A stretch of DNA of 64,000 nucleotides from Thermoleophilaceae bacterium. GTDB taxonomy: Bacteria > Actinomycetota > Thermoleophilia > Solirubrobacterales > Thermoleophilaceae. The DNA is taken from the NCBI GenBank assembly GCA_040901445.1, contig JBBDYQ010000001.1, forward strand, positions 1 to 64,000. Reading direction: 5' to 3'. The position numbers and the translations under genes are program-made. The notes under the pieces were generated by a model. That model saw only the letters and a program-made list of their open reading frames with translations. It searched no databases and was not told the origin of the DNA. Within the stretch, counting starts at the first letter, position 1; every line of letters begins with the position of its first letter. Below are positions 1 to 64,000 of this stretch, in pieces.

Positions 1-96
1 GAGCCCGAGCCCGAGGCGGTCGAGCCCGAGCCCGAGGCGGTCGAGCCCGAGCCCGAGGCGGTCGAGCCCGAGGCGGTCGAGCCCGAGCCCGAGGCC
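1..96 (+). repeat. 21-bp coding tandem repeat
   Basis: Three 21-bp units (1-21, 22-42, 43-63) encode EPEPEAV, followed by a 15-bp short unit EPEAV (64-78) and a last incomplete unit (79-96). The array probably continues upstream of the window. The repeat keeps the reading frame. Confidence 0.9.
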
Positions 97-912
97 GCGG
101 GCGTCTGGCAGCATGGCGAGCCCGCCGCGGAGCCCAAGCCCGTCGACGCCGCCCCCGCATGGTCGCGTGGAGCGGAGGAGCGCGAATCCGCCCCGGTGGA
201 GGCGGCCCCCGCGTGGAAGCGGCCAGGCGACGAGCCGAAGGCGGATGCCCCGCGGCCCGTCGAGCCGGCGCCTTCCTGGAAGCCGGCGGCCGGAGTGGCT
301 GCCGCGACGGGCGCTCACACCGACGACGATGACGACGCCGCCGTCGACACGGATGCCCCGCCCGCCCCCCGCAGGCGGCGCAGGGGCCCGGCACGCCCGG
401 CCGTCGCCGCGGCCGCGCTGCTGCTGCTGGGCGGTGCCGTTGCCGGCGCCGCGGTGCTCGGCACATCCGACGACACGACCACCCCCGACAGCGGAGAGGT
501 GGCGGGCGCGGTCGAGAGCTCGCGGGCCGATCAGGCCGCCGCCCAGCAGGCGGAGGAGGAACGCCGGGCGGAGGAGGAGCGTCAGGCCGAGGAAGACGAG
601 CGCGAGACCGATGAGCGGGCCGAGGCGCGCGACCGGCGCGCGACCGAGCGCCGCCGGCGCGAGCGTGCCGCAGCACGGCGCCAGGCCGCCGCCACTCCGG
701 CGCCGCCCAGCTCCCCCGCCCCCGACCGCCCACCGCCCAGCCCGGCCCCCCGAGCCGCCCCGCGGCCCAGCCCATCCCCCTCGCCCTCACCGCCCGCGCC
801 GCGCCAGCCCGCCCCGCTCGGCGAGGCGCCGCGCCAGGCGCCGTCCGGAGGCGGCGAGTCCCCGAGCCAACCTGCGCCTGGATCCGACGATCCCGGCAGA
901 CTCCCCGGCTGA
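1..912 (+). CDS. Membrane-anchored Pro/Glu/Ala-rich protein (5'-partial)
   Basis: Frame 1 is open from the first base, so the real start lies upstream. The visible part begins with tandem Glu-Pro-Glu-Pro-Glu-Ala-Val repeats, then an acidic/proline-rich stretch with a run of five Asp. A single hydrophobic segment follows (about bases 397-463) directly after a run of five Arg, which fits a positive-inside cytoplasmic N-terminus. After it come a Glu/Arg-rich, probably helical region (about 520-690) and a Pro/Ser/Ala-rich tail. No enzymatic domain is recognisable. The TGA overlaps the ATG of the next gene by one base, suggesting co-expression with the secreted propeller protein. Low complexity makes homology weak; function unknown. 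Confidence 0.7.
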   Translation, partial: EPEPEAVEPEPEAVEPEPEAVEPEAVEPEPEAAGVWQHGEPAAEPKPVDAAPAWSRGAEERESAPVEAAPAWKRPGDEPKADAPRPVEPAPSWKPAAGVAAATGAHTDDDDDAAVDTDAPPAPRRRRRGPARPAVAAAALLLLGGAVAGAAVLGTSDDTTTPDSGEVAGAVESSRADQAAAQQAEEERRAEEERQAEEDERETDERAEARDRRATERRRRERAAARRQAAATPAPPSSPAPDRPPPSPAPRAAPRPSPSPSPSPPAPRQPAPLGEAPRQAPSGGGESPSQPAPGSDDPGRLPG

Positions 913-2873
913 TGCGGTTCTCCACCCACGCCTCGGCGGCCGCCCGCCGCCGCTTCCTCGGCGCGCTGGCAGCCGCCGCCACCCTGGCGGCCGCGGCCGC
1001 GGCCGCCCTCCCGAGCGGCGCCGCCGTCGTGGAGAACCGCACCTTCCGCGTGTCCGATCCCGCGGGCGGCGTGGCCAATGGCGAGAGCGCCAATCCCGCG
1101 ATCTCCACAACCGGCCGCCTGGTGGCCTTCGACTCGAGCGCCACGAACATCGCACCCGACGAGAACGGCGCGGTGCGCGACGTCTTCACGGTGGACCGCG
1201 CCACCGGCGAGCGGCTGCTCGTCTCCCGCGCGCCCGGCGGCGCCCCGGCCAACGGCCCTTCCGTGGACCCCGCGCTCGCCGGACCGCGCCGGCGCGTGAT
1301 CTTCACCTCTGCGGCGAGCAACCTCGTCGACGGCGACACCAACAACGGGGCCGACATCTTCGTGCGCGACGGCAGCGGCCCCATCCAGCGCGTGAGCGTG
1401 GCGTTCGACGGTGGCCAGGGCAACGGGCACTCGTTCCAGCCCGACATCTCCGCCGACGGACGCTTCGTGGTCTTCGCCTCCGGCTCCACCAACCTCGTCA
1501 GGGGCGACACGAACGGCGTGGACGACGTCTTCATCCGCGACCTGCGCGAGGGCATCACCCGCCGCGTGAGCCTGCACGGCCGCCGCGGACAGCCCAACGG
1601 CCGCTCCGGCACCCCCGCCATCAGCCCGGACGGGCGCTTTGTGAGCTTCGAGTCCGAAGCCACCGACCTCGACGGCCATGACGAGAACGAAGTGGCCGAC
1701 GTGTTCCTGCGCGACGTGTCGGCGGGCGTCACGGCGCGGGTCACGGAGTCCACGGACGGCGACGAGCAGAGCAGTTCGGTGGCGGCGCCGTTCCGGCAGG
1801 TGTCGGACGTGAGCCGCAACGGCCGCCACGTGGTGTTCGAATCCGACGCCTCGAACCTCGTCGAGGATGACACCAACCGCGACACGGACATCTTCGTCTC
1901 CGACCGGCGCGGGGGCACGGTGGAGCGACTCAGCGTGAGCACGCGCGGACTCCAGGGCGACAACGACAGCTTCGCGCCCACGATCACGCCCAACGGGCGC
2001 TTCGTGGCGTTCCAGTCGTTCGCGCGCAACCTCGCGCCCAGCGGGGCCGCCCAGGAGGACATCTTCGTGCACGACCGCAGGCGCGAGGCCACGGTCCTGG
2101 CCACCGTCTCGACCGAGGGCACGGCGCGCGGGCCGGAGCCGGCCCGCCAGCTGCTCCAGGAGCCCGCGCTCTCCACGAACGGCACTGTCGTGGCCTTCAT
2201 CTCCGGCGCCGACAACCTCACTCCGGGAGACACCAACAACCAGGTCGACGTCTTCGTGCGGGACCTCACGCCCCCCGCCGGCGAGGTGGATGGCCGGGTG
2301 CCGCGCTTCGTGGGCGACGACGGGGCCACGCTCACGCTGGACGCCGACGACCCGCAGGCGGGCCGCTCGGTGTGCCGGGTGGACGACGGCGGCCTGCGCG
2401 AGTGCGGCTATCCCGAGCTGCGCGTGCCCCGCAACCTCAGCGACGGGCGGCACACGCTGCGTATCCACGTGGGCGGGCCCGGCATGCTGTTCGACGGCAG
2501 CCCGATCCGGGTGCGCTACACGGTGGACCGCAGTCGTCCCGCCGTGGTCATCGACACGCCGCGCGACGAAAGCACCCGCAGCGCGCTGAGCACCATCCGC
2601 GGCCGCGCGGGCGACCGCGTGTCCGGCCCCGACCGGGTCGAGGTGTCAATCGTGCAGAGCCCCCGGGGCGGGCGCTGCGAGGCTTATGACGGCAGGCGCT
2701 TCACCTCGGCGGACTGCGACGCGCGCAACTGGATCGAGGCCACGGGCGCGCGCAGCTGGCGGCTGCGGCTGCGCGAGCGGGCGCGCGGGATCGTCCTCGT
2801 GCGCGCGCGAGCGATCGACCGCGCCGGCAACGTCAGCCGGCAGCGGCAGTCGGTCGCGTTCGTGACCGGCTGA
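912..2873 (+). CDS. Secreted WD40-like (PD40/TolB-type) beta-propeller protein
   Basis: 653 residues. An N-terminal Arg-rich plus Ala-rich segment (about 1-40) looks like a Tat- or Sec-type signal peptide (no clear lipobox). Residues about 50-450 hold repeated blades of the form G-R-F/L-V-A/V-F with S-x-x-S/T-N-L and D-T-N-x-x-x-D-I/V-F-V/I-R/H-D, the PD40/TolB-like propeller repeat. A C-terminal part (about 460-653) has two beta-rich modules, one with paired Cys, resembling Ig-like or bacterial surface modules. The start ATG overlaps the preceding stop (TGATG). Such propellers usually bind proteins or ligands outside the membrane; the partner is unknown. Confidence 0.8.
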   Translation: MRFSTHASAAARRRFLGALAAAATLAAAAAAALPSGAAVVENRTFRVSDPAGGVANGESANPAISTTGRLVAFDSSATNIAPDENGAVRDVFTVDRATGERLLVSRAPGGAPANGPSVDPALAGPRRRVIFTSAASNLVDGDTNNGADIFVRDGSGPIQRVSVAFDGGQGNGHSFQPDISADGRFVVFASGSTNLVRGDTNGVDDVFIRDLREGITRRVSLHGRRGQPNGRSGTPAISPDGRFVSFESEATDLDGHDENEVADVFLRDVSAGVTARVTESTDGDEQSSSVAAPFRQVSDVSRNGRHVVFESDASNLVEDDTNRDTDIFVSDRRGGTVERLSVSTRGLQGDNDSFAPTITPNGRFVAFQSFARNLAPSGAAQEDIFVHDRRREATVLATVSTEGTARGPEPARQLLQEPALSTNGTVVAFISGADNLTPGDTNNQVDVFVRDLTPPAGEVDGRVPRFVGDDGATLTLDADDPQAGRSVCRVDDGGLRECGYPELRVPRNLSDGRHTLRIHVGGPGMLFDGSPIRVRYTVDRSRPAVVIDTPRDESTRSALSTIRGRAGDRVSGPDRVEVSIVQSPRGGRCEAYDGRRFTSADCDARNWIEATGARSWRLRLRERARGIVLVRARAIDRAGNVSRQRQSVAFVTG

Positions 2874-2954
2874 TCAGGATCGGCGCGCCGCACGGCTTGC
2901 GCGCGAGGTCCGGAGTCGGGTATACGTACCAAGGCGTCGCCATGGGGAGGCTCG

Positions 2955-2994
2955 GTTGTACGTGGGGGGCTGCGCGTCGCGTGTCACGTACAAC
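2955..2994. promoter_or_regulatory. Inverted repeat upstream of small secreted protein
   Basis: Perfect 9-base arms GTTGTACGT (2955-2963) and ACGTACAAC (2986-2994) separated by 22 bases, ending 14 bases before the GTG start. It may be an operator or a 5' leader hairpin; the related string TACGTACC lies at about 2933-2940. Confidence 0.5.
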
Positions 2995-3008
2995 GACAGG
3001 GAGGCGCA

Positions 3009-3407
3009 GTGAAGAAGGTCATGCTCGCACTCGCCGCGACGGCCATCCTGGCCGTATCGGCAACCACCGCATCGGCCCAGACCATCCTGCGGGTGCCGGA
3101 TCCGACGCCCACGGGGACGTTCACCGATGCCCAGGGCAACGTCGGCTACGGCGAGATCCGAGACGACGGAGTCCGGGCCTGCAACGAGAACGAGACCACG
3201 CCGGCCGGCGACCAGCTCACCGGCTACGCCTGGATCGACGTGGGCGGTGACGCCTTCGCGGGCAACGCCGACGACGACGGCACCAACGGGCCCACCTACG
3301 GCAACGGCACCGTCGGCGCCGGCGACTACGACGGCGAGGGAGTCGACGATGACGACGACCTCAACGGCACCGAGGGGGACGACTGCCCGGGCGAGAACGC
3401 CCCGTAG
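3009..3407 (+). CDS. Small acidic secreted protein
   Basis: 132 residues from GTG 3009, preceded by a good ribosome site (AGGGAGG, 2998-3004). A clear signal peptide ends Ala-Ser-Ala-Gln near residue 23. The mature part is very acidic and rich in Asp, Gly, Asn and Thr, with an Asp run near the C-terminus and only two Cys (58 and 126) that could form a disulfide. No family recognised; the Asp/Asn/Gly pattern could bind Ca2+, which is speculation. Unlike most genes here it has a leader and a Shine-Dalgarno sequence, and it is followed by a strong hairpin, so it looks like an independently transcribed, well-translated gene. Confidence 0.7.
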   Translation: MKKVMLALAATAILAVSATTASAQTILRVPDPTPTGTFTDAQGNVGYGEIRDDGVRACNENETTPAGDQLTGYAWIDVGGDAFAGNADDDGTNGPTYGNGTVGAGDYDGEGVDDDDDLNGTEGDDCPGENAP

Positions 3408-3434
3408 GCGGCGCGCCGGACACGTACCCGTTTC

Positions 3435-3469
3435 GAGAGGGGCTCCCGGCCATGCCGGGGGCCCTTCTC
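3435..3469. terminator. Convergent terminator hairpin
   Basis: A 16-bp stem including G-U pairs (3435-3450 with 3454-3469) around the loop CAT lies between the convergent small secreted protein and ferritin-like gene. There is no strong U-tract, as often in high-GC actinobacteria. Confidence 0.8.
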
Positions 3470-3472
3470 ACG

Positions 3473-3982
3473 TCACGCCAGTCCCTCGACCTCGTACTCG
3501 CGCAGGAAGCCCTCGAAGAGCCGCCTGTGCTGCTCCTCGTCGCGGAGGATCGCGATGACCATGTCCTGCGTCACGAGGTCCTTGTCGTCGCAGAACTCGA
3601 TGACCTGGTTGTAGTGCTCGATGGCGGCGGTCTCGGCCTTGATGACGCCCCGGATCACGTGCACGATGTCTGTCTGGCGCTCCGGTGGCTGCAGGAAGTC
3701 CTGCTCCGCCTTGAAGCCGAGCGAGCCCGGCACCACGCCGTAGAGCTCCTTGATGCGCTCGCCGAACTGGCGTGCATGCCCGAGCTCCTCCTGGATGTCT
3801 TCCTCGAGCGACTCGATGATCTCCTGCGCCCGCACCCCGTCCGGGTTGATCGAGTTGGAGATGTAGCTCATCACCGTCTCGATCTCCATCCAGTAAGCCT
3901 TGGTGAGGAGGTCGATGATCTGCTCCCGATCGCCGGAGCGGTCCTCGCTCAAGATGCCTTCGGAGGGTGTCGTGGTAGCCAT
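3473..3982 (-). CDS. Ferritin-like / bacterioferritin-like diiron protein
   Basis: 169 residues from ATG 3982. The four-helix diiron pattern is visible: Glu33/Glu36 in the first helix, E-E-L-G-H (Glu66, His69), Glu117 and Glu123 in the third, and D-E-E-Q-H (Glu150, His152) in the fourth. This is the paired E and E-x-x-H arrangement of ferritin/bacterioferritin-like proteins, so iron binding and oxidation is the likely role. It is slightly longer than classic bacterioferritin (about 158 residues). The gene is divergent from the EcsC-like gene. Longer readings toward 4375 would run antisense through that gene and are unlikely. Storage ferritin versus a specialised ferritin-like protein cannot be decided here. 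Confidence 0.85.
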   Translation of the reverse strand: MATTTPSEGILSEDRSGDREQIIDLLTKAYWMEIETVMSYISNSINPDGVRAQEIIESLEEDIQEELGHARQFGERIKELYGVVPGSLGFKAEQDFLQPPERQTDIVHVIRGVIKAETAAIEHYNQVIEFCDDKDLVTQDMVIAILRDEEQHRRLFEGFLREYEVEGLA

Positions 3983-4012
3983 GCGGCTCCGGTACCCGGC
4001 CCGCGCCCGGGC

Positions 4013-4018
4013 TAACCT
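4013..4018 (+). promoter_or_regulatory. -10 box TAACCT, leaderless-type
   Basis: TAACCT ends 7 bases before GTG 4026. The spacing puts the transcription start on the start codon and favours this start over ATG 3981. Confidence 0.5.
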
Positions 4019-4025
4019 GCCGCCG

Positions 4026-4667
4026 GTGGAACCCGCCGACCGCACGCTCCGCGCCGAGGGCGTCGAGTCGATCCCGGAGGGCCTCTGGGACCGGCTCCGG
4101 GCGGAGCCCGAGCGTGCGCCGGAGCTGATCGCGCTGGCGGCGGCGGAGCGCTTCGCCGCGCCGGCCCAGCGCTGGGTGGAGCTCGTCGGCAGCGGGCCGA
4201 AGGCGGCGGAGGAGGCGCGCAGGAAGCACGTGCGGCTGTCCACCCTGGAGGGCGCGGCCCTCGGGATCGGCGGCTGGGTGACGGCCGGCCCGGACGCGGC
4301 CGCGCTCGTGTGGATCCAATGCCGGATGGTGTTCTTCATCGCCGCCTCCCACGGCTTCGATCCCACCCACCCCATGCGACCGGCCGAGCTGCTGGCCCTC
4401 TACGAGGTCTACGAGACCCCCACGCAGGCGCGCGAGGCCCTCGACGGGCTGGGCACGCCGCTCGCCCGGCAGATGGTGGAGCGCAAGCTCGCGTCGTCTG
4501 GCGACGACAAGGTGGCGCAGCGGCTCCTCAAGCTCGCGACCCGGCGGCTGGCCAAGCGCGGCGCGCTGCGGCTCGTGCCCTTCATCGCCTCCCCCCTGAA
4601 CGCCGTGAGCAACCGTGCCGCCACGGCGGACCTCGGCATGCGGGCGCTGCGCTACTACGGTGGCTGA
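4026..4667 (+). CDS. EcsC family protein
   Basis: 213 residues from GTG 4026; an in-frame ATG at 3981 would overlap the start codon of the divergent ferritin-like gene. The centre has the EcsC-like hydrophobic/amphipathic pattern (Gly-rich A-x-G-x-x-G-G-W at about residues 75-85, then an aliphatic helix), followed by a helical half ending in Arg/Tyr/Gly. EcsC proteins are membrane-associated and poorly understood; in Bacillus EcsC is linked to the Ecs transporter. No transporter partner is adjacent here. A convergent hairpin follows. Family assignment is by pattern recognition; function is open. Confidence 0.7.
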   Translation: MEPADRTLRAEGVESIPEGLWDRLRAEPERAPELIALAAAERFAAPAQRWVELVGSGPKAAEEARRKHVRLSTLEGAALGIGGWVTAGPDAAALVWIQCRMVFFIAASHGFDPTHPMRPAELLALYEVYETPTQAREALDGLGTPLARQMVERKLASSGDDKVAQRLLKLATRRLAKRGALRLVPFIASPLNAVSNRAATADLGMRALRYYGG

Positions 4668-4684
4668 GGCGCCGTCACACCACC

Positions 4685-4729
4685 GAACGTCCCGCGCTAC
4701 CCCCTACAGGGGGGTACTCCGGGACGTTC
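4685..4729. terminator. Convergent terminator hairpin
   Basis: Outer arms GAACGTCCCG (4685-4694) and CGGGACGTTC (4720-4729) are perfect. Inner arms TACCCCCT (4698-4705) and AGGGGGGTA (4708-4716) add a second stem. It separates the convergent EcsC-like and SDR genes. Confidence 0.8.
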
Positions 4730-4736
4730 ATGAGCG

Positions 4737-5417
4737 TCAGGCCCGCCCGTACACCGGGATCGCCGCGCCGCTCGTGGGCGCGGAGTCCTCCGACACGAGG
4801 AAGCGCACGACCCTGGCGATCTCGTCCGGTGACACCCAGCGCGAGTGGTCGGCGTCCGGTGACGCCGCGCGGTTGGCCGAGGTGTCGATCACGCTCGGCA
4901 GGATCGCGTTGGCGCGCACTCCGGCCGCCCGGTAGTCGGCATCGAGCGCGCGCACGAACGCGAGCACCGCGGCCTTGGCGGTGCTGTATGCGGCGGCGCC
5001 CGCGAACGGCCGCAGCGCCGCGCGCGCGGACACGGCGACGAACGAGCCACCGCCCCGCTCCACCAGATGCGGCATCGCCGCGCGCGCGAGGAGAAAGGCC
5101 GGGCGCAGGTTGAGGCGCAGCAGGCGCTCGAACTCGTCCGGCTCGGTCTCGTGGACGAGCGGCCCGGAGGAGAAGCCGCCGACGAGGTCGACCACGGCCG
5201 AGAGGTCGTCGACCGCGGCGACGGCCGCGGCCGCCTCGCCCGGGTCGAACAGGTCGGCGCGGACGAGCGTGAGCCCGGCTGCCTCCTCCATCCGCTCGCG
5301 CTCGGATTCGACCAGCCAGGTGGCCCAGACCGGTCGCTCCGCGGACAGCAGCTCGCGGACGACCGCCGCGCCGAGCGCGCCTGTGCCGCCGGCCACGAGG
5401 ACACCTCCGCCGGTCAT
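4737..5417 (-). CDS. Short-chain dehydrogenase/reductase
   Basis: 226 residues from ATG 5417 (an in-frame GTG at 5423 is possible). Classical SDR features are present: N-terminal GGTGALG nucleotide loop (about residues 10-16), the Asn-containing L-N-L-R segment, a catalytic Ser in the V-A-V-S-A-R strand and the Y-S-T-A-K (YxxxK) active site. The last residues show the P-V-Y-G type tail of this family. It probably uses NAD(P)H on an alcohol or ketone substrate; substrate unknown. Its -10 box TAGCGT lies 8 bases upstream of the start. Divergent from the OB-HD gene. Confidence 0.85.
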   Translation of the reverse strand: MTGGGVLVAGGTGALGAAVVRELLSAERPVWATWLVESERERMEEAAGLTLVRADLFDPGEAAAAVAAVDDLSAVVDLVGGFSSGPLVHETEPDEFERLLRLNLRPAFLLARAAMPHLVERGGGSFVAVSARAALRPFAGAAAYSTAKAAVLAFVRALDADYRAAGVRANAILPSVIDTSANRAASPDADHSRWVSPDEIARVVRFLVSEDSAPTSGAAIPVYGRA

Positions 5418-5425
5418 CGCCACGA

Positions 5426-5431
5426 ACGCTA
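5426..5431 (-). promoter_or_regulatory. -10 box TAGCGT, leaderless-type
   Basis: On the minus strand TAGCGT ends 8 bases before ATG 5417, and there is no Shine-Dalgarno sequence. Confidence 0.5.
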
Positions 5432-5461
5432 CCGGGGGCGAGGAACGTCCGCCCCTCGCTC

Positions 5462-5467
5462 TACCTT
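5462..5467 (+). promoter_or_regulatory. -10 box TACCTT
   Basis: TACCTT ends 10 bases before ATG 5478, so the leader would be at most a few bases. Confidence 0.4.
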
Positions 5468-5477
5468 GCGATACCCC

Positions 5478-6464
5478 ATGGAGCAGACCGCGCTCGGCAT
5501 CGAGAAGGTCTTCATCCGCGACCTGGTCGACGGCCAGGCCGTCGATGCCGTGTTCGTGGTCCGCGAGCGCACCCGGCGGCAGAAGCGCAACGGGGACCCC
5601 TTCCTGAAGCTCCGCCTCGGCGATGCCAGCGGGTCGCTCGAGGCCGTGGCTTGGGACGTGGTGGCCGAGCTCGAGGATGCCTGCGGGCCCGGTGCGGTCG
5701 TGCGGGTGAAGGGCCACTACGAGGTCGATGCCAAGTACGGCGCCACCCTCACGCTGCGGGCGGTCCGGGCCGCACACGCCGGCGAGTACGAGGAGGCCGA
5801 CCTGCACGACGCGCCGCCTGTCCCGTTCGAGCAGATGGTCTCGGGCCTGCGCGAGCTGGTGGACACGGTCCAGGACCCGCACCTGCGCCGGCTGCTCGAC
5901 CGGATCTTCGATCCCGAGTCCGACACCTGGAGGCGCTATTCGGTGGCGCCCGCCGCCAAGCGCTACCACCAGGCCTACCGCCACGGGCTGCTCGAGCACT
6001 GCCTGTCGGTGGCGGAGGGCGTGAGCGCGATGTCGGCCACCTTCCCCGGCATCGACCGCGACGTGGCCGTCACCGGGGCGCTGCTGCACGACATCGGGAA
6101 GATCGACGCCTACGGTGGCGAGGGCGGCGCCTACGACCTCACGGACCTCGGCAAGCTCTGTGGCGAGATCCCGCTCGGCTACTACCGCGTCCGCCGCGCG
6201 ATCGAGGAGCTGCCCGGCTTCCCGCCGGAGACCGCGGAGGCGGTGCTCCACATCCTCCTCGCCCACCACGGAAAGCTCGAGCACGGCTCGCCCGTCACGC
6301 CCTGCACGCGCGAGGCCACGCTCGTGCACATGATCGACAACCTCGGCGGGCGGCTGGGCAGCTTCGACCGGCTGGAGAAGGAGCTGCAGGACGGGGAGCA
6401 CTGGTCAGGCTTCGACCGGGCGCTGTCGGGCAGCGCGTATTTCGCGCGCCGCGAAGCGGCCTGA
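5478..6464 (+). CDS. OB-fold plus HD-domain protein, YhaM-like 3'-5' exonuclease
   Basis: 328 residues. N-terminal OB-fold (about 10-95) with the sequence pattern of nucleic-acid-binding OB domains (K-L-R-L-G-D, then V-R-V-K-G-H-Y). C-terminal HD domain (about 155-315) with H-G-L-L-E-H, L-L-H-D-I-G-K and L-L-A-H-H-G. This order and length match YhaM-type 3'-5' exoribonucleases/exonucleases acting on RNA or single-stranded DNA ends with divalent metal. A second protein of the same architecture lies at 51224-52144. It sits just upstream of the PafBC gene (66-base gap), which has its own leaderless-type promoter. The exact nucleic-acid preference cannot be read from sequence. Confidence 0.85.
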   Translation: MEQTALGIEKVFIRDLVDGQAVDAVFVVRERTRRQKRNGDPFLKLRLGDASGSLEAVAWDVVAELEDACGPGAVVRVKGHYEVDAKYGATLTLRAVRAAHAGEYEEADLHDAPPVPFEQMVSGLRELVDTVQDPHLRRLLDRIFDPESDTWRRYSVAPAAKRYHQAYRHGLLEHCLSVAEGVSAMSATFPGIDRDVAVTGALLHDIGKIDAYGGEGGAYDLTDLGKLCGEIPLGYYRVRRAIEELPGFPPETAEAVLHILLAHHGKLEHGSPVTPCTREATLVHMIDNLGGRLGSFDRLEKELQDGEHWSGFDRALSGSAYFARREAA

Positions 6465-6514
6465 AACTCCGCAACGAGCGGCTTTTGCCAAGCCGGGCGG
6501 GCCCGGCCGCGTCG

Positions 6515-6520
6515 TATGCT
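6515..6520 (+). promoter_or_regulatory. -10 box TATGCT, leaderless-type
   Basis: TATGCT ends 9 bases before GTG 6530. It is the only visible start signal for the PafBC gene. Confidence 0.5.
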
Positions 6521-6529
6521 GAGCCGACC

Positions 6530-8575
6530 GTGGCCAAGGACACCGAAAAGCTCATCCGGCAGCTCTCGCTGATCTCGTTCCTGATGGCGGAGAGGCGGCC
6601 CGTGACCGCTCTGGAGATCAAGCGCGAGGTGGAGGGCTACTCCGGGATGAACGACGACGCGTTCGCCCGCCGCTTCTACGCGGACCGCGCCGAGCTCGAG
6701 TCGCTCGGCATCGAGCTGAAGGTGGACAAGCCGGCCGAGGGCTACTACGAGGCGGAGAACTACACGCTGCCGCCGGAGAACTTCTACCTGCCGGCGATCG
6801 AGTTCACCGACGGGGAGCTCGGGGCGCTGCGCACCTCCCTCACCCTGCTCGACGGCGAGTTCGCGTACGCGGAGCCGCTGCGCCTGGCGCTGCAGCAGCT
6901 GTCGTGGGGCAAGCCGTCGCCGCTCGCCGCGCCCGAGCACCGCTCCGTTTCGCTGGCCGTCACGGCTGGGGCCGGGGGGCGCGACCTGTCGCAGCGGCTG
7001 TCCAAGATCGAGACCGCGATCTTCCGTCGCAAGACGATCATCTTCGACTACTACACGATGGGCCGCGACTCGGAGGAGTCACGCAGGGTGGACCCCCACC
7101 ACCTCCTCTTCAAGGGCGGCCAGTTCTACCTCGTGGGCCATTCGCACGAGCGCGGCGACATGCGCGTGTTCCGGCTGTCGCGCATCCGCGGCAAGGTGTC
7201 GTACGCGTCGAAGGCCGAGCACGACTTCACGCGCAGGGAGGACTTCGACCCGCGCGACTACGCCACCCGCACCGACTGGCAGCTCGGCGAGCCCGCGGGC
7301 ACCGCGGAGGTGTGGATCTCCAACCGCATCGACTGGCTCGTGACACGCCACTTCGGCCACGCCGGCGAGATAACCGAGGCCGACGACGGCGTGGTCTTTC
7401 GGACCCCCTACGCCAACTCACGCCAGGTGGTGTCCTGGGTGCTCGGCCTCGGCGAGCGCGCGCGCATCCTCGGCCCGCCGGAGCTGGCCGAGGAGGCCGA
7501 TCGCCGACTGGCCCTGGTGGTGGAGCGCCACTCCGAGGGCCCGGAGCTGGCGGCCGCGCGCAAGCGCCGCGCCGCGCCGGCCGCCGCCGGCGACGACGGT
7601 GGCGACGGCAAGCGCGAGACGCCGATCCGCCCCGAGCGCTTCGCCCGCCTGGTCACGCTCGCGGGCATCCTCATCCAGGCGGCACGCGACGGCGACAAGC
7701 TCGACGTGAGGGCGCTCTGCGAGAGCCTCCAGGTGAGCGAGGAGGAGTTGCGCGAGGACATCGACGTGCTGAACGTCGTGAACTTCGGCGGCGGCAGCTA
7801 CGTGCTCTACGCCGAGATCCAGGGCGACGCGATCGAGGTGGACCCCGAGCCCTATGGCGACAACTTCGCCCAGCCGGCGCGCCTGCTGCCGCTCGAGGCC
7901 AAGGCGCTCGTGGCGGCCATCGACCTGCTGGGCGAGCACCTGCCCGAGGGCTCGCTGGCCAGCTCGCGGGAGAAGATCGTGGCGGCGCTCGGCGAGGACC
8001 CCGCGCGCGACGGCCTTCAGATCACGACCGCGAAGGGCGACGACTCGCAGATCGCCCGCGCGGTGAGCCAGGCGATCGCCGACCGCCGGGTGCTCTCCAT
8101 CGAGTACTACAAGGAGAACGAGGACGAGTTCGGCACGCGCCGTATCGAGCCCTATCAGCTGCTCAACGGCCAGGAGGGCTGGTACGTGCACGCCTTCGAC
8201 CTCGAGCGCGAGGACTCGCGCAGCTTCCGGCTCGACCGGATCCGCTCCGTGGACGTCACGAAGGACTCGTTCGAGCCGCGGCCCGGCATCGAGCCCGACG
8301 TGCACGGCTGGCCGAGCACCGGCGAGGTGGCCGCGGCGCGCACCGCCCGCGTGTGGTTCTCGCCCGAGCGCGCGCGCTGGGCGCGTGAGGACCGGCGCGT
8401 GGTGGAGGACCTGCGCGACGGCGCCGTGATCGTGGAGCTCTCGTTCGCCGGCGAGGGCTGGCTCGCGCGCGAGATGCTCAAGGAGGCCGGCGACGCCGCC
8501 GTCCTCGAGCCCGAGGACGCGCGCGCGGCGGTGCTCGAGGCGGCCGAGTCGCTGCTGGGCGCCGCCAAGCGCTGA
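6530..8575 (+). CDS. pafBC: Fused PafB-PafC WYL-domain transcriptional regulator
   Basis: 681 residues from GTG 6530. Two copies of the same architecture in tandem: HTH (about 1-60), WYL domain (about 165-235) and WCX-like tail (to about 340); then, after a charged Ala/Arg/Gly linker (about 345-370), a second HTH (about 375-440), WYL (about 500-575) and WCX tail. WYL cores show H-H-L-L-F-K-G-G-Q-F-Y-L and E-P-Y-Q-L-L-N-G-Q-E-G-W-Y. In most actinobacteria PafB and PafC are separate heterodimer partners that activate the LexA-independent DNA-damage response; natural fusions are known. The ligand sensed by WYL is thought to be nucleic acid. Placement after an OB-HD nuclease fits a DNA-stress role. 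Confidence 0.9.
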   Translation: MAKDTEKLIRQLSLISFLMAERRPVTALEIKREVEGYSGMNDDAFARRFYADRAELESLGIELKVDKPAEGYYEAENYTLPPENFYLPAIEFTDGELGALRTSLTLLDGEFAYAEPLRLALQQLSWGKPSPLAAPEHRSVSLAVTAGAGGRDLSQRLSKIETAIFRRKTIIFDYYTMGRDSEESRRVDPHHLLFKGGQFYLVGHSHERGDMRVFRLSRIRGKVSYASKAEHDFTRREDFDPRDYATRTDWQLGEPAGTAEVWISNRIDWLVTRHFGHAGEITEADDGVVFRTPYANSRQVVSWVLGLGERARILGPPELAEEADRRLALVVERHSEGPELAAARKRRAAPAAAGDDGGDGKRETPIRPERFARLVTLAGILIQAARDGDKLDVRALCESLQVSEEELREDIDVLNVVNFGGGSYVLYAEIQGDAIEVDPEPYGDNFAQPARLLPLEAKALVAAIDLLGEHLPEGSLASSREKIVAALGEDPARDGLQITTAKGDDSQIARAVSQAIADRRVLSIEYYKENEDEFGTRRIEPYQLLNGQEGWYVHAFDLEREDSRSFRLDRIRSVDVTKDSFEPRPGIEPDVHGWPSTGEVAAARTARVWFSPERARWAREDRRVVEDLRDGAVIVELSFAGEGWLAREMLKEAGDAAVLEPEDARAAVLEAAESLLGAAKR

Positions 8576-8655
8576 GCGCGCCTCTGCGATCATCGAGGCG
8601 TGGCAGGCCGGCCTGTCGCGTGGGCGCCCCGCGGGGCGCTCGCGTGCGTCCGGGG

Positions 8656-8661
8656 TAGGCT
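8656..8661 (+). promoter_or_regulatory. -10 box TAGGCT
   Basis: TAGGCT ends 11 bases before ATG 8673. It is probably the promoter of the oxidoreductase-rml run; the leader is very short. Confidence 0.45.
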
Positions 8662-8672
8662 GTCGCGCTCGA

Positions 8673-9131
8673 ATGCCATCGCGCAGGGACCAGATCCGCT
8701 TGTCCGACCACGAGGTGCGCGCCTACCTCGAGGACAGGAAGACCATGATCGTGGCCACCATCGGCCCGAACGGCCGCCCCCATCTCATGCCGCTCTGGTT
8801 CGTGCCCGACGGGCTCACGCTGCGCGGCTGGACGTTCGCCAAGTCGCAGAAGGCCAGGAACCTCGAGCGCGACCCGCGCGCCACCCTCGAGGTGGAGGAC
8901 GGCGTGGAGTACCACGAGCTTCGCGGCGTGATGCTCGAATGCGACGTGGAGCTGCTGCGCGACGCCGAAGCGGTGGGCGATATCGGCGCGGCCCTGGTGG
9001 ACCGCTACGCGGGCGGCGGCGAGGAGGCCAAGGCGGCGTTCCGGGCGCAGGCCCCCAAGCGCGTGGGGATGGTCTTCACGCCCACCCGCGTGGTCACCTG
9101 GGACCACCGCAAGCTGGCGGGCACGTACTGA
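8673..9131 (+). CDS. PPOX-family flavin/F420-dependent oxidoreductase
   Basis: 152 residues. Split-barrel flavin fold signature near the N-terminus: a T-I-G-P-N-G-R-P-H-L-M-P-L-W-F strand pair (about 29-43) followed by K-S-Q-K-A-R-N-L and the R-D-P-R-A-T-L-E-V strand, as in pyridoxamine-phosphate-oxidase-like proteins. In actinobacteria such proteins often use F420H2 rather than FMN; sequence alone does not decide. The TGA overlaps the ATG of rmlA (TGATG), so it appears to head the rml operon, although a direct role in sugar synthesis is not expected. Confidence 0.8.
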   Translation: MPSRRDQIRLSDHEVRAYLEDRKTMIVATIGPNGRPHLMPLWFVPDGLTLRGWTFAKSQKARNLERDPRATLEVEDGVEYHELRGVMLECDVELLRDAEAVGDIGAALVDRYAGGGEEAKAAFRAQAPKRVGMVFTPTRVVTWDHRKLAGTY

Positions 9132-10204
9132 TGGAGGCGCTCAAGGGGCTGATCCTGTCCGGCGGCAAGGGCACGCGCCTGCGCCCGCTCACCCACACCA
9201 GCGCCAAGCAGCTCGTGCCCGTGGCCAACAAGCCCGTCCTCTTCTACGGGATCGAGGCGATGGCGGCGGCGGGCATCGAGGAGGTGGGGATCATCATCGC
9301 CCCGGAGACCGGCGACGAGATCCGTGAGGCGGCCGGCGATGGCTCGCGCTTCGGCGTGCGGATCTCCTACATCGAGCAGGACGAGCCGCTGGGCCTGGCC
9401 CACGCCGTGCTCACGGCCGAGGCGTTCCTGAGCGGCTCGGCGTTCGTGATGTACCTGGGCGACAACCTGCTGCGCGACGGCATCACCGACCTGGTGGCCA
9501 CCTTCCGCGAGGAGGAGCCCGACGCGCTCATCCTCCTCACCCCCGTGCCCGACCCCCAGCACTACGGCGTGGCGGAGCTCGACGACGGGCGCGTGTCGCG
9601 GCTGGTGGAGAAGCCCAAGGAGCCGGCCACCGACCTCGCGCTCGTGGGCGTGTACATGTTCACGCCGCCGATCTTCGACGCCGCGCGCGCCATCGAGCCG
9701 TCGTGGCGCGACGAGCTGGAGATCACCGACGCCATCCAGCACCTCGTGGACTCCGGCAAGCGCGTGGACCCCCACATCGTGCACGGCTGGTGGAAGGACA
9801 CCGGCCAGGTGGACGACATGCTCGAGGCCAACCGGCTGATCCTCGACGAGCTGGAAGAGCGCAGCGACGGCGAGCTGATCGACTGCCAGGTGGAGGGCCG
9901 CGTGGTGATCGAGGCCGGGGCCCGGCTGGAGCGCGCCACGGTGCGCGGCCCGGCGATCATCGGGCGCGACTCACGGGTGACCGACGCCTACATCGGGCCC
10001 TACACGGCGGTGGGCGACGGCGTGACGATCGAGAAGGCCGAGCTCGAGCACTCCATCGTCATGCCCGGCTCGTCCATTCGCGAGCTGGAGGGCCGCATCG
10101 AGGCCAGCCTGATCGGCAAGGACGTGCGCATCGGTCGCGGGCCCAAGATGCCGCGCGCCTACCGCTTCGTGGTGGGCGACAGCTCAGAGATCGAGATCCT
10201 CTGA
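9131..10204 (+). CDS. rmlA: Glucose-1-phosphate thymidylyltransferase (long form)
   Basis: 357 residues. The N-terminal nucleotidyltransferase has the signature GGKGTRLRPLT (about 11-21), an L-V-P-V-A-N-K-P motif and Y-L-G-D-N for metal/nucleotide binding. The C-terminal third (about 250-357) has left-handed beta-helix hexapeptide-like repeats (V-V-I-E-A-G-A, A-I-I-G-R-D), so this is the long StrD-like form, not the roughly 290-residue RfbA type. It makes dTDP-glucose from dTTP and glucose-1-phosphate. Stop and start overlap on both sides ties it to rmlD. Confidence 0.92.
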   Translation: MEALKGLILSGGKGTRLRPLTHTSAKQLVPVANKPVLFYGIEAMAAAGIEEVGIIIAPETGDEIREAAGDGSRFGVRISYIEQDEPLGLAHAVLTAEAFLSGSAFVMYLGDNLLRDGITDLVATFREEEPDALILLTPVPDPQHYGVAELDDGRVSRLVEKPKEPATDLALVGVYMFTPPIFDAARAIEPSWRDELEITDAIQHLVDSGKRVDPHIVHGWWKDTGQVDDMLEANRLILDELEERSDGELIDCQVEGRVVIEAGARLERATVRGPAIIGRDSRVTDAYIGPYTAVGDGVTIEKAELEHSIVMPGSSIRELEGRIEASLIGKDVRIGRGPKMPRAYRFVVGDSSEIEIL

Positions 10205-11061
10205 TGAAGGTGCTCGTCACCGGCGGCAGCGGCATGCTGGGCACCGACGTGGCCCGGGCTGCGGCGTTCGTGAACCACGAGGTGGTGTCCGTGGGCCACG
10301 ACGAGCTGGACATCGCCGACGCCGAGGCGGTGCGCGCGCGGATCGCCTCCGAGCTGCCCGACGCGGTGGTCAACTGCGCCGCCTACACGAACGTCGACGG
10401 CGCCGAGGACGACCTGCGCGGCGCCATGGACGTGAACGGGCACGGCGCCCGCAACGTGGCCGAGGCGGCCGCGATCGTGGAGGCGCCGGTGGTGTTCGTC
10501 TCCACCGACTACGTCTTCGACGGCACCAAGGACGGCCCGTATGTGGAGTCGGACGACGTGCACCCGCTGTCGGTGTACGGGCAGAGCAAGCTGGCCGGCG
10601 AGCACGAGACGGCCCGCTCCGGCGAGCGCCACTTCGTCGTGCGCACGTCCTGGCTGTTCGGCACGGCGGGGCGCAACTTCGTCGAGACGATGCTGGGACT
10701 CGCCGCCGACCACGGCGAGGTGGTGGTGGTGCGCGACCAGTTGGGCTGCCCCACCTATACCGGCCACCTGGCCGACGCGATCGTGCGGTTGCTCGACACG
10801 CGCTCCTACGGCGTGCATCACATCTCCGGCGACGGCTCGTGCTCCTGGTACGACTTTGCGCGTGAGATCTTCGGCGAGTCAGGCACGGCCTGCCGAGTGA
10901 TGTCCTGCACCACCGACGAGACGGGCCGCCGGGCGCCGCGCCCGCGCAACTCCGTGCTGGTCACCGAGCGCGAGGACACGCTGCTGCTACCCGATTGGCG
11001 CGAGGGGCTGCGCAGCTACCTGGCCGAACGGGTGGCCGCACCCGACAGGGCACAGGCGTGA
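10204..11061 (+). CDS. rmlD: dTDP-4-dehydrorhamnose reductase
   Basis: 285 residues, ATG overlapping the rmlA stop. N-terminal GGSGMLG Rossmann motif, N-C-A-A-Y-T-N-V-D-G-A-E motif, S-T-D-Y-V-F-D-G substrate strand and the Y-G-Q-S-K-L-A-G-E active site (YxxxK) are all typical of RmlD. It catalyses the NAD(P)H-dependent last step to dTDP-L-rhamnose. Operon order A-D-B without rmlC means the 3,5-epimerase must be elsewhere if rhamnose is the product. Confidence 0.92.
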   Translation: MKVLVTGGSGMLGTDVARAAAFVNHEVVSVGHDELDIADAEAVRARIASELPDAVVNCAAYTNVDGAEDDLRGAMDVNGHGARNVAEAAAIVEAPVVFVSTDYVFDGTKDGPYVESDDVHPLSVYGQSKLAGEHETARSGERHFVVRTSWLFGTAGRNFVETMLGLAADHGEVVVVRDQLGCPTYTGHLADAIVRLLDTRSYGVHHISGDGSCSWYDFAREIFGESGTACRVMSCTTDETGRRAPRPRNSVLVTEREDTLLLPDWREGLRSYLAERVAAPDRAQA

Positions 11062-12059
11062 AGCTGCTGGTGACCGGCGCCGCCGGCTTCATCGGCTCCA
11101 CCTACGTGCGCGTGGTGGCCGACGCCCGCCCCGGTGACGAGATCGTGGTGCTCGACAAGCTCACCTACGCGGGGCGGCGCGAGAACCTGGCCGGCGTCGA
11201 GGAGCGCATCACATTCGTGGAGGGAGCCATCGAGGATCCCGGCGCGGTGCGTGAGGCCATGGAGGGCTGCAACGCCGTCGTGAACTTCGCCGCCGAGTCG
11301 CACGTGGACCGCTCGATCGCCGAGCAGGACGTGTTCGCCATCACCCACGTCATCGGCACCAGCGTGCTGCTGGACGCCGCGCGCGAGCTCGGCGTGTCGC
11401 GCTACCTGCAGGTGTCCACCGACGAGGTGTACGGCTCGATCGAGGAGGGCTCGTTCACAGAGACCTCGCCGCTGGCGCCGTCCTCCCCCTACAGCGCCAC
11501 GAAGGCCGCGGGCGACCTCTTGGTGTCCGCGCACTTCCACACCTACGGCATCGAGGCGGTCATCTGCCGCGGCTCCAACAACTACGGCCCACGCCAGTAT
11601 CCGGAGAAGCTCATCCCGCTGATGGTGCTCAACGCGCTGCACGGCGACCACCTGCCCGTCTATGGCGACGGCCGCCAGGTGCGCAACTGGCTGTACGTGG
11701 AGGACTTCGCGCGCGCCATCGACCACGTGCTGCGCGAGGGGGTGCCGGGCGAGGTGTACAACGTGGGCGGCCCTGACGAGGAGGAGAACATCGAGGTGGT
11801 GCGGCGCATCATCGAGCTCACGGGCGCCGACGAGTCGCTGCTCGAGTACGTGACGGACCGCCCGGGCCACGACCGCCGCTACTCCCTGTCGCGCGACAAG
11901 GTCGAGGCGCTCGGCTGGAAGGCACAGGTGCACTTCCGCGAGGGCCTGGAGCGCACGGTCGACTGGTATCGCGACAACCGGTCGTGGTGGGAGCCGATCC
12001 GCTCGGGTGATTACCGCTCCTACTACGAGCGACAGTACGGGCGAGCGCTGGGTGGGTAG
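11058..12059 (+). CDS. rmlB: dTDP-glucose 4,6-dehydratase
   Basis: 333 residues from GTG 11058 in a GTGA overlap with rmlD. TGAAGFIGS NAD loop (about 6-14), F-A-A-E-S-H-V-D-R-S-I, S-T-D-E-V-Y-G (T-D-E catalytic triad segment) and Y-S-A-T-K (YxxxK) are present, as are N-N-Y-G-P-R-Q-Y-P-E-K and D-R-P-G-H-D-R-R-Y. It converts dTDP-glucose to dTDP-4-keto-6-deoxyglucose, the branch point for rhamnose and other deoxysugars. Length is normal for the family. A 24-bp-arm hairpin begins 8 bases after the stop and may end the transcript. Confidence 0.94.
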   Translation: MKLLVTGAAGFIGSTYVRVVADARPGDEIVVLDKLTYAGRRENLAGVEERITFVEGAIEDPGAVREAMEGCNAVVNFAAESHVDRSIAEQDVFAITHVIGTSVLLDAARELGVSRYLQVSTDEVYGSIEEGSFTETSPLAPSSPYSATKAAGDLLVSAHFHTYGIEAVICRGSNNYGPRQYPEKLIPLMVLNALHGDHLPVYGDGRQVRNWLYVEDFARAIDHVLREGVPGEVYNVGGPDEEENIEVVRRIIELTGADESLLEYVTDRPGHDRRYSLSRDKVEALGWKAQVHFREGLERTVDWYRDNRSWWEPIRSGDYRSYYERQYGRALGG

Positions 12060-12066
12060 ATCCGCC

Positions 12067-12138
12067 GGGGGTGTCAGGTCATGCCCTGCACCGGGAGCTT
12101 CGCTCGAGTTCCGTTGCAGGGCATGACCTGACACCCCC
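12067..12138. repeat. Large perfect inverted repeat (REP-like palindrome)
   Basis: Two perfect 24-base arms (12067-12090 and 12115-12138) flank a 24-base centre that itself folds (GAGC-TTC-GCTC), giving one long hairpin. The arm contains GTGTCAGGTCATGCCCTGCA. It lies between rmlB and the mepA-like gene, so it could terminate rmlB, but length and perfection exceed a usual terminator. A related core, GTCAGGTC(A/T)TGC, recurs at 45112-45158. Confidence 0.85.
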
Positions 12139-12148
12139 TCCCGCCTCC

Positions 12149-12154
12149 TAGACT
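12149..12154 (+). promoter_or_regulatory. -10 box TAGACT, leaderless-type
   Basis: TAGACT ends 7 bases before GTG 12162. Confidence 0.5.
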
Positions 12155-12161
12155 CGTTCCG

Positions 12162-12851
12162 GTGACGTCCGGACTCGCTGCCGTCCTCGCTTCTCTTAGC
12201 TTGGCTCTCACCGGCCTTGCCGAGCGTGAGGCCGCGCATGCGCAGGTTCGGCCGACTCCGCCGCCTGCCACCGACGTGCCTGGGCCCGGGCGGCGCGGTG
12301 AGTTCGGCGGCGCTCCCATCGCGCTGCCCACCAAGGCCCCCGTGGCGGTGGGGAAGCCCAACGACGGGCGGCTCATGCGCGGCATCCGGGTGCCTGACGA
12401 GGGGCCCCTGTTCTTCACCTGGGACCCGGTCCGCGAGCGCTCGCCCAATCGCTCGTGGCGACGGTACGGCAGCGCGCGGCTGCTTGCCACGGTCGACGCC
12501 GTCCTCAAGGAGTACCACCGCCGCAACCCGAACGCCCCGCGCGTTGCCATCGGCGACCTCAGCCGCAGCCGCGGCGGCGGGTTCGGCCGGCGCTTCGGCG
12601 GTCTCGGGCACGCCTCGCACCAGAACGGGCTCGACGTGGACATCTACTACCCGCGCAAGGACCGGCGGGAGCGCGAGCCCACCCGGGTGTCGCAGATCGA
12701 CCTGCGCCTGGCGCAGGACCTGGTGGACCTGTTCGTGGCCGAGGGCGCGCGCTACGTGTTCGTGGGCCCGCGGACCCGGCTGCACGGCCCCCCTAATGTT
12801 GTCCAGGAGCTCGTGCACCACGACGACCACCTGCATGTCCGCGTCCGCTGA
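12162..12851 (+). CDS. Secreted MepA-like (peptidase M74-type) murein endopeptidase
   Basis: 229 residues from GTG 12162. A weak signal peptide (about 1-28) precedes a Pro-rich stretch. The catalytic domain has G-D-L-S-R-S-R-G-G, then G-L-G-H-A-S-H-Q-N-G-L-D-V-D-I (zinc ligands His and Asp) and a C-terminal V-H-H-D-D-H-L-H-V-R, matching penicillin-insensitive murein endopeptidase/LAS metallopeptidases that cut peptidoglycan cross-links. A paralogue with the same layout is at 54055-54774. Its 3' end overlaps the start of the ABC transporter ATPase by 17 bases. Confidence 0.82.
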   Translation: MTSGLAAVLASLSLALTGLAEREAAHAQVRPTPPPATDVPGPGRRGEFGGAPIALPTKAPVAVGKPNDGRLMRGIRVPDEGPLFFTWDPVRERSPNRSWRRYGSARLLATVDAVLKEYHRRNPNAPRVAIGDLSRSRGGGFGRRFGGLGHASHQNGLDVDIYYPRKDRREREPTRVSQIDLRLAQDLVDLFVAEGARYVFVGPRTRLHGPPNVVQELVHHDDHLHVRVR

Positions 12852-13572
12852 CGCTCCGGCCCTGGAGCTTCGCGGGCTCACGAAGCGCTACGACGACGGC
12901 ACGGTGGCACTCGAGGGCTTCGACCTCACCGTGCCGGCGGGCAGCTTCTTCGGCCTGCTCGGGCCCAACGGCGCGGGCAAGACCACGCTCATCAGCGCCG
13001 TCTGCAACCTCATCCGCGTGACCGAGGGCGAGGTGCTGGTGTTCGGCGAGCCCGCGAACTCGCTCACCGCGCGGGCGTGGGTGGGGCTCTCCGAGCAGGA
13101 CGTGAACCTCGACCGCTTCCTCACGGTGCGCGAGACGCTCATCTACCACGGCGGCTGGTTCGGGATGGGCAAGGCGGAGGCCGAGGAGCGGTCGGACGAG
13201 ATGATCGACGTGTTCGACCTGCGCGCGAAGGCCGCGGTGCGCACGCCCAAGCTCTCGGGCGGCATGCGCCGGCGGCTGCTGCTGGCGCGCGCGCTCATGC
13301 ACCACCCGCGCCTGGTGATCCTCGACGAGCCCACCGCCGGCGTGGACTTCGAGCTGCGCCAGGAGCTCTGGACCTACATCCGCAAGCTGCACGAGGCCGG
13401 CACCACGATCCTCCTCACCACCCACTACCTCGAGGAGGCGGAGACGCTGTGTGAGGAGATAGCGCTCATCCGCGGCGGCCGCCTCGTGGCGCGTGACACG
13501 GCCGCCGGCCTGCGCGAGCACTACGGCGTGAGCACGCTGGCCGACGTCTACGTGAAGGCGATCCACCAGTGA
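12835..13572 (+). CDS. ABC-2 exporter ATP-binding subunit (YadG-like)
   Basis: 245 residues from ATG 12835, overlapping the end of the endopeptidase gene. Complete ABC ATPase: Walker A GPNGAGKTT, Q-loop S-E-Q-D, signature LSGGMRRR, Walker B L-V-I-L-D-E-P and the H-loop T-T-H-Y. Domain size and the pairing with the next gene match YadG/YadH-type ABC-2 exporters. It drives export of an unknown lipid, drug or polymer. GTGA overlap with the permease. Confidence 0.9.
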   Translation: MSASADAPALELRGLTKRYDDGTVALEGFDLTVPAGSFFGLLGPNGAGKTTLISAVCNLIRVTEGEVLVFGEPANSLTARAWVGLSEQDVNLDRFLTVRETLIYHGGWFGMGKAEAEERSDEMIDVFDLRAKAAVRTPKLSGGMRRRLLLARALMHHPRLVILDEPTAGVDFELRQELWTYIRKLHEAGTTILLTTHYLEEAETLCEEIALIRGGRLVARDTAAGLREHYGVSTLADVYVKAIHQ

Positions 13573-14333
13573 CCGGCAGCGCCGGCCTCTACTGGCTCGC
13601 CCGGCGCGAGGTGCTGCGGGTGGGCAAGCTCTGGAGCCAGACGGTGCTGGCGCCGGTCATCTCGTCGCTGCTGTTCATCCTCGTGTTCGGCCTGTCGCTG
13701 GGTGGGCGCATCCGCGAGTTCGGGGGCGTGGACTACGAGGTGTTCATCGTGCCCGGCCTGATCGTGATGGCGATGGTGCAGGCCTCCTACAACAACAACG
13801 CCTCCACGATCTTCCAGGCCCGGGCCGACCGCTACGTGCACGACGTGCTCTCCGCGCCCATGCACCCGTGGCAGATGAACCTCGGCTACAACGTCGGCGG
13901 GCTGGTGAGGGCGCTCGCCATCGGCATCTCGCTCCTGGTGCTCTCGGTACCGCTCACGGGCGTTCCGGTGGAACGGCCATTCGCGCTGGCGGCCGCGGTC
14001 CTGCTGGGGCTGGTGCTGTTCGGCGCACTCGGCACCGTCGTCGGGATCTTCGCCGAGCAGTGGGACCACACCACGTTCATCTCGAACATCCTGATCCTGC
14101 CGCTCACGTTCGTCGGCGGCGTCTTCTACTCGGTCGAGGTGCTCCCCTCGCCATGGGAGGAGCTGTCGCACTTCAACCCGATCTTCTATCTCGTGAACGC
14201 CGTGCGCTTCGGCTTCCTGGGCACCAGCGACGTGAGCATCTGGCTTTGCCTGGGCGTCACCGCGATGCTCGCGGTGCCCGCGTACCTGTGGTCCCAGTGG
14301 CTGTTCTCGAGCGGCCGGAGGCTCAAGCCGTGA
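13569..14333 (+). CDS. ABC-2 exporter permease (YadH-like)
   Basis: 254 residues from GTG 13569 in a GTGA overlap with the ATPase. About six hydrophobic segments; the conserved ABC-2 region around F-I-V-P-G-L-I-V-M (about 59-67), S-Y-N-N-N-A-S-T-I-F and a later G-V-F-Y-S-V-E-V-L-P are typical of the YadH group of ABC-2 membrane subunits. It forms the transmembrane channel with the preceding ATPase. Its stop overlaps the next gene's GTG. Confidence 0.88.
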   Translation: MTGSAGLYWLARREVLRVGKLWSQTVLAPVISSLLFILVFGLSLGGRIREFGGVDYEVFIVPGLIVMAMVQASYNNNASTIFQARADRYVHDVLSAPMHPWQMNLGYNVGGLVRALAIGISLLVLSVPLTGVPVERPFALAAAVLLGLVLFGALGTVVGIFAEQWDHTTFISNILILPLTFVGGVFYSVEVLPSPWEELSHFNPIFYLVNAVRFGFLGTSDVSIWLCLGVTAMLAVPAYLWSQWLFSSGRRLKP

Positions 14334-14836
14334 GGCCCTGGCCGGAAAGCCGGGTCGGGCAGTACGCGCGGCGCGTGGGCGAGCTGCTCGGAGTCGAGGG
14401 CGGCGAGCTGGACCTGCTCGAGGCGGCCGGCTCGCTGCACGACGCCGGCAAGTACTTCCTCTCGGGTGACGTGCTCGAGAAGCCCGGCCCGCTCGACGAC
14501 GCCGAGTGGGAGGCCATGCGCCGCCATCCGGAGTTCGGCGCCGCGATCGCGCGCGACGAGGGACACGGCGACGAGGTGCAGGACTGGATCCGGCACAGCC
14601 ACGAGTCGCTCGACGGCTCGGGCTACCCCGACCATCTGGAGGGGGACGAGATCCCGCTGGGCGCCCGCATCATCGCCGTGGTGGACGCCTACGTGGGGAT
14701 GACGGCCGAGCGTCCCTACCGCGAGGCGCTGCTGCCCGAGGAGGCGCTCGCGCGCCTGGAGGCCGACGCCGGCAAGCGCTATGACCCGCGCCTGGTGGAG
14801 GCCTTCGCGGGGCTGGTGCGCGCCAACCTGCCGTGA
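14330..14836 (+). CDS. HD-GYP-type protein lacking the first metal histidine
   Basis: 168 residues from GTG 14330 (GTGA overlap). Recognisable HD-GYP elements: L-H-D-A-G-K, R-H-P-E-F-G, H-S-H-E-S-L-D-G-S-G-Y-P, L-G-A-R-I-I-A-V-V-D and a final Y-D-P-R-L-V-E-A-F. The canonical first His of the H-S-x-R-V helix is absent: the protein opens near this position with W-P-E-S-R-V. HD-GYP proteins hydrolyse cyclic di-nucleotides with two or three metals; loss of one ligand may change or abolish activity. The operon places it between an ABC exporter and a uracil-DNA glycosylase. Confidence 0.75.
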   Translation: MRPWPESRVGQYARRVGELLGVEGGELDLLEAAGSLHDAGKYFLSGDVLEKPGPLDDAEWEAMRRHPEFGAAIARDEGHGDEVQDWIRHSHESLDGSGYPDHLEGDEIPLGARIIAVVDAYVGMTAERPYREALLPEEALARLEADAGKRYDPRLVEAFAGLVRANLP

Positions 14837-15552
14837 GCTTGGAGGAGCTGAAGGCGGAGGTGGTGCGCTGCCGCCGCTGCCCGCGCCTGGTGGAGTGGCG
14901 CGAGCGCGTGGCCCGCGAGAAGCGGGCGGCCTACCGGGACGAGGAGTACTGGGGCCGCCCGGCGCCCGGCTTCGGCGATCCCGCCGCGCGCGTGTACGTG
15001 CTCGGGCTCGCGCCGGCGGCGCACGGCGCCAACCGCACCGGCCGCGTGTTCACCGGCGACCGTTCCGGCGACTGGCTGTTCGCCTCGATGCACCGCACGG
15101 GCTTCGCCAACCAGCCGGCCTCGGTGAGCCGCGACGACGGCCTGCGCCTCGACGGCGCCTTCGTGGCCGCCGCGGTGCGCTGCGCTCCACCGGCCAACCG
15201 GCCGCTGCCGGCCGAGCGCGACAACTGCCTGCCCTACGCCGCCGCCGAGCTGGACCTCCTGCGCCCGCGGGTGGTGGTGTGCCTCGGCGGCTTTGCCTGG
15301 GACGCCGCCTGCCGCCTGCTGGCGCTCCGGCCCAGGCCGCGCTTCGGCCACGGGGCCGAGCAGCCCGTGCCGGACGGCCCCGTGCTGCTGGGCACCTACC
15401 ACCCGAGCCAGCAGAACACGTTCACCGGTCGCCTGACCGAGGCGATGATGGACGCCGTGTTCACGCGAGCGCGGGAGCTGGTCGCGGACCATCGCGAGGC
15501 ACGAGACGGCGCGGGTTTCGGCACGTTCCGGCTCCTGAGAAGGCGCGCCTGA
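14833..15552 (+). CDS. Family 5 uracil-DNA glycosylase (UdgB-like)
   Basis: 239 residues from GTG 14833, GTGA overlap. N-terminal C-R-R-C-P-R-L pair of Cys (iron-sulfur ligand type) with further Cys at C-A-P-P and C-L-P-Y, active-site motif G-L-A-P-A-A-H-G-A-N-R-T-G-R and C-terminal H-P-S-Q-Q-N-T-F-T-G-R. The A-H-G-A-N variant of motif A and the H-P-S-x-Q motif are family 5 (UdgB/TTUDGB) hallmarks. It removes uracil and other deaminated bases from DNA. Directly upstream of lhr, giving a DNA repair neighbourhood. Confidence 0.9.
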   Translation: MSLEELKAEVVRCRRCPRLVEWRERVAREKRAAYRDEEYWGRPAPGFGDPAARVYVLGLAPAAHGANRTGRVFTGDRSGDWLFASMHRTGFANQPASVSRDDGLRLDGAFVAAAVRCAPPANRPLPAERDNCLPYAAAELDLLRPRVVVCLGGFAWDAACRLLALRPRPRFGHGAEQPVPDGPVLLGTYHPSQQNTFTGRLTEAMMDAVFTRARELVADHREARDGAGFGTFRLLRRRA

Positions 15553-15561
15553 GCGAGGCGG

Positions 15562-15567
15562 TACGCT
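15562..15567 (+). promoter_or_regulatory. -10 box TACGCT, leaderless-type
   Basis: TACGCT ends 8 bases before ATG 15576, just after the udgB-like gene, so lhr can be transcribed on its own. Confidence 0.5.
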
Positions 15568-15575
15568 GACCGGTC

Positions 15576-18500
15576 ATGCCGCTCTCCGGCTTCACCCCGC
15601 AGGTCAGTGATTGGTTTGCGCGCTCGTTCGCCGAGCCCACTCCGGCGCAGTCCCAGGCCTGGCCGAAGATCGCGGGCGGAGACAACGTGCTGCTCTCGGC
15701 CCCCACCGGCTCGGGCAAGACGCTGGCCGCGTTCCTCTGGGGGCTCGATCGGCTGGTGGCCGAGCCGGTGGAGCCCAGGCGCACGCGGCTCGTATACGTG
15801 TCGCCGCTCAAGGCTCTCTCCTACGACATCGAGCGCAACCTGCGCGCGCCGCTCAAGGGCATCGGCGGAGACGTCTCGGTGGCTATCCGCACCGGTGACA
15901 CGCCTCAGAAGGACCGCGCGGCCATGCTGCGCAAGCCGCCGGACATCCTCATCACCACGCCGGAGTCGCTCTACCTCATGCTCACCTCGCGGGCGCGCGA
16001 GATCCTCACCGACGTCGAGTGGGTGATCGTCGACGAGATCCACGCCGTGGCGCAGACCAAGCGCGGGGCCCACCTCGCGCTCACCCTCGAGCGGCTCGAG
16101 CATCTCGCCGGCCGGGCGGTCCAGCGCATCGGCCTCTCTGCCACTCAGCGCCCCCTGGAGGAGGTCGGCCGCTTCCTGGTGGGCCCCGGGCGCGAATGCA
16201 CGATCGTCGACACGGGCATCCGCAAGCCACTCGACCTCGAGATCCGCGTGCCGGTGGAGGACATGGCGGAGCCGGGCGCCCACGACGTCACCGACCCCGC
16301 GGTCGGCGGCATGGGCACAGCCGCAGGCGGCGGCGACCTGGTGGGCACGGGCATCGGCCAGATCGGCGACACGGGCACCACGAGCCGGTCGATCTGGCCG
16401 GCCATCTACCCCGACCTGCTCCAGCTGGTGCGCGAGCACCGCTCCACGATCGTGTTCGTGAACAACCGCCGCGGGGCCGAGCGCCTGGCGGTGCGGCTGA
16501 ATGAGCTCGCGGGCGAGGACGGGCAGCCGGCGGAGATCGCGCGCGCCCACCACGGCTCGCTCGCGCGCGAGGAGCGGCTGGTGGTGGAGGAGCTGCTCAA
16601 GTCGGGCGAGCTGCCGTGTCTCGTGGCCACGAGCTCGCTGGAGCTGGGCATCGACATGGGCGCCGTGGACCTCGTGCTGCAGGTGGAGTCGCCAAAGTCC
16701 GTAACCCGCGGGCTGCAGCGCATCGGCCGCGCCGGCCACGGCGTGGGCGAGGTCTCCAAGGGCCGGATCTTCCCCAAGTTCCGCGCCGACCTGCTCGAGT
16801 GCGCGGTGGTCGCGCGCCGCATGCGCAACGGGGAGATCGAGGAGACGGTGGTGCCGCGCAACCCGCTCGACGTGCTGGCCCAGCACATCGTGGCGATGGT
16901 GGCCACCGACGACGAGTGGCCCGTGCCCGAGCTGCACGAGACGGTCAAGCGGGCCTACCCCTTCGCCGAGCTGTCGCGCGACCTGCTGGACAGCGTGCTC
17001 GACATGCTCGACGGCCGTTACCCCTCCGAGGAGTTCGCCGAGCTGCGGCCGCGCATCGTGTGGGACCGCGTCAAGGACGTCATCCGGGGCAGGCGCGGCG
17101 CACTGCAGCTGGCGGTCACCAACGCGGGCACCATCCCCGACCGCGGCCTGTTCGGCGTGCACCTGCCCGACGGGCGCCGTGTGGGCGAGCTGGACGAGGA
17201 GATGGTCTACGAGGCGCGCGCGGGCCAGACGTTCCTGCTCGGGGCGTCGGCCTGGCGGATCGAGGAGATCACGCGCGACCGTGTGGTGGTCACCCCCGCG
17301 CCCGGCGCCCCCGGCGCCATCCCGTTCTGGCGCGGCGACAGCATGGGCCGTCCGGCCGAGCTGGGCCTGGCCATCGGCGCGTTTGCCCGCGAGGCGGTGG
17401 ACCGCGAGCCCGAGGAGCTGGCGGGCGAGTACGACCTCGATCCGCGCGCCGCGCGCAACCTCGTGGCGTACCTGCGCGAGCAGCGCGAGGCCACGCGCGT
17501 CGTGCCCAGCGACCGCACGGTGGTGGTGGAGCGCTTCCGCGACGAGATCGGCGACTGGCGGCTGTGCGTGCTTTCGCCCTGGGGCGGCCGGGTGCACGCG
17601 GCCTGGGCACTGGCGCTGAGCGCGCGCATCCGCGACGAGTTCGGCCTGGAGTCCGACGCCATCTGGTCGGACGACGGCATCATCGTCCACCTGCCCGACG
17701 CCGACGAGCCGCCGGGACCCGAGCTCGTGCTCGTGGAGCCGGACGAGATCGAGGAGCTCGTGGTGCGCGAGCTGTCCTCCTCCGCGCTCTTCGGCGCCCG
17801 TTTCCGCGAGAACGCCGCGCGCGCGCTGCTGCTGCCGCGCGCGTTCCCCGGCAAGCGCACGCCGCTGTGGCAGCAGAGGCTCAAGGCGCAGTCGCTGCTC
17901 GAGGTGGCCAAGCGCTACGGCCAGTTCCCGATCGTGCTGGAGACCTATCGCGAGTGCCTGCGCGACGTGCTCGACCTCCCCGGGCTCACGGAGCTGCTGC
18001 GGGGCCTGCACACCCGCGAGCTGTCGCTGGTGGAGGTGGAGACCCAGCGGGCGTCCCCGTTCGCCTCCTCGCTCCTGTTCGACTACGTGGCCACGTACAT
18101 GTACGAGGGCGACACGCCCAACGCGGAGCGCCGAGCCGCGGCGCTGTCGCTGGACCGCGAGCTGCTGCGCGAGCTGCTCGGGCAGGAGGAGCTCCGCGAG
18201 CTCATCGACCCGAACGCGCTGGACGACGTCGAGCGGGACCTGCAGCGGCTGTCCGAGCGCACCCAGGCGGTGAACGCGGACGGGATGCACGACGTGCTGC
18301 GGGCGGTGGCCGACCTCACCCTGGCCGAGGCGGACGCGCGCTCGCACCGCGGGGCGCGAGCCGAGCGGATGCTCGACGCCCTGCAGGCCGAACGCCGGGC
18401 GGTGGTCATGCGCATCGCCGGCGAGGACCGCTACATCGCCTCCGAGGACGCCGGCCTCTTCCGCGACGCGCTGGGCGCCGTGCCACCCGGCGGGCTGCCG

Positions 18501-20018
18501 GCGGCCTTCCTCGAGGAGGTGGAGGAGCCGCTCGTGCGGATGGTGCGCCGCTACGCCCGCACCCACGGGCCCTTCATCAGCGACGACCTCCAGGCCCGGT
18601 ACGGCATCGACTTCGGCCCCGTGCTGCGCGAGCTCGAGGCCGGCGGCCGGCTCGTGCGCGGGGAGCTGCGCCCCGGCGGCGCCGAGCGCGAGTGGTGCGA
18701 TCCCGACGTGCTCCGGCGGCTGCGGCGCGCGTCGCTCGCCACCCTGCGCAAGGAGGTCGAGCCCGCCGAGCAGCGCGTGTTCGCGCGGCTGCTGCCGGCC
18801 TGGCAGGGCGTGGACGCGTCGCCGCCCGGCGGCGCGGGTGTGGACCGCCTGCGCGAGGTGCTCGTGCCGCTTCAGGGAGTGGCGCTCGCCCCGGACGTGT
18901 GGGAGCGCGACGTGCTGCCCCGGCGCGTGGGCGCCTACTCGCCCGCGTGGATGGACTCGCTTTGCGCGGGGGGAGAGGTCGTGTGGATCGGGGCCGGAGC
19001 GCTCGGGCGCACCTCGGGCCGGCTGGCCCTCTACTTCCGCGACGACGCCCGCTGGCTCGGCCCGCCCCCGTTCAAGGGCGAGCGGCCCGCGGGCGACCTG
19101 CACGAGCGGCTGCGCGAGCGCCTGGGCGCGGGCGCCTGCTTCTTCACGGACCTGATCGCCGACGTCCCCGCGGAGCCGGTCGAGCTGCAGGAGGCGTTGT
19201 GGGACCTCGCCTGGGCGGGCGAGGCCACCAACGACGCGTTCGCCCCGCTCCGCGCCCCACGGCTCACGCTCGCTCGCCGCCAGCAGGACGCGCGCCGCCG
19301 CTTCGCCCGCCACCGCGGCCCCTCGGCCCCCCAGACGCAGGGCCGCTGGTCGCTCACCGCGCCGCTGTTCGCCGACGCCCCCGGCCACGGGCCGCGCACG
19401 CGGGCGCTGGCCGAGATCCTGCTGGAGCGCTACGGCATCGTCACGCGCGAGACGGTGCTGGCCGAGGGCGTGCCGGGCGGCTTCGCTTCCCTCTACCCGG
19501 AGCTGGGCAACCTGGAGACGCTGGGCACGGCGCGCCGCGGCTACTTCGTAGAGGGGCTGGGCGGCGCGCAGTTCGCCCTCGGCGCCGCGGTCGAACGCCT
19601 CCGCGGCTTCCGCTCCGACGAGCCCTCGGGCCCACTCGTGCTCGCCGCGACCGACCCGGCCAACCCCTACGGCGCCTCGCTGCCGTGGCCGCGGCGGGAG
19701 GAGGAGGGCGCGCGCCGGCCTGCGCGCGTGGCGGGCGCCTACGTCGTCCTGCTCGACGCCGAGCCCGTGCTGTTCGTGGAGAAGGGCGGAAAGGGCATCG
19801 CCGCACTGGCGGAGGGACCCATCGACGGCGACGGGGTCCCCGCGCCGTGGTTGCGCGAGGCGCTCGAGGCGCTCGCGGACCATGTGCGAAAGGGGCGCCT
19901 GCGCCGGATCGCCCTGGAGCGCTTCGACGGCGAGGCGATCGTGGGATCGCCGGTGGAGCGGCTGCTGGTGGAGCTGGGCTTCCGCCAGGGGCCGCGCAAG
20001 CTCACCCTCAGCGCCTGA
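15576..20018 (+). CDS. lhr: Lhr-type ATP-dependent DNA helicase
   Basis: 1480 residues, close to full-length Lhr proteins (about 1500). Motif I SAPTGSGKT (41-49), DEIH box (153-156), S-A-T-Q-R-P, the second RecA domain with V-F-V-N-N-R-R and S-S-L-E-L-G-I-D-M, and Q-R-I-G-R-A-G-H. These are followed by the winged-helix and Lhr core region and a long C-terminal part (about 900-1480) of the Lhr-CTD type. Lhr is an SF2 3'-5' helicase linked to DNA-damage tolerance; in mycobacteria it is damage-inducible. A Gly-rich insert of about 35 residues (about 235-270) lies between the RecA domains. Neighbouring UdgB supports a repair role. Confidence 0.95.
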   Translation: MPLSGFTPQVSDWFARSFAEPTPAQSQAWPKIAGGDNVLLSAPTGSGKTLAAFLWGLDRLVAEPVEPRRTRLVYVSPLKALSYDIERNLRAPLKGIGGDVSVAIRTGDTPQKDRAAMLRKPPDILITTPESLYLMLTSRAREILTDVEWVIVDEIHAVAQTKRGAHLALTLERLEHLAGRAVQRIGLSATQRPLEEVGRFLVGPGRECTIVDTGIRKPLDLEIRVPVEDMAEPGAHDVTDPAVGGMGTAAGGGDLVGTGIGQIGDTGTTSRSIWPAIYPDLLQLVREHRSTIVFVNNRRGAERLAVRLNELAGEDGQPAEIARAHHGSLAREERLVVEELLKSGELPCLVATSSLELGIDMGAVDLVLQVESPKSVTRGLQRIGRAGHGVGEVSKGRIFPKFRADLLECAVVARRMRNGEIEETVVPRNPLDVLAQHIVAMVATDDEWPVPELHETVKRAYPFAELSRDLLDSVLDMLDGRYPSEEFAELRPRIVWDRVKDVIRGRRGALQLAVTNAGTIPDRGLFGVHLPDGRRVGELDEEMVYEARAGQTFLLGASAWRIEEITRDRVVVTPAPGAPGAIPFWRGDSMGRPAELGLAIGAFAREAVDREPEELAGEYDLDPRAARNLVAYLREQREATRVVPSDRTVVVERFRDEIGDWRLCVLSPWGGRVHAAWALALSARIRDEFGLESDAIWSDDGIIVHLPDADEPPGPELVLVEPDEIEELVVRELSSSALFGARFRENAARALLLPRAFPGKRTPLWQQRLKAQSLLEVAKRYGQFPIVLETYRECLRDVLDLPGLTELLRGLHTRELSLVEVETQRASPFASSLLFDYVATYMYEGDTPNAERRAAALSLDRELLRELLGQEELRELIDPNALDDVERDLQRLSERTQAVNADGMHDVLRAVADLTLAEADARSHRGARAERMLDALQAERRAVVMRIAGEDRYIASEDAGLFRDALGAVPPGGLPAAFLEEVEEPLVRMVRRYARTHGPFISDDLQARYGIDFGPVLRELEAGGRLVRGELRPGGAEREWCDPDVLRRLRRASLATLRKEVEPAEQRVFARLLPAWQGVDASPPGGAGVDRLREVLVPLQGVALAPDVWERDVLPRRVGAYSPAWMDSLCAGGEVVWIGAGALGRTSGRLALYFRDDARWLGPPPFKGERPAGDLHERLRERLGAGACFFTDLIADVPAEPVELQEALWDLAWAGEATNDAFAPLRAPRLTLARRQQDARRRFARHRGPSAPQTQGRWSLTAPLFADAPGHGPRTRALAEILLERYGIVTRETVLAEGVPGGFASLYPELGNLETLGTARRGYFVEGLGGAQFALGAAVERLRGFRSDEPSGPLVLAATDPANPYGASLPWPRREEEGARRPARVAGAYVVLLDAEPVLFVEKGGKGIAALAEGPIDGDGVPAPWLREALEALADHVRKGRLRRIALERFDGEAIVGSPVERLLVELGFRQGPRKLTLSA

Positions 20019-20027
20019 TCGTCGTTC

Positions 20028-20033
20028 TATAGT
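20028..20033 (+). promoter_or_regulatory. marR -10 box TATAGT
   Basis: TATAGT lies 14 bases before ATG 20048. The predicted transcription start falls inside the dyad operator at 20036-20047. Confidence 0.55.
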
Positions 20034-20035
20034 CG

Positions 20036-20047
20036 TTGCGGACGCAA
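20036..20047. promoter_or_regulatory. MarR operator copy 1 (TTGCG-GA-CGCAA)
   Basis: Perfect 5-base arms with a 2-base centre lie immediately before the marR ATG and over the predicted +1. The same dyad occurs twice in the yceI promoter, so autoregulation is likely. Confidence 0.7.
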
Positions 20048-20551
20048 ATGTCGGCGCAACCGGACATCACCACGGAACCCGCCGCGCCGGTGGATGAGAG
20101 CTGTCCCGAGTCCTCTCCCTCGCTGCGCGCGTGGGACGAGGAGCCCACACTCGCATGGGTGGGGCTGCACACGGCCCATCGGCGGCTGCTGAGGTGCCTC
20201 GAGCAGGATCTGGTCAGCCGCCACGGCGTCGGCCTCAGCGGCTACAAGCTGCTCGCTCGCCTGGTCAAGAGCTCGGGCGAGGTGCGCATGTCCGAGCTGG
20301 CCGACGACGCCCTGCTCAGCCCCAGCCGAGTCTCCCGCCTGGCAGACCAGCTCGAGGCCGATGGCCACCTCGAGCGCACCACATGCCCGACGGACTCGCG
20401 CGGGGTGTGCGCCGTCCTCACCCCCGGCGGGCGCGAGTTCCTCGCCCAGGTGCATGCCACGTACGTCGAGACGGTCGAGCGAGAGTTCTTCGACCGTCTG
20501 GGCGAGCGCGACGTCAAGGCGCTCGCCCGCGCCTTCTCACGCCTGAGCTAG
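20048..20551 (+). CDS. MarR family transcriptional regulator
   Basis: 167 residues from ATG 20048; an in-frame TTG at 20036 lies inside the operator and is less likely. Winged-helix MarR core (about 45-140) with S-G-Y-K-L-L-A-R-L, M-S-E-L-A-D-D-A-L-L-S-P-S-R-V-S-R-L (recognition helix) and the wing T-C-P-T-D-S-R-G. MarR proteins are dimeric repressors released by phenolics, oxidants or other small ligands. The matching dyads at its own start and at the yceI promoter define its likely targets: itself, yceI and the FMN reductase downstream. Confidence 0.88.
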   Translation: MSAQPDITTEPAAPVDESCPESSPSLRAWDEEPTLAWVGLHTAHRRLLRCLEQDLVSRHGVGLSGYKLLARLVKSSGEVRMSELADDALLSPSRVSRLADQLEADGHLERTTCPTDSRGVCAVLTPGGREFLAQVHATYVETVEREFFDRLGERDVKALARAFSRLS

Positions 20552-20598
20552 CCGCCGCTGGTGCCGCCCCTGTCACCTTGCTCCCCTCGGCAGTCTGA

Positions 20599-20626
20599 TT
20601 GCGTGCGCAAGCACCTCTGCTAAGGT
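20599..20626 (+). promoter_or_regulatory. yceI promoter (TTGCGT-16-TAAGGT) with operator copy 2
   Basis: The -35 TTGCGT (20599-20604) and -10 TAAGGT (20621-20626) are 16 bases apart. The dyad TTGCG-TG-CGCAA (20599-20610) covers the -35, so a bound MarR dimer would block polymerase. Confidence 0.7.
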
Positions 20627-20631
20627 ATTGC

Positions 20632-20643
20632 TTGCTCACGCAA
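20632..20643. promoter_or_regulatory. Operator-like copy 3 (TTGCT-CA-CGCAA)
   Basis: One mismatch from the perfect dyad; it lies at the predicted transcription start of yceI, 22 bases (centre to centre about 33) downstream of copy 2, about three helical turns apart. Confidence 0.6.
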
Positions 20644-20667
20644 CTATCACTCACTGGAGGAGATCTG

Positions 20668-21210
20668 ATGAGCGTCATCGAGCAGCAGACCACGACCGGC
20701 ACCTGGCGGGCAGACAAGGTCCACTCCACCGTGGGCTTCGAGGTGAAGCACATGGTGGTGTCCACCTTCCGCGGCGGCTTCGAGGACTTCGACGCCACGC
20801 TCACGTTCGAGGACGGCGAGCCGCGAGTGGTGGGCACGGTCCGCTCGGACAGCATCGAGGTCCGGGACGAAAACCTGGCAGCGCACCTGCAGTCGCCCGA
20901 CTTCTTCGACTCCGAGCAGCATCCGGAGATCCGCTTCGAGTCCGTGGCCACGCGCCGCGAGGGCGACGAGCTGACCGTGGAGGGCGACCTCACCATCAAG
21001 GGCGTCACCAAGCGGGTGGAGGCGCGCGGCGCGATCGTCGACGCGCACGACGACCCGGTCGGCGGCACGCGGATGGGCGTCGAGCTGTCCACCCTCGTGG
21101 ACCGCACGGAGTACGGCCTGAAGTGGAACCAGCCGCTGCCCAAGGGCGGCTTCGCGCTCGCCCACGACGTCCGGCTCGTGGTGAACCTCGAGTTCGTGAA
21201 GGCCGAGTAG
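20668..21210 (+). CDS. YceI family protein
   Basis: 180 residues from ATG 20668 with a strong ribosome site (GGAGGAG). YceI fold signatures: W-R-A-D-K-V-H-S-T-V-G-F-E-V-K-H (start of the lipocalin-like barrel), S-P-D-F-F-D-S-E-Q-H-P-E-I-R-F-E-S and G-D-L-T-I-K-G-V-T-K. The family binds isoprenoids such as quinones in a hydrophobic barrel. There is no signal peptide, so it is probably cytoplasmic. Controlled by the operator pair in its promoter and followed after 2 bases by an FMN reductase, suggesting quinone or oxidative-stress handling. Confidence 0.9.
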   Translation: MSVIEQQTTTGTWRADKVHSTVGFEVKHMVVSTFRGGFEDFDATLTFEDGEPRVVGTVRSDSIEVRDENLAAHLQSPDFFDSEQHPEIRFESVATRREGDELTVEGDLTIKGVTKRVEARGAIVDAHDDPVGGTRMGVELSTLVDRTEYGLKWNQPLPKGGFALAHDVRLVVNLEFVKAE

Positions 21211-21212
21211 CC

Positions 21213-21761
21213 ATGAAGGTCCTCGGGATCTCCGGCAGCCTGCGCCGGGACTCCTGGAACACGAAGCTCCTCCGGGCGGCGGCCGAGCTGCTGCCGCCCG
21301 GAGCCGAGCTCGTGATCTGGCAGGGCCTGCGCGAGGTGCCGGCCTACGACGAGGACGAGGACGGCGACGACCGCCCGGCCGCCGTGGTGGACCTGTGGCG
21401 CGCGATCGAGGAGGCCGACGCAGTGCTCATCGCCACGCCGGAGTACAACCACTCGCTCCCCGGCGCCCTCAAGAATGCGCTCGACTGGATGTCCCGCCCG
21501 CTGGCCGACAGCCCGCTGCGCGGCAAGCCCGCCCTCGTGATCGGCGCAAGCACGGGCATGTTCGGCGCGGTGTGGGCGCAGGCCGAGGGCCGCAAGGTGC
21601 TCGCCGCCATCGGCGCGAGGGTGGTGGACGCGGAGCTGCCCGTGACGCTCTGCCACGATCGCTTCGAGGCCGACGGCCGCCTGGCTGACGAGGATCTCCG
21701 AGCGCAGCTCGCGGAGATGGTCGGCGCGATGCGAAAGCACCCGCGCGCCGTCGCCGCCTGA
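21213..21761 (+). CDS. NADPH-dependent FMN reductase
   Basis: 182 residues, ATG two bases after the yceI stop. Flavodoxin-like fold: N-terminal G-I-S-G-S-L-R-R-D-S-W-N phosphate loop (about 5-16), T-P-E-Y-N-H-S-L-P-G-A-L-K-N-A-L-D-W (FMN isoalloxazine contact, typical of the azoreductase/ChrR group) and G-A-S-T-G-M-F-G. It likely reduces quinones, azo dyes or chromate with NADPH. Co-transcribed with yceI under the MarR-type promoter. Confidence 0.88.
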   Translation: MKVLGISGSLRRDSWNTKLLRAAAELLPPGAELVIWQGLREVPAYDEDEDGDDRPAAVVDLWRAIEEADAVLIATPEYNHSLPGALKNALDWMSRPLADSPLRGKPALVIGASTGMFGAVWAQAEGRKVLAAIGARVVDAELPVTLCHDRFEADGRLADEDLRAQLAEMVGAMRKHPRAVAA

Positions 21762-21854
21762 CCCCACACCGTCCTTTCTAGACCCGTATGGTGGTGTAGG
21801 GCGGCCGCAGCGGGGTACGTCCCGTCCCAAACCGATTTGAGAGGGGGCAGCAGA

Positions 21855-23153
21855 GTGTCCAGAGAGAAGCGTTCATGGCTCGCCATGGCGCTCGGCGCGC
21901 TTGTGCTCGCGTTCGGGCTGGCGGCGTGCGGAGACGACGATGACGATGGCGACGGGGGCGGCGACGCGCCCGAGACGGGATTCACGCTGACGATCGGCGA
22001 CCTCGTCCCACTCACCGGCGACCTGTCCACATTCGGGCCGCCCGGCCGCAAGGCGGCGGACCTGGCGATCCAGGAGCTGGAGCAGGCGATCGAGGAAGCG
22101 GGAATCGACTCGCAGGTGGGGATCGAGCACGCTGACACCGAGACGAACTCACAGGCCTCGGTCCAGGCCGCGCGCCAGCTCATATCCGGCGACGCGTCCT
22201 GCCTCACGGGCGCCTGGGCGTCGGCCGACACCATCCCGGTGGGCACCTCGGTGGCCGCGCGGCAGCGGATCCCGCTGATCTCGCCGGCGTCCACCAGCGC
22301 CGAGATCACGGAGCTCGACGACAACGGCTTCGTGTGGCGCACCGCGCCGTCCGACACCCTGCAGGGCCCCGCGCTCGCCGACACGGTCGAGGAGGAGCTC
22401 GGCGGGACGGACTTCACGGTCTCGCTCGCGGCGCGCAACGACGCCTACGGCCAGGGGCTGATCAGCAGCTTCCAGGAGGCCTGGGAGGGGAAGGGCGGCT
22501 CGGTGACCGGGCCTGTCCTGTACGACCCGGAGCAGCCGAGCTTCAACTCGGAGGCCGCCGAGATCGTGGCCGGCAACCCGGACGCCTACGTGATCGTCGA
22601 CTTTCCGGAGACCTACGCGAAGATGGGAGCAGCTCTCGTCCGCACCGGGGAGTTCGATGCGAGCACGCTGTTCGTGACGGACGGCCTCGCGGGCGACACG
22701 ATCCCGGAGGGCATCCCCGAGGGGGCCCTCGAGGGAGCTCGCGGCACCCGGCCGGGCACGCCCGAGGAAGGCGAGGCCCCCGAGGCGTTCAACGAGCTCT
22801 ACACGTCGGCGCCCGGACCCGACCGCCAGACGTTCGATGCCCAGAACTTCGACGCGGTGATGCTGTGCTTCCTGGCCGCGCTGAAGGCCGGGTCCGCAGA
22901 GGGGCCCGACATCAACGAGGAGCTCCAGGCGGTCAGCGGCCCGCCGGGTGACAAGCTCAGCTTCCTCGAGCTGGGGGATGCGGTCACCGCCTTGAGCGAG
23001 GGCGAGGACATCGACTTCGAGGGCGTCACGGGCCCGATCGACTTCGACGACAACGGCGACCCGACGACGGCGACCTATGAGGTCTTCGCCTACGAGGGCG
23101 GCAGCCTGGAGGTCGTGCGCCAGTTCCAGGCGCAGGCGGAAGAGTCCCAGTAG
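21855..23153 (+). CDS. livK: Branched-chain amino-acid-type ABC substrate-binding lipoprotein
   Basis: 432 residues from GTG 21855, with a purine-rich ribosome site (GAGAGGGGG). Lipoprotein signal with lipobox L-A-A-C (Cys25), then an Asp/Gly-rich tether. The mature part is a type-I periplasmic-binding fold: I-G-D-L-V-P-L-T-G-D-L, repeated S-P-A-S-T-S-A-E, R-N-D-A-Y-G-Q-G. It binds a branched-chain amino acid or similar amide outside the membrane and feeds livHMGF, which lies convergently on the other strand. A possible -10, TATGGT, is at 21787-21792. Confidence 0.88.
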   Translation: MSREKRSWLAMALGALVLAFGLAACGDDDDDGDGGGDAPETGFTLTIGDLVPLTGDLSTFGPPGRKAADLAIQELEQAIEEAGIDSQVGIEHADTETNSQASVQAARQLISGDASCLTGAWASADTIPVGTSVAARQRIPLISPASTSAEITELDDNGFVWRTAPSDTLQGPALADTVEEELGGTDFTVSLAARNDAYGQGLISSFQEAWEGKGGSVTGPVLYDPEQPSFNSEAAEIVAGNPDAYVIVDFPETYAKMGAALVRTGEFDASTLFVTDGLAGDTIPEGIPEGALEGARGTRPGTPEEGEAPEAFNELYTSAPGPDRQTFDAQNFDAVMLCFLAALKAGSAEGPDINEELQAVSGPPGDKLSFLELGDAVTALSEGEDIDFEGVTGPIDFDDNGDPTTATYEVFAYEGGSLEVVRQFQAQAEESQ

Positions 23154-23179
23154 CTCCCTCGCGAGAGGGAAGGCGAACC

Positions 23180-23208
23180 ACCGGGGCGGGCCGCGAGCCC
23201 GCCCCGGT
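23180..23208. terminator. Convergent terminator hairpin
   Basis: Twelve-base perfect arms (23180-23191 and 23197-23208) with a CGCGA loop lie between convergent livK and livF. Confidence 0.85.
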
Positions 23209-23951
23209 CACGTCTCCTCGGCGCGGTCGATGCGCGCGGTGCCGCCGAGGTAGAGGTCTGCGACCTTTGGGTCGTCCAGCAGCTCGTTGCCCGGCCCCTC
23301 GAAACGGTTGCGGCCCAGGTCGAGGACATAGCCGCGGCTGGACATCGCGAGCGCCCGGCGCGCGTTCTGCTCGACCATGAGCACCGTCACGCCGGCGCGG
23401 TTGATGTCGACGACGTTCTCGAAGATCGCCTCCACGAAGAGGGGAGCCAGGCCCGCCGAGGGCTCGTCGAGCAGGATCATCTCCGGATCTGGCATGAGCG
23501 CTCGCGCCATCGCCACCATCTGCCGCTCGCCGCCCGACATCGTCCCCGCCGGCTGGCGCCGGCGCTCGGACAGGCGCGGGAAGAGCTCGTACATCCGCTC
23601 TCTGCGCCCGGCGACGTCCAGGCCCGGGCGCGCCAGCGCCCCCATCTCCAGGTTCTCCTCCACGGTCAGGTTGGGGAAGACGTTGTCGAGCTGCGGGACG
23701 TAGCTCATCCCGGCCCGGGAGATCGAGTGAGGCTTGCGGCCGGCGATGGCCTCCCCGCGGAAGACCACCTCGCCGGAGCGGGGCGGAAGCAGGCCGAAGA
23801 TCGATTTGATCAGCGTGGACTTGCCCGCGCCGTTGGGCCCGACGATCGTGACGATCTCACCCTCGCGCACCTCCACGTCCACGCCGTCGAGGATGTCCAC
23901 CTCGGGCACGTAGCCGGCCACCAGGCCCCGGGTCCGCAGCAGTGCCGTCAC
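23208..23951 (-). CDS. livF: High-affinity branched-chain amino-acid ABC transporter ATPase LivF
   Basis: 247 residues. Walker A VGPNGAGKST, signature MSGGERQMVAMARAL, Walker B M-I-L-L-D-E-P-S-A-G-L-A-P and H-loop V-E-Q-N, all typical of LivF (the Q-N after Walker B switch distinguishes it from LivG). Last gene of the livHMGF run; its start overlaps the livG stop by 4 bases (ATGA). Hydrolyses ATP for amino-acid import. Confidence 0.93.
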   Translation of the reverse strand: MTALLRTRGLVAGYVPEVDILDGVDVEVREGEIVTIVGPNGAGKSTLIKSIFGLLPPRSGEVVFRGEAIAGRKPHSISRAGMSYVPQLDNVFPNLTVEENLEMGALARPGLDVAGRRERMYELFPRLSERRRQPAGTMSGGERQMVAMARALMPDPEMILLDEPSAGLAPLFVEAIFENVVDINRAGVTVLMVEQNARRALAMSSRGYVLDLGRNRFEGPGNELLDDPKVADLYLGGTARIDRAEET

Positions 23952-24727
23952 GATCCGCCCGGTGCGCCCAGATAGGCGTCGATCACGCGCTCGTCCGAGC
24001 GCACCTCGTCAGGGGTGCCGTCCGCGATCACGCGCCCCTGCGCCATGACGATCACGCGATCCGAGTGGTTCATCACGACCTCCATGTCGTGCTCGATGAA
24101 CAGGAACGTCACGCCGTCGCGGTCGCGCAACTCGGCGATGTGCTCGAGCAGGCGGCGCCCGAGGGTGGGATTGATCCCGGCCATCGGCTCGTCGAGCAGC
24201 ACGAGCCGAGGCTCCACCATCAGCGCGCGGGCCAGCTCGAGGAGCTTGCGCTGGCCGCCCGAGAGCGTGCCCGCATAGTCGCCGGCCTTCTCGCTCAGGC
24301 CGAACAGCTCAAGCAGCTCCAGCGCCCGCCTTCGCACCTCCGTCTCGCGCCGGCGCGCGGCGGCCGGGCGCAGGAGGAGCGTCGGGAGGTGCTCGCCCGG
24401 CTGGTCGGGTGCGGCGAGCATCATGTTGTCGATCACGGGCATGGCCGACAGCGCCTTGGTGATCTGGAAGGTGCGGACCATGCGGCGACGCGCGATCAGG
24501 TGCGGCGGCTTGCGGAAGATCGAGCGGCCCTCGTAGAGCACCTTGCCGCGGTCCCCGCGCGTGAAGCCGGTGACCACGTTGAAGAGCGTCGTCTTGCCGG
24601 CGCCGTTGGGACCGATCAGGGCGGTGATCGAACCGGAGGCCACGTCAAAGCTCGCCCCGTCCACGGCGACGATGCCGCCGAACCGCTTCGACACGCCCTC
24701 GACGCGCAGGATCGTGTCGTCAGTCAC
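23948..24727 (-). CDS. livG: Branched-chain amino-acid ABC transporter ATPase LivG
   Basis: 259 residues from GTG 24727, overlapping the livM stop (24720-24722). Walker A IGPNGAGKTT, R-T-F-Q-I segment (LivG-type Q-loop), signature LSGGQRKLLELARAL, Walker B L-V-L-L-D-E-P-M-A-G-I-N-P and E-H-D-M. The A-G-I/V-N-P after Walker B is the LivG hallmark. Forms the ATPase heterodimer with LivF. Confidence 0.93.
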   Translation of the reverse strand: MTDDTILRVEGVSKRFGGIVAVDGASFDVASGSITALIGPNGAGKTTLFNVVTGFTRGDRGKVLYEGRSIFRKPPHLIARRRMVRTFQITKALSAMPVIDNMMLAAPDQPGEHLPTLLLRPAAARRRETEVRRRALELLELFGLSEKAGDYAGTLSGGQRKLLELARALMVEPRLVLLDEPMAGINPTLGRRLLEHIAELRDRDGVTFLFIEHDMEVVMNHSDRVIVMAQGRVIADGTPDEVRSDERVIDAYLGAPGGS

Positions 24728-25676
24728 CGAGCACCATCTCGTCGCGCTTGCCGAGGATGCCCTGGGGGCGGAAGGCCATGAGCAGGATGAGCACGAGGCC
24801 GACGAGCATGAAGCGCAGGGCCGCCACCTTCTCGGCGGCGAGGGGCAGGTCGATGAAGCGGGTGGCCTCGAGCAGCGTCCAGAGCAGCACCGCCCCGAGC
24901 GCAACGCCGACGTAGCTCGCCAGGCCGCCGAGCACGAGCACCGCGTAGCCGATGAAGGTGAACAGCGGCTCGAACGACTGCGGGTTGAGGAACGAGAGGT
25001 TCAGCGCCAGGAAGTAGCCGGCGATCGCTCCGAGCGCAGCAGCGATCGCGAGCGACTGGAGCTTGTAGGAGAACGTGTTCTTGCCGAGCGCCCGCGCCGC
25101 GTCCTCGTCTTCCCGGATCGCGCGCAGCACGCGCCCCCACGGGCTGCGCTGCAGCGGGATCAGGATCGCCGTGAGCACGATCAGGGCGCCCCACGTGACG
25201 ATCAGCAGCGGCAGCAGGAACTCGTCGCCCAGGCCCACGCCCTCGAGCCACTCGAGGAACGTGTTCGAGAGCTCGGCCCAGTCGTCGTCGAACCCCAGCA
25301 GCCCCTGGTTCCCGCCGGTCAGCTCGCGCGCGTTCTGCGCCGAGTAGCGGACGATCTCCGCGAATGCGATCGTGACGATCGCGAAGTAGTCCGCCCGCAG
25401 CCGCAGCGCGGGAAGCCCGATGAGCACGCCCGCCGCCATCGCCACCAGCGTGGCCGCCGGCAGCGCGAGCCAGAAGGACCAGCCGGCCTTCACCACGAGG
25501 ATGCCCATGGTGTAGGCCCCGATCGCCATGAACCCCGCCTGGCCGAAGTTCACGACGCCCGTGAAGCCCACGTTCAGCTGGAGGCCGAGGGCGAAGATCG
25601 CGTACACCCCCGCGATCACGCCCACGCCGATCCAGAAGTCGAGCGACGTGAAGGCGTCGAGGGTCACGGCGAGCAT
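24720..25676 (-). CDS. livM: Branched-chain amino-acid ABC transporter permease LivM
   Basis: 318 residues from ATG 25676, TGATG overlap with livH. Eight to ten hydrophobic segments with the LivM signature G-Y-x-G-x-x-N-F/F-G-Q-A-G-F (here V-N-F-G-Q-A-G-F-M-A-I-G-A-Y), L-R-L-R-A-D-Y-F-A-I-V-T, and the cytoplasmic coupling E-D-E-D-A-A-R-A-L-G-K-N. Inner-membrane channel subunit. Confidence 0.92.
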   Translation of the reverse strand: MLAVTLDAFTSLDFWIGVGVIAGVYAIFALGLQLNVGFTGVVNFGQAGFMAIGAYTMGILVVKAGWSFWLALPAATLVAMAAGVLIGLPALRLRADYFAIVTIAFAEIVRYSAQNARELTGGNQGLLGFDDDWAELSNTFLEWLEGVGLGDEFLLPLLIVTWGALIVLTAILIPLQRSPWGRVLRAIREDEDAARALGKNTFSYKLQSLAIAAALGAIAGYFLALNLSFLNPQSFEPLFTFIGYAVLVLGGLASYVGVALGAVLLWTLLEATRFIDLPLAAEKVAALRFMLVGLVLILLMAFRPQGILGKRDEMVLGD

Positions 25677-26689
25677 CACAGCGCGCGCTCCCGCCCGAAG
25701 ATGCCCTGCGGCCGCACGATCAGGACGAGGATGAGCACGGCGAAGCCCACGGCGATCTTCCAGCGTGCATCGAACACCAGCGTGGACCACTCCTGCACGA
25801 GCCCCAGCACCACCCCGCCCGCGAGGGCGCCGTAGGCGTTGCCGATGCCGCCGAGGATCACCGCGGCGAACAGCCCGAGGAGGAGGAAGAACCCGAGGTT
25901 CGGCGTCATCACCCCGATCGACGCGGTGTAGAGCACGCCTGCAAGACCCGCGAGCCCGGCCGCGAAGATCCAGGTGGCGATGACGATCCGGTCGGTGTCG
26001 ATCCCCGTCACCTCGGCCAGGTCGAAGTTGTCTGCGAGCGCGCGGATCTGCCTGCCCAGCGACGTCACGCGGAGCATGAGCGCCACGAGGACGAGCGTCG
26101 TGAAGCCCGTGACCACCACGATGAGCTCCGTCCGTCCGATGCGCAGCCCCAGGAACTCGATCGAGTCGGTCACGTTCACGTCGAGCGAGCGGCCGGCCGT
26201 GCCCGCCACGAGCTGGATGCCGTTGCGGATCAGGAAGGCGAGACCGATGGCCATGAGCAGCAGCTGCAGCAGCCCGGCGCCCTTGGCGCGCATCGGCCGC
26301 CACATGACCCGCTCGAAGGCCACTCCGAGGAGGGCGGTGAGCGCCACCGCGATGAGCAGCGCCGCGATCAGCGGCATGCCGATCGAGACGTTGAACGCGA
26401 ACGCCACGTATGCCCCGAACGTGAGCATGTCGCCGTGGGCGAAGTTGACGAGCTTGAGGGTCCCGTACACGAGCGTGAGCCCGACGGCCCCCAGCGCGTA
26501 GTAGGAGCCCGAGATCAGCCCGTTGACGGACCGCTGGGCGGTGTCGTGCAGGCCGTGCGCCGCCACGAGCGCGAGCGCCAGCGCCACGAGCACCGCCGCG
26601 GCCACGCGCGCCGGATGATCGCTCGCCATTCGGCGCGCGCGCTCGGCGAGCGTCGCCTCCCCCTGCTGGACGGCAATGCCGGCCTCCAT
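25676..26689 (-). CDS. livH: Branched-chain amino-acid ABC transporter permease LivH
   Basis: 337 residues from ATG 26689. Other in-frame ATGs at 26716 and 26755 exist; the shorter form removes a Cys/His-rich head not expected in LivH. Eight hydrophobic segments, with G-L-I-S-G-S-Y-Y-A-L-G-A-V-G-L-T-L-V-Y-G, K-L-V-N-F-A-H-G-D and the coupling segment of LivH. It starts the livHMGF operon, divergent from the Nei-like minigene. Start is uncertain by up to 22 codons. Confidence 0.88.
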   Translation of the reverse strand: MEAGIAVQQGEATLAERARRMASDHPARVAAAVLVALALALVAAHGLHDTAQRSVNGLISGSYYALGAVGLTLVYGTLKLVNFAHGDMLTFGAYVAFAFNVSIGMPLIAALLIAVALTALLGVAFERVMWRPMRAKGAGLLQLLLMAIGLAFLIRNGIQLVAGTAGRSLDVNVTDSIEFLGLRIGRTELIVVVTGFTTLVLVALMLRVTSLGRQIRALADNFDLAEVTGIDTDRIVIATWIFAAGLAGLAGVLYTASIGVMTPNLGFFLLLGLFAAVILGGIGNAYGALAGGVVLGLVQEWSTLVFDARWKIAVGFAVLILVLIVRPQGIFGRERAL

Positions 26690-26762
26690 CCCACTCGACG
26701 TACCCCACTCATGCATCCCACACACGAAACGGTGCCCATGAATGGTCGATTCCACGGCCGCG

Positions 26763-26768
26763 TAGGAT
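26763..26768 (+). promoter_or_regulatory. -10 box TAGGAT, leaderless-type
   Basis: TAGGAT ends 7 bases before ATG 26776. Confidence 0.45.
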
Positions 26769-26775
26769 CGTTGGC

Positions 26776-27054
26776 ATGCTCGAGGGCGACCTCACCCTCC
26801 ACTCCCACCTCCGGATGGGCGGCAGCTGGGGCGTGTACGCGCGCGGCCGGCGCTGGCGCCGGTCCCCGCGCCGGGCCTGGCTGGTGATCCGCGCACCGGA
26901 GCACGAGGTGGTCCAGTTCGACGGGCCGGTGCTCGAGCTCATGACCGACGAGCGCACCGGACTCCCGTGCCCGCGCTGCGGCACGCTCGTGAACGGCCGC
27001 GGCCAGGGGGACGACAACCGCACCAGCTACTGGTGCCCGGGGTGCCAGTCGTGA
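26776..27054 (+). pseudogene. Nei/Fpg-type glycosylase with internal deletion
   Basis: 92 residues. Residues 1-57 match the middle of the N-terminal beta-sandwich of an endonuclease VIII-like glycosylase: L-T-L-H-S-H-L-R-M-G-G-S-W then G-R-R-W-R-R. Residues 58-92 match the C-terminal zinc finger of the same family: G-L-P-C-P-R-C-G-T-L-V then T-S-Y-W-C-P-G-C-Q (two CxxC). The intervening H2TH DNA-binding domain (roughly 110 residues in normal enzymes) and the N-terminal catalytic Pro/Glu are missing, yet the frame is intact and a leaderless-type promoter precedes it. Probably a decayed gene or a reduced Zn protein, not an active glycosylase. GTGA overlap with the GDPD gene. Confidence 0.75.
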
Positions 27055-27752
27055 GGCGGGTCGGCCACAAGGGCGCCGACCACGTGGCGCCCGGCAACAC
27101 GTTCGAGAGCTTCGAGGCCGCGCTCGCCGCCGGGGTCGACATGATCGAGTTCGACGTCCTGCCACTGAGCGATGGCCGCCTGGTGCTCGCCCATGACCCC
27201 GAGGACGCGGCCGGCCGCGAGCCCGCCACGCTCGAGGAGGGCCTCGACCACTTCGCCGGGGAGGCCTACGCCGACGTGGAGCTGGACGTGGACCTCAAGC
27301 TGCCGGGCTACGAGCGCCGCGTGGTCGAGGGCCTGGCCGAGCGCGGGCTGATCGAGCGCTCGCTCATCTCCTCCCAGTACATCGAGAGCTTCGAGCGGAT
27401 CGGGGAGCTGGGCACCGGGGTGCGCCGCGGCTGGTCGGTGCCGCGGGTGCGGCGCGACTACACCCGCACGCCGCTCGCCCCGGTGGCCTACGGCGTGGCC
27501 CGCTGGATGCGGATGCGGCTCCCCGGACAGGCGGAGGACCTGATCGCCGCCGGGCGCATCGAGGCGGTGATGGCGCACTGGATCCTCGTGAGCGCCGCGC
27601 TGGTGGAGCGCGTGCAGCGCGCCGGGGGCCAGGTCTACGTCTGGACCGTGGACGACCGCTCGAGGATCGGCGAGTTCGAGGCGCTGGGCGTGGACGGCGT
27701 GATCACCAACGACCCGCGCCTGTTCGGGTCAGCGGATCTCGCAGAGGCCTGA
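27051..27752 (+). CDS. Glycerophosphodiester phosphodiesterase family protein
   Basis: 233 residues from GTG 27051. TIM-barrel GDPD signatures: G-H-K-G-A near the N-terminus (usual H-R-G), P-G-N-T-F-E-S-F (usual P-E-N-T), G-V-D-M-I-E-F-D-V, L-V-L-A-H-D and a late V-W-T-V-D-D. The Glu of PENT, a metal ligand in well-studied GDPDs, is Gly here, although the E-x-D and H-D ligands remain. Activity may differ from GlpQ/UgpQ. Its 3' end overlaps the convergent secreted protein by 24 bases. Confidence 0.8.
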   Translation: MRRVGHKGADHVAPGNTFESFEAALAAGVDMIEFDVLPLSDGRLVLAHDPEDAAGREPATLEEGLDHFAGEAYADVELDVDLKLPGYERRVVEGLAERGLIERSLISSQYIESFERIGELGTGVRRGWSVPRVRRDYTRTPLAPVAYGVARWMRMRLPGQAEDLIAAGRIEAVMAHWILVSAALVERVQRAGGQVYVWTVDDRSRIGEFEALGVDGVITNDPRLFGSADLAEA

Positions 27753-28259
27753 GGAGAACCCCGGCGGGTCCGCGCCGGCGGTGGACTCGAAGCCGCCCTT
27801 CGTGTTGGCCCGCGCGCGCCGCACCACAACCGTGCGGAGCTTCTTGCGGCGGCCCATCCGGCGACGCTCGCGCCACTGGTACTCCACCACTCCCCGCAGG
27901 ACGAAGCGGCCGCCGTCGGCCGGCGGGTCGAAGCGGAACGTGTAGCCCACCTCGCGGTGGCGCACCCGCGCCGAGCCCAGCCGGAACCAGCGCGAGATGC
28001 CGGAGCCGCCCACGTTGTGCCAGATCCCCTCCGACTCGGAGAAATGGTGCACGCGGAAGCGCACGTACATCTGGGCGCGCCGGCGGCGCGCGTCGCCCGG
28101 CATCCGGGCGCGCACGCCCAGGGCGTTCGGCTGCGCCTCGGTGTCACAGACGTTCACGGTGGCCCAGAGGTCACGCGGGCGCGGCTTGGCTCCGGCGGGG
28201 GCGGGAGCGGCGGCGAGCAGGGCGGCGGATGCGCAGGCCGCGGCGAGCAGGGGGCGCAT
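27729..28259 (-). CDS. Secreted protein of unknown function
   Basis: 176 residues from ATG 28259, with a typical Ala-rich signal peptide cleaved near A-G-A-K (about residue 24). The mature part is basic and beta-rich, with Cys near both ends (C38 and the C-terminal C-E-I-R). No family recognised. A GATACT -10 box ends 6 bases before the ATG. Probably exported; role unknown. Confidence 0.65.
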   Translation of the reverse strand: MRPLLAAACASAALLAAAPAPAGAKPRPRDLWATVNVCDTEAQPNALGVRARMPGDARRRRAQMYVRFRVHHFSESEGIWHNVGGSGISRWFRLGSARVRHREVGYTFRFDPPADGGRFVLRGVVEYQWRERRRMGRRKKLRTVVVRRARANTKGGFESTAGADPPGFSSGLCEIR

Positions 28260-28265
28260 GCCCCC

Positions 28266-28271
28266 AGTATC
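28266..28271 (-). promoter_or_regulatory. -10 box GATACT, leaderless-type
   Basis: GATACT on the minus strand ends 6 bases before ATG 28259. Confidence 0.4.
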
Positions 28272-28310
28272 GGTCAGCGGCCGCGAAAGTTGCGCCGGGC
28301 TGCCGGCGTG

Positions 28311-28874
28311 ATGGATCGTGTGGTGCGACGTAGTACTGACGTGAGCGAGACGTTGGCCGAGCCGATTCCCACCATCGCCCAGCCCGCCGAGACGTTCGAG
28401 GCGCTCTACCGCCGCGCGTTCCCGCGCGTGTACGCCTACGTGGCGTCCCTGCTGCGCGACCGCGCGGCGGCCGAGGACGTCACCTCGCTCGCGTTCGAGC
28501 GGGCCTACCGCCGCCGCCGCGGCTACAAGCGGTCGCGCGGGACACCCGAGGCGTGGCTGTTCGGCATCGCCCGCAACGCGGCACTGGACGAGTTGCGCCG
28601 CCGCCGCCGGCGGGCCTCGCTCGACGCCGACGTGGCGGACGTCTGGTCCCACACACCGGACGAGCACGCGGAGCTTGCGCTCCGGCGCTCCGTCGTGCGG
28701 GCGGCCCTGGGCCGCCTCGACGCGCGCGAGCGGGAACTCGTCGCCCTGAAGTACGCCGGCGGCCTCACCAACGCGGAGATCGCCCGCGTCGTGGGGATCT
28801 CGGAGTCCAACGCCGGCACGAAGCTGCACCGCACCCTGGAGAAGCTGAGGAGGGAGTGCCATGACGACGCCTGA
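28311..28874 (+). CDS. Sigma-70 family (ECF-like) sigma factor
   Basis: 187 residues from ATG 28311 (GTG 28341 is also possible). Region 2 (about 35-95) with F-E-A-L-Y-R-R-A-F and A-E-D-V-T-S-L-A-F-E-R-A; region 4 (about 130-180) with R-E-R-E-L-V-A-L-K-Y-A-G-G-L-T-N-A-E-I-A and V-G-I-S-E-S-N-A. It lacks regions 1 and 3, so it is an ECF-type factor. It overlaps the next gene by 14 bases; that gene encodes a membrane DUF4349 protein that may hold it inactive. Confidence 0.85.
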   Translation: MDRVVRRSTDVSETLAEPIPTIAQPAETFEALYRRAFPRVYAYVASLLRDRAAAEDVTSLAFERAYRRRRGYKRSRGTPEAWLFGIARNAALDELRRRRRRASLDADVADVWSHTPDEHAELALRRSVVRAALGRLDARERELVALKYAGGLTNAEIARVVGISESNAGTKLHRTLEKLRRECHDDA

Positions 28875-29889
28875 GCTCGAGGAGCTGCTCGCCGAGGACG
28901 CGCCGCGGCCGTCGGACGCGTTCACGGCCCGTATGGAGGAGCGACTCGCCCAGGGGTTTCCGCGCCGCCGCCGGGCGCGCATGCCGGCGGTCCCCCGCGT
29001 GCCGAGCCTCCCGCGGCCGGCGCTCGCCGGTCTGGCCTCGGCGGCGCTCGCCCTCTCGGTGACGGTGGCTCTTCTGGTGGGCGGTGGAGAGAACGCGGAC
29101 GATGCTCGCACCGCGGTCGCACCGGCCGCCCCCGGCGCCCGGGACGCGGCCGGTAGCGCCGAGTCGCTCGAGCCTGCGCCGCGTGAAGGGATCGCGCCCG
29201 GCGAGTCTGAGCGCGACATCGAGCGCTCGGCCCGGCTCACCCTCGCGGCGCCGGCAGACGAGCTCGGCCGCGCGGCGGAGGCGATCGTGGGCGTGGCCGA
29301 CCGCCACGACGGCTTCGTGCTGCGGTCCGAGGTCAACACCGGCGAGGACGGTGGCGGCGGTTCATTCGAGCTGCGCATCCCGCAGGAGCGCCTGCGCGCT
29401 GCGCTGGTCGACCTGTCGGCCATCGGCGAGGTGCGCGCCCGCTCCGAGCAGGGCCAGGACGTGACGTCCGCCGTCAGCAGCACCGAGGAGCGCCTCGACG
29501 AGGCCCGCTCCGACCGCCGCGGCCTGCTCCGCCGCCTCGAGCGGGCGGAGAGCGATGAGGCGTCGCGCGCCATCCGGCGGCGGCTGCGCCTGGTGTCGGC
29601 GGAGATCCGCGGGCTGAGCGGGGAGCTCCGCGCGCTGCGCGAGCGCGTGGACTACGCGGCGGTGAGCGTGACGCTCGAAGAGGGCGGATCCGACGGCGAC
29701 GGCGGGTCCGACGGCTCCGACGACGGCGCGGGAGCGGCGCTGGACGACGCGCTGGGCACGCTCGAGGGCGCGCTCGAGATGGGCATCCGCGCACTCGGCG
29801 TGCTCCTCCCCCTCTCCCTGCTGGCCGCGGCCGGCTGGCTCGCCACCCGCCTCGCTCTGCGCCGCCGCCGCAACGCCGCGCTGGGCTAG
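28861..29889 (+). CDS. DUF4349 membrane protein, putative anti-sigma factor
   Basis: 342 residues. A short cytoplasmic N-terminus (about 1-57) precedes a transmembrane helix (about 58-76), then an outside domain with the DUF4349 pattern (R-S-A-R-L-T-L, V-A-D-R-H-D-G-F-V, F-E-L-R-I-P, S-S-T-E-E-R-L) and coiled-coil, an acidic Gly/Asp patch, and a second C-terminal transmembrane helix (about 312-332). The overlap with the ECF sigma gene suggests a membrane anti-sigma factor, but the usual zinc ASD motif is not evident. The extracellular domain could be the sensor. Confidence 0.75.
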   Translation: MTTPELEELLAEDAPRPSDAFTARMEERLAQGFPRRRRARMPAVPRVPSLPRPALAGLASAALALSVTVALLVGGGENADDARTAVAPAAPGARDAAGSAESLEPAPREGIAPGESERDIERSARLTLAAPADELGRAAEAIVGVADRHDGFVLRSEVNTGEDGGGGSFELRIPQERLRAALVDLSAIGEVRARSEQGQDVTSAVSSTEERLDEARSDRRGLLRRLERAESDEASRAIRRRLRLVSAEIRGLSGELRALRERVDYAAVSVTLEEGGSDGDGGSDGSDDGAGAALDDALGTLEGALEMGIRALGVLLPLSLLAAAGWLATRLALRRRRNAALG

Positions 29890-29926
29890 CGGCCCCGGCC
29901 TCGACGCCAGCCCCGGCCCCGCGCGC

Positions 29927-29973
29927 CGCTGGGTCGATCTACCCCGACATGTTCTGGGTAAAGCGACCCAGCG
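29927..29973. terminator. Convergent terminator-like inverted repeat
   Basis: Perfect 10-base arms CGCTGGGTCG (29927-29936) and CGACCCAGCG (29964-29973) enclose a 27-base centre with an inner ACCC/GGGT pairing. It lies between the convergent DUF4349 and ilvA genes. Confidence 0.7.
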
Positions 29974-29975
29974 CC

Positions 29976-31184
29976 CTAACCTCCGGCGGCCGGTTCGCGC
30001 TCCACTCGCACCCCGAAGCCCTCGGCCTCCACCGCCGCCACGATCTCGCTGCCGTGATCGGGGCCGCGGGTCTCGAGCACCAGCTGCACCGCCGTCTCGC
30101 GCACGTGGAGGTCCATGCCGTCGCGCAGGTGCTCGACGTCCACGACGTTGGCACCCTGCTCGGCGATCACCCGGAGCAGGCCCGCGAGGGCGCCTGGGCG
30201 GTCCGGCACGACGGTGCCGAGCACGATGCGCCGGCCGGCGGCCGTCTCGCCCAGGCGGATGCACTCCGCGAGCAGGCCGGCGTCGACGTTGCCGCCCGAG
30301 AGCACCGCACACACGTCGCCCTCCGCCGGGGCGGCCACCTTGCCGTGCATCAGCGCCGCCACGCCGGCGGCGCCCGCCGCCTCCACCACGAGCTTGGAGC
30401 GCTCCAGCAGGAGCACCATCGCCTGTGCCACCTCGTCGTCGGACACCGTCACGACCTCGTCCACCCACCGCTCCACCAGGGGCTGCGTGAGCTCGCCGGG
30501 GCGCTTGACCGCGATCCCGTCGCAGATCGTGGCGGGCGCGCGTTCCGGCCGCGGCGCGGAGGCGTAGGGGGCGCAGGCCTCCGACTGCACGCCGACCACA
30601 CGCAGACCGGGGATCCGCGCCTTCGAGGCGATGGCCGCCCCGGTGGCCAGCCCCCCGCCGCCCAGCGGGACGACCAGCACGCGCACGGCGGGCGCCTGGC
30701 GTGCGACCTCCAGGCCGATCGTGCCCTGACCGGCCACCACGTCGAGGTCGTCGAAGGGATGGACCAGCGTCATGCCCTCCGCTGCCGCCGCCTCCAGGGC
30801 GGCGGCTCCCGCGTCGTCGTAGCCGCCCTCGATGAGCCGGACCTCCCCGCCGTACTCCCGTACCGCGGCGACCTTGGCGAGCGGAGCCCGCGCCGGCATG
30901 CAGAGCGTGGCGCGGGCACCGCGCCTGCGTGCCGCCAGCGCCACCGCCTGCGCGTGGTTGCCCGCGCTGGCCGCCACCACGCCCGCGCGCAGCTCGTCAT
31001 CGGACAGGCGCGCCAGCTTGTTCGACGCGCCGCGCAGCTTGAACGCGCCGGTGAGCTGGAGGTTCTCCGCCTTGAGCACCACCCGAGCGCCCAGCCGCCG
31101 CGAGAGCTCCCCCGCGGTGAACACGGGCGTCTCGCGCACGAGGCCGGCGATCGTGCGCTCGGCCTCCTCGATCTGCTCAACCAT
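29976..31184 (-). CDS. ilvA: Threonine ammonia-lyase (dehydratase) with ACT domain
   Basis: 402 residues from ATG 31184. PLP-dependent fold-II enzyme: Schiff-base Lys49 in T-G-A-F-K-L-R-G, A-A-S-A-G-N-H-A-Q, Gly-rich phosphate loop G-G-G-G-L-A-T-G. The last about 75 residues form a C-terminal ACT-like regulatory domain (V-V-P-D-R-P-G-A-L-A), as in the TdcB/IlvA single-ACT group. Converts threonine to 2-oxobutyrate and ammonia. Directly downstream of ridA (one-base gap), whose product clears the reactive enamine made by this enzyme. Confidence 0.92.
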   Translation of the reverse strand: MVEQIEEAERTIAGLVRETPVFTAGELSRRLGARVVLKAENLQLTGAFKLRGASNKLARLSDDELRAGVVAASAGNHAQAVALAARRRGARATLCMPARAPLAKVAAVREYGGEVRLIEGGYDDAGAAALEAAAAEGMTLVHPFDDLDVVAGQGTIGLEVARQAPAVRVLVVPLGGGGLATGAAIASKARIPGLRVVGVQSEACAPYASAPRPERAPATICDGIAVKRPGELTQPLVERWVDEVVTVSDDEVAQAMVLLLERSKLVVEAAGAAGVAALMHGKVAAPAEGDVCAVLSGGNVDAGLLAECIRLGETAAGRRIVLGTVVPDRPGALAGLLRVIAEQGANVVDVEHLRDGMDLHVRETAVQLVLETRGPDHGSEIVAAVEAEGFGVRVEREPAAGG

Positions 31185-31185
31185 C

Positions 31186-31581
31186 TCAGTCGGGCAGGGC
31201 GACGACGGCGTCGATCTCGATCCGCGCGCCCTTCGGAAGCGCGGCGACGCCGATGGCCACCCGCGCAGGCGGATCGGACTCGAAGAACTCCGCGTAGGCA
31301 TCGTTGACGTCGCCCCAGTCGGCCGCGATGTCGGTGAGGTAGACCGTCAGCCGCACGGCGTCGGCGAGCGACGTCCCCGCCGCCTCGCACACGGCCGCAA
31401 GGCTGGCCAGGCAGCGACGCGCCTGGGCCGCGACACCGCCCTCCACCAGCTCTCCGCTGTCGGGGTCGAGCGGGATCTGGCCGGAGCAGAACAGCAAGCC
31501 GTTGGACACGACCCCGTGCGAGTAGGGCCCGATGGCGGATGGCGCCGCCTCGGCTGCGATTGTGTGGCGGTGATGGCTCAT
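31186..31581 (-). CDS. ridA: RidA family reactive-intermediate deaminase
   Basis: 131 residues from ATG 31581. RidA motifs: A-P-S-A-I-G-P-Y-S-H-G, L-L-F-C-S-G-Q-I-P, late I-E-I-D-A-V-V-A (the catalytic Arg region is L-P-K-G-A-R-I-E-I-D). Hydrolyses 2-aminoacrylate/enamine intermediates released by PLP enzymes. It precedes ilvA with one base between stop and start, a textbook functional pairing. Its leaderless-type CATAAT -10 overlaps that of the divergent crp-like gene. Confidence 0.93.
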   Translation of the reverse strand: MSHHRHTIAAEAAPSAIGPYSHGVVSNGLLFCSGQIPLDPDSGELVEGGVAAQARRCLASLAAVCEAAGTSLADAVRLTVYLTDIAADWGDVNDAYAEFFESDPPARVAIGVAALPKGARIEIDAVVALPD

Positions 31582-31588
31582 CGGTCGT

Positions 31589-31595
31589 CATTATG
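31589..31595. promoter_or_regulatory. Overlapping divergent -10 boxes of crp-like gene and ridA
   Basis: Plus strand CATTAT (31589-31594) ends 7 bases before ATG 31602. Minus strand CATAAT (31595-31590) ends 8 bases before ATG 31581. One 7-base core seems to serve both directions. Confidence 0.5.
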
Positions 31596-31601
31596 CGCAC
31601 C

Positions 31602-32321
31602 ATGGCCGCCGACGCCGTGACGGGTGGGCCGCCGAGCGGGGCGGAGACGGCCGAGCTGCTCGGCCGCGTCGAGCTGTTCTCGGACCTCTCCCCCCAGGAG
31701 CTCGAGCGGCTGGCGGAGGTCGCGGTGCCGCGCAGCTACCAGGGGGGAGAGATCGTCTTCCGCTCGGGCGACACCGGGGACACCTGCTACGTGGTGCGCA
31801 CGGGCTCGGTGAAGGTCACCCGTCGCCACAGCGACGGGCGCGCCATCACCCTGGCGGAGCTGCGCCCGGGACAGATCTTCGGGGAGCTGGCCATGTTCAG
31901 CGGGGAGACGCGCTCCGCCACGGTCGAGGCGCTCGAGGACAGCACGGCCGTGGCACTGCTGGCCGGCGACGTGCGGCGCACGCTGGCGGACCATCCGGAG
32001 ATCGCGGTCAAGATGCTCGCGGGCCTGGCGGACCGGCTGCGCGACGCCAACGAGCGCATCGCCCGCCAGTCGTTCCAGACCGTGGCCGGGCGCGTGGCGC
32101 AGGTGCTCATGGCGCAGGTCGCCGCCCGCCAGTCGGAGGGCGCCGCCGAGAGCGACGTGCTCATCCGGGCCACCCAGGCGGACATCGCCCAGCTCGCGGG
32201 CTCCTCGCGCGAGAGCGCCAGCCGCTTCCTGGCCACGCTCGAACGTGCGGGCGTGGTCACGAGCGGTCGGGGGAAGTTGGTCGTGCATGACCCCTCGGCG
32301 CTCCGGAACTACGTCTACTGA
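31602..32321 (+). CDS. Crp/Fnr family transcriptional regulator
   Basis: 239 residues from ATG 31602 (ATG 31593 also in frame). Cyclic-nucleotide-binding beta-roll (about 20-130) with G-Q-I-F-G-E-L-A-M-F-S-G-E-T-R-S-A-T-V (phosphate cassette with Arg), dimer helix, then a C-terminal HTH (about 180-225) with T-Q-A-D-I-A-Q-L-A-G-S-S-R-E-S-A-S-R-F. It probably binds cAMP or another nucleotide. It overlaps the 5' end of the pcm gene. Divergent from ridA-ilvA, so it may control that pair. Confidence 0.88.
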   Translation: MAADAVTGGPPSGAETAELLGRVELFSDLSPQELERLAEVAVPRSYQGGEIVFRSGDTGDTCYVVRTGSVKVTRRHSDGRAITLAELRPGQIFGELAMFSGETRSATVEALEDSTAVALLAGDVRRTLADHPEIAVKMLAGLADRLRDANERIARQSFQTVAGRVAQVLMAQVAARQSEGAAESDVLIRATQADIAQLAGSSRESASRFLATLERAGVVTSGRGKLVVHDPSALRNYVY

Positions 32322-32952
32322 CGACGAGGACCACGCGCGGCGGCGGCGGCGCATGGTGGAGCGCCAGCTGCGCGCGCGGGGGATCGAGGACGAACGCGTG
32401 CTCGCGGCCATGGGGGAGGTGCCGCGAGAGCGGTTCGTGCCCCCCGAGGTGCAGCGCCGGGCCTACCGCGACGGTGCTCTGCAGATCGCGGAGGGGCAGA
32501 CGATCTCGCAGCCCTGGATCGTGGCGTTCATGACCGCTGTGCTCGAGCTGGACGGCCCCGAGCGGGTGCTCGAGGTGGGCACGGGATCGGGCTACGGGGC
32601 GGCGGTGATCTCGCGCTGCTGCCGCGAGGTGGTGACGATCGAGCGCCACCGGGCCCTGGCGGACGCTGCCCGCGCCCTGATCGGCGAGCTCGGCTACGAC
32701 AACGTGGAGGTGCGCCACGGCGACGGCGCCGAGGGCGCCCCCGACCATGCGCCCTTCGACGGCATCGCGGTGACCGCCGCCTCCACCGGCGAGCCGCCGC
32801 CCGCGCTCATGCGGCAGCTCGCGCCGGAGGGGCTTCTCGTCTGCCCGGTGCAGCGCGGCGGCCGGGAGCTCCTGAGCCGCTTCCGCAAGGACGGCGACGC
32901 CGAGGCGCTCGTGCCCGTGCGGTTCGTCCCGCTCGTGAGCGGCGACGCGTGA
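32287..32952 (+). CDS. pcm: Protein-L-isoaspartate O-methyltransferase
   Basis: 221 residues from ATG 32287, overlapping the crp-like gene by 35 bases; ATG 32353 would remove the family-typical A-x-R-R-R-x-M-V lead-in. Motifs: M-V-E-R-Q-L-R-A-R-G-I, I-A-E-G-Q-T-I-S-Q-P, V-L-E-V-G-T-G-S-G-Y (SAM motif I), D-G-I-A-V-T-A-A and C-terminal V-R-F-V-P-L-V. Methylates isoaspartyl residues for protein repair. GTGA overlap with the NUDIX gene. Confidence 0.9.
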   Translation: MTPRRSGTTSTDDEDHARRRRRMVERQLRARGIEDERVLAAMGEVPRERFVPPEVQRRAYRDGALQIAEGQTISQPWIVAFMTAVLELDGPERVLEVGTGSGYGAAVISRCCREVVTIERHRALADAARALIGELGYDNVEVRHGDGAEGAPDHAPFDGIAVTAASTGEPPPALMRQLAPEGLLVCPVQRGGRELLSRFRKDGDAEALVPVRFVPLVSGDA

Positions 32953-33368
32953 TCCGCGAGTTCTCCGCGGGCGGGGTGGTCGTGCGCCGCTTCCGCGGGC
33001 GGCCGTACCTCGCCGCGGTGCGCCTGAAGGGCGGCACCGTGCTCGCCCTGCCCAAGGGACACATCGACAAGGAGGAGAGCAGCGAGCAGGCCGCCCGGCG
33101 CGAGGTGCGGGAGGAGGCGGGCGTGGACTCCGAGCTGCTGGAGAAGCTCGGCCCGGTGCGGTACTGGTACGTGCGCGACGGCGAGCGCGTGCTCAAGGTG
33201 GTCACGTTCTTCCTCTTTCGCTACCGCTCCGGCAGCGTCGCAGACCACGACGACGAGGTGGAGGGCGCGGAGTGGATACCGCTCGACGAAGCGCCCGCCC
33301 GGCTCAGCTACAGGGGCGAGCGCGAGATCGCCGCGGCGGCGCTGTCCGTGCTCACGGACTCCCGCTAG
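32949..33368 (+). CDS. NUDIX hydrolase
   Basis: 139 residues from GTG 32949 (GTGA overlap with pcm). The NUDIX box is intact as G-x5-E-x7-R-E-V-R-E-E-A-G-V (about residues 37-59). Cleaves a nucleoside diphosphate linked to X; short actinobacterial members include 8-oxo-dGTPases and diadenosine polyphosphate hydrolases, but substrate cannot be read. End of the crp-pcm-nudix run; the following ASCH gene has its own -10 box. Confidence 0.9.
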   Translation: MIREFSAGGVVVRRFRGRPYLAAVRLKGGTVLALPKGHIDKEESSEQAARREVREEAGVDSELLEKLGPVRYWYVRDGERVLKVVTFFLFRYRSGSVADHDDEVEGAEWIPLDEAPARLSYRGEREIAAAALSVLTDSR

Positions 33369-33371
33369 GCT
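33366..33371 (+). promoter_or_regulatory. -10 box TAGGCT, leaderless-type
   Basis: TAGGCT ends 8 bases before ATG 33380; its TAG is the stop codon of the NUDIX gene. Confidence 0.5.
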
Positions 33372-33379
33372 CCCGCGGG

Positions 33380-33778
33380 ATGTTCGTCCTGAACTTCTAT
33401 TCGCCGGTGTTCATCGACCAGCTCCGGCGCGGGCGAAAGACCGCCACGATCCGGCTTGGGGACAAGAGCCGCAAGTACCGCAAGGGCGAGGTCGTGTACG
33501 TCACGGTGGGCTTCCAGCACTCCCCGCGGGAGAAGATCTTCGAGGCCGTGATCGACAGCGTCGAGGTCAAGCGCGTGAGCGAGCTCTCCCCGCGCGACAT
33601 CGAGCACGACAACCCCGAGTTCCGCCGCCGCGACGAGACGGTGCACTTCCTCGAGCAGATCTACGGCCGGCCCGTGGGTGAGGAGGACATCGTCACCGTC
33701 GTGCGCTTCTCGGCCATCAGCCAGCGCTCGTCGGAGATGTCCGAGCGCCTGCGTCCCGGCTCTGCGCCCCAGAACTAG
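33380..33778 (+). CDS. ASCH domain protein
   Basis: 132 residues from ATG 33380. ASCH/PUA-like beta-barrel pattern: L-R-R-G-R-K-T-A-T-I-R-L-G-D (about 17-30), then Y-R-K-G-E-V-V-Y-V-T-V-G and E-A-V-I-D-S-V-E-V-K. ASCH domains bind RNA or nucleotides and are tied to translation or RNA processing. No partner is adjacent. Precedes the groESL operon but is separated by the CIRCE element. Confidence 0.8.
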   Translation: MFVLNFYSPVFIDQLRRGRKTATIRLGDKSRKYRKGEVVYVTVGFQHSPREKIFEAVIDSVEVKRVSELSPRDIEHDNPEFRRRDETVHFLEQIYGRPVGEEDIVTVVRFSAISQRSSEMSERLRPGSAPQN

Positions 33779-33793
33779 CTTCGCAGAGCCCCT

Positions 33794-33820
33794 TTGGCAC
33801 TCTCGGTGCTAGAGTGCCAA
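33794..33820. promoter_or_regulatory. CIRCE element (HrcA operator)
   Basis: TTGGCACTC, nine bases, then GAGTGCCAA: perfect arms of the CIRCE heat-shock operator (consensus TTAGCACTC-N9-GAGTGCTAA). It predicts HrcA repression of groESL. Confidence 0.92.
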
Positions 33821-33856
33821 ACCGTTCTACCGAGTCCCATCGGAGGTTTGCACCAG

Positions 33857-34147
33857 ATGAAGCTCACGCCCCTTGAGGACCGCCTGATCGTTCAGGCGAT
33901 CGAGGAGGAGGAGACGACTGCCAGCGGCATCGTCCTGCCGGAAACCGCGAAGGAGAAGCCGCAGCGGGGCAAGGTCCTCGCCGTCGGCGAGGGCAAGTTC
34001 GGCGACGACAACGAACGCATCCCGCTCGACCTCGCCGAGGGCGACGAGGTCCTCTACTCGAAGTACGGCGGCACCGAGATCAAGGTCGACGGCGAGGACC
34101 TCCTCGTCCTGCGCCAGTCGGACGTGCTCGCCAAGGTCACCGGCTAG
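33857..34147 (+). CDS. groES: Co-chaperonin GroES
   Basis: 96 residues from ATG 33857, ribosome site GGAGG at 33842-33846. Mobile loop [11 protein letters not shown] (about 19-29), [11 protein letters not shown] and C-terminal [10 protein letters not shown] are classic GroES. Caps the GroEL ring. Under CIRCE control. Confidence 0.97.
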
Positions 34148-34194
34148 CCCGATCGGGCAGCCCCCACCAGAGACGCAAACGGAGGAAGGAAGAA

Positions 34195-35826
<1,632 letters not shown>

Positions 35827-35850
35827 CCGGCGCTTCTGCGCTGAGTTTGG

Positions 35851-35880
35851 TGAGGGCCCGGCGGCGACGCCGGGCCCTCA
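35851..35880. terminator. groESL / convergent terminator hairpin
   Basis: Thirteen-base arms (35851-35863 and 35868-35880), loop GCGA, between groEL and the convergent epimerase. Confidence 0.9.
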
Positions 35881-35887
35881 CTCGTTC

Positions 35888-36793
35888 TCAGGCCGCGCCC
35901 AGCACCGCCGACATCCGCAGCGGCACCACGCCGAGCGCCTCAGCGTCCGCGGTGCCGCGGGACGTGGTCATCGGGGTCTCCATCAGCTCGGCCTCGTCCC
36001 AGGTGGCCCAGGCGCTGTCGCCCGCCGCGCGCTCGAGGAGGTGCAGGCCGCGGCTGACCAGGGGCGTGGGCACGTGGAACAGCGGACGGCGGCGGCCGAA
36101 CGAGCGCAGGGCAACGCGCACGATGCCGTCGTAGGAGATGGTCTCCGGGCCCGCGAGCTCGAAGCGGCGCGGAGTGCCATTGCCGGCACCCAGCTCGCCT
36201 GTACCCGCATGGGTGAGCGCGGCCATGACGCAGTCGGCCACGTCGTCGGCCCAGATCGGCTGGTACAGCGAACGCCCGGCGCCGGAAACCGGCATGGCCG
36301 GCAGGTAGGACATCCGCTCCAGCAGGGACAGCCAGGGGTCACCCGGCGTGTAGACGATCGAGGGGGCGAAAGTGGTCGTGCGCAGGGCGGACTCGGCCAC
36401 CGCGCGCTCGGCAAGCGCCTTGGAACGGAAGAAACGCGAGCGTGAGTGCAGCGCGGCGTTCATCGCCGAGAAGAAGAAGAAGCGCTCGACACCGGCACGC
36501 TCGGCCGCACGGACGAGGCGCATGGTGGCCACGCCGTTGAGCTCCTCGATCGAGGCTCGCTCCTGGTCGCGGATGGCGGCCCCGAGGTGGACGACGGTCT
36601 TGACGCCGCGCATGGCGTTGCGGAACGAGCCGGGCTGGGAGAGGTCCCCGAGGGCGATCTGCACCCGCACGCGCTCCGGACCGAGCCGCTTGGGGTCGCG
36701 CACGAGGCAGCGCACCGGCACCGTTCCGGCGGCGATCAGCCGGCGCAGCAGCGCGCTGCCCACGACCCCGGTGGCGCCCGTCAGGAGGATCAC
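35888..36793 (-). CDS. NAD(P)-dependent epimerase/NmrA-like (NDUFA9-type SDR)
   Basis: 301 residues from GTG 36793. N-terminal LLTGATGVVGS dinucleotide loop, then V-H-L-G-A-A, F-F-F-F-S-A-M-N and a Y-Q-P-I-W-A-D-D-V-A-D-C segment. The YxxxK active site is replaced by S-R-F-F-R-S-K, as in atypical SDRs of the NDUFA9/ complex I family that bind NAD(P)H without classic catalysis. Length and layout fit. Could act in quinone or ubiquinone metabolism or as a nucleotide sensor; unknown. Confidence 0.85.
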   Translation of the reverse strand: MILLTGATGVVGSALLRRLIAAGTVPVRCLVRDPKRLGPERVRVQIALGDLSQPGSFRNAMRGVKTVVHLGAAIRDQERASIEELNGVATMRLVRAAERAGVERFFFFSAMNAALHSRSRFFRSKALAERAVAESALRTTTFAPSIVYTPGDPWLSLLERMSYLPAMPVSGAGRSLYQPIWADDVADCVMAALTHAGTGELGAGNGTPRRFELAGPETISYDGIVRVALRSFGRRRPLFHVPTPLVSRGLHLLERAAGDSAWATWDEAELMETPMTTSRGTADAEALGVVPLRMSAVLGAA

Positions 36794-36800
36794 GCGGGCA

Positions 36801-36806
36801 ACGCTA
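36801..36806 (-). promoter_or_regulatory. -10 box TAGCGT, leaderless-type
   Basis: Minus strand TAGCGT ends exactly 7 bases before GTG 36793. Confidence 0.55.
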
Positions 36807-36846
36807 CCGGGCGAGGCGTGGGCCGATCGACGGTCGGGGTGCGGCA

Positions 36847-38457
36847 GTGGCCCTCAAGGACAGGGCCGCGCGGGCCGACGCAGCACTGAAGGACGTGACT
36901 CCCCGCTACCTCGCAGCTGGACTCGCCGTGGCAGCCGTCGCAGCCGCCGCAAACGCCGCCGCCGGCTCGCCGGAGGCAGATACAACCGTGCCCGATCCCA
37001 GAGCGCAGCCACCAGCCGCGCCGCAACATGCATCTCCCGTAAGTGCTCCCGCACGCAGCCGGGCCGCCAGGGACGAAGCTCGGGAGCGCAGGGCGCCGAG
37101 GAGTCGGGCGACGCAAAGCCGCGAGCGATCCCGGCCCAGACGCGCCAAGGCGCGTGCTCGTGCGGCCGCCAGGACGCCCCGCACCGTCCTCGGCTCGATC
37201 CGCCGCGCCCGCGAGCAGGGCCGCATCGGCGTCGGGGACGCCCGCGTGTACAGCTCCCGCTACGCGCGCGCCCGTGAGGCGCTGCGACGCCTGAGCGGTA
37301 CCCGGGCCGCCGAGCTGCGCGCGGTGGTGGGCGGCGCGGAGAAGCTGGCCGCGGGCGGGCGGCTGTCCGCGGGGAGGATGCCGGCGGTCTTCCTCGAGCT
37401 GGTGCGCAACGAGCGCTTCTGGTCGCGGCGCGGCGCGCCCGATCCCGGCCGCCGGTTCAGCTTCGGGCGCGACCCCGTGATCCTCCAGTACTACCCGGGC
37501 CAGGGGCTGAGGATCCAGCCGCTCGCCAGCGCTGCGGAGGCCAACCGCCTCTACAACGCCTGCCGCGGCTACAAGACGCGCCCCGGCACGCCCTGCCGCA
37601 AGCGCACGCTGGGGAGGTTGCTCGACCGGCTGGTGGAGCTGGCCGCCCGGCGCGGCGACTTCAAGGCCTGGGAGTACTACTTCCCCTTCTCCGGCGGCTC
37701 GGCGCCGTGGGTGAGCGGGATGGCGCAGGGCACCGTCATCCAGGCACTCGCACGAGGCCATCGCCATCTCGGCGGCGACGACGGCTATCTCGACGCCGCC
37801 CGCGAGGGCCTCGGCGCGTTCGAGACCCCGGCGCCCGCCGGCGTCGCGGTGCCGGCGCCCGGCGGCACCCACTACGCGATGTACTCGCAGCGCCCCGGCC
37901 TGAAGGTCCTCAACGGCTTCCTGCAGGCGGTGGCCGGGCTGCAGACCTACGCACGGGTGTCGGGAGAGCGCCGCGCCTGGGCACTCTTCCGCGCCGGCGA
38001 CGCGGCGGCGCAGCACGCCGTGCCGAGCTTCGACACCGGCGGCTGGTCGCTCTACTCCAAGCCCGGCGGGGAGTCCACCGTGGAGTACCACCGGCTGGTC
38101 CGTGACTTCCTGGGCAACCTCTGCCGCCGCGACGGCGGGAGGGTCTACTGTCGCACCGAACGCCGCTTCACCAGCTACGTCGACGAGCCGCCGCGCCTGC
38201 ACGTGCGGCCGATCCGCGGGGCGCGCAGGGGCCGCCCGCTGCGCGTGCGCTTCCGGCTGTCTCGCAACGCGCTCGTCACCGTGTCGGCCCGCTCGGAGGG
38301 CGGCAAGACCGTCTTCGGCCGCTCACTGCGACTGCGGCGCGGATCGCACGAGGTGCGCTGGACGCCGCGGGGCTCGCAGCATTACCGGGTGAAGGTCAGC
38401 GCCCGCGACCGGCGCGGCAAGCGAGCGAGCAGCAGCCGGCTGGCGCGCGTCCGCTGA
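36847..38457 (+). CDS. D-glucuronyl C5-epimerase-like secreted protein
   Basis: 536 residues from GTG 36847. N-terminal hydrophobic Ala-rich stretch (about 22-42) likely a signal/anchor, then a long Arg/Ala/Pro-rich linker (to about 120). The core (about 150-440) holds the C5-epimerase C-terminal pattern: Y-Y-F-P-F-S-G-G-S-A-P-W-V-S-G-M-A-Q-G and Y-S-Q-R-P-G-L-K-V-L-N-G-F-L, F-D-T-G-G-W-S-L-Y. This is the alpha/alpha-barrel of heparosan/alginate-type epimerases, which invert C5 of hexuronic acids in polysaccharides. A basic beta C-terminal tail (about 455-536) resembles a surface-binding module. Target glycan unknown. Confidence 0.75.
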   Translation: MALKDRAARADAALKDVTPRYLAAGLAVAAVAAAANAAAGSPEADTTVPDPRAQPPAAPQHASPVSAPARSRAARDEARERRAPRSRATQSRERSRPRRAKARARAAARTPRTVLGSIRRAREQGRIGVGDARVYSSRYARAREALRRLSGTRAAELRAVVGGAEKLAAGGRLSAGRMPAVFLELVRNERFWSRRGAPDPGRRFSFGRDPVILQYYPGQGLRIQPLASAAEANRLYNACRGYKTRPGTPCRKRTLGRLLDRLVELAARRGDFKAWEYYFPFSGGSAPWVSGMAQGTVIQALARGHRHLGGDDGYLDAAREGLGAFETPAPAGVAVPAPGGTHYAMYSQRPGLKVLNGFLQAVAGLQTYARVSGERRAWALFRAGDAAAQHAVPSFDTGGWSLYSKPGGESTVEYHRLVRDFLGNLCRRDGGRVYCRTERRFTSYVDEPPRLHVRPIRGARRGRPLRVRFRLSRNALVTVSARSEGGKTVFGRSLRLRRGSHEVRWTPRGSQHYRVKVSARDRRGKRASSSRLARVR

Positions 38458-38466
38458 ACCGCGGGG

Positions 38467-39090
38467 CTAGAACCAGTGGCGCTCTTCGCGCCACGGGTCC
38501 GCGTCGTTGTGGTAGCCGTTGAGCTCCCAGAAGCCCATGCGGTCCTCGCTCATCACCTCGAGCTTGCGCAGGAACTTGGCGGACTTCCAGAAGTAGCGCT
38601 TGGGCACCAGCAGCCGCAGCGGCGCGCCGTGGTCGGGCTCCAGCGGCTCGCCGTCGTAGGCGTGGGCGAGCAGGACGTCGTCGTCGCGCGCCACCTCCAG
38701 CGGCATGTTCGTGGTGTAGCCGCCGTCCGAGTAGGCCATCACGTGCGTGCCCGATGGCCTGACGCCGGCCATGCCGAGCACGTCGCGGACGAGCACTCCG
38801 CGCCACGGCGTGTCCAGCTTCGACCAGCGCGTGACGCAGTGGATGTCGGTCACCACGTCGCACTGGGGCAGGGCCAGCAGCTCCTCCCAGGTCAGCCGTA
38901 ACTCCCGCTCCACCTCCCCGAACACGGTGAGGTCCCAGTCCGCCAGGTCGTACTCGGGGTTAGGTCCCACCGTGAGCACCGGGAAGCGCTCGGTGAGGTA
39001 CTGGCCCGGAGGCACCCGGGCGGGGTCGATGCCCAGCTTCTGTGCCTGCTTGCGCCCGCGCGCGCCGAGCATCCTGGAGGTGATCGCCAC
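38467..39090 (-). CDS. Molybdopterin-dependent oxidoreductase (sulfite oxidase family)
   Basis: 207 residues from GTG 39090. Oxidoreductase molybdopterin-binding core with catalytic Cys in D-I-H-C-V-T-R-W-S (about residues 82-90), V-T-W-E-E-L-L-A-L-P-like lead-in and L-R-L-L-V-P-K-R-Y-F-W-K-S-A-K-F. It lacks the heme and dimerisation domains of plant/animal sulfite oxidase, resembling YedY-type or stand-alone Moco enzymes. There is no twin-Arg signal, so it is probably cytoplasmic. Substrate unknown. Confidence 0.85.
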   Translation of the reverse strand: MAITSRMLGARGRKQAQKLGIDPARVPPGQYLTERFPVLTVGPNPEYDLADWDLTVFGEVERELRLTWEELLALPQCDVVTDIHCVTRWSKLDTPWRGVLVRDVLGMAGVRPSGTHVMAYSDGGYTTNMPLEVARDDDVLLAHAYDGEPLEPDHGAPLRLLVPKRYFWKSAKFLRKLEVMSEDRMGFWELNGYHNDADPWREERHWF

Positions 39091-39097
39091 GGGGCCG

Positions 39098-39107
39098 AGT
39101 GTAGAAT
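39098..39107. promoter_or_regulatory. Overlapping divergent -10 boxes
   Basis: Minus TACACT (39103-39098) ends 7 bases before GTG 39090. Plus TAGAAT (39102-39107) precedes ferredoxin ATG 39155 by 47 bases, so that transcript has a leader. Confidence 0.45.
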
Positions 39108-39154
39108 CCGCCGCTCTTCAACGACTCCGATCCGAGGACCGCGTTACACAACCA

Positions 39155-39421
39155 ATGGCCTACGTCATCGCAGAGCCGTGCATAGGCACCAAGGACAACT
39201 CCTGCGTCGAGGTCTGCCCGGTCGACTGCATCCACCCCACGCCGGACGAGCCCGACTACGACGCCGTCGAGATGCTCTACATCGACCCCGAGGAGTGCAT
39301 CGACTGCGACGCGTGCGTCGAGGCCTGCCCGGTCGACGCCTGCTTCGCCGAGGACCAGCTCCCCGACGAGTGGTCGAAGTTCACCGAGCTCAACGCGAAC
39401 TACTTCAAGTCGAACGCGTAG
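39155..39421 (+). CDS. fdxA: Seven-iron ferredoxin
   Basis: 88 residues. Cys9-x7-Cys17-x3-Cys21-x3-Cys25 and Cys48-x2-Cys51-x2-Cys54-x3-Cys58-Pro match the 7Fe (3Fe-4S plus 4Fe-4S) ferredoxins common in actinobacteria. It is a small electron carrier; here it may serve the divergent molybdoenzyme or a cytochrome P450-type partner elsewhere. The rnd gene overlaps its 3' end. Confidence 0.95.
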   Translation: MAYVIAEPCIGTKDNSCVEVCPVDCIHPTPDEPDYDAVEMLYIDPEECIDCDACVEACPVDACFAEDQLPDEWSKFTELNANYFKSNA

Positions 39422-40569
39422 ACCCAGCCCATATCGCCCGGCTCGCACGCGAGACAGGCGCCATCGCGGTCGACACGGAGTTCGTCTCCGAGCGCCGCTA
39501 CCAGGCCCTGCTGTGCCTGGTGCAGACCGCGGTGGAGGGGCCCGACGGCGTCGAGATCGCGCTCTTCGACCCGCTCGACGCGGATCTCGACCCCGCTCCC
39601 CTCGCCGAGGTCCTGGCCGACCCCGAGGTGGAGGTGGTCATGCACGCCGGCCGCCAGGACGTGGCGTTGCTGCGGCGCGTCTGGGGCACCGCGGTGCGCG
39701 GCCTCTTCGACACCCAGGTGGCGGCCGGCTTCTCCGGCTACGGCAACCAGACCGGCTACGCCGACCTCGTTCACAGCCTGCTGAAGGTCCGCCCCAGGCG
39801 CTCGGAGGGCTTTACCCGCTGGGACGCCCGTCCGCTCGCCCCCGAGCAGCTCGAGTACGCGCGCGCCGACGTCGAGCACCTGCAGGCGGCGGCGGACACG
39901 CTGAAGGAGCGCCTGGAGGCGTCCGGACGGCTCGACTGGGCACGGGAGGAGTGCCGCCCGCTGGAGTCCGCGAGCGACGAGCGCAACCCGGACCTGGCCT
40001 ACGCGTCGCTGCCCAAGCTCGGGCGCCTGAACGGCCAGCAGCGTGCCGTGGCATACGAGCTGGCGGGCTGGCGCGACGAGGCCGCCCGCCGGGCCGACCG
40101 CCCGCCGTCGACCTTCATGCCCGACCACGTGCTGGCGGAAACGGCGCGGAAGATGCCCGAGGATCGCGAGGCCCTCAAGAAGATCCGCGGCATGCCCGAG
40201 CGAACGGTGGGACGCAACCACCGCGACGTGGTGGCCGCTGTGGAGCGCGGCCGCCACGCCGAGCCGCTGCCCTTCGAGGAGCGTCGCGTGGACACGGAGA
40301 AGGCTGACGCCCCGCTCGTCTCCCTGGCGCAGGCGCTGGTGCGCCAGCGCTCGATGGAGGCGGAGATCGCGGTGGAGCTGATCGCGACCCAGTCGGACCT
40401 CACGCGCATCGTCGCGTCCGTCCGCAGCGGCGCGGAGCTGGACGGCGGGCGGGCGCTCGAGGGCTGGCGCCGCGAGCTCGTGGGTGCCGAGCTGCTGGAG
40501 CTGCTGAGCGGGCGCCTCAGCGCCCGCGTGGAGCGCGGCAGGCTGCGCGTGGAGCCGACGGGAAGCTAG
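39370..40569 (+). CDS. rnd: Ribonuclease D
   Basis: Exonuclease motifs: V-D-T-E-F (Exo I), H-A-G-R-Q-D-V-A-L-L (Exo II) and Y-A-R-A-D-V-E-H-L (Exo III, DEDDy), then an HRDC domain (Q-Q-R-A-V-A-Y-E-L-A-G-W-R). 3'-5' trimming of tRNA and other RNAs. The start is unclear: family alignment begins near 39418-39421, where no usual start codon occurs. The nearest in-frame start upstream is GTG 39370, giving 399 residues and a 52-base overlap with the ferredoxin gene. A non-canonical start near 39436 is possible. Confidence 0.85.
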   Translation: MVEVHRAQRELLQVERVDPAHIARLARETGAIAVDTEFVSERRYQALLCLVQTAVEGPDGVEIALFDPLDADLDPAPLAEVLADPEVEVVMHAGRQDVALLRRVWGTAVRGLFDTQVAAGFSGYGNQTGYADLVHSLLKVRPRRSEGFTRWDARPLAPEQLEYARADVEHLQAAADTLKERLEASGRLDWAREECRPLESASDERNPDLAYASLPKLGRLNGQQRAVAYELAGWRDEAARRADRPPSTFMPDHVLAETARKMPEDREALKKIRGMPERTVGRNHRDVVAAVERGRHAEPLPFEERRVDTEKADAPLVSLAQALVRQRSMEAEIAVELIATQSDLTRIVASVRSGAELDGGRALEGWRRELVGAELLELLSGRLSARVERGRLRVEPTGS

Positions 40570-41015
40570 GGCAGCTCGAACCCTTCCGCTCTCGCCGCCT
40601 GGGCGCGGTCGAGGTAGAAGGCGGCCTCCGCGACGCGCCCCTCCCGCAAGGTGAAGACCGCCGCCGAGGGCGAGCTGGGCACGTCCACCCCGCCGTGGAT
40701 GGTGCGGCCCGTCTGGCGGACCAGCGCGATCACCCGGTCGTCCTGCTGGAAGACGTCCTCGAGCTCGAAGTGGTAGGAGGCGAACGTGCTCAGCCACTCG
40801 CGCCAGCCGGCGATGAGCCCGTCGAAGCCGCGATAATCGCGGCCGAGGTCCACGCCCTCGGCGGCGTGGAACGTCACCGGCGCATCGGGCTCGGCCAGCG
40901 GCTCGGCGAGCTCGCGGAGCCGCGCGACGAACGCATCGTCGCCGAGCAGCTGCACCAGGTCGCCCCTCAAGGGCGCGAGCAGCGCGGCCACGGACTCGAG
41001 GCCGCTAGGAGACAC
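40566..41015 (-). CDS. SnoaL/NTF2-like protein
   Basis: 149 residues from GTG 41015, overlapping the cfa stop by 11 bases. NTF2-like cone fold: F-V-A-R-L-R-E-L-A, G-L-I-A-G-W-R-E-W-L and D-R-V-I-A-L-V-R-Q-T-G. Such proteins are isomerases, hydrolases or binding modules; no active site is certain. Last gene of the mrp-desaturase-cfa run and convergent with rnd (stop codons interlock at 40566-40569). Confidence 0.78.
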   Translation of the reverse strand: MSPSGLESVAALLAPLRGDLVQLLGDDAFVARLRELAEPLAEPDAPVTFHAAEGVDLGRDYRGFDGLIAGWREWLSTFASYHFELEDVFQQDDRVIALVRQTGRTIHGGVDVPSSPSAAVFTLREGRVAEAAFYLDRAQAARAEGFELP

Positions 41016-42210
41016 GGCAGCGCACCTGGTAGATCGACGTGAAGCCGGTGTCGAAGCCGTTGCGCGCCGCGCGCAGGTAGAGCCGCCAGACGCGCACGCG
41101 CTCCGCGCCGGCCAGCCGGACAGCCTCGTCGAGCCGGGCGTCGAGCCGCTCGGCCCAGTGGCGGAGGGTCTCCGAGTAGTCGGCGGCGAGGCCCTCGACG
41201 TGGTCCGCCTCGAAGCCCGCTCGCTCGAGCGCCATCAGCACCCGGGACAGGTGCAGCGGAGCCGCGCCCGGAAAGACGTAGCGCTCGGAGAAGGGGCCCG
41301 CCTCGGCGTCGGTGTGGCGCAGGCGGGCGATCCCGTGGTTGAGCAGGCGCCCGCCGGGCTCCAGCAGGCCGGCGAGCGTACGCGCGTACTCGTCGATGCG
41401 CGCCGACCCGACGTGCTCGACCATGCCGATGCTGGCGATCGCGTCGAAGCGCTCCCCGGCGAGCTCGCGGTAGTCGGCCACGCGGATCTGCACACGGTCC
41501 GCCAGGCCCGCATCCGCCGCCCGCCGCCGGGCCAGCTCGGCCTGGCGCTCCGACAGCGTGATCCCCACCACCTCCACCCCGTGGCGCCCGGCTGCATGGA
41601 CCGGGAAGCTCCCCCAACCGCAGCCCACGTCCAGCACGCGCTCGCCCTCCCGCAGACCGAGCTTGGAGCAGACCAGCTCCAGCTTGGCCTCCTGCGCATC
41701 CTCGAGCGTGGCCGCGCCGTTGGAGAACAGCGCGCAGCTGTAGGTCATCGACTCGTCGAGGAAGAGGGCGAAGAAGTCGTTGGAGACGTCGTAGTGGTGG
41801 CGCACGGAGCGCGCATCCCGGGCCTGGCTGTGGCGACGGCCGCGCGGGCGCAGCTCGGCGGCCGGGGGGCGCGGCGGGCGGATGACACCGGCGGCGCGTG
41901 CTGCGGCGAGTGCCAGGCGGGACCTGGCGCCACGGTCCAGCTCTGGGGGCCGCCAGTCGTCGAGCACGCGCACCACCGCGTCGAGATCCTCGACCTCGAG
42001 TGCCCCCGACACGTACGCGCGGCCGAGGCCGAGCTGCCCGGGCGCACGCAGCGCGTGGGCGAACGCCGCGGGCGAGCGGACCCGGAACGTCGGGCCGGGC
42101 CCATCCGTGGAAGGGACGCCGGACCCGTCCCAGAGCTCGAGCGAGAAGGGGCGCGAGGGCAGCGCCCGTTCGAGCTCGCGGCGGAAGGGGGCGGTGCGGG
42201 AGAGCGCCAT
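41005..42210 (-). CDS. cfa: Cyclopropane-fatty-acyl-phospholipid synthase
   Basis: 401 residues. SAM-binding V-L-D-V-G-C-G-W-G-S-F (about 195-205), H-H-Y-D-V-S-N-D-F-F and M-T-Y-S-C-A substrate motifs, and I-G-M-V-E-H-V-G-S. Full-length CfaS. Adds a methylene bridge to unsaturated membrane lipids; sits right after a fatty-acid desaturase (15-base gap), so desaturation followed by cyclopropanation is plausible. Confidence 0.94.
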   Translation of the reverse strand: MALSRTAPFRRELERALPSRPFSLELWDGSGVPSTDGPGPTFRVRSPAAFAHALRAPGQLGLGRAYVSGALEVEDLDAVVRVLDDWRPPELDRGARSRLALAAARAAGVIRPPRPPAAELRPRGRRHSQARDARSVRHHYDVSNDFFALFLDESMTYSCALFSNGAATLEDAQEAKLELVCSKLGLREGERVLDVGCGWGSFPVHAAGRHGVEVVGITLSERQAELARRRAADAGLADRVQIRVADYRELAGERFDAIASIGMVEHVGSARIDEYARTLAGLLEPGGRLLNHGIARLRHTDAEAGPFSERYVFPGAAPLHLSRVLMALERAGFEADHVEGLAADYSETLRHWAERLDARLDEAVRLAGAERVRVWRLYLRAARNGFDTGFTSIYQVRCRVS

Positions 42211-42225
42211 TCGACGCCGTCTCCG

Positions 42226-43176
42226 TCAGGCGGCCCCGGCAGAGGCCTTCTGCGCCTGACGCGCGGGATCCACGCGCACGACGTCCCACGCGAGCCCGGT
42301 TTTCTCCAGCACCCGGATGACGGCGGCGGAGGGATCCAGCTCCCAGCCGCGCAGACCGTGCGCCGCGGAGGTCGGGAAGGCATGGTGGTTGTTGTGCCAG
42401 GCCTCGCCGAAGGACGGCAGGGCCAGCCACAGCAGGTTGCGCGACTCGTCGTCGGTGGGGAAGCGCCGGCGCCCGAAGAAGTGGCACAGCGAGTTGATGC
42501 TGTAGGTGACGTGGTGGAGGACGAGCACGCGGATGGCGCCGCCCCACAGCAGCCCGGTGAGCCCGGCCATCAGCGAGCCGCCGATGACCCAGCCGAGCAG
42601 GAAGGCCACCACGAATCCCCCCACCGCCCACAGCAGGAAGGTGCGGTCGACGAAGCGGATGCCGGGGTCCTTCTGCAGGTCCGGCGCGTAGCGGTTCTTG
42701 GAGCCGCGGTCGGTGTGGATGAAGAGCCAGCCCATGTGGGCGTGCAGGAGCCCTCGCAGCGCGCCGCGCCAGCCGCCGGCGTGGCCCACGTGCGGGCTGT
42801 GGGGATCGCCCTCGCGGTCGGCGAAGGCGTGGTGCTTGCGGTGGTCGGCCACCCACGCGGTCACGGGGCCCTCGATCGCGGCCGAGCCGAGGATGGCCAG
42901 CGTCATGCGCACCGGCCGCTTGGTGGCGAATGCCCGGTGGGTGAGGTGGCGATGGAACCCGACCGTCACGCCCAGCCCCGTGGCCACGTACATGATGCCG
43001 AAGACCACGAAGTCGCTCCAGCGGTGCGCGCTCTCCCACCACTGCCAGGCCACGAACCCGAGTGCGAGGAAGGGAACCGCCGTGATCAAACCGGTGATGA
43101 TCCTGTCCCGCGTCTCGTTCGCGACGGGCTCCACGTCGTCGGGCGTGGGCCGCGCGAGTGCTTCGGAGGACGCCAC
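42226..43176 (-). CDS. Membrane acyl-CoA/acyl-lipid delta-9 desaturase
   Basis: 316 residues from GTG 43176, immediately after the mrp stop (zero gap). Three His boxes: H-R-H-L-T-H (75-80), H-R-K-H-H (112-116) and H-N-N-H-H (about 265-270), with four hydrophobic segments. Fe-dependent desaturase of fatty acyl chains, matching the DesA/stearoyl-CoA desaturase group. Supplies double bonds for the following Cfa. Confidence 0.93.
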   Translation of the reverse strand: MASSEALARPTPDDVEPVANETRDRIITGLITAVPFLALGFVAWQWWESAHRWSDFVVFGIMYVATGLGVTVGFHRHLTHRAFATKRPVRMTLAILGSAAIEGPVTAWVADHRKHHAFADREGDPHSPHVGHAGGWRGALRGLLHAHMGWLFIHTDRGSKNRYAPDLQKDPGIRFVDRTFLLWAVGGFVVAFLLGWVIGGSLMAGLTGLLWGGAIRVLVLHHVTYSINSLCHFFGRRRFPTDDESRNLLWLALPSFGEAWHNNHHAFPTSAAHGLRGWELDPSAAVIRVLEKTGLAWDVVRVDPARQAQKASAGAA

Positions 43177-44310
43177 CTACTGCGCCATGGGAAGGGGTGT
43201 GCCGGTGATGGCCGGCTCGGCGGTCATCTCGATGTCCTGCGGCGTGGCGGCGATGATGCCGCGGGCCGCGTGGAAGAGGGCCTGCGACGCGGGCGCGTCG
43301 GGATCGCGCAGAACGAGCGGCTCACCCTCGTCGGCGGCCACGCGAAGCTCCTCCTGGAGCGGCACCTTGCCCAGCAGCGGCACGTCGAGCTCGTCCGCGA
43401 GCTGCTGGCCGCCGCCCTCGCCGAAGATCGTCAAACGCTCGCCCGCGGGCGTGGTGAAGCCCGACATGTTCTCCACGATTCCCAGAATCTCGAGGTTGTA
43501 GCGCAGAGCCGTCTCGGCCGCGCGCTGGGCCACCTTCTGGGCGGCCGGCTGCGGGGTGGTGACGATCACGAACTTCGACTGCGGGATGAGCTGCGCCAGG
43601 GACATCGACACGTCGCCGGTCCCGGGCGGGAGGTCGATGAGCAGGTAGTCGAGCTCACCCCACTCCACGTCCTCGAGGAACTGGCGGATGGCCTTGTGCA
43701 GCATGGGCCCGCGCCAGGTGATGGCCTGGTCACGCCCCTCGAGGAAGAACTCGATGGACATCGCCTTGACGCCTCCGTGCGCCACCAGCGGGACGATCTT
43801 GCGCTCGGCGGACACCTTGGGCTTGCCGTGCACGCCGAGCATGCGCGGAATGGAGTAGCCCCAGACGTCGGCATCCATCGCCGCGGCCGTCTTGCCCTCC
43901 GCGTAGAGCGCGGCCGCCAGGTTGGCCGTGGTGGTGGACTTGCCCACTCCGCCCTTGCCAGAGGCCACGCAGATGATGTTCTTGACCTGCGCGAGCGCGC
44001 CCTGGGGCAGGCTGCCGCGGCCGAGCTTCTGCTGCAGGCCCGACTTCTCCTCCTGGCTGAGCACATCGAAGTCCACCTTCACGGTGGTGACGCCCTCGAG
44101 GCCGCCGACCTGCTCGGCCACGGCATTCTGGAAGTGGGAGCGGATGGGACAGCCGGGCGTGGTGAGGGACACCATGACGCCCACGTGGCCCGCCTCGCCG
44201 ACCTCGATGGAGCGGACCATGCCGAGGTCGACGATGTTGTTGCGGAGCTCCGGGTCGATGACCGCGCGGAGCGCGTCGCGAATCTGTTCCTGGGTGGGCA
44301 TCGCGGTCAT
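43177..44310 (-). CDS. mrp: Mrp/ApbC-type P-loop ATPase (iron-sulfur carrier)
   Basis: 377 residues from ATG 44310 (ATG 44301 also in frame). N-terminal MIP18/DUF59 domain (about 5-95), then the deviant Walker A V-A-S-G-K-G-G-V-G-K-S-T, D-A-D-V-W-G and D-L-P-P-G-T-G-D. The usual C-x-x-C iron-sulfur motif late in the protein is T-T-P-A, as in several actinobacterial members. Proposed Fe-S cluster carrier. A terminator hairpin just upstream means it starts its own transcript; stop-to-start contact with the desaturase suggests co-transcription. Confidence 0.9.
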   Translation of the reverse strand: MTAMPTQEQIRDALRAVIDPELRNNIVDLGMVRSIEVGEAGHVGVMVSLTTPGCPIRSHFQNAVAEQVGGLEGVTTVKVDFDVLSQEEKSGLQQKLGRGSLPQGALAQVKNIICVASGKGGVGKSTTTANLAAALYAEGKTAAAMDADVWGYSIPRMLGVHGKPKVSAERKIVPLVAHGGVKAMSIEFFLEGRDQAITWRGPMLHKAIRQFLEDVEWGELDYLLIDLPPGTGDVSMSLAQLIPQSKFVIVTTPQPAAQKVAQRAAETALRYNLEILGIVENMSGFTTPAGERLTIFGEGGGQQLADELDVPLLGKVPLQEELRVAADEGEPLVLRDPDAPASQALFHAARGIIAATPQDIEMTAEPAITGTPLPMAQ

Positions 44311-44350
44311 TGTGGCAAAGCAGCCCGAAACGCCCTGGGCCCAGAAAGAA

Positions 44351-44378
44351 GTCGCCGGGGCCCGAGGGCCCCGGCGAC
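44351..44378. terminator. Terminator hairpin downstream of histone-like gene
   Basis: Twelve-base arms GTCGCCGGGGCC and GGCCCCGGCGAC around CGAG, between the minus-strand histone-like gene and mrp. Confidence 0.8.
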
Positions 44379-44485
44379 CGAGGGAGGAGAGATACTGCAT
44401 ACCGCCGGCGGGATATGAGGCCGGCAGTCCTACCCCGCGGTCAGCCGCCTCTCTCCAGGGCGGTGCGGGACGAAGTCCGGAGGGC

Positions 44486-45004
44486 CTAGACCAGCGTGGT
44501 GACCTGCTCCTGCACCCGCTGGACGAGCCCGTTGGCGTCCTTCTGGGCGCGGGTCACGCGGCGCTCCGCGTCGCGGCGGACCGAGCGCACCTGCGTCTCG
44601 ACCTGGCGGCGGTTGCGCTTGACGGCGCGCTCGACGCGGTTGCGACGCTGGCGGAGCTCGCGCTCGACGCGCGTGCGGTTGCGCTTGACCTCGCGCTGGA
44701 CACGGTTGCGAGCGGTGCTGCCGCGACGCTCGAAGCGCTTGATCTCGCGCTCGGCGCCTGTGCGCGAGGTGAACGGCTTGGCGGCCTCGAGGACGGCGTC
44801 ACGCGCGACCAGCGCGGCGCCGACGGGGACGAGGAGGGCGCGCTCGACCTGGACGGTGAGGCCCTCGACGTAGGTCTTCTCCGCCTCCGCGCGGGTAGCG
44901 GCCGCCTTCTGGGCGGAACGGCTGCGGGCGGCGGTGTTGCGCTTGCGGGTGGCGGCGGCCTTCTTGCCGGCTGCCTTGCGCTGGGTGGGGGTCTGAGTGG
45001 CCAT
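44486..45004 (-). CDS. Basic histone-H1-like / coiled-coil protein
   Basis: 172 residues. Lys/Arg/Ala-rich N-terminus (about 1-43) with K-K-A-A-A-T-R-K-R and A-Q-K-A-A-A-T-R-like repeats, a hydrophobic-amphipathic middle (about 55-80) and an Arg-rich heptad region (about 85-160) with repeated R-x-R-V-E-R/R-N-R. It resembles histone-H1-like or HBHA/phasin-like actinobacterial proteins. Likely DNA- or granule-binding. Unusual AT-rich promoter upstream (TTTACA-16-TATATT). Confidence 0.7.
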   Translation of the reverse strand: MATQTPTQRKAAGKKAAATRKRNTAARSRSAQKAAATRAEAEKTYVEGLTVQVERALLVPVGAALVARDAVLEAAKPFTSRTGAEREIKRFERRGSTARNRVQREVKRNRTRVERELRQRRNRVERAVKRNRRQVETQVRSVRRDAERRVTRAQKDANGLVQRVQEQVTTLV

Positions 45005-45057
45005 GAGGTTCTCGATCAGCTCCTCTGTCTAAGCTTATTAGTTCTAAGGTCCGTAGA

Positions 45058-45085
45058 AATATACCACCGAACACACGTTTGTAAA
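45058..45085 (-). promoter_or_regulatory. Sigma70-like promoter in AT-rich island
   Basis: Minus strand -35 TTTACA (45085-45080), 16-base spacer, -10 TATATT (45063-45058). The start codon at 45004 follows after a leader of about 50 bases, so this gene is not leaderless. Confidence 0.65.
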
Positions 45086-45111
45086 CCTCCCTTGCCGAAG
45101 GGTTACGCGAT

Positions 45112-45158
45112 CGAGGGGTCAGGTCTTGCAATGCAACAGCCCCCGAGGGGTCAGGTCT
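45112..45158. repeat. Direct repeat with REP-like core
   Basis: CGAGGGGTCAGGTCT occurs at 45112-45126 and 45144-45158 (32-base period); the first copy is followed by the palindrome TTGCAATGCAA. The core GTCAGGTCTTGC resembles the arm of the palindrome at 12067-12138. Confidence 0.65.
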
Positions 45159-45179
45159 GACGCCGCCGCCGCGGCAGCT

Positions 45180-46229
45180 TCAGGCCGCGGCGGGTGCGGC
45201 GGCCGCGCGCTCGCACCAGGTGCGCGGCTGCGACAGCTCGCGGGGGCCGGGAAGCAGCTCGGGCGACTCCCAGACGCGGTTCAGAAGGTCCAAGCCGCCG
45301 GCCTCGACCACCTCGTCGCAGAAGCGGCGGCCCAGCTCGTACTGGCGCATCTTCATGTCGAGGCCGAGCAGGCGCCAGAGCACGCGCTCGGGCGCGGAGC
45401 GGCTGCTGCGGCGGCGCTCCATGGCGTCGCGCAGACCCTCGTAGGAGTCGAGCACCTCCGCCCCGACGGCGTCCATGACGTGCTCGGAGTAGCCCTCGAC
45501 CACCGACATGGCCGCCTGCACCCCTGACAGGATGCCGCGCTGCTCGCGCGTCTGCACGAGCGCGACCAGCCCGCCCTCGCGGAAGCGCTCCACCAGTCCC
45601 GCGATGGACGGCATGGACGGCAGGGCCCCCGCCGCCCCGCGCTCGATGCGCACGTCGACGGTCTCGAGATAGCGCCGCAGCAGCCCGCCGAGGTGCTCGC
45701 GCAGCCACGGCACGCCCGAGAACTGGAAGACGTGCGCGACCTCGTGCATGGCGATCCAGGCGAGGAAGGCGTCGCGGTCCACGTCCATCTCGGTGACAGC
45801 GCGTTCGAGGTTCGGGGCTACGAACAGCAGCCGCGCCGGCGCCTCGGGCTGGAGCAGTGAGAGCTCGAACTGGCCGAGCACCCGCTGTGAGAGGTAGCCC
45901 ACGACCAGCCCCGCCTCCGCTGCGAGCGTGGCGCTGGTGACCGTGCGCAGCGCCCCGGCAAGCGGGCCGGCAGCCCCGAGCCGGCCGTCGAGTCGCTCGG
46001 CGACGGGGTCGAGGTAGCCCGCGAGCGTGTCGAGGTTCGCCTCGGCCCACGTGGCGCGGTCCACCGCCTCCGGCGTGGGCGCCGGGCCCGACAGCGTGAG
46101 ACCCGTGTAGGCGCCCACGTGGCGCTCGGCGTCGGCCGACAGGACGGCGAGCTGCGGGCCGAGCTCGGACGCGGAGTCGCTGCCCGCCGCGAAGCGGGCA
46201 ACCTGGCGGGCGATCGTCCAGTCGACCAT
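45180..46229 (-). CDS. DUF2342 zinc-dependent metalloprotease
   Basis: 349 residues from ATG 46229. Zinc motif H-E-V-A-H (HExxH, about 163-167) with a distal Glu in V-V-E-G-Y-S-E-H. DUF2342 members are actinobacterial putative hydrolases often found with F420 genes; none is adjacent here. Its -10 box TAACCT lies 8 bases before the start. Convergent/antisense neighbour is the REP-like repeat. Confidence 0.82.
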   Translation of the reverse strand: MVDWTIARQVARFAAGSDSASELGPQLAVLSADAERHVGAYTGLTLSGPAPTPEAVDRATWAEANLDTLAGYLDPVAERLDGRLGAAGPLAGALRTVTSATLAAEAGLVVGYLSQRVLGQFELSLLQPEAPARLLFVAPNLERAVTEMDVDRDAFLAWIAMHEVAHVFQFSGVPWLREHLGGLLRRYLETVDVRIERGAAGALPSMPSIAGLVERFREGGLVALVQTREQRGILSGVQAAMSVVEGYSEHVMDAVGAEVLDSYEGLRDAMERRRSSRSAPERVLWRLLGLDMKMRQYELGRRFCDEVVEAGGLDLLNRVWESPELLPGPRELSQPRTWCERAAAAPAAA

Positions 46230-46237
46230 CCGGCCCG

Positions 46238-46243
46238 AGGTTA
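46238..46243 (-). promoter_or_regulatory. -10 box TAACCT, leaderless-type
   Basis: Minus strand TAACCT ends 8 bases before ATG 46229. Confidence 0.5.
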
Positions 46244-46248
46244 GGCGC

Positions 46249-47112
46249 TCAGGACCCCGGGCGTCCGGGAGCCTCGTCCGGCATCGCCTCGAGCAGGCCG
46301 TCGAGGATCTCGCCGTTGGCGGCGGCCAGCACCCGCGAGCGCATGTCGAGGTCGAGGCTCACGTTGGCGGGCGCGCCGCCGGCGTCGGGGAAGACCACCG
46401 AGCCGCCGAGCTCGCGCACGAGCAGCTGCCCGGCGGCGGCGTCCACCGAGCGGCAGTCATACAGGCTGAGCATCGCGTCGAAGCGGGCGCCGGCGACGAA
46501 CGCCAGCGAGAGGGCGATCGAGCCGATGGCGCGCAGGCGCCGTGCGCCGGTGGCCGCGAGCTGCTCGGCGCACGCGGCCACCACGCGCGGGTTGGCGGAC
46601 TCGAGGCCGACGATCTCGAACGGGCGCTCGCCGCCCAGCGCCGCGAGCCGAACGCCGCCGGCGAAGGCTCCCTCGCCACGACGCGCCCACCACTCCTCGT
46701 CGCGGCCGAGGTCGTAGACGTAGGCCAGCTCGACGTCGCCCATCGCGGGGCCGGAGGCCACGGCGATGGAGACGCTGTAGAGGGGCAGGCGGCGCTTGGC
46801 GTTGAGCGAGCCGTCGATGGGGTCGATGACCACGTGCACGGGGCCACCGCCGTGCAGCTCGACGTGGCCGCGCTCCTCCGACACCGCGCAGACGCCCACG
46901 CCGAGCGCCTCGACCTCCGCGAAGATCGCGTCCTCGGCCGCGCGGTCGATCACGAGCGCGAGGTCGCCGCCCTCGCCGCGCCCCGTGGTCTGGGCGCGGT
47001 CCACCGTCTCGGGGTGCTCGGCGAGCATCTCGCGCACGCCGGCGATGGCCCGGCGGCACGCGCCCAGCCAATCCGCGCTAAGTGCGGCGTCCGTGTGGCT
47101 TGGGGCGCTCAA
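46249..47112 (-). CDS. Inositol monophosphatase family protein
   Basis: 287 residues from TTG 47112; the -10 TAGGAT 8 bases upstream supports this start. Metal-binding motifs of the IMPase/FBPase fold: E-E in V-S-E-E-R-G, I-D-P-I-D-G-S (about 97-103) and D-C-R-S-V-D-A-A-A-G. It dephosphorylates inositol-1-phosphate, fructose-1,6-bisphosphate or a related sugar phosphate. Divergent from the AddB-like helicase-nuclease. Confidence 0.85.
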   Translation of the reverse strand: MSAPSHTDAALSADWLGACRRAIAGVREMLAEHPETVDRAQTTGRGEGGDLALVIDRAAEDAIFAEVEALGVGVCAVSEERGHVELHGGGPVHVVIDPIDGSLNAKRRLPLYSVSIAVASGPAMGDVELAYVYDLGRDEEWWARRGEGAFAGGVRLAALGGERPFEIVGLESANPRVVAACAEQLAATGARRLRAIGSIALSLAFVAGARFDAMLSLYDCRSVDAAAGQLLVRELGGSVVFPDAGGAPANVSLDLDMRSRVLAAANGEILDGLLEAMPDEAPGRPGS

Positions 47113-47119
47113 CCGGTCC

Positions 47120-47126
47120 TATCCTA
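47120..47126. promoter_or_regulatory. Overlapping divergent -10 boxes TATCCT/TAGGAT
   Basis: Plus TATCCT (47120-47125) ends 8 bases before ATG 47134. Minus TAGGAT (47126-47121) ends 8 bases before TTG 47112. Confidence 0.6.
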
Positions 47127-47133
47127 CGGAGGG

Positions 47134-50100
47134 ATGCACGATCCGCTTGACGGCCTGTCTGAAGCCCAGCGCCAGGCGGTCACCCACCCCGCCGCGCCGC
47201 TGCTCGTCACGGGCGGGGCGGGCACGGGCAAGACGCAGGTGCTGCTGCGGCGCGCCGCCTGGCTCGTGGGCGAGGGCGCGCCCGCCGAAAGCGTGCTCCT
47301 GCTCACCCGCGGCGCTGCAGCCGCGGGTGCCCTGCGGGAGCGGCTCGAGGCGCTGGTCGACGAGCCGTACGAGGAACTGCGGGTGGACACCTTCCACCAC
47401 CTCTGCGCGCGCTTGCTTCGCGAGGAGGCGCTGGAGGCCGGACTCGACCCGTTCTTCTCCCCCGTGAGCCCGGCGGACCGCCTCGCGCTGCTGCGCGAAC
47501 GCATCGACGACCTGCCGCTGCGCCACCACGAGATCCGCGGCAATCCGGCGCCGCTGCTCGGCGGCTTCGTGTCGCGCATCGACCGGCTGAAGGATGAGAT
47601 GGTGTCCGCCGCCGACTGCCGCCGCCACGCCGAGACGCTTCTGCACGAAGCCGGCTCGGACGCCGACCGCGCCCACGCAGACCGCGAGCTCGAGTTCGCG
47701 CGCGTGTACTTCGAGCACGACCGGATGCTTGCCGCCCGCGGGGTGCTCGGCTTCGGCGATCTCGTGCTGCACGCCTTCCGCCTGCTGCATGAGAAGCCGC
47801 ACGTGCGCCGCCGCGCGGCCGATCGCTTTCGCCACGTGCTCGTGGACGACCTGCAGGACCTCAGCTTCGCCCAGGGCGTGCTGCTGCGGGTGCTGTGCGA
47901 GCAGCACCGCGCGGTCACCGCCGCCGGCGACGAGCACCAGGCGGTCGAGCGGCTGCGCGGCGCCGGGTCGAAGAACCTCGCCGACTTCACGCGCGAATAC
48001 GAGGACGTCGCCGTCGTGGCGCTCGAGCGCAGCCGGCGCTGCGCCACGCGCATCCTCACGCCCGCGCGCGCGGTGGCGCGGGCGCAGGAGCCCCTGCGCG
48101 GCGAGCCCGGCGGCAAGGTGCGCTTCTGGCGCTGCCGCTCCGCGCGCGCTCAGGCGCAGGCCGTGGCGGCCGAGTGCGAGCGGCTGATCACCGGAGGTGT
48201 GCCGCCGGGGGAGATAGGCGTGCTGGTGCGCTCGGTGCGTGCCGAGGGGCAGGTGGTGGCCTCCGCGCTGGAGGAGCGCGCCGTCCCGTTCCGCCTGACC
48301 GGCGCGGCCGCGTACTTCCAGCGTGCCGAGGTGCGCGACGTGCTCGCGTGGATGCGGCTGCTCGCCGATCCCTCCGACTCCGGGGCGGTGGTGCGCGCGC
48401 TCACCCGCCCACCGGTGGAGCTGCGCTCGGTGGACATCGCGCGTCTCACGCAGCTCACGCGCCGGCGCAAGCTCGACATGGTCTCCGGCGTGGCCGTGGC
48501 GTGCGAGGGGCCGCAGCTCTCGCCCGAGGGGCGCGAGCGCGCGCAGTCGTTCCTCAAGCTCTACCGCGCGGCCTCGCGCGCCTTCGAGACCATGCGCCCG
48601 GACGCGTTCATGCACCGCCTGATCGAGCGGATCGGACTGCGACGCCGGCAGGTGTTCGCCGCCCAGGCGGACACCGTGGAGCGGCTCGTGAACATCGCGA
48701 AGCTCTCGGACCTCGCCGGAATGTTCATGCAGCGCGAGCCCCAGGGCACGCCGCGGGAGCTGGCCCGCTACCTCGCCGCGGTGGCGGAGGCGGGGCTGCC
48801 CGAGGAGGAGGCGGTGCCCACCGGCCTTCCCGGCGCCGTGCGGGTGCTGGCCATGCGGGGGGCCCCGGGGACCGAGTTCGAGCACGTGTTCGTGCTTGGC
48901 CTGACAGCCGGGCGCATGCCGGGCCAGCCCGCGCCCGCGGGCGACGGCCTGCCGGACGCCGTGGCGCGCGAGACGCTGCCGCCCGGCGGGCGCGAGGCGC
49001 ACGAGCGGTCCATGCGCAACCTGCTCCACGTGGCGATGACGCGCGCCCGGAAGGGGCTCGTGCTCGCATGGCCCGAGGAGCCCGAGGCACGGCCGTCCCC
49101 GTTCTACGAGGAGGCGCGCGCGTCCGCGGGCGCCGGCGACGAGATCTTCGAGGAGGAGCTGTTCGGCCCGGCCGAGGGCCTGCACTCGACGTTCCGGATG
49201 ATGCGCGACGAACTGCTCGACACCGTCTCGCGCGTCGGCGGGAGGCTGTCGGAGATGCGCCTGGACACCTACCTCGACGTGTCGCAGGCCGCCGCTCGCT
49301 ACTTCGAGCTGCTGAAGGTGGCTGCGCTCATCGAGCGCTCGAAGCAGGGGCAGTCGGTGGCGGAGGCGCTGCCCGAGGTCAACGACATCCTCATGCAGGT
49401 GGCCACGCCCGAGCAGCGCGACGCGCTCGAGACCTCGGCGCTCGACGGCTGGCTGCGCGACGCGGAGAAGCGCGAGCGCCGGCGCGGGTTCGACACGCCC
49501 GAGACCGCGCTCGAGTCCTTCATCCCCAGGCGCGGCGACGGGCTGATGCTGTCGGCCTCCGACATCGAGACCTATCGGATCTGCCCGCTCAAGTACAAGT
49601 TCGCGCGCGTCTTCCGCATTCCCCAGGAGCCCACGATCAACCAGCGCTTCGGAATCGTCATGCACCAGGTGCTCGAGCGCTACCACCAGTCGGGACGGGG
49701 CTCGCTGGAGGAGCTCATGAGCCTGTTCGAGGTGTGCTGGAGGCGCAACGGCTTCGGCGGCGGCAGCGACGACGTCCAGTTCCGCGAGAAGGCCGTGGCG
49801 GCACTCAACCGCTACCACCAGCTCGACCGCGATTCGGCGGGCGAGCCGGTGTGGTTCGAGCGCAGCTTCTCCTTCAAGCTCGGCCCGCACCTGCTGCGCG
49901 GGCGGGTGGACCGGGTGGACCGGCTGCCCGACGGCAGCTACGAGCTCATCGACTACAAGACCGGCAAGGCGAAGACCGAGGGCGAGCTGCAGCGCGACGT
50001 GCAGCTCTCGCTCTACCAGATGGGCGCGCGGGACTCCTGGCAGCTCGAGACCTCGGCGCAGAGCTACTACTACGTGCTCGAGAACGAGAAGGTGCCGGTG

Positions 50101-50250
50101 GCCCACTCCGAGGAGGAGCTCACGCGGGTGCGCTCCACCGTGGCGGAGGTGGGCGAGGGCATCATGGCCCAGGAGTTCGAGCCCAAGCCCTCGCCCGAGA
50201 TCTGCTCGTTCTGCGACTACCGGATCATCTGCCCGGCGGCCGAGAAGTAG
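47134..50250 (+). CDS. UvrD-like helicase with Fe-S PD-(D/E)XK nuclease (AddB/AdnA-like)
   Basis: 1038 residues. Q-motif L-S-E-A-Q-R-Q-A-V, Walker A GGAGTGKT (27-34), motif II V-L-V-D-D-L-Q-D (usual V-D-E-x-Q-D), motif VI H-V-A-M-T-R-A-R. Motif V is altered (A-M-R-G-A-P-G-T-E-F). C-terminal RecB-like nuclease: A-S-D-I-E-T-Y-R-I-C-P, L-R-G-R-V-D-R-V-D and I-D-Y-K-T-G-K, ending with E-I-C-S-F-C-D-Y-R-I-I-C-P, Cys typical of an iron-sulfur nuclease. Such enzymes resect DNA double-strand breaks. The weakened motor motifs recall the non-motor subunit of AddAB/AdnAB, but no partner gene is adjacent. Confidence 0.88.
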   Translation: MHDPLDGLSEAQRQAVTHPAAPLLVTGGAGTGKTQVLLRRAAWLVGEGAPAESVLLLTRGAAAAGALRERLEALVDEPYEELRVDTFHHLCARLLREEALEAGLDPFFSPVSPADRLALLRERIDDLPLRHHEIRGNPAPLLGGFVSRIDRLKDEMVSAADCRRHAETLLHEAGSDADRAHADRELEFARVYFEHDRMLAARGVLGFGDLVLHAFRLLHEKPHVRRRAADRFRHVLVDDLQDLSFAQGVLLRVLCEQHRAVTAAGDEHQAVERLRGAGSKNLADFTREYEDVAVVALERSRRCATRILTPARAVARAQEPLRGEPGGKVRFWRCRSARAQAQAVAAECERLITGGVPPGEIGVLVRSVRAEGQVVASALEERAVPFRLTGAAAYFQRAEVRDVLAWMRLLADPSDSGAVVRALTRPPVELRSVDIARLTQLTRRRKLDMVSGVAVACEGPQLSPEGRERAQSFLKLYRAASRAFETMRPDAFMHRLIERIGLRRRQVFAAQADTVERLVNIAKLSDLAGMFMQREPQGTPRELARYLAAVAEAGLPEEEAVPTGLPGAVRVLAMRGAPGTEFEHVFVLGLTAGRMPGQPAPAGDGLPDAVARETLPPGGREAHERSMRNLLHVAMTRARKGLVLAWPEEPEARPSPFYEEARASAGAGDEIFEEELFGPAEGLHSTFRMMRDELLDTVSRVGGRLSEMRLDTYLDVSQAAARYFELLKVAALIERSKQGQSVAEALPEVNDILMQVATPEQRDALETSALDGWLRDAEKRERRRGFDTPETALESFIPRRGDGLMLSASDIETYRICPLKYKFARVFRIPQEPTINQRFGIVMHQVLERYHQSGRGSLEELMSLFEVCWRRNGFGGGSDDVQFREKAVAALNRYHQLDRDSAGEPVWFERSFSFKLGPHLLRGRVDRVDRLPDGSYELIDYKTGKAKTEGELQRDVQLSLYQMGARDSWQLETSAQSYYYVLENEKVPVAHSEEELTRVRSTVAEVGEGIMAQEFEPKPSPEICSFCDYRIICPAAEK

Positions 50251-50268
50251 CGCCGCCAGACGGGTGGA

Positions 50269-51153
50269 TCAGCCCTGCGGACCCTCGCCGCGCTGGCGCA
50301 GGAAGCGCTGGAACTCGCGCGCGATGGAGTCGGCCGACGGGATCCGTTCCTCGGCCGCGGCCGCCTCTTCCTCCTCGCTCTCGTCCAGCGTCTGCTCGAG
50401 CCGCTCGACGAAGGCCTTGACGTCGGGATCGCTGGCCACGGCGGCGTTGACCTGGCGGTCGTAGTCGGTGGCGGCCTCCTCCAGGTCCGTCGCGTCCACT
50501 GCCACGCCGGCGACGCCCTCGAAGTGGCGGATGAGCGCCAGTGCCGCCCGCGGGTTGGGCGTGGCGGCCACGTAGTGGGGGACCGACGCCCACAGGCTCG
50601 CGCTGGGGAACTCGCTCCCGGCGCACGCGGAATGGAGGATGCCGACGATGCCCGTGGGGCCCTCGTAGCTGGAGCGCTCGAGGCCGAGGCGCTCGACGAG
50701 CCCATCCTCGGTGGCGAAGCCGGTGATGGTGGTCGGCCGGCTGTGTGGGAGGTCGGAGAGGAGCGCCCCGAGCGTCACGATCATGCTGGCCTCCACCTGC
50801 TGGGCCACGTCCACGACCGCCTCGGTGAATGCGCGCCAGCGGGTGGAGGGCTCCATGCCCTGGAGCAGGACGAGGTCGCAGTCCGCGCCCGGCACCTCGG
50901 CTCCGAAGAACGTGTTGGCCGGCCACTCGATGCGGCGTTCGCGGCCCTCGGCGAGGGTGATCGTCGGCCGGATGGCCGTGAAGTCGAAGAACTCCTCGGG
51001 GTCGATGGAGGCGAACTCCTCGGCGCCGAAGCTCTCGATGAGGAAGCCCAGTGCGGCGGTGGCGGACTCGCCGGCATCGTTCCAGCCCTTGAACGCGGCG
51101 ACGACCACCGGACGGCGAAGGGTCGGGCGGTCGCTCCAGATGACCGGGTCCAT
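50269..51153 (-). CDS. PAC2 family protein
   Basis: 294 residues from ATG 51153. PAC2/proteasome-assembly-chaperone pattern: V-V-V-A-A-F-K-G-W-N-D-A-G, D-F-T-A-I-R-P, L-V-L-L-Q-G-M-E-P and T-L-G-A-L-L. An acidic C-terminal tail (about 265-285, many Glu). Bacterial PAC2 proteins occur in actinobacteria and are of unclear role, sometimes linked to proteasome genes. Its -10 TACCGT lies 7 bases upstream. Confidence 0.87.
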   Translation of the reverse strand: MDPVIWSDRPTLRRPVVVAAFKGWNDAGESATAALGFLIESFGAEEFASIDPEEFFDFTAIRPTITLAEGRERRIEWPANTFFGAEVPGADCDLVLLQGMEPSTRWRAFTEAVVDVAQQVEASMIVTLGALLSDLPHSRPTTITGFATEDGLVERLGLERSSYEGPTGIVGILHSACAGSEFPSASLWASVPHYVAATPNPRAALALIRHFEGVAGVAVDATDLEEAATDYDRQVNAAVASDPDVKAFVERLEQTLDESEEEEAAAAEERIPSADSIAREFQRFLRQRGEGPQG

Positions 51154-51160
51154 CGGAATG

Positions 51161-51166
51161 ACGGTA
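51161..51166 (-). promoter_or_regulatory. -10 box TACCGT, leaderless-type
   Basis: Minus strand TACCGT ends exactly 7 bases before ATG 51153. Confidence 0.55.
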
Positions 51167-51223
51167 GCGGAGGGGTGAACCCCCGACGACGACGGCGTCC
51201 GGTGCGAGACGCAAGATGGAGGC

Positions 51224-52144
51224 GTGGCCCCCGCCGCCCTCGACCAGCCGCAAATCGCCGATCTCCGCCCCGGGATGGCCATCGAGGGCGTGTACGCATG
51301 CACGCGCAAGGACCGCCTCACCACGAAGGCGGGCGCGCCCTACCTGGCGCTGGAGCTGCGCGACCGCTCGGGGGCGCTCGCGGGCCGGGCGTTCCGCGAC
51401 GCGGACTTCCTCGCGGGTCAGTTCGAGCGCGGGGAGCTGGTGTGGGTGTCCGGCCGGGTGGAGCGCTTCCGGGACGAGCTGCAGGCCGAGCTCTCCGCCA
51501 TCCGGCGGTCCGAGGACGAAGCGGTGGCGCCCGAGGCCTTCCTGCCGGTGGCCTACCGCGACCTCGACGAGCTCGACGGCTTCCTGGAGCATCTCGCCCG
51601 CGAGGAGGTGTACGACCGCGACTACCGCCGGCTGCTCGAGGCCTTCCTGCTCGACGAGGCGTTCCGGGCCGAGTTCCGGCGCGCGCCCTGCACGCGGCAC
51701 GGCCATCACGCCTACCTCGGCGGTCTGATCGAGCACACGGTGGCGGTGGGCACTCTCGCCACGGAGCTGCGCACGCTGCACCCCCGCCTGAACTCGGACC
51801 TCGTCATCTGCGCCGCGCTCCTGCACGACATCGGCAAGACGAGGGCTTTCGCGCTCGGCGCGGAGATTGCGCTGAGCGAGGAGGGCAGGCTGCTTGGCCA
51901 CGTCGCGCTCGGCAACGCCATGGTGGCGGAGCGCGCGGCGCGGGTCGGTGATCTGCCGCGGGAGAAGATGCTCGCCCTCGCCCACTGCATCCTCACCCAC
52001 CACGGGGCGGACGCCGTGCCGGGGCGGCGCTTCGCATCGGCCGAGGCGCTGGCGGTCTACCGGCTCAATGCTCTCGATGCCGGCGTCAAGGGCGCGCTCG
52101 AGGCCGGGGTCACGCGCGTGGCCTCTTCTCCCCCACGCCCTTGA
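51224..52144 (+). CDS. OB-fold plus HD-domain protein, second YhaM-like paralogue
   Basis: 306 residues from GTG 51224. N-terminal OB domain (about 15-95), then HD domain (about 155-295) with T-R-H-G-H-H, G-L-I-E-H, L-L-H-D-I-G-K and C-I-L-T-H-H-G. Same layout as 5478-6464 but more diverged. Predicted 3'-5' exonuclease on RNA or ssDNA. Ends overlapping the convergent methyltransferase by 35 bases. Confidence 0.83.
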   Translation: MAPAALDQPQIADLRPGMAIEGVYACTRKDRLTTKAGAPYLALELRDRSGALAGRAFRDADFLAGQFERGELVWVSGRVERFRDELQAELSAIRRSEDEAVAPEAFLPVAYRDLDELDGFLEHLAREEVYDRDYRRLLEAFLLDEAFRAEFRRAPCTRHGHHAYLGGLIEHTVAVGTLATELRTLHPRLNSDLVICAALLHDIGKTRAFALGAEIALSEEGRLLGHVALGNAMVAERAARVGDLPREKMLALAHCILTHHGADAVPGRRFASAEALAVYRLNALDAGVKGALEAGVTRVASSPPRP

Positions 52145-52925
52145 AGAACGTGTAGGAGAAGACGCCGTCCGCCTCGGTCGTCCGGTGGAGGTCCTGGACG
52201 CCTGCGTCGAAGTCAGCCGGCTCGATGAGACCCGCCTCGATCGCGGACTCGCGGATGCCCTCGATCATCGCGGTGAACGTCTTCCTCGTGAAGCCATCGA
52301 CCAGGTCGGGGCGGCTCGCGTCCACATACACCATCCGGGGGGAGACATGGACCGCGTCGAAGCCCGCCTCGACCATCAGCGGGTAGACCTGCCGGCCGAT
52401 CAACGAGTCGCCCCCGGCCTCCCGCTGCAGCTCGACCTGGCACTGGATCGCCGCGTGGGCCGCGGCGCTGTCGGGATGGAAGTAGGCCGACCCGTGATCG
52501 CCCTCGATGACGGTGATGCTGCCGCCGGGCCTGAGCAGCGTCTCGAGGAGCGCCAAGGCCTCGACGGGCCGCGCGAGGTGCTCAAGGACGAAGCAGACGA
52601 AGACATGGTCGAAGGACTCGGCGTCGAAGGGCAGAGCGAAGATGTCGGCCTGCCGGAGCTCCACGTTGGTGAGTCCGGCCTCCTCGGCCCTCCGCGTGGC
52701 TTCGGCGATCGAGTCCGGGGAGACGTCAACCGACGTGAAGCGGGCATCCGGGCTGCGCTGGGCCAGGGTGATCGTCTGGGCGCCGATCCCGCACCCGGCC
52801 TCCAGCACCGTGCTCCCGCCGGGGTATGCGGTGTCGCGGTGGAGCAGGTCGACCAGCGTTCCGGCCTGATCCTGCAGGCGCTCGTTCTCCCGCGGCTGAT
52901 AGCCGTGAACGTAGCCTCGGCTCAT
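52110..52925 (-). CDS. Class I SAM-dependent methyltransferase
   Basis: 271 residues from ATG 52925. N-terminal Y-V-H-G-Y-Q-P-R-E lead-in, SAM motif I V-L-E-A-G-C-G-I-G-A (about 40-49), motif II S-V-D-V-S-P-D, and D-H-V-F-V-C-F-V-L-E-H-L. Substrate not evident. The -10 TAACGT sits exactly 7 bases before the ATG. Confidence 0.85.
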   Translation of the reverse strand: MSRGYVHGYQPRENERLQDQAGTLVDLLHRDTAYPGGSTVLEAGCGIGAQTITLAQRSPDARFTSVDVSPDSIAEATRRAEEAGLTNVELRQADIFALPFDAESFDHVFVCFVLEHLARPVEALALLETLLRPGGSITVIEGDHGSAYFHPDSAAAHAAIQCQVELQREAGGDSLIGRQVYPLMVEAGFDAVHVSPRMVYVDASRPDLVDGFTRKTFTAMIEGIRESAIEAGLIEPADFDAGVQDLHRTTEADGVFSYTFFKGVGEKRPRA

Positions 52926-52932
52926 GGGGCGA

Positions 52933-52938
52933 ACGTTA
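52933..52938 (-). promoter_or_regulatory. -10 box TAACGT, leaderless-type
   Basis: Minus strand TAACGT ends exactly 7 bases before ATG 52925. Confidence 0.55.
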
Positions 52939-52960
52939 GCCCGGCCGGGCAAGGGCGCAG

Positions 52961-53461
52961 CTAGGACTCCGTGCCGTCGATGACCCACGTCCCGTCCTCG
53001 CGGACGAGGTTGAACGTGGTCTCGACGTTGGAGAAGTCGTCGCTGATGACGGCGCTTGCTGTGTCCCCGTCGACCCTGAAGCCCGACGTGATGATGTCGT
53101 CCTCGCCGTACTGGGGCTTGGTGTGGGACTGCTCGAAGAGCTCGCAGCGCTCCTCGCGGGTGTCGCCCACGAAGGACTGCTCCTCGAGGAACTTGTCCGA
53201 CATCAGATCGCAGGGGCCCTCGAGCAGCCAGGTGACGAGGGTCTCGCGGATGGCCTCCTCATCGTCCTCCGAAGCGGGGCCGCCGGCGGTCTCGCCCGTG
53301 TCGGTGGGCTCCGCCTCGGTGGGCGTGCTCTGAGTGGTGGCAGGCTGCGACTCCGTGGTGGGCGTCGTGGCGTCCGCGGCCGGCTCCTTGTCCTCGTCAT
53401 CACCCCCGCAACCGGTGACGAAGAGGGCGAGGGCGGCGGTGACGATGGCGAGGTGGCGCAT
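52961..53461 (-). CDS. Small lipoprotein with NTF2-like domain
   Basis: 166 residues from ATG 53461. Lipobox V-T-G-C (Cys18), then Gly/Asp and a Thr/Pro/Ser-rich tether (about 25-65), and a C-terminal domain (about 70-166) with E-A-I-R-E-T-L-V-T-W-L and a late G-T-W-V-I-D-G, suggestive of an NTF2/SnoaL-like or DUF4878-type fold. Surface lipoprotein of unknown role. Divergent from the selenocysteine tRNA. Confidence 0.75.
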   Translation of the reverse strand: MRHLAIVTAALALFVTGCGGDDEDKEPAADATTPTTESQPATTQSTPTEAEPTDTGETAGGPASEDDEEAIRETLVTWLLEGPCDLMSDKFLEEQSFVGDTREERCELFEQSHTKPQYGEDDIITSGFRVDGDTASAVISDDFSNVETTFNLVREDGTWVIDGTES

Positions 53462-53470
53462 GAGCGGGCC

Positions 53471-53476
53471 ACAGTA
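53471..53476 (-). promoter_or_regulatory. -10 box TACTGT, leaderless-type
   Basis: Minus strand TACTGT ends 9 bases before ATG 53461. Confidence 0.45.
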
Positions 53477-53596
53477 ACCGGGGCGCCGCGCACGACTTGT
53501 TACCTGATGCTTACCGGATGGTCGCCGAGCGGGGCCGCGATCCGCGATCTCCGCCCAAGCGTCCACTTCCCCGGCTCCTCGCCACCCGGCGCCGAC

Positions 53597-53602
53597 TAAT
53601 CT
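53597..53602 (+). promoter_or_regulatory. tRNA-Sec -10 box TAATCT
   Basis: TAATCT ends 7 bases before the first base of the tRNA (53610), so transcription should start at, or within a base of, G1 of the mature tRNA. Confidence 0.6.
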
Positions 53603-53609
53603 CGCCCGC

Positions 53610-53702
53610 GGAGCGGCAGGGGTCTGGTGGCCCATCCGGTCTTCAAAACCGGCAGGGCGGAGCAGCCCTCCGCTTGGATGGTTCGATTCCATCGCCGCTC
53701 CG
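53610..53702 (+). tRNA. selC: Selenocysteine tRNA (anticodon UCA)
   Basis: About 93 bases. Eight-base acceptor stem GGAGCGGC (53610-53617) with GCCGCTCC (53694-53701), plus discriminator G 53702; CCA not encoded. D-stem of five to six pairs with a tight TGGT loop, anticodon stem CCGGT/ACCGG (53636-53640, 53648-53652) with loop CTTCAAA giving anticodon TCA (53643-53645). Long variable arm GCGGAG/CTCCGC (53657-53662, 53668-53673). T-arm GATGG-TTCGATT-CCATC (53677-53693). The 8+5 acceptor/T-stem, long variable arm and UCA anticodon define tRNA-Sec. No selenoprotein or selABD gene is seen in this window. Confidence 0.95.
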
Positions 53703-53704
53703 TG

Positions 53705-53730
53705 GGCGCCGGCGTGAGAGCGTCGGCGCC
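53705..53730. terminator. Hairpin downstream of tRNA-Sec
   Basis: Ten-base arms GGCGCCGGCG (53705-53714) and CGTCGGCGCC (53721-53730), one G-U pair, loop TGAGAG. Likely ends the tRNA transcript. Confidence 0.7.
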
Positions 53731-53771
53731 GCTCAGCAGCGACGGGGCAGCCAGCCGGCGATCCGGGCGAG

Positions 53772-54044
53772 CTACGCCGCCGCGTAGCGCTTGGCGCTGC
53801 GGGCCCGCGCCTTGGCCGCCTCGACCTCGCGGTCCTTGGGCGGCGCCGAGGTCACGAACTCGTCGAGCAGGCGCGTGGAGGCCTCGGTGACGGCGTCCAC
53901 GGCGCGCTCGAACGCCTCTTCGTTGGCGCGCGACGGCTTTGTGGAGCCGCTGATCTTGCGGACGTACTGGAGGGCCGCGTTGCGGATCTCGTCATCGCTG
54001 GCGGACGGCTCGAAGTTGTGGAGGGTGCGGATATTGCGACACAT
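53772..54044 (-). CDS. DUF2277 protein
   Basis: 90 residues from ATG 54044. Strongly conserved DUF2277 start M-C-R-N-I-R-T-L-H-N-F-E-P, then A-L-Q-Y-V-R-K-I-S-G and A-N-E-E-A-F. Function unknown; the N-terminal Cys is invariant in the family as remembered. Its -10 box TAGCCT begins with the TAG stop of the upstream MepA-like gene. Confidence 0.92.
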   Translation of the reverse strand: MCRNIRTLHNFEPSASDDEIRNAALQYVRKISGSTKPSRANEEAFERAVDAVTEASTRLLDEFVTSAPPKDREVEAAKARARSAKRYAAA

Positions 54045-54051
54045 GCAGAAG

Positions 54052-54057
54052 AGGCTA
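54052..54057 (-). promoter_or_regulatory. -10 box TAGCCT, leaderless-type
   Basis: Minus strand TAGCCT (54057-54052) ends 7 bases before ATG 54044 and contains the stop codon of the preceding gene. Confidence 0.55.
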
Positions 54058-54774
54058 CCCGGCGACGCGCACGTGCAGGTGGTTGTCATGGCCGGCCGCC
54101 TCCCGCACCACGCTGCGCGGCCCGCGAAGCCCGGTGGACGGGCCCACGAGGATCTCCGACGCGCCCGCGCGGACCAGCGCGTCCACGAGGTCCTGGGCGA
54201 GGCGGCGGTCCATGTCGGCGACGAGCAGCGCCGGGCGTTCGCGCCCGTCGCGGCGCGGGTGGTAGAGGTCGGCGTCGAGGCCGTTCTGGTGGCTCGCGTG
54301 CCCCACGATGCCGTAGCGGGGGCCGAAGTCGCCGCCGCGCGGGCGGCTGAGGTCGCCGATCCCCACGCGGGGTGCGCCGGGATGCTCGTGCGCGTAGCCC
54401 GCGAGAGCGCGCAGCAGGACGCGGACGAGCCGGTCGCTGCCGTGGCGGCGCCAGGCGCGGTTGGGTGAGCGGCTGTGGATCGGGTCCCAGGTGAAGTAGT
54501 CGCTGCCCTCCGCGGGTAGGCGGATGCCCCGGAGGAGGCGGCCGTCCTCGGGAGTCCCGAGGGCGCGGGAGCGGCGCCAGCGGATGCCGGGCGCGGCGGG
54601 CGGCGGCTCGGCCTCGACGGTGACGGGTGCCCCCTCGCCGGGCGGCGGAGCGGCCGGGACCCGCGCCGCGGGGGCCGGGGCCTCCCGCGTGTCAGGGAAT
54701 GCCGAGGCGGCGAAGGCGGCGCCCGCGACGAGCGCAGCACACGCGAGGACCACGATGGGGAGGCGGCGGACCAT
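54055..54774 (-). CDS. Secreted MepA-like murein endopeptidase, second paralogue
   Basis: 239 residues from ATG 54774. Signal/anchor (about 5-25), Pro/Ala-rich linker, then the same domain as 12162-12851: T-P-E-D-G-R-L-L-R-G-I-R-L, Y-F-T-W-D-P, G-I-G-D-L-S-R, G-H-A-S-H-Q-N-G-L-D-A-D-L and C-terminal G-H-D-N-H-L-H-V-R-V. Here the usual D-V-D is D-A-D. Two M74-type endopeptidases in one window suggest a lineage-expanded cell-wall hydrolase family. Confidence 0.82.
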   Translation of the reverse strand: MVRRLPIVVLACAALVAGAAFAASAFPDTREAPAPAARVPAAPPPGEGAPVTVEAEPPPAAPGIRWRRSRALGTPEDGRLLRGIRLPAEGSDYFTWDPIHSRSPNRAWRRHGSDRLVRVLLRALAGYAHEHPGAPRVGIGDLSRPRGGDFGPRYGIVGHASHQNGLDADLYHPRRDGRERPALLVADMDRRLAQDLVDALVRAGASEILVGPSTGLRGPRSVVREAAGHDNHLHVRVAG

Positions 54775-54806
54775 GAGCCGGCGCGCGAGGATAGGCGCGC
54801 CGGCTC
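54775..54806. promoter_or_regulatory. Inverted repeat enclosing the mepA-like -10 box
   Basis: Perfect 12-base arms (54775-54786, 54795-54806), GAGCCGGCGCGC type, around an 8-base loop that holds the minus-strand TATCCT (54793-54788), 13 bases before ATG 54774. Possible operator or leader hairpin. The rest of the gap (54807-54961) shows only short GGCC-rich repeats and no gene. Confidence 0.5.
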
Positions 54807-54961
54807 AAGCCCGGATAAAGGAGCCGAGACTCAGGCAGCCGGCGTCCGATGCGGTCCGCCGGCGAGCCTGCCGAGGAGCACGGCTACGCCGACGTGCGGA
54901 CGACCACTGGCCGCGGCAGCCGCGCCCGCGCTGAGCCAAGGCCAAGGCCGAGGCCGGGGCC

Positions 54962-57622
54962 TCAGCGCACGCGCACGGCGCGCGTGAGCACGTGCCGGCG
55001 CTCGCCGGCGACCGCCTCGACCTCGACCTCGTAGCGGCCGCGGGCGAGGCCGTGCACGGGGATTGCGCGGGCACGGCGGGAGGAGGAGACGCGCCGGCGC
55101 GCGCTGCCCACCCGGCGGCCGGCCCGGGTGACGCGCACGGTGACGGTGGAACGGCGGCGCGTGCGGACCGAGACGCTCATGGATCCGCGGCGGCGGGCGT
55201 CGCGCACCGCAAGCGAGCGGAACAGCCGGCCTGAGGAGCGGCGCGTGTAGCCGCGACCGAGGTCGCGGACGGCGAGCGGCTCGCGGCGGAGCTCGGACTC
55301 GCAGAAGGGCGGGTCCACCCACTCCTTGCGGGAGAACATGCGCGTCTGGTCCGAGTACCAGGGCGACTCGGGGTTCGAGGACTGCGAGTAGGTGAGGATC
55401 GTGCGGGCGTCGGGGCAGCCCCCGTCGACCTCGACCGCCTGCACGTAGCTCGAGCCGTGCGGCACGTTGTCGTAGCCGTTCTCGGGGTCCCAGCTGACGT
55501 TGATCGCGTTGAACACGCCCACCGTGCCGGGGCCGCCGTGGATGGGGATGCGCTCGTCGCCGCGCTGCTCGTACTGGAAGTCGCGCAGCGGCGCGTCGAG
55601 CGGGATGCCGGCGCCGCGCAGGTCGGCCACCGCGTCGCGCAGCGCCTGGCGCACGAGCGGGCTCGACGTGTTGAGGCCGCTCGGCGTGTTCACCGGGTCA
55701 CCGGCCGAGAAGGCGTCGCGCCAGGGCGAGATCAGCGGGCCGCCGACCGGCAGCGGGGATGACAGCGCGCGGCTGGCGAAGCGCCGGAACAGCAGCGCGC
55801 CGCGCGAGTCGAGGTCGTCGCGCAGGTCCCACGCGGCGAGCACGTCGCAGGCCTCGCCGAGCGAGCCGTCCCCGCGGCAGACGCCCACCAGCTCGTCGCG
55901 CCACTGCTCGCCCAGGTACTGGCGGTTGTTGAAGACGGCGTCCTGCAGCTGCTGCCGGGTGAAGCCGCGGCCTTCCAGCCCGTCCGAGCCGTCCAGGCGC
56001 TGCTGCACGATGCGCAGGCCGAGGCGCGTGCGCGGGGCGCGTGCGGTGCGCTCGTCGCCGATGACCAGGTCGTAGCCCTCCAGCGGCTGCTCCGGGTTGG
56101 TGAGCCAGTACGAGTCGTTCATGTTCGACACGTAGTCGTCGCGCAGCAGAGCCGGCATCCGGCCGGGGCCGAGGATGCCCGGCGCGGCCGCGTCGGGGTC
56201 GCTGCCCCAGGCGCAGTCGCCGCGGGAGCCGTCGAGGATCTGCACCCGCAGCAGCGGGTTGGTGGCGATGCCGAGCGGGGCGCTGCAGCGCGCCACGTGC
56301 TCGTCGGTGGCGTGCGGCACCGCTCCGATGTCGGCGTAGTAGGCCTTGCCCGCGGAGTCGGCCGCGATCGTGTTGACCCATGGGATGCCCTGGTACTCGC
56401 GGAGGATGCCGTCGAGCTCCGACACGCTGTGCGCCTGGTTGGTGAGGAAGAAGTGGTTGAGGTAGCGGAAGTTGTTCGCGTTGACGTCGCCGAGCGAGTA
56501 GCCGCTGGCGGGCGTCCAGGGGAAGATCGGCAGCCCGAGGATGGCCGTGATCATCGGGCCGTACTCGGTGGCGTAGAGCGTGCGCGTGCGCTCCTCCAGG
56601 CCGCCGTCCTCGCGCTTGGCCATCACCGAGACGCGCGTGGCGCTCATCTCGCGCGGCTCGCCGTCGACGAGGTAGGTGGTGGCCGAGCCGGGCGCGAGCT
56701 TGACCTCGAACGGCGTGAAGCGGCGGGCCGTGGAGACCGTGTGGCTCCACGCGAGGTCGCGGTTGTAGCCGATGAGCACGAGCGGGACCCCGAAGAGGGC
56801 CCCGCCGGAGACGTCGACCTTGCCGGGGATGGTGAGGTGCGCCTGATAGAAGCGCTCGGCCCCGTCCCAGGGGAAGTGCGGGTTGCCCAGCAGCAGGCCC
56901 TTGCCGCTCTGGGTGCCGGCCGACCCCAGGCCCACGGCATTGGAGCCGATGCCGCCCAGCAGCTCGTCGAAGGCCCCGGGCGCGAGGTTGCCGAGCTCGG
57001 TGCGCTGGCGGCGCTGCGCGGCGGCCGCGGCGCCGGGGTCGAGCAGCGGAGCCGCGGAGCCGATGCCGTCGATGGCCACGCCGCTCGAGGCGAGCAGGGC
57101 GAGCTGGTAGAAGCGCCGGTACACGTCGATCTCCGTGATCGGGCGCACCCACTCCTCGCCTCGGCAGCGGGGGTCGGTGATGTTCTCGACACCCGTGTCG
57201 GCCAGCCACGCGTTGTAGCCGGCCACGTAGCCGCGCACGGCCTCGCGGATCTCGTCCAGCGGCCCGTCCGGCGGCGGCTGCGCCAGCAGCCGCTCCACGG
57301 TGCCCTCCTCGATGATCCGCTTGTAGAAGAAGTCGGAGTTGAGGTTGTTCGGGTTGGTGCCGTTGCCACGGAAGGCGTACGACCCGTCGGGCCCGAAGAA
57401 GCGCGAGCGCTCGGCGTTGACCGTCACGTAGGAGTCGGCGATCACGCAGACGTTGTCCTGCGCGAACGCGTAGGCGTAGCCGTATCCGAGGTCGTCCCAG
57501 TCCGCCGCCACGATGTGCGGGATGCCGTGCTCGCCGCGCTTGATCGTCACGTCGTAGCGCTCGGCCGCGAGCGCGCCCGACGGCAGCACGAGGAGCGCAA
57601 GGAGAGCCAGCGCGAGCCGCAT
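54962..57622 (-). CDS. Penicillin acylase family (Ntn) amidohydrolase
   Basis: 886 residues from ATG 57622. Signal peptide (cleavage near A-L-A-A-E, residue 20). The alpha part is followed by the autocleavage site G-G-I-G-S-N-A-V-G-L-G with nucleophile Ser227, then G-L-L-L-G-N-P-H-F-P-W and later W-V-N-T-I-A-A-D, N-D-S-Y-W-L-T-N, typical of penicillin G / aculeacin / AHL acylases. The last about 100 residues are an added Arg-rich beta module. Exported amide hydrolase; quorum-signal or antibiotic acyl cleavage is possible. Confidence 0.92.
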   Translation of the reverse strand: MRLALALLALLVLPSGALAAERYDVTIKRGEHGIPHIVAADWDDLGYGYAYAFAQDNVCVIADSYVTVNAERSRFFGPDGSYAFRGNGTNPNNLNSDFFYKRIIEEGTVERLLAQPPPDGPLDEIREAVRGYVAGYNAWLADTGVENITDPRCRGEEWVRPITEIDVYRRFYQLALLASSGVAIDGIGSAAPLLDPGAAAAAQRRQRTELGNLAPGAFDELLGGIGSNAVGLGSAGTQSGKGLLLGNPHFPWDGAERFYQAHLTIPGKVDVSGGALFGVPLVLIGYNRDLAWSHTVSTARRFTPFEVKLAPGSATTYLVDGEPREMSATRVSVMAKREDGGLEERTRTLYATEYGPMITAILGLPIFPWTPASGYSLGDVNANNFRYLNHFFLTNQAHSVSELDGILREYQGIPWVNTIAADSAGKAYYADIGAVPHATDEHVARCSAPLGIATNPLLRVQILDGSRGDCAWGSDPDAAAPGILGPGRMPALLRDDYVSNMNDSYWLTNPEQPLEGYDLVIGDERTARAPRTRLGLRIVQQRLDGSDGLEGRGFTRQQLQDAVFNNRQYLGEQWRDELVGVCRGDGSLGEACDVLAAWDLRDDLDSRGALLFRRFASRALSSPLPVGGPLISPWRDAFSAGDPVNTPSGLNTSSPLVRQALRDAVADLRGAGIPLDAPLRDFQYEQRGDERIPIHGGPGTVGVFNAINVSWDPENGYDNVPHGSSYVQAVEVDGGCPDARTILTYSQSSNPESPWYSDQTRMFSRKEWVDPPFCESELRREPLAVRDLGRGYTRRSSGRLFRSLAVRDARRRGSMSVSVRTRRRSTVTVRVTRAGRRVGSARRRVSSSRRARAIPVHGLARGRYEVEVEAVAGERRHVLTRAVRVR

Positions 57623-57631
57623 CGTCGAACG

Positions 57632-57637
57632 AGCGTA
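57632..57637 (-). promoter_or_regulatory. -10 box TACGCT, leaderless-type
   Basis: Minus strand TACGCT ends 9 bases before ATG 57622. Confidence 0.5.
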
Positions 57638-57671
57638 GCCGAGGGGGTGGCGTTCCGGCGCCGGTCCCCGC

Positions 57672-57677
57672 TAGGCT
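57672..57677 (+). promoter_or_regulatory. -10 box TAGGCT, leaderless-type
   Basis: TAGGCT ends 8 bases before ATG 57686. Confidence 0.5.
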
Positions 57678-57685
57678 CGCGCCCC

Positions 57686-58081
57686 ATGGACGTGGCACGG
57701 CTGCGGGGCATCAAGCTGTTCGAGGACTTCTCCGACGAGGAGGTCCACGAGATCTCCCCCTTCGCGGAGGAGGTGGAGGTTCCGGAGGGCAAGGTGCTCG
57801 TGCGCGAGGGCGACTACTCGTACGAGTTCATGGGCATCGAGGAGGGCACGGTCGAGGTCACGCGCGACGGCGAGCACGTGGCCGACCTCGGCACGGGCGA
57901 CTTCTTCGGCGAGATCGGCCTGCTCGAGCGGAGCTTCCGGACGGCCACCGTCACCGCGAAGACACCCGTGCGCCTCATCACGCTCACCGGCTGGGACATG
58001 CGCCGGGCGGAGAAGGCGATGCCGGAGGCGATCGAGCGCCTGCGCGGCATCATCGAGGAGCGGCGCCCCGGCGCCGCCTAG
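57686..58081 (+). CDS. Stand-alone cyclic-nucleotide-binding domain protein
   Basis: 131 residues: one cNMP beta-roll (about 10-115) with D-F-F-G-E-I-G-L-L-E-R-S-F-R-T-A-T-V (phosphate cassette including Arg) and no HTH. It may sense cAMP or c-di-GMP and act through protein contacts. Followed after 1 base by the truncated methyltransferase. Confidence 0.85.
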   Translation: MDVARLRGIKLFEDFSDEEVHEISPFAEEVEVPEGKVLVREGDYSYEFMGIEEGTVEVTRDGEHVADLGTGDFFGEIGLLERSFRTATVTAKTPVRLITLTGWDMRRAEKAMPEAIERLRGIIEERRPGAA

Positions 58082-58082
58082 G

Positions 58083-58568
58083 TTGCGCGCCGGCATCCAG
58101 CCCGAGGGGGCGTTCGAGCGCCTGGGGCTGCGCGCGGGACTCGTGCCGGAGCCGCTGTTCGAGACCTACGTGGCCATGATGGCTGCGCGCACGGTGATGG
58201 CAGGGCGCGTCCGTCACGAGGTGGGTGACGTCTTCGAGGCCGATCTGGGCGAGGGCTGGGACCTCGTGACCGCCAACTCGATCGTCCACCACCTCGAACC
58301 CGAACGCGCGGTGGCGCTTCTCGCGCGCGCCCGCGAAGCGCTGCGGCCGGGCGGCAGCGCGTCCGTGCTCCAGCTGGAGCGAGCGGCAGGCAACCAGCTG
58401 GGCGCGCTCACCGGGATGCTCTTCTTCATCATCAGCCGGGCACGCACCTACACCGCCGGCGAGCTGCGCGGATTCTTCGAGGCGGCCGGCTACGAGCGCG
58501 TGCGAGCGCGGCGCCACCGTCTGCTGCCGGGCAACGTGCTCGTCACGGGGCGGGCGCCGCGTCGCTGA
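58083..58568 (+). pseudogene. SAM methyltransferase with internal deletion
   Basis: 161 residues from TTG 58083. Residues about 10-43 resemble the N-terminal helix of O-methyltransferase-like proteins (L-V-P-E-P-L-F-E-T-Y then A-A-R-T-V-M-A-G). Residues 44-161 jump straight to the post-motif-I half (V-G-D-V-F, D-L-V-T-A-N-S-I-V-H-H-L, L-R-P-G-G-S-A). The winged helix and the Gly-rich SAM motif I expected between them are missing in frame (roughly 170 residues in comparable proteins). Not expected to bind SAM. Probably a decayed gene; it could also be an assembly collapse. Confidence 0.7.
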
Positions 58569-58938
58569 CCCCGCGAGCGTGCCGCACGAGCCGCCAGGCG
58601 AAGTAGAGCTGGACGGCGGCGAAGCCCAGCTCGAGCGCGCGTTCGGACACCGCGTTCGCCACCACCACGCCGGCCACCACCCCGACGGGCGACAGCACGC
58701 CGACGAGCACGCCGTCACGCAGGCGCAGGTTGCCGTAGCCGTGCTGGCGCCACGCGCCCGCAGTCGCCACGACCACCACCGCGAGCAGCGACGTGGCCTC
58801 CGCCTCGAGCTGGGAGGCGCCCACGAGCAGCACGAGCCCCGGTACGAACACCACGCCGCCGCCGACGCCGAGCAGCCCGCTGAACACGCCTGCCGCGAAG
58901 CCCACCGCCACGATGCCGCCGATCTCGAGCGCGTCCAT
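58543..58938 (-). CDS. Half-size TauE/SafE-type transporter, subunit A
   Basis: 131 residues from ATG 58938. Four transmembrane helices and the TauE/SafE motif F-S-G-L-L-G-V-G-G-G (about 19-28), with E-A-E-A-T-S-L-L-A. Normal TauE/SafE exporters are about 250 residues with two such repeats; this is one repeat. Three bases after the next gene's stop on this strand, so the two halves likely assemble. Its 3' end overlaps the methyltransferase remnant. Confidence 0.85.
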   Translation of the reverse strand: MDALEIGGIVAVGFAAGVFSGLLGVGGGVVFVPGLVLLVGASQLEAEATSLLAVVVVATAGAWRQHGYGNLRLRDGVLVGVLSPVGVVAGVVVANAVSERALELGFAAVQLYFAWRLVRHARGVSDAAPAP

Positions 58939-58941
58939 GGC

Positions 58942-59298
58942 TCAGAGCACCAGCATCAGGGCCGAGGCCACGAGCAGGGCGGCGAACACCCATGACACCG
59001 CCACCGGGCGGATGCGCTGCTGGAGCGCGGTGCCGGCCAGCGCGCCGCCCACGGCCGGGATCGCGATGACCAGCGCCGCCAGGGGGTCCACGTTCCCGTA
59101 GGCGCCGTGCAGCGCCGCGCCCAGCGCGCCGATGACCACGATGGCGGCGAGCGACGTGGCCGCCGCCTCGCGCTCGCCGTAGGCGAGCCACAGGATGAGC
59201 AGCGGGACGATGATCGTGCCGCCGCCCACGCCGAAGAGCCCGCTGAAGGCCCCCGCCGCGGTGCCGATGACGGCCAGGCGAACGTGGCGCGCGGACAT
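58942..59298 (-). CDS. Half-size TauE/SafE-type transporter, subunit B
   Basis: 118 residues from ATG 59298. Same fold half: F-S-G-L-F-G-V-G-G-G (about 18-27), A-A-A-T-S-L-A-A and about four helices. Transcribed first, with TAGTAT 8 bases upstream. Together with 58543-58938 it would rebuild a full TauE-like permease for sulfite, sulfonate or a similar anion. Confidence 0.85.
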   Translation of the reverse strand: MSARHVRLAVIGTAAGAFSGLFGVGGGTIIVPLLILWLAYGEREAAATSLAAIVVIGALGAALHGAYGNVDPLAALVIAIPAVGGALAGTALQQRIRPVAVSWVFAALLVASALMLVL

Positions 59299-59305
59299 GG
59301 GCGGG

Positions 59306-59312
59306 CATACTA
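59306..59312. promoter_or_regulatory. Overlapping divergent -10 boxes
   Basis: Plus CATACT (59306-59311) ends 7 bases before GTG 59319. Minus TAGTAT (59312-59307) ends 8 bases before ATG 59298. Confidence 0.5.
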
Positions 59313-59318
59313 CGGCCG

Positions 59319-60134
59319 GTGTCCGCCTCCGCTCTCGACACGATCTCGCAGGCGCTGCGCCCGGTCTCCTCCATCCGCGACCGGGCCGCCGTGTTCTGCG
59401 ACATCGACGGCACGCTTGCCCCGATCGTGAGGCGCCCCGACGAGGCGCACGTGCCCGAGAAGACCTCGCGCCTGCTCGGCTCGCTGGGCCGCCGCTACGC
59501 GCTCGTCGCCTGCGTGTCCGGCCGCTCCGCGGCCGAGGGGCGGCGGCTCGTGGGCGTGGGCTCCATCGCATACGTCGGCGCCCACGGCGCCGAGGTGCTG
59601 ACGGCGGGCGAGAGCCACGCGGAGGTGCTCCCCGCGTTCGCGAGCTGGCGCGATCCCGTGCGCCGCTTCTCCACCGGGCAGGACACCAAGGAGCTTCGCC
59701 TGCTGCGCATCCGGCTGGAGGACAAGGGGCCGATCATGGCCTTCCACTGGCGCGGCGCGCCCGACGAAGATGCCGCGCGCACCCGGCTCGAGGGCATCGC
59801 GCGCGAGGCCGAGGCCGCCGGCCTGAACACGCACTGGGGCCGCAAGGTGCTCGAGATCCGGCCACCCGTCCGCGTGGACAAGGGCCAGGCCATCACCGAG
59901 CTCGTGCGCCGCACCGGCGTGCGCGCGGCCGTCTTCGGGGGCGACGACGTCACCGACCTCGACGGCTTCGCCGCGCTCGACGCGCTCGTGGCCGACGGCG
60001 CCCTCGACGTCGCCGTGAAGGTGGGCGTGCGCTCCGACGAAGGGCCCGCCGGCATCGTGGAGCAGGCCGACCTGGTGGTGGAGGGAACCGCCGGGTTCGT
60101 GTCGGTGCTCGAGCTGCTCGCGGCCGACGCCTAG
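59319..60134 (+). CDS. otsB: Trehalose-6-phosphate phosphatase
   Basis: 271 residues from GTG 59319. HAD motif I C-D-I-D-G-T-L-A-P-I (Asp28, Asp30), V-S-G-R-S, G-A-H-G-A-E and C-terminal G-G-D-D-V-T-D-L-D. Removes phosphate from trehalose-6-phosphate, last step of the OtsAB pathway. otsA is not in the window. Divergent from the TauE halves. Confidence 0.92.
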   Translation: MSASALDTISQALRPVSSIRDRAAVFCDIDGTLAPIVRRPDEAHVPEKTSRLLGSLGRRYALVACVSGRSAAEGRRLVGVGSIAYVGAHGAEVLTAGESHAEVLPAFASWRDPVRRFSTGQDTKELRLLRIRLEDKGPIMAFHWRGAPDEDAARTRLEGIAREAEAAGLNTHWGRKVLEIRPPVRVDKGQAITELVRRTGVRAAVFGGDDVTDLDGFAALDALVADGALDVAVKVGVRSDEGPAGIVEQADLVVEGTAGFVSVLELLAADA

Positions 60135-60138
60135 TCCC

Positions 60139-60660
60139 GTGCGCTTCATCGACTTCCTGCGCACCACCGTGCTCCTGTTCGGCGGCGCCGCCACCGCGCT
60201 GGCAACGGTGTCGATCGCGGGCGCCGGCGCCAGGGACGACCCGGCGCTCGTCTACGTGGCCGTGGGCTGGTGGGGGACGGCCGCGCTCATCGGCCTCTGG
60301 ATCGGCCGCCGCCGCGAGGTCACCGCGGGCATCGGCCGGCTGCTCTCCAACGCGCGCGCCGCCACGGCCATGCCGGAGCTCGAGCCCGGCACGATCCTGT
60401 TCAACCGGCTGTGGGCGCTGGCCGTGTTCACCGTCCTCAGCGGAGGCCTGGCCTTCCTGGCGCCGCAGGTGCCGGCCATAGCCACGGGCTACGCGCTGAT
60501 CGTGGCGCTTGCGTGGCGCAAGCAGTCGCGCGCGGTCGAGGCCATCGAGATGCGCGACGGCGTGCAGTTCCACGTGGATCGCACGTCGCCGTTCAAGCCC
60601 ACCCGCCTCATCCGGACGGCCGGGCTGCGGAAGATCGACCCCCTTTACGAGCGCGCCTGA
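60139..60660 (+). CDS. Small membrane protein of unknown function
   Basis: 173 residues from GTG 60139, 4 bases after otsB. Three to four transmembrane helices (about 10-28, 38-55, 90-108, 112-126) with an Arg-rich cytoplasmic loop and a C-terminal cytoplasmic domain. No family recognised. Probably co-transcribed with otsB. Its 3' end overlaps the end of convergent polX by 53 bases. Confidence 0.7.
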   Translation: MRFIDFLRTTVLLFGGAATALATVSIAGAGARDDPALVYVAVGWWGTAALIGLWIGRRREVTAGIGRLLSNARAATAMPELEPGTILFNRLWALAVFTVLSGGLAFLAPQVPAIATGYALIVALAWRKQSRAVEAIEMRDGVQFHVDRTSPFKPTRLIRTAGLRKIDPLYERA

Positions 60661-62353
60661 GCTCCGGCCACGCCAGCGTGTTGGCCACCTGGGCCGCGGT
60701 GAGCCATGCGCGCCGGGCCGTGGCCACGCCGTAGCGGATGTTGGCGAGGGTCTCGGCGCCGTGGGCGTCCGAGTCGATCACGACCGTCACGCCCGCCTGC
60801 GCGGCCAGCCGCGCGTTGACGTCGGAGAGGTCGCGGCGGTCGGGGTTCGCGTTGATCTCCAGGAACGTGCCGGTGCGCGCCGCGGCCTCGGCGAGCGCTT
60901 CGACGTCCACGTCGTAGGGCTCGCGGCGCTCGATCAGCCTGCCGGTGGGATGGCCGATGGCGTCCACCAGCGGATGCTCCATCGCGGTGATCATCCGGCT
61001 GGTCATCTCCTTGCCGCCCATGCGAAAGGACGTGTGCACGCTGGCCACGATCCAGTCGAGCTGCGCGAGGAGGTCGTCCTCGTAGTCGAGCGAGCCGTCG
61101 GGCAGGATGTTCACCTCCGTGCCGGCCAGCAGCGCGAGGCCCTCGACCTCGGTGGCGCGGATGGCCTCGATGTGCTCGCGCAGCTCATCCGGCTGCACGT
61201 CGTTGCCGAAGCCGTGGGTGGCGGAGTGGTCGGTGATCGCGAGGTACCCGTAGCCGCGCCCGCGGGCGGCGTTCGCCATCTGCTCGATCGTGTTGCGCCC
61301 GTCCGACCTGGTGGTGTGGCAGTGGAGGTCGCCGCGGATGTCGTCCAGGGCGACCAGCTCCGGGAGGCTGCTCTCGCGCGCAGCCTGGAGCTCACCGCGG
61401 TTCTCGCGCAGCTCGGGCGGGATCGGCTCCATGCCCAGCAGGCGGTAGACCTCCTCCTCCGTGGCGCAGGAATGAGTGGTCTCGGAGGCGTCGTCGATCA
61501 CGCCGTACTCCGACACGTGGAAGCCGCGCTTGACGGCCTCGGTGCGCAGCGCCTCGTTGTGCTGCTTGGAGCCGGTGAAGTGCTGGAGCAGGTTGCCGAA
61601 GTTCTCCGGCGGCACGATGCGCAGGTCCACCGAGATGCCGTTGTGCGTGACGCCGCGCGCGCCCGCCTCACCCGACACGCTTGCCTCGGCCACCAGCGGC
61701 AAGCCGGCGAAGGCCTCGGCCAGCGCCCGGGGATCGCTCGCCGTGGCCACGATGTCGAGGTCCTTGCAGGTGTCGGTGAAGCGCCGGGCGCTGCCGGCGA
61801 TCTCCACCCGGTCGGCGGCCGGGTGCTCGCGCAGGGCCGCGGCGATGCCGTCGGCCAGGGCGAGCGCCTTGGAGAGCAGCAACCGCGGCTGGGGGCGGCC
61901 GTCGGCCCCCGCCGCGAGCGCGGTGAGGATGTTCTCCTCAGCCTTGGCGCCGAAGCTCGCCACCGTGCGAATCTGCTGCGCCTCCGCGGCCGACCGCAGC
62001 TTGTCGAGCGAGTCCACGCCCAGCTCGTCGAACAGCTTGCGGGCACGCTTGGAGCCGAGGCCCGGGATGCGCGTGACCTCCACCAGCCCGGGCGGGAACT
62101 TGGCCTTGAGCTTGAGGGCCGCGGGGATGGACCCCGTCTCCAGCAGCGCCGCGATCTTCTCCGCGATCGTCTTGCCGACCCCTGCCAGCTCCTCCGCCCG
62201 GCCCTGCTCCGACAGCTCGGCCACCGACACGCCGGCCTCGCGGATGGCCTTGGCCGCGCTGCGGTACGCGCTCACGCGGTAGACCACGGCGCCGTCGAGC
62301 TCATACAGGTCTGCCAGCTCGTCGAAGTGGAGTGCGATCTCGGCGTTCTTCAT
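60608..62353 (-). CDS. polX: Family X DNA polymerase with PHP domain
   Basis: 581 residues from ATG 62353. HhH 8-kDa region (about 1-95) with A-G-V-G-K-T-I-A and I-P-G-L-G-S-K, polymerase core with G-S-A-R-R...D-L-D-I-V-A (the DxD metals), then PHP phosphoesterase (about 335-581) with D-L-H-C-H-T-T-R-S-D-G, I-T-D-H-S and D-S-D-A-H-G. Bacterial PolX does short-patch repair synthesis and has PHP-dependent 3'-5' exonuclease. Good family length. Confidence 0.95.
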   Translation of the reverse strand: MKNAEIALHFDELADLYELDGAVVYRVSAYRSAAKAIREAGVSVAELSEQGRAEELAGVGKTIAEKIAALLETGSIPAALKLKAKFPPGLVEVTRIPGLGSKRARKLFDELGVDSLDKLRSAAEAQQIRTVASFGAKAEENILTALAAGADGRPQPRLLLSKALALADGIAAALREHPAADRVEIAGSARRFTDTCKDLDIVATASDPRALAEAFAGLPLVAEASVSGEAGARGVTHNGISVDLRIVPPENFGNLLQHFTGSKQHNEALRTEAVKRGFHVSEYGVIDDASETTHSCATEEEVYRLLGMEPIPPELRENRGELQAARESSLPELVALDDIRGDLHCHTTRSDGRNTIEQMANAARGRGYGYLAITDHSATHGFGNDVQPDELREHIEAIRATEVEGLALLAGTEVNILPDGSLDYEDDLLAQLDWIVASVHTSFRMGGKEMTSRMITAMEHPLVDAIGHPTGRLIERREPYDVDVEALAEAAARTGTFLEINANPDRRDLSDVNARLAAQAGVTVVIDSDAHGAETLANIRYGVATARRAWLTAAQVANTLAWPELRRARKGGRSSAARPSG

Positions 62354-62365
62354 CTCGTGGCTCCG

Positions 62366-62372
62366 TAGGGTA
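62366..62372. promoter_or_regulatory. Overlapping divergent -10 boxes TAGGGT/TACCCT
   Basis: Plus TAGGGT (62366-62371) ends 9 bases before ATG 62381. Minus TACCCT (62372-62367) ends 13 bases before ATG 62353. Confidence 0.5.
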
Positions 62373-62380
62373 CGGCGGCC

Positions 62381-63082
62381 ATGAGTCGAGCCTGGGTCGT
62401 CGTGCCCACCTACAACGAGGCGGAGAACCTCGACCCGTTCGTCCGGGCGCTCCTGGCGGCCGCTCCCGAGGTGCGGGTCCTGGTGGTGGACGACAACTCG
62501 CCCGACGGCACCGGGAGCATCGCCGACGGGCTGGCCGCGGAGCTGGCCGCGGTGGACGTGCTCCACCGGCCGGGCAAGGAGGGGCTGGGGCGCGCGTACC
62601 TCGCGGGCTTCGCGCGCGCGCTGGAGGGCGGCGCGGAGCTGGTGCTGGAGATGGACGCCGACTTCTCCCACGACCCCGCCGACGTGCCGCGGCTGCTGGC
62701 GGCGGCGGAGCGGGCGGACCTCGTGCTCGGCTCGCGCTACGTGGCGGGCGGAGGGGTGGAGGACTGGGGGCCGCTGCGGCGCCTCCTGAGCCGCGGCGGC
62801 TCGCTCTACGCGCGGCTCGTGCTCGGCGTGCACGTGCGCGACCTCACCGGCGGCTTCAAGTGCTTCCGCCGCGAGCTGCTCGAGGCCCTCGACCTCGGGG
62901 CGGTCATCGCCGACGGCTACGGCTTCCAGATCGAGCTGACCTACCGGGCGATCGAGTCCGGGTTCCGTGTGGAGGAGGTCCCGATCGTGTTCCGGGACCG
63001 CCGTGCGGGGAGCTCGAAGATGAACTTCCGGATCGCCGCGGAGGCGATCTGGAAGGTCCCCGCGCTGCGGTTGCGGGCATAG
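62381..63082 (+). CDS. ppm1: Polyprenol-monophosphomannose synthase (GT2)
   Basis: 233 residues. GT-A motifs: V-V-P-T-Y-N-E-A-E-N, V-V-D-D-N-S-P-D-G-T, E-M-D-A-D-F-S-H-D-P (DxD), G-S-R-Y-V and L-T-G-G-F-K-C-F-R-R. This is the dolichol/polyprenol-phosphate mannosyltransferase pattern, making the lipid-linked mannose donor for lipoarabinomannan-like or protein mannosylation. It has no C-terminal Lnt-like fusion as in some mycobacterial Ppm1. Confidence 0.93.
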   Translation: MSRAWVVVPTYNEAENLDPFVRALLAAAPEVRVLVVDDNSPDGTGSIADGLAAELAAVDVLHRPGKEGLGRAYLAGFARALEGGAELVLEMDADFSHDPADVPRLLAAAERADLVLGSRYVAGGGVEDWGPLRRLLSRGGSLYARLVLGVHVRDLTGGFKCFRRELLEALDLGAVIADGYGFQIELTYRAIESGFRVEEVPIVFRDRRAGSSKMNFRIAAEAIWKVPALRLRA

Positions 63083-63083
63083 C

Positions 63084-63089
63084 TATATT
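63084..63089 (+). promoter_or_regulatory. -10 box TATATT for thioredoxin
   Basis: TATATT, with ribosome site AAAGGAG (63111-63117) before GTG 63123, so this gene has a normal leader. A clear -35 is not seen. Confidence 0.5.
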
Positions 63090-63122
63090 TTCTGAAGCGA
63101 CCCGACCCCCAAAGGAGCCCCC

Positions 63123-63449
63123 GTGGCAGGTGCAATCAACGACGTGACGGACGCCAACTTCCAGGCCGAGGTGCTCGAGTCGGACACCGCGGTCCTCGTG
63201 GACTTCTGGGCTCCCTGGTGCGGGCCGTGCCGCGTCATCGCCCCCCACCTCGAGGAGCTCAATGCCGAGAAGGACGACCTCCGCGTCGTGAAGCTCAACG
63301 TGGACGAGAACCCCGCCGTCGCGGCGCAGTACAACGTGATGTCCATCCCCACGCTGATCGTCTTCAAGCACGGCCAGGTGGCCAAGCAGATCGTGGGCGC
63401 CCTGCCCAAGAAGCGCCTCGAGGAGGAGATCGAGCCGGCGCTGGCCTAG
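63123..63449 (+). CDS. trxA: Thioredoxin
   Basis: 108 residues from GTG 63123 (RBS AAAGGAG). Active site W-C-G-P-C (Cys33, Cys36), V-D-F-W-A-P lead-in and cis-Pro I-P-T. Cytoplasmic disulfide reductase. Convergent with the cupin gene; stop codons interlock. Confidence 0.97.
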   Translation: MAGAINDVTDANFQAEVLESDTAVLVDFWAPWCGPCRVIAPHLEELNAEKDDLRVVKLNVDENPAVAAQYNVMSIPTLIVFKHGQVAKQIVGALPKKRLEEEIEPALA

Positions 63450-63922
63450 CGTTCCGGCGGGCGCTCGCCTTCCCAGTAGTCCACCGCGTCCGAGCGGCGG
63501 TGCAGCTCACGGAGCTCCTCGTCCGTCCTCCCGTAGGCCCCGATCTTGCCCGAGTCGGGATAGACGCAGATCTCCGGGACGCCGCTCGTGCTGATCGACA
63601 GGAAGCGGACGAGCGCGTCCGTGCGGTTGGCGAGCTGGTGCCCGCCCTCCTCACCGACGGGGAACGACACCACCTCGCCCTGCTCGAGCTCGCGCCAGCC
63701 ATCGGGCGTGCGCAGGCTCGGGCGCCCCTCGAGCACGACGATCAGCTCCTCCTCGGCGAGGTGGTAGTGGTACGGGTAGGCCGCCTCGCCGGGCGGCAGC
63801 TCCCACACGCTCGCCCCCAGGCGCCGCGCGCCGACGGCGTCGCCCAGCCGCGCGCGCCGGACACGGAATCCCTCAGGTCGTCCGGAGGGGTCCTGGTAGT
63901 CGGGGCGCTCGATGTTCGTCAT
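63446..63922 (-). CDS. Cupin domain protein
   Basis: 158 residues from ATG 63922. Single cupin barrel with metal ligands Y-P-Y-H-Y-H-L-A-E-E-E-L (HxH...E), G-E-V-V-S-F-P and G-G-H-Q-L-A-N. A conserved C-terminal G-K-I-G-A-Y-G-R helix. Possibly a small dioxygenase, isomerase or sugar-binding cupin. Start ATG overlaps the stop of the upstream partial gene (ATGA). Confidence 0.85.
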   Translation of the reverse strand: MTNIERPDYQDPSGRPEGFRVRRARLGDAVGARRLGASVWELPPGEAAYPYHYHLAEEELIVVLEGRPSLRTPDGWRELEQGEVVSFPVGEEGGHQLANRTDALVRFLSISTSGVPEICVYPDSGKIGAYGRTDEELRELHRRSDAVDYWEGERPPER

Positions 63923-64000
63923 GCCCGCTCCAACCCGATCCGGAGCTGCCTGCCCTCGATGTCGGCGGTGGTCGCCCCGCCGTCGTAGGACAGCGAGGTG
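63919..64000 (-). CDS. C-terminal end of an unidentified protein (partial)
   Basis: The last 26 codons of a minus-strand gene entering from the right edge, ending in a beta-rich stretch (S-L-S-Y-D-G-G-A-T-T then G-R-Q-L-R-I-G-L). TGA at 63921-63919 overlaps the cupin start. Too little to identify. Confidence 0.5.
   Translation of the reverse strand, partial: TSLSYDGGATTADIEGRQLRIGLERA

What the first reader, a model, noticed from the sequence alone, without database searches (positions are those of the whole stretch)
53597..53702. Selenocysteine tRNA with a predicted leaderless transcript
The tRNA at 53610-53702 has all Sec-tRNA hallmarks (8-bp acceptor, long variable arm, UCA anticodon). 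Its -10 box TAATCT ends exactly 7 bases before G1, the same spacing seen at leaderless mRNAs across this window. This predicts transcription starting on mature base 1, so the tRNA could keep a 5' triphosphate and skip RNase P. Start at base 1 is established for vertebrate tRNA-Sec; I am not aware of it as a described bacterial feature.
Basis: partly seen in the sequence, partly recalled or inferred. Interest (0 to 1): 0.72.

Follow-up and report, generated by a model that had tools for sequence, protein, structure and literature searches.

The report
Selenocysteine tRNA promoter set on base 1
[quoted passage not shown] no RNA experiment has tested it yet.

Summary
A bona fide selC (tRNA-Sec) lies at 53610-53702, and TAATCT (53597-53602) ends 7 nt before G1. 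The genome also encodes SelA, SelB, SelD, an FdhA with an in-frame TGA, and RNase P RNA.

The inference gains strong comparative support. In 80 selC genes of the same order (Solirubrobacterales), TANNNT lies exactly 7 nt before G1 in 37 and 6 nt in 5. Chance predicts about 0.13 genes per register. The DNA further upstream is at random-level identity. All 42 have a pyrimidine at -1 (initiator-like YR). Control tRNAs from the own genome and three relatives have it at 6/7 nt in 1 of 74 (mode 10-11). The same register recurs in 45 of 109 other Actinomycetota selC and sporadically in other phyla. Leaderless mRNAs of this genome calibrate the start at 6-9 nt. The geometry thus predicts a start on mature base 1.

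A second selC class in the order, usually the first gene of a selC-selA/selB operon, lacks the geometry.

The 5' triphosphate, RNase P bypass and any functional reason are untested. Leaderless tRNAs are known in Nanoarchaeum; I found no bacterial description in the papers searchable here.

The parts
53597..53602 (+). -10 element TAATCT (TANNNT) of the selC promoter
   Evidence: same register in 37 of 80 selC of the order; no -35 consensus match found
53603..53609 (+). 7-nt discriminator CGCCCGC, ending in C(-1), half of a YR initiator
   Evidence: -1 is C/T in 37/37 class-A loci at spacing 7
53610..53610 (+). predicted transcription start = mature base G1
   Evidence: inference from register conservation and from leaderless-mRNA calibration
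53610..53702 (+). tRNA-Sec (selC), anticodon TCA, 8-bp acceptor, discriminator G73 at 53702, no encoded CCA
53705..53730 (+). 11-bp G+C hairpin 3 nt behind the acceptor stem; probable terminator or trailer structure, without a T run
   Evidence: no T-run terminator found

Best explanation
selC here is a one-gene transcription unit. Its sigma-70-type -10 box is held by selection at the register that makes RNA polymerase start on G1 of the mature tRNA (C-1/G+1 initiator). The primary transcript therefore begins as mature tRNA-Sec and needs no RNase P cut; the 3' end is made by the usual trimming and CCA addition. Shown: the tRNA, the -10, the conserved register, its absence at other tRNAs, the -1 pyrimidine bias, the Sec machinery. 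Inferred: start on G1, 5' triphosphate (or later removal by a pyrophosphohydrolase), RNase P independence. Likely reason (inference): the 8-bp acceptor is an awkward RNase P substrate, and setting the 5' end by transcription guarantees it.
For: Register: 37/80 Solirubrobacterales selC at 7 nt and 5/80 at 6, 0 at 8; 0.13 expected per register. Controls: 1/74 non-Sec tRNAs of the own genome plus 3 relatives at 6/7 (Fisher p = 4e-14, loci treated as independent) and 0/33 in 4 other Actinomycetota (p = 7e-7). Upstream -60..-15 mean pairwise identity 0.304 against 0.298 by composition; 37 loci form 34 clusters at >50% identity. Geometry in 23 of 31 genera, 3 families. 45/109 other Actinomycetota selC at 6/7, 1.3 expected per register; -1 is C/T in 44/45 against 32/55 of selC without the geometry (p = 1e-6). 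mRNA calibration 6-9 nt. In the order, class A is never next to selA/selB (0/42), while the class lacking the geometry is the first gene of a selC-selA/B operon in 27/37.
Against: No transcript 5' end has been mapped. RNase P RNA is present. Start positions in this genome vary over 6-9 nt, so one sequence cannot fix the base. A start at -1 (pyrimidine, disfavoured) or G2 is possible. About half of the selC genes in the order and most outside Actinomycetota lack the geometry. YR signals at the control tRNAs are weak, so their true leader lengths are uncertain. Relatedness of loci makes the Fisher p-values optimistic.
Confidence: 0.72

Rival explanations
1. Transcription starts 1-2 nt upstream of G1 and RNase P removes this minimal leader. 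The register is conserved because leaders in this clade are generally very short and tRNA-Sec is the extreme.
For: Other tRNAs of the clade also seem to have short leaders, about 2-6 nt if the start is 7-9 nt behind the -10. RNase P RNA is present. Start positions vary by 1-3 nt at leaderless mRNAs.
Against: tRNA-Sec is sharply separated from other tRNAs (7 against 8-13, mode 10-11) and far narrower. -1 is C/T in 42/42 and 44/45, a poor start base and a good -1 for a start on G1.
Confidence: 0.2
2. Starts are mixed (G1, G2, -1) or a second upstream promoter also feeds selC, so only part of the pool is leaderless.
For: Bacterial start selection is flexible (general knowledge). For the spacing-6 loci G2 would be the 8th base after the -10. 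The mRNA calibration itself is 3-4 nt wide.
Against: No other TANNNT lies within 40 nt upstream of the window's gene. A start on G2 would lose the first acceptor pair.
Confidence: 0.06
3. The TANNNT is not a promoter -10 but another conserved element, or chance.
For: No -35 consensus was found.
Against: 37 + 5 of 80 in one register against 0.13 expected, in otherwise unrelated upstream DNA. The same motif precedes other tRNAs and leaderless mRNAs of this genome. TANNNT with a weakly conserved -35 is a described actinobacterial promoter type (P. acnes dRNA-seq, PMC3848588).
Confidence: 0.02

Closest known systems
Leaderless tRNAs of Nanoarchaeum equitans (PMC10100707)
   Same: Promoter placed at a strict distance so that transcription starts on the mature tRNA end; the same kind of sequence evidence
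   Different: There all tRNAs are leaderless, RNase P is absent, the promoter is archaeal and 5' triphosphates were shown. Here one tRNA, a bacterial -10, RNase P RNA present, nothing measured
Vertebrate tRNA-Sec gene (Pol III, upstream promoter elements)
   Different: Eukaryotic Pol III with upstream PSE/DSE elements; no common descent of the promoter, so convergent if true
E. coli-type (enterobacterial) selC
   Same: tRNA-Sec with 8-bp acceptor and UCA anticodon
   Different: Two enterobacterial selC seen here have the -10 16 and 30 nt before G1, that is a real leader for RNase P (L208, L181)
Leaderless mRNAs of Actinomycetota
   Same: Same TANNNT-to-start register
   Different: The functional start is a start codon, not a tRNA 5' end

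Membership tests
bacterial tRNA-Sec (RF01852) | covariance-model score above the gathering cut-off, UCA anticodon | tested here: met
   68.7 against 47 bits; tca
bacterial tRNA-Sec (RF01852) | 8-bp acceptor with 5-bp T stem, long variable arm, G73 | tested here: met
bacterial tRNA-Sec (RF01852) | Sec machinery and a UGA-containing target in the genome | tested here: met
   SelB, SelA PF03841 405.7 bits, SelD 379.8 bits, FdhA with in-frame TGA and a hairpin behind it
leaderless tRNA (Nanoarchaeum kind) | promoter at a fixed distance from mature base 1 across genes or species | tested here: met
leaderless tRNA (Nanoarchaeum kind) | primary 5' end on base 1 with triphosphate | not testable with these tools
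   needs RNA
leaderless tRNA (Nanoarchaeum kind) | RNase P absent from the organism | tested here: not met
   RNase P RNA at G000:C25:46286-46658, 195.4 bits; so it may work like, but is not a member of, the RNase-P-free kind

The most novel reading that the evidence does not exclude
A promoter-defined 5' end, bypassing RNase P and leaving a 5'-triphosphate tRNA-Sec, is a widespread ancestral or repeatedly evolved feature of selC in Actinomycetota and some other bacterial phyla. tRNA-Sec would be the one tRNA exempt from RNase P in bacteria that have RNase P.
Probability: 0.45. Interest if true: 0.8.

Novelty: new variant of a known kind. Interest (0 to 1): 0.66.

Why it matters
tRNA 5' maturation by RNase P is treated as general in bacteria (for example PMC3848588 and PMC4681348). 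An exemption for tRNA-Sec would be a lineage-wide exception and would explain how the unusual 8-bp acceptor gets an exact 5' end. It would also raise whether SerRS, SelA and SelB accept or read a triphosphate end. It is testable with one 5'-end assay in culturable strains.

Tried and rejected
Encoded CCA as a correlate: class A lacks it (0/42), but so does the operon class, and elsewhere both kinds occur; dropped. tRNA-Lys(UUU) of the own genome also has TANNNT 6 nt before G1, but the tRNA-Lys(UUU) genes seen in relatives do not; taken as chance. A monocistronic-versus-operon rule holds inside the order but not in the cross-phylum set, where the trend is opposite and weak (p = 0.02); not generalised. 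My first automatic G1 placement was off by 1-2 nt in loci where -1 can pair with G73; redone by anchoring on the T arm. The spacing statistics rest; a few outgroup loci (discriminator read as C) may still be off by one. YR analysis of control tRNAs was inconclusive. Literature: no bacterial leaderless tRNA-Sec found; a relevant paper on short-leader pre-tRNAs and RppH (PMC5648866) is not held. A family scan of neighbours failed on wrong coordinates and was rerun.

Full report
What is there. The window comes from a 3.54-Mb genome, about 72-73% G+C in the window, of the order Solirubrobacterales (Thermoleophilia, Actinomycetota). The order is inferred from the titles of public records that match loci of the same order. 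selC at 53610-53702 is a full bacterial tRNA-Sec. It lies between a divergent lipoprotein-like gene (start at 53461, minus strand) and a convergent DUF2277 gene, with a strong G+C hairpin 3 nt behind the acceptor stem (53705-53730). TAATCT ends 7 nt before G1. SelB, SelA next to it, SelD and an FdhA with an in-frame TGA followed by a perfect-stem hairpin show that Sec is very probably used. RNase P RNA is present.

Is the spacing meaningful? In one genome it would be a curiosity, so I tested it comparatively. In 80 selC genes of the order, TANNNT counts by distance to G1 are 5 at 6, 37 at 7, 0 at 8, and 0-3 at any other distance; 0.13 are expected per register from the flanking DNA. The flanking DNA of the spacing-7 genes is as different as random DNA of that composition (identity 0.304 against 0.298) and falls into 34 clusters out of 37, so this is not shared ancestry of a long block. 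The geometry is in 23 of 31 genera with selC, in 3 families. Position -1 is C or T in 42 of 42, and +1 is G.

Is it specific? 74 non-Sec tRNAs from this genome and three relatives have their TANNNT mostly 8-13 nt before G1, mode 10-11; only one lies at 6 and none at 7. In four other Actinomycetota none of 33 lies at 6/7. In this clade ordinary tRNAs thus seem to get a leader of about 2-6 nt, and tRNA-Sec none.

Where does transcription start relative to the -10? I calibrated on start codons in 244 kb of this genome. TANNNT is strongly enriched 6-9 nt before ATG and 6-8 nt before GTG, and nearly absent before internal codons. 7 nt is therefore compatible with a start on G1, but the calibration has a width of about 3 nt. 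What singles out G1 is the combined evidence: one-base sharpness across species plus the pyrimidine at -1.

How far does it go? Among 109 selC from the phylum-wide search of Actinomycetota, 27 lie at 6 and 18 at 7 (1.3 expected each). -1 is C/T in 44 of 45, against 32 of 55 in selC genes without the geometry. In about 108 selC from many phyla there is a smaller excess at 6-8 (23 genes, Myxococcota, Acidobacteriota, Desulfovibrionaceae and others; about 6 expected). Two enterobacterial selC have the -10 16 and 30 nt away, one Streptomyces 10, so well-studied models may not show it.

A natural contrast. In the same order a second class of selC (37 genes) has no TANNNT 5-9 nt upstream. At least 27 of them are the first gene of a selC-selA or selC-selB operon, some with a single base between G73 and the ATG; the geometry class is never next to selA/selB (0 of 42). 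The operon class instead conserves T at -1 (30/37) and C at -3 (31/37). I read the operon class as the leader-bearing form; this is inference, and the rule does not carry over to the cross-phylum set.

Mechanism and limits. Best reading: the promoter sets the mature 5' end of tRNA-Sec. Steps shown: tRNA, motif, register conservation, specificity, machinery. Steps inferred: start on G1, 5' triphosphate, RNase P independence. A proposed reason is that the unusual acceptor makes tRNA-Sec a poor RNase P substrate; a similar remark is made to explain CCA templating in tRNA-Sec genes (PMC5143459). Caveats: loci are related, so p-values are optimistic; TANNNT is a simplified motif; G1 was placed by pairing and may be off by one in a few outgroup loci; no RNA data were available.

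Known or new? Leaderless triphosphate tRNAs through strict promoter placement are known in Nanoarchaeum (PMC10100707). Actinobacterial dRNA-seq papers treat RNase P as making tRNA 5' ends in general. No described bacterial case was found in the open-licence library, which omits most subscription journals.

Noticed in passing
L084, L085, L092, L093, L098, L103 (and other operon-class selC): selC is the first gene of selC-selA or selC-selB operons, in some with only one base (T) between G73 and the ATG, so cutting out the tRNA would leave a leaderless selA/selB mRNA. Upstream, C(-3) and T(-1) are conserved without any TANNNT.
   Followed up: partly
L321 (G000:C10, around 4164-4910): Formate-dehydrogenase-like alpha subunit with an in-frame TGA (..NQARI-U-HSSTVPSLG..), with a GGTCCCGA/TCGGGACC hairpin about 11 nt behind the TGA, probably a SECIS.
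   Followed up: partly
L137 (G000:C10, tRNA-Lys UUU near 118137-118211): TANNNT only 6 nt before G1, the one other tRNA of this genome with leaderless-like geometry; not seen in the relatives examined.
   Followed up: yes
window 53705-53730: 11-bp G+C hairpin almost directly behind selC with no T run, possibly an actinobacterial-type terminator.
   Followed up: partly
own genome, non-Sec tRNAs (L002-L044): Many tRNA genes have their own TANNNT 8-13 nt before G1, implying very short leaders for RNase P in this clade.
   Followed up: partly
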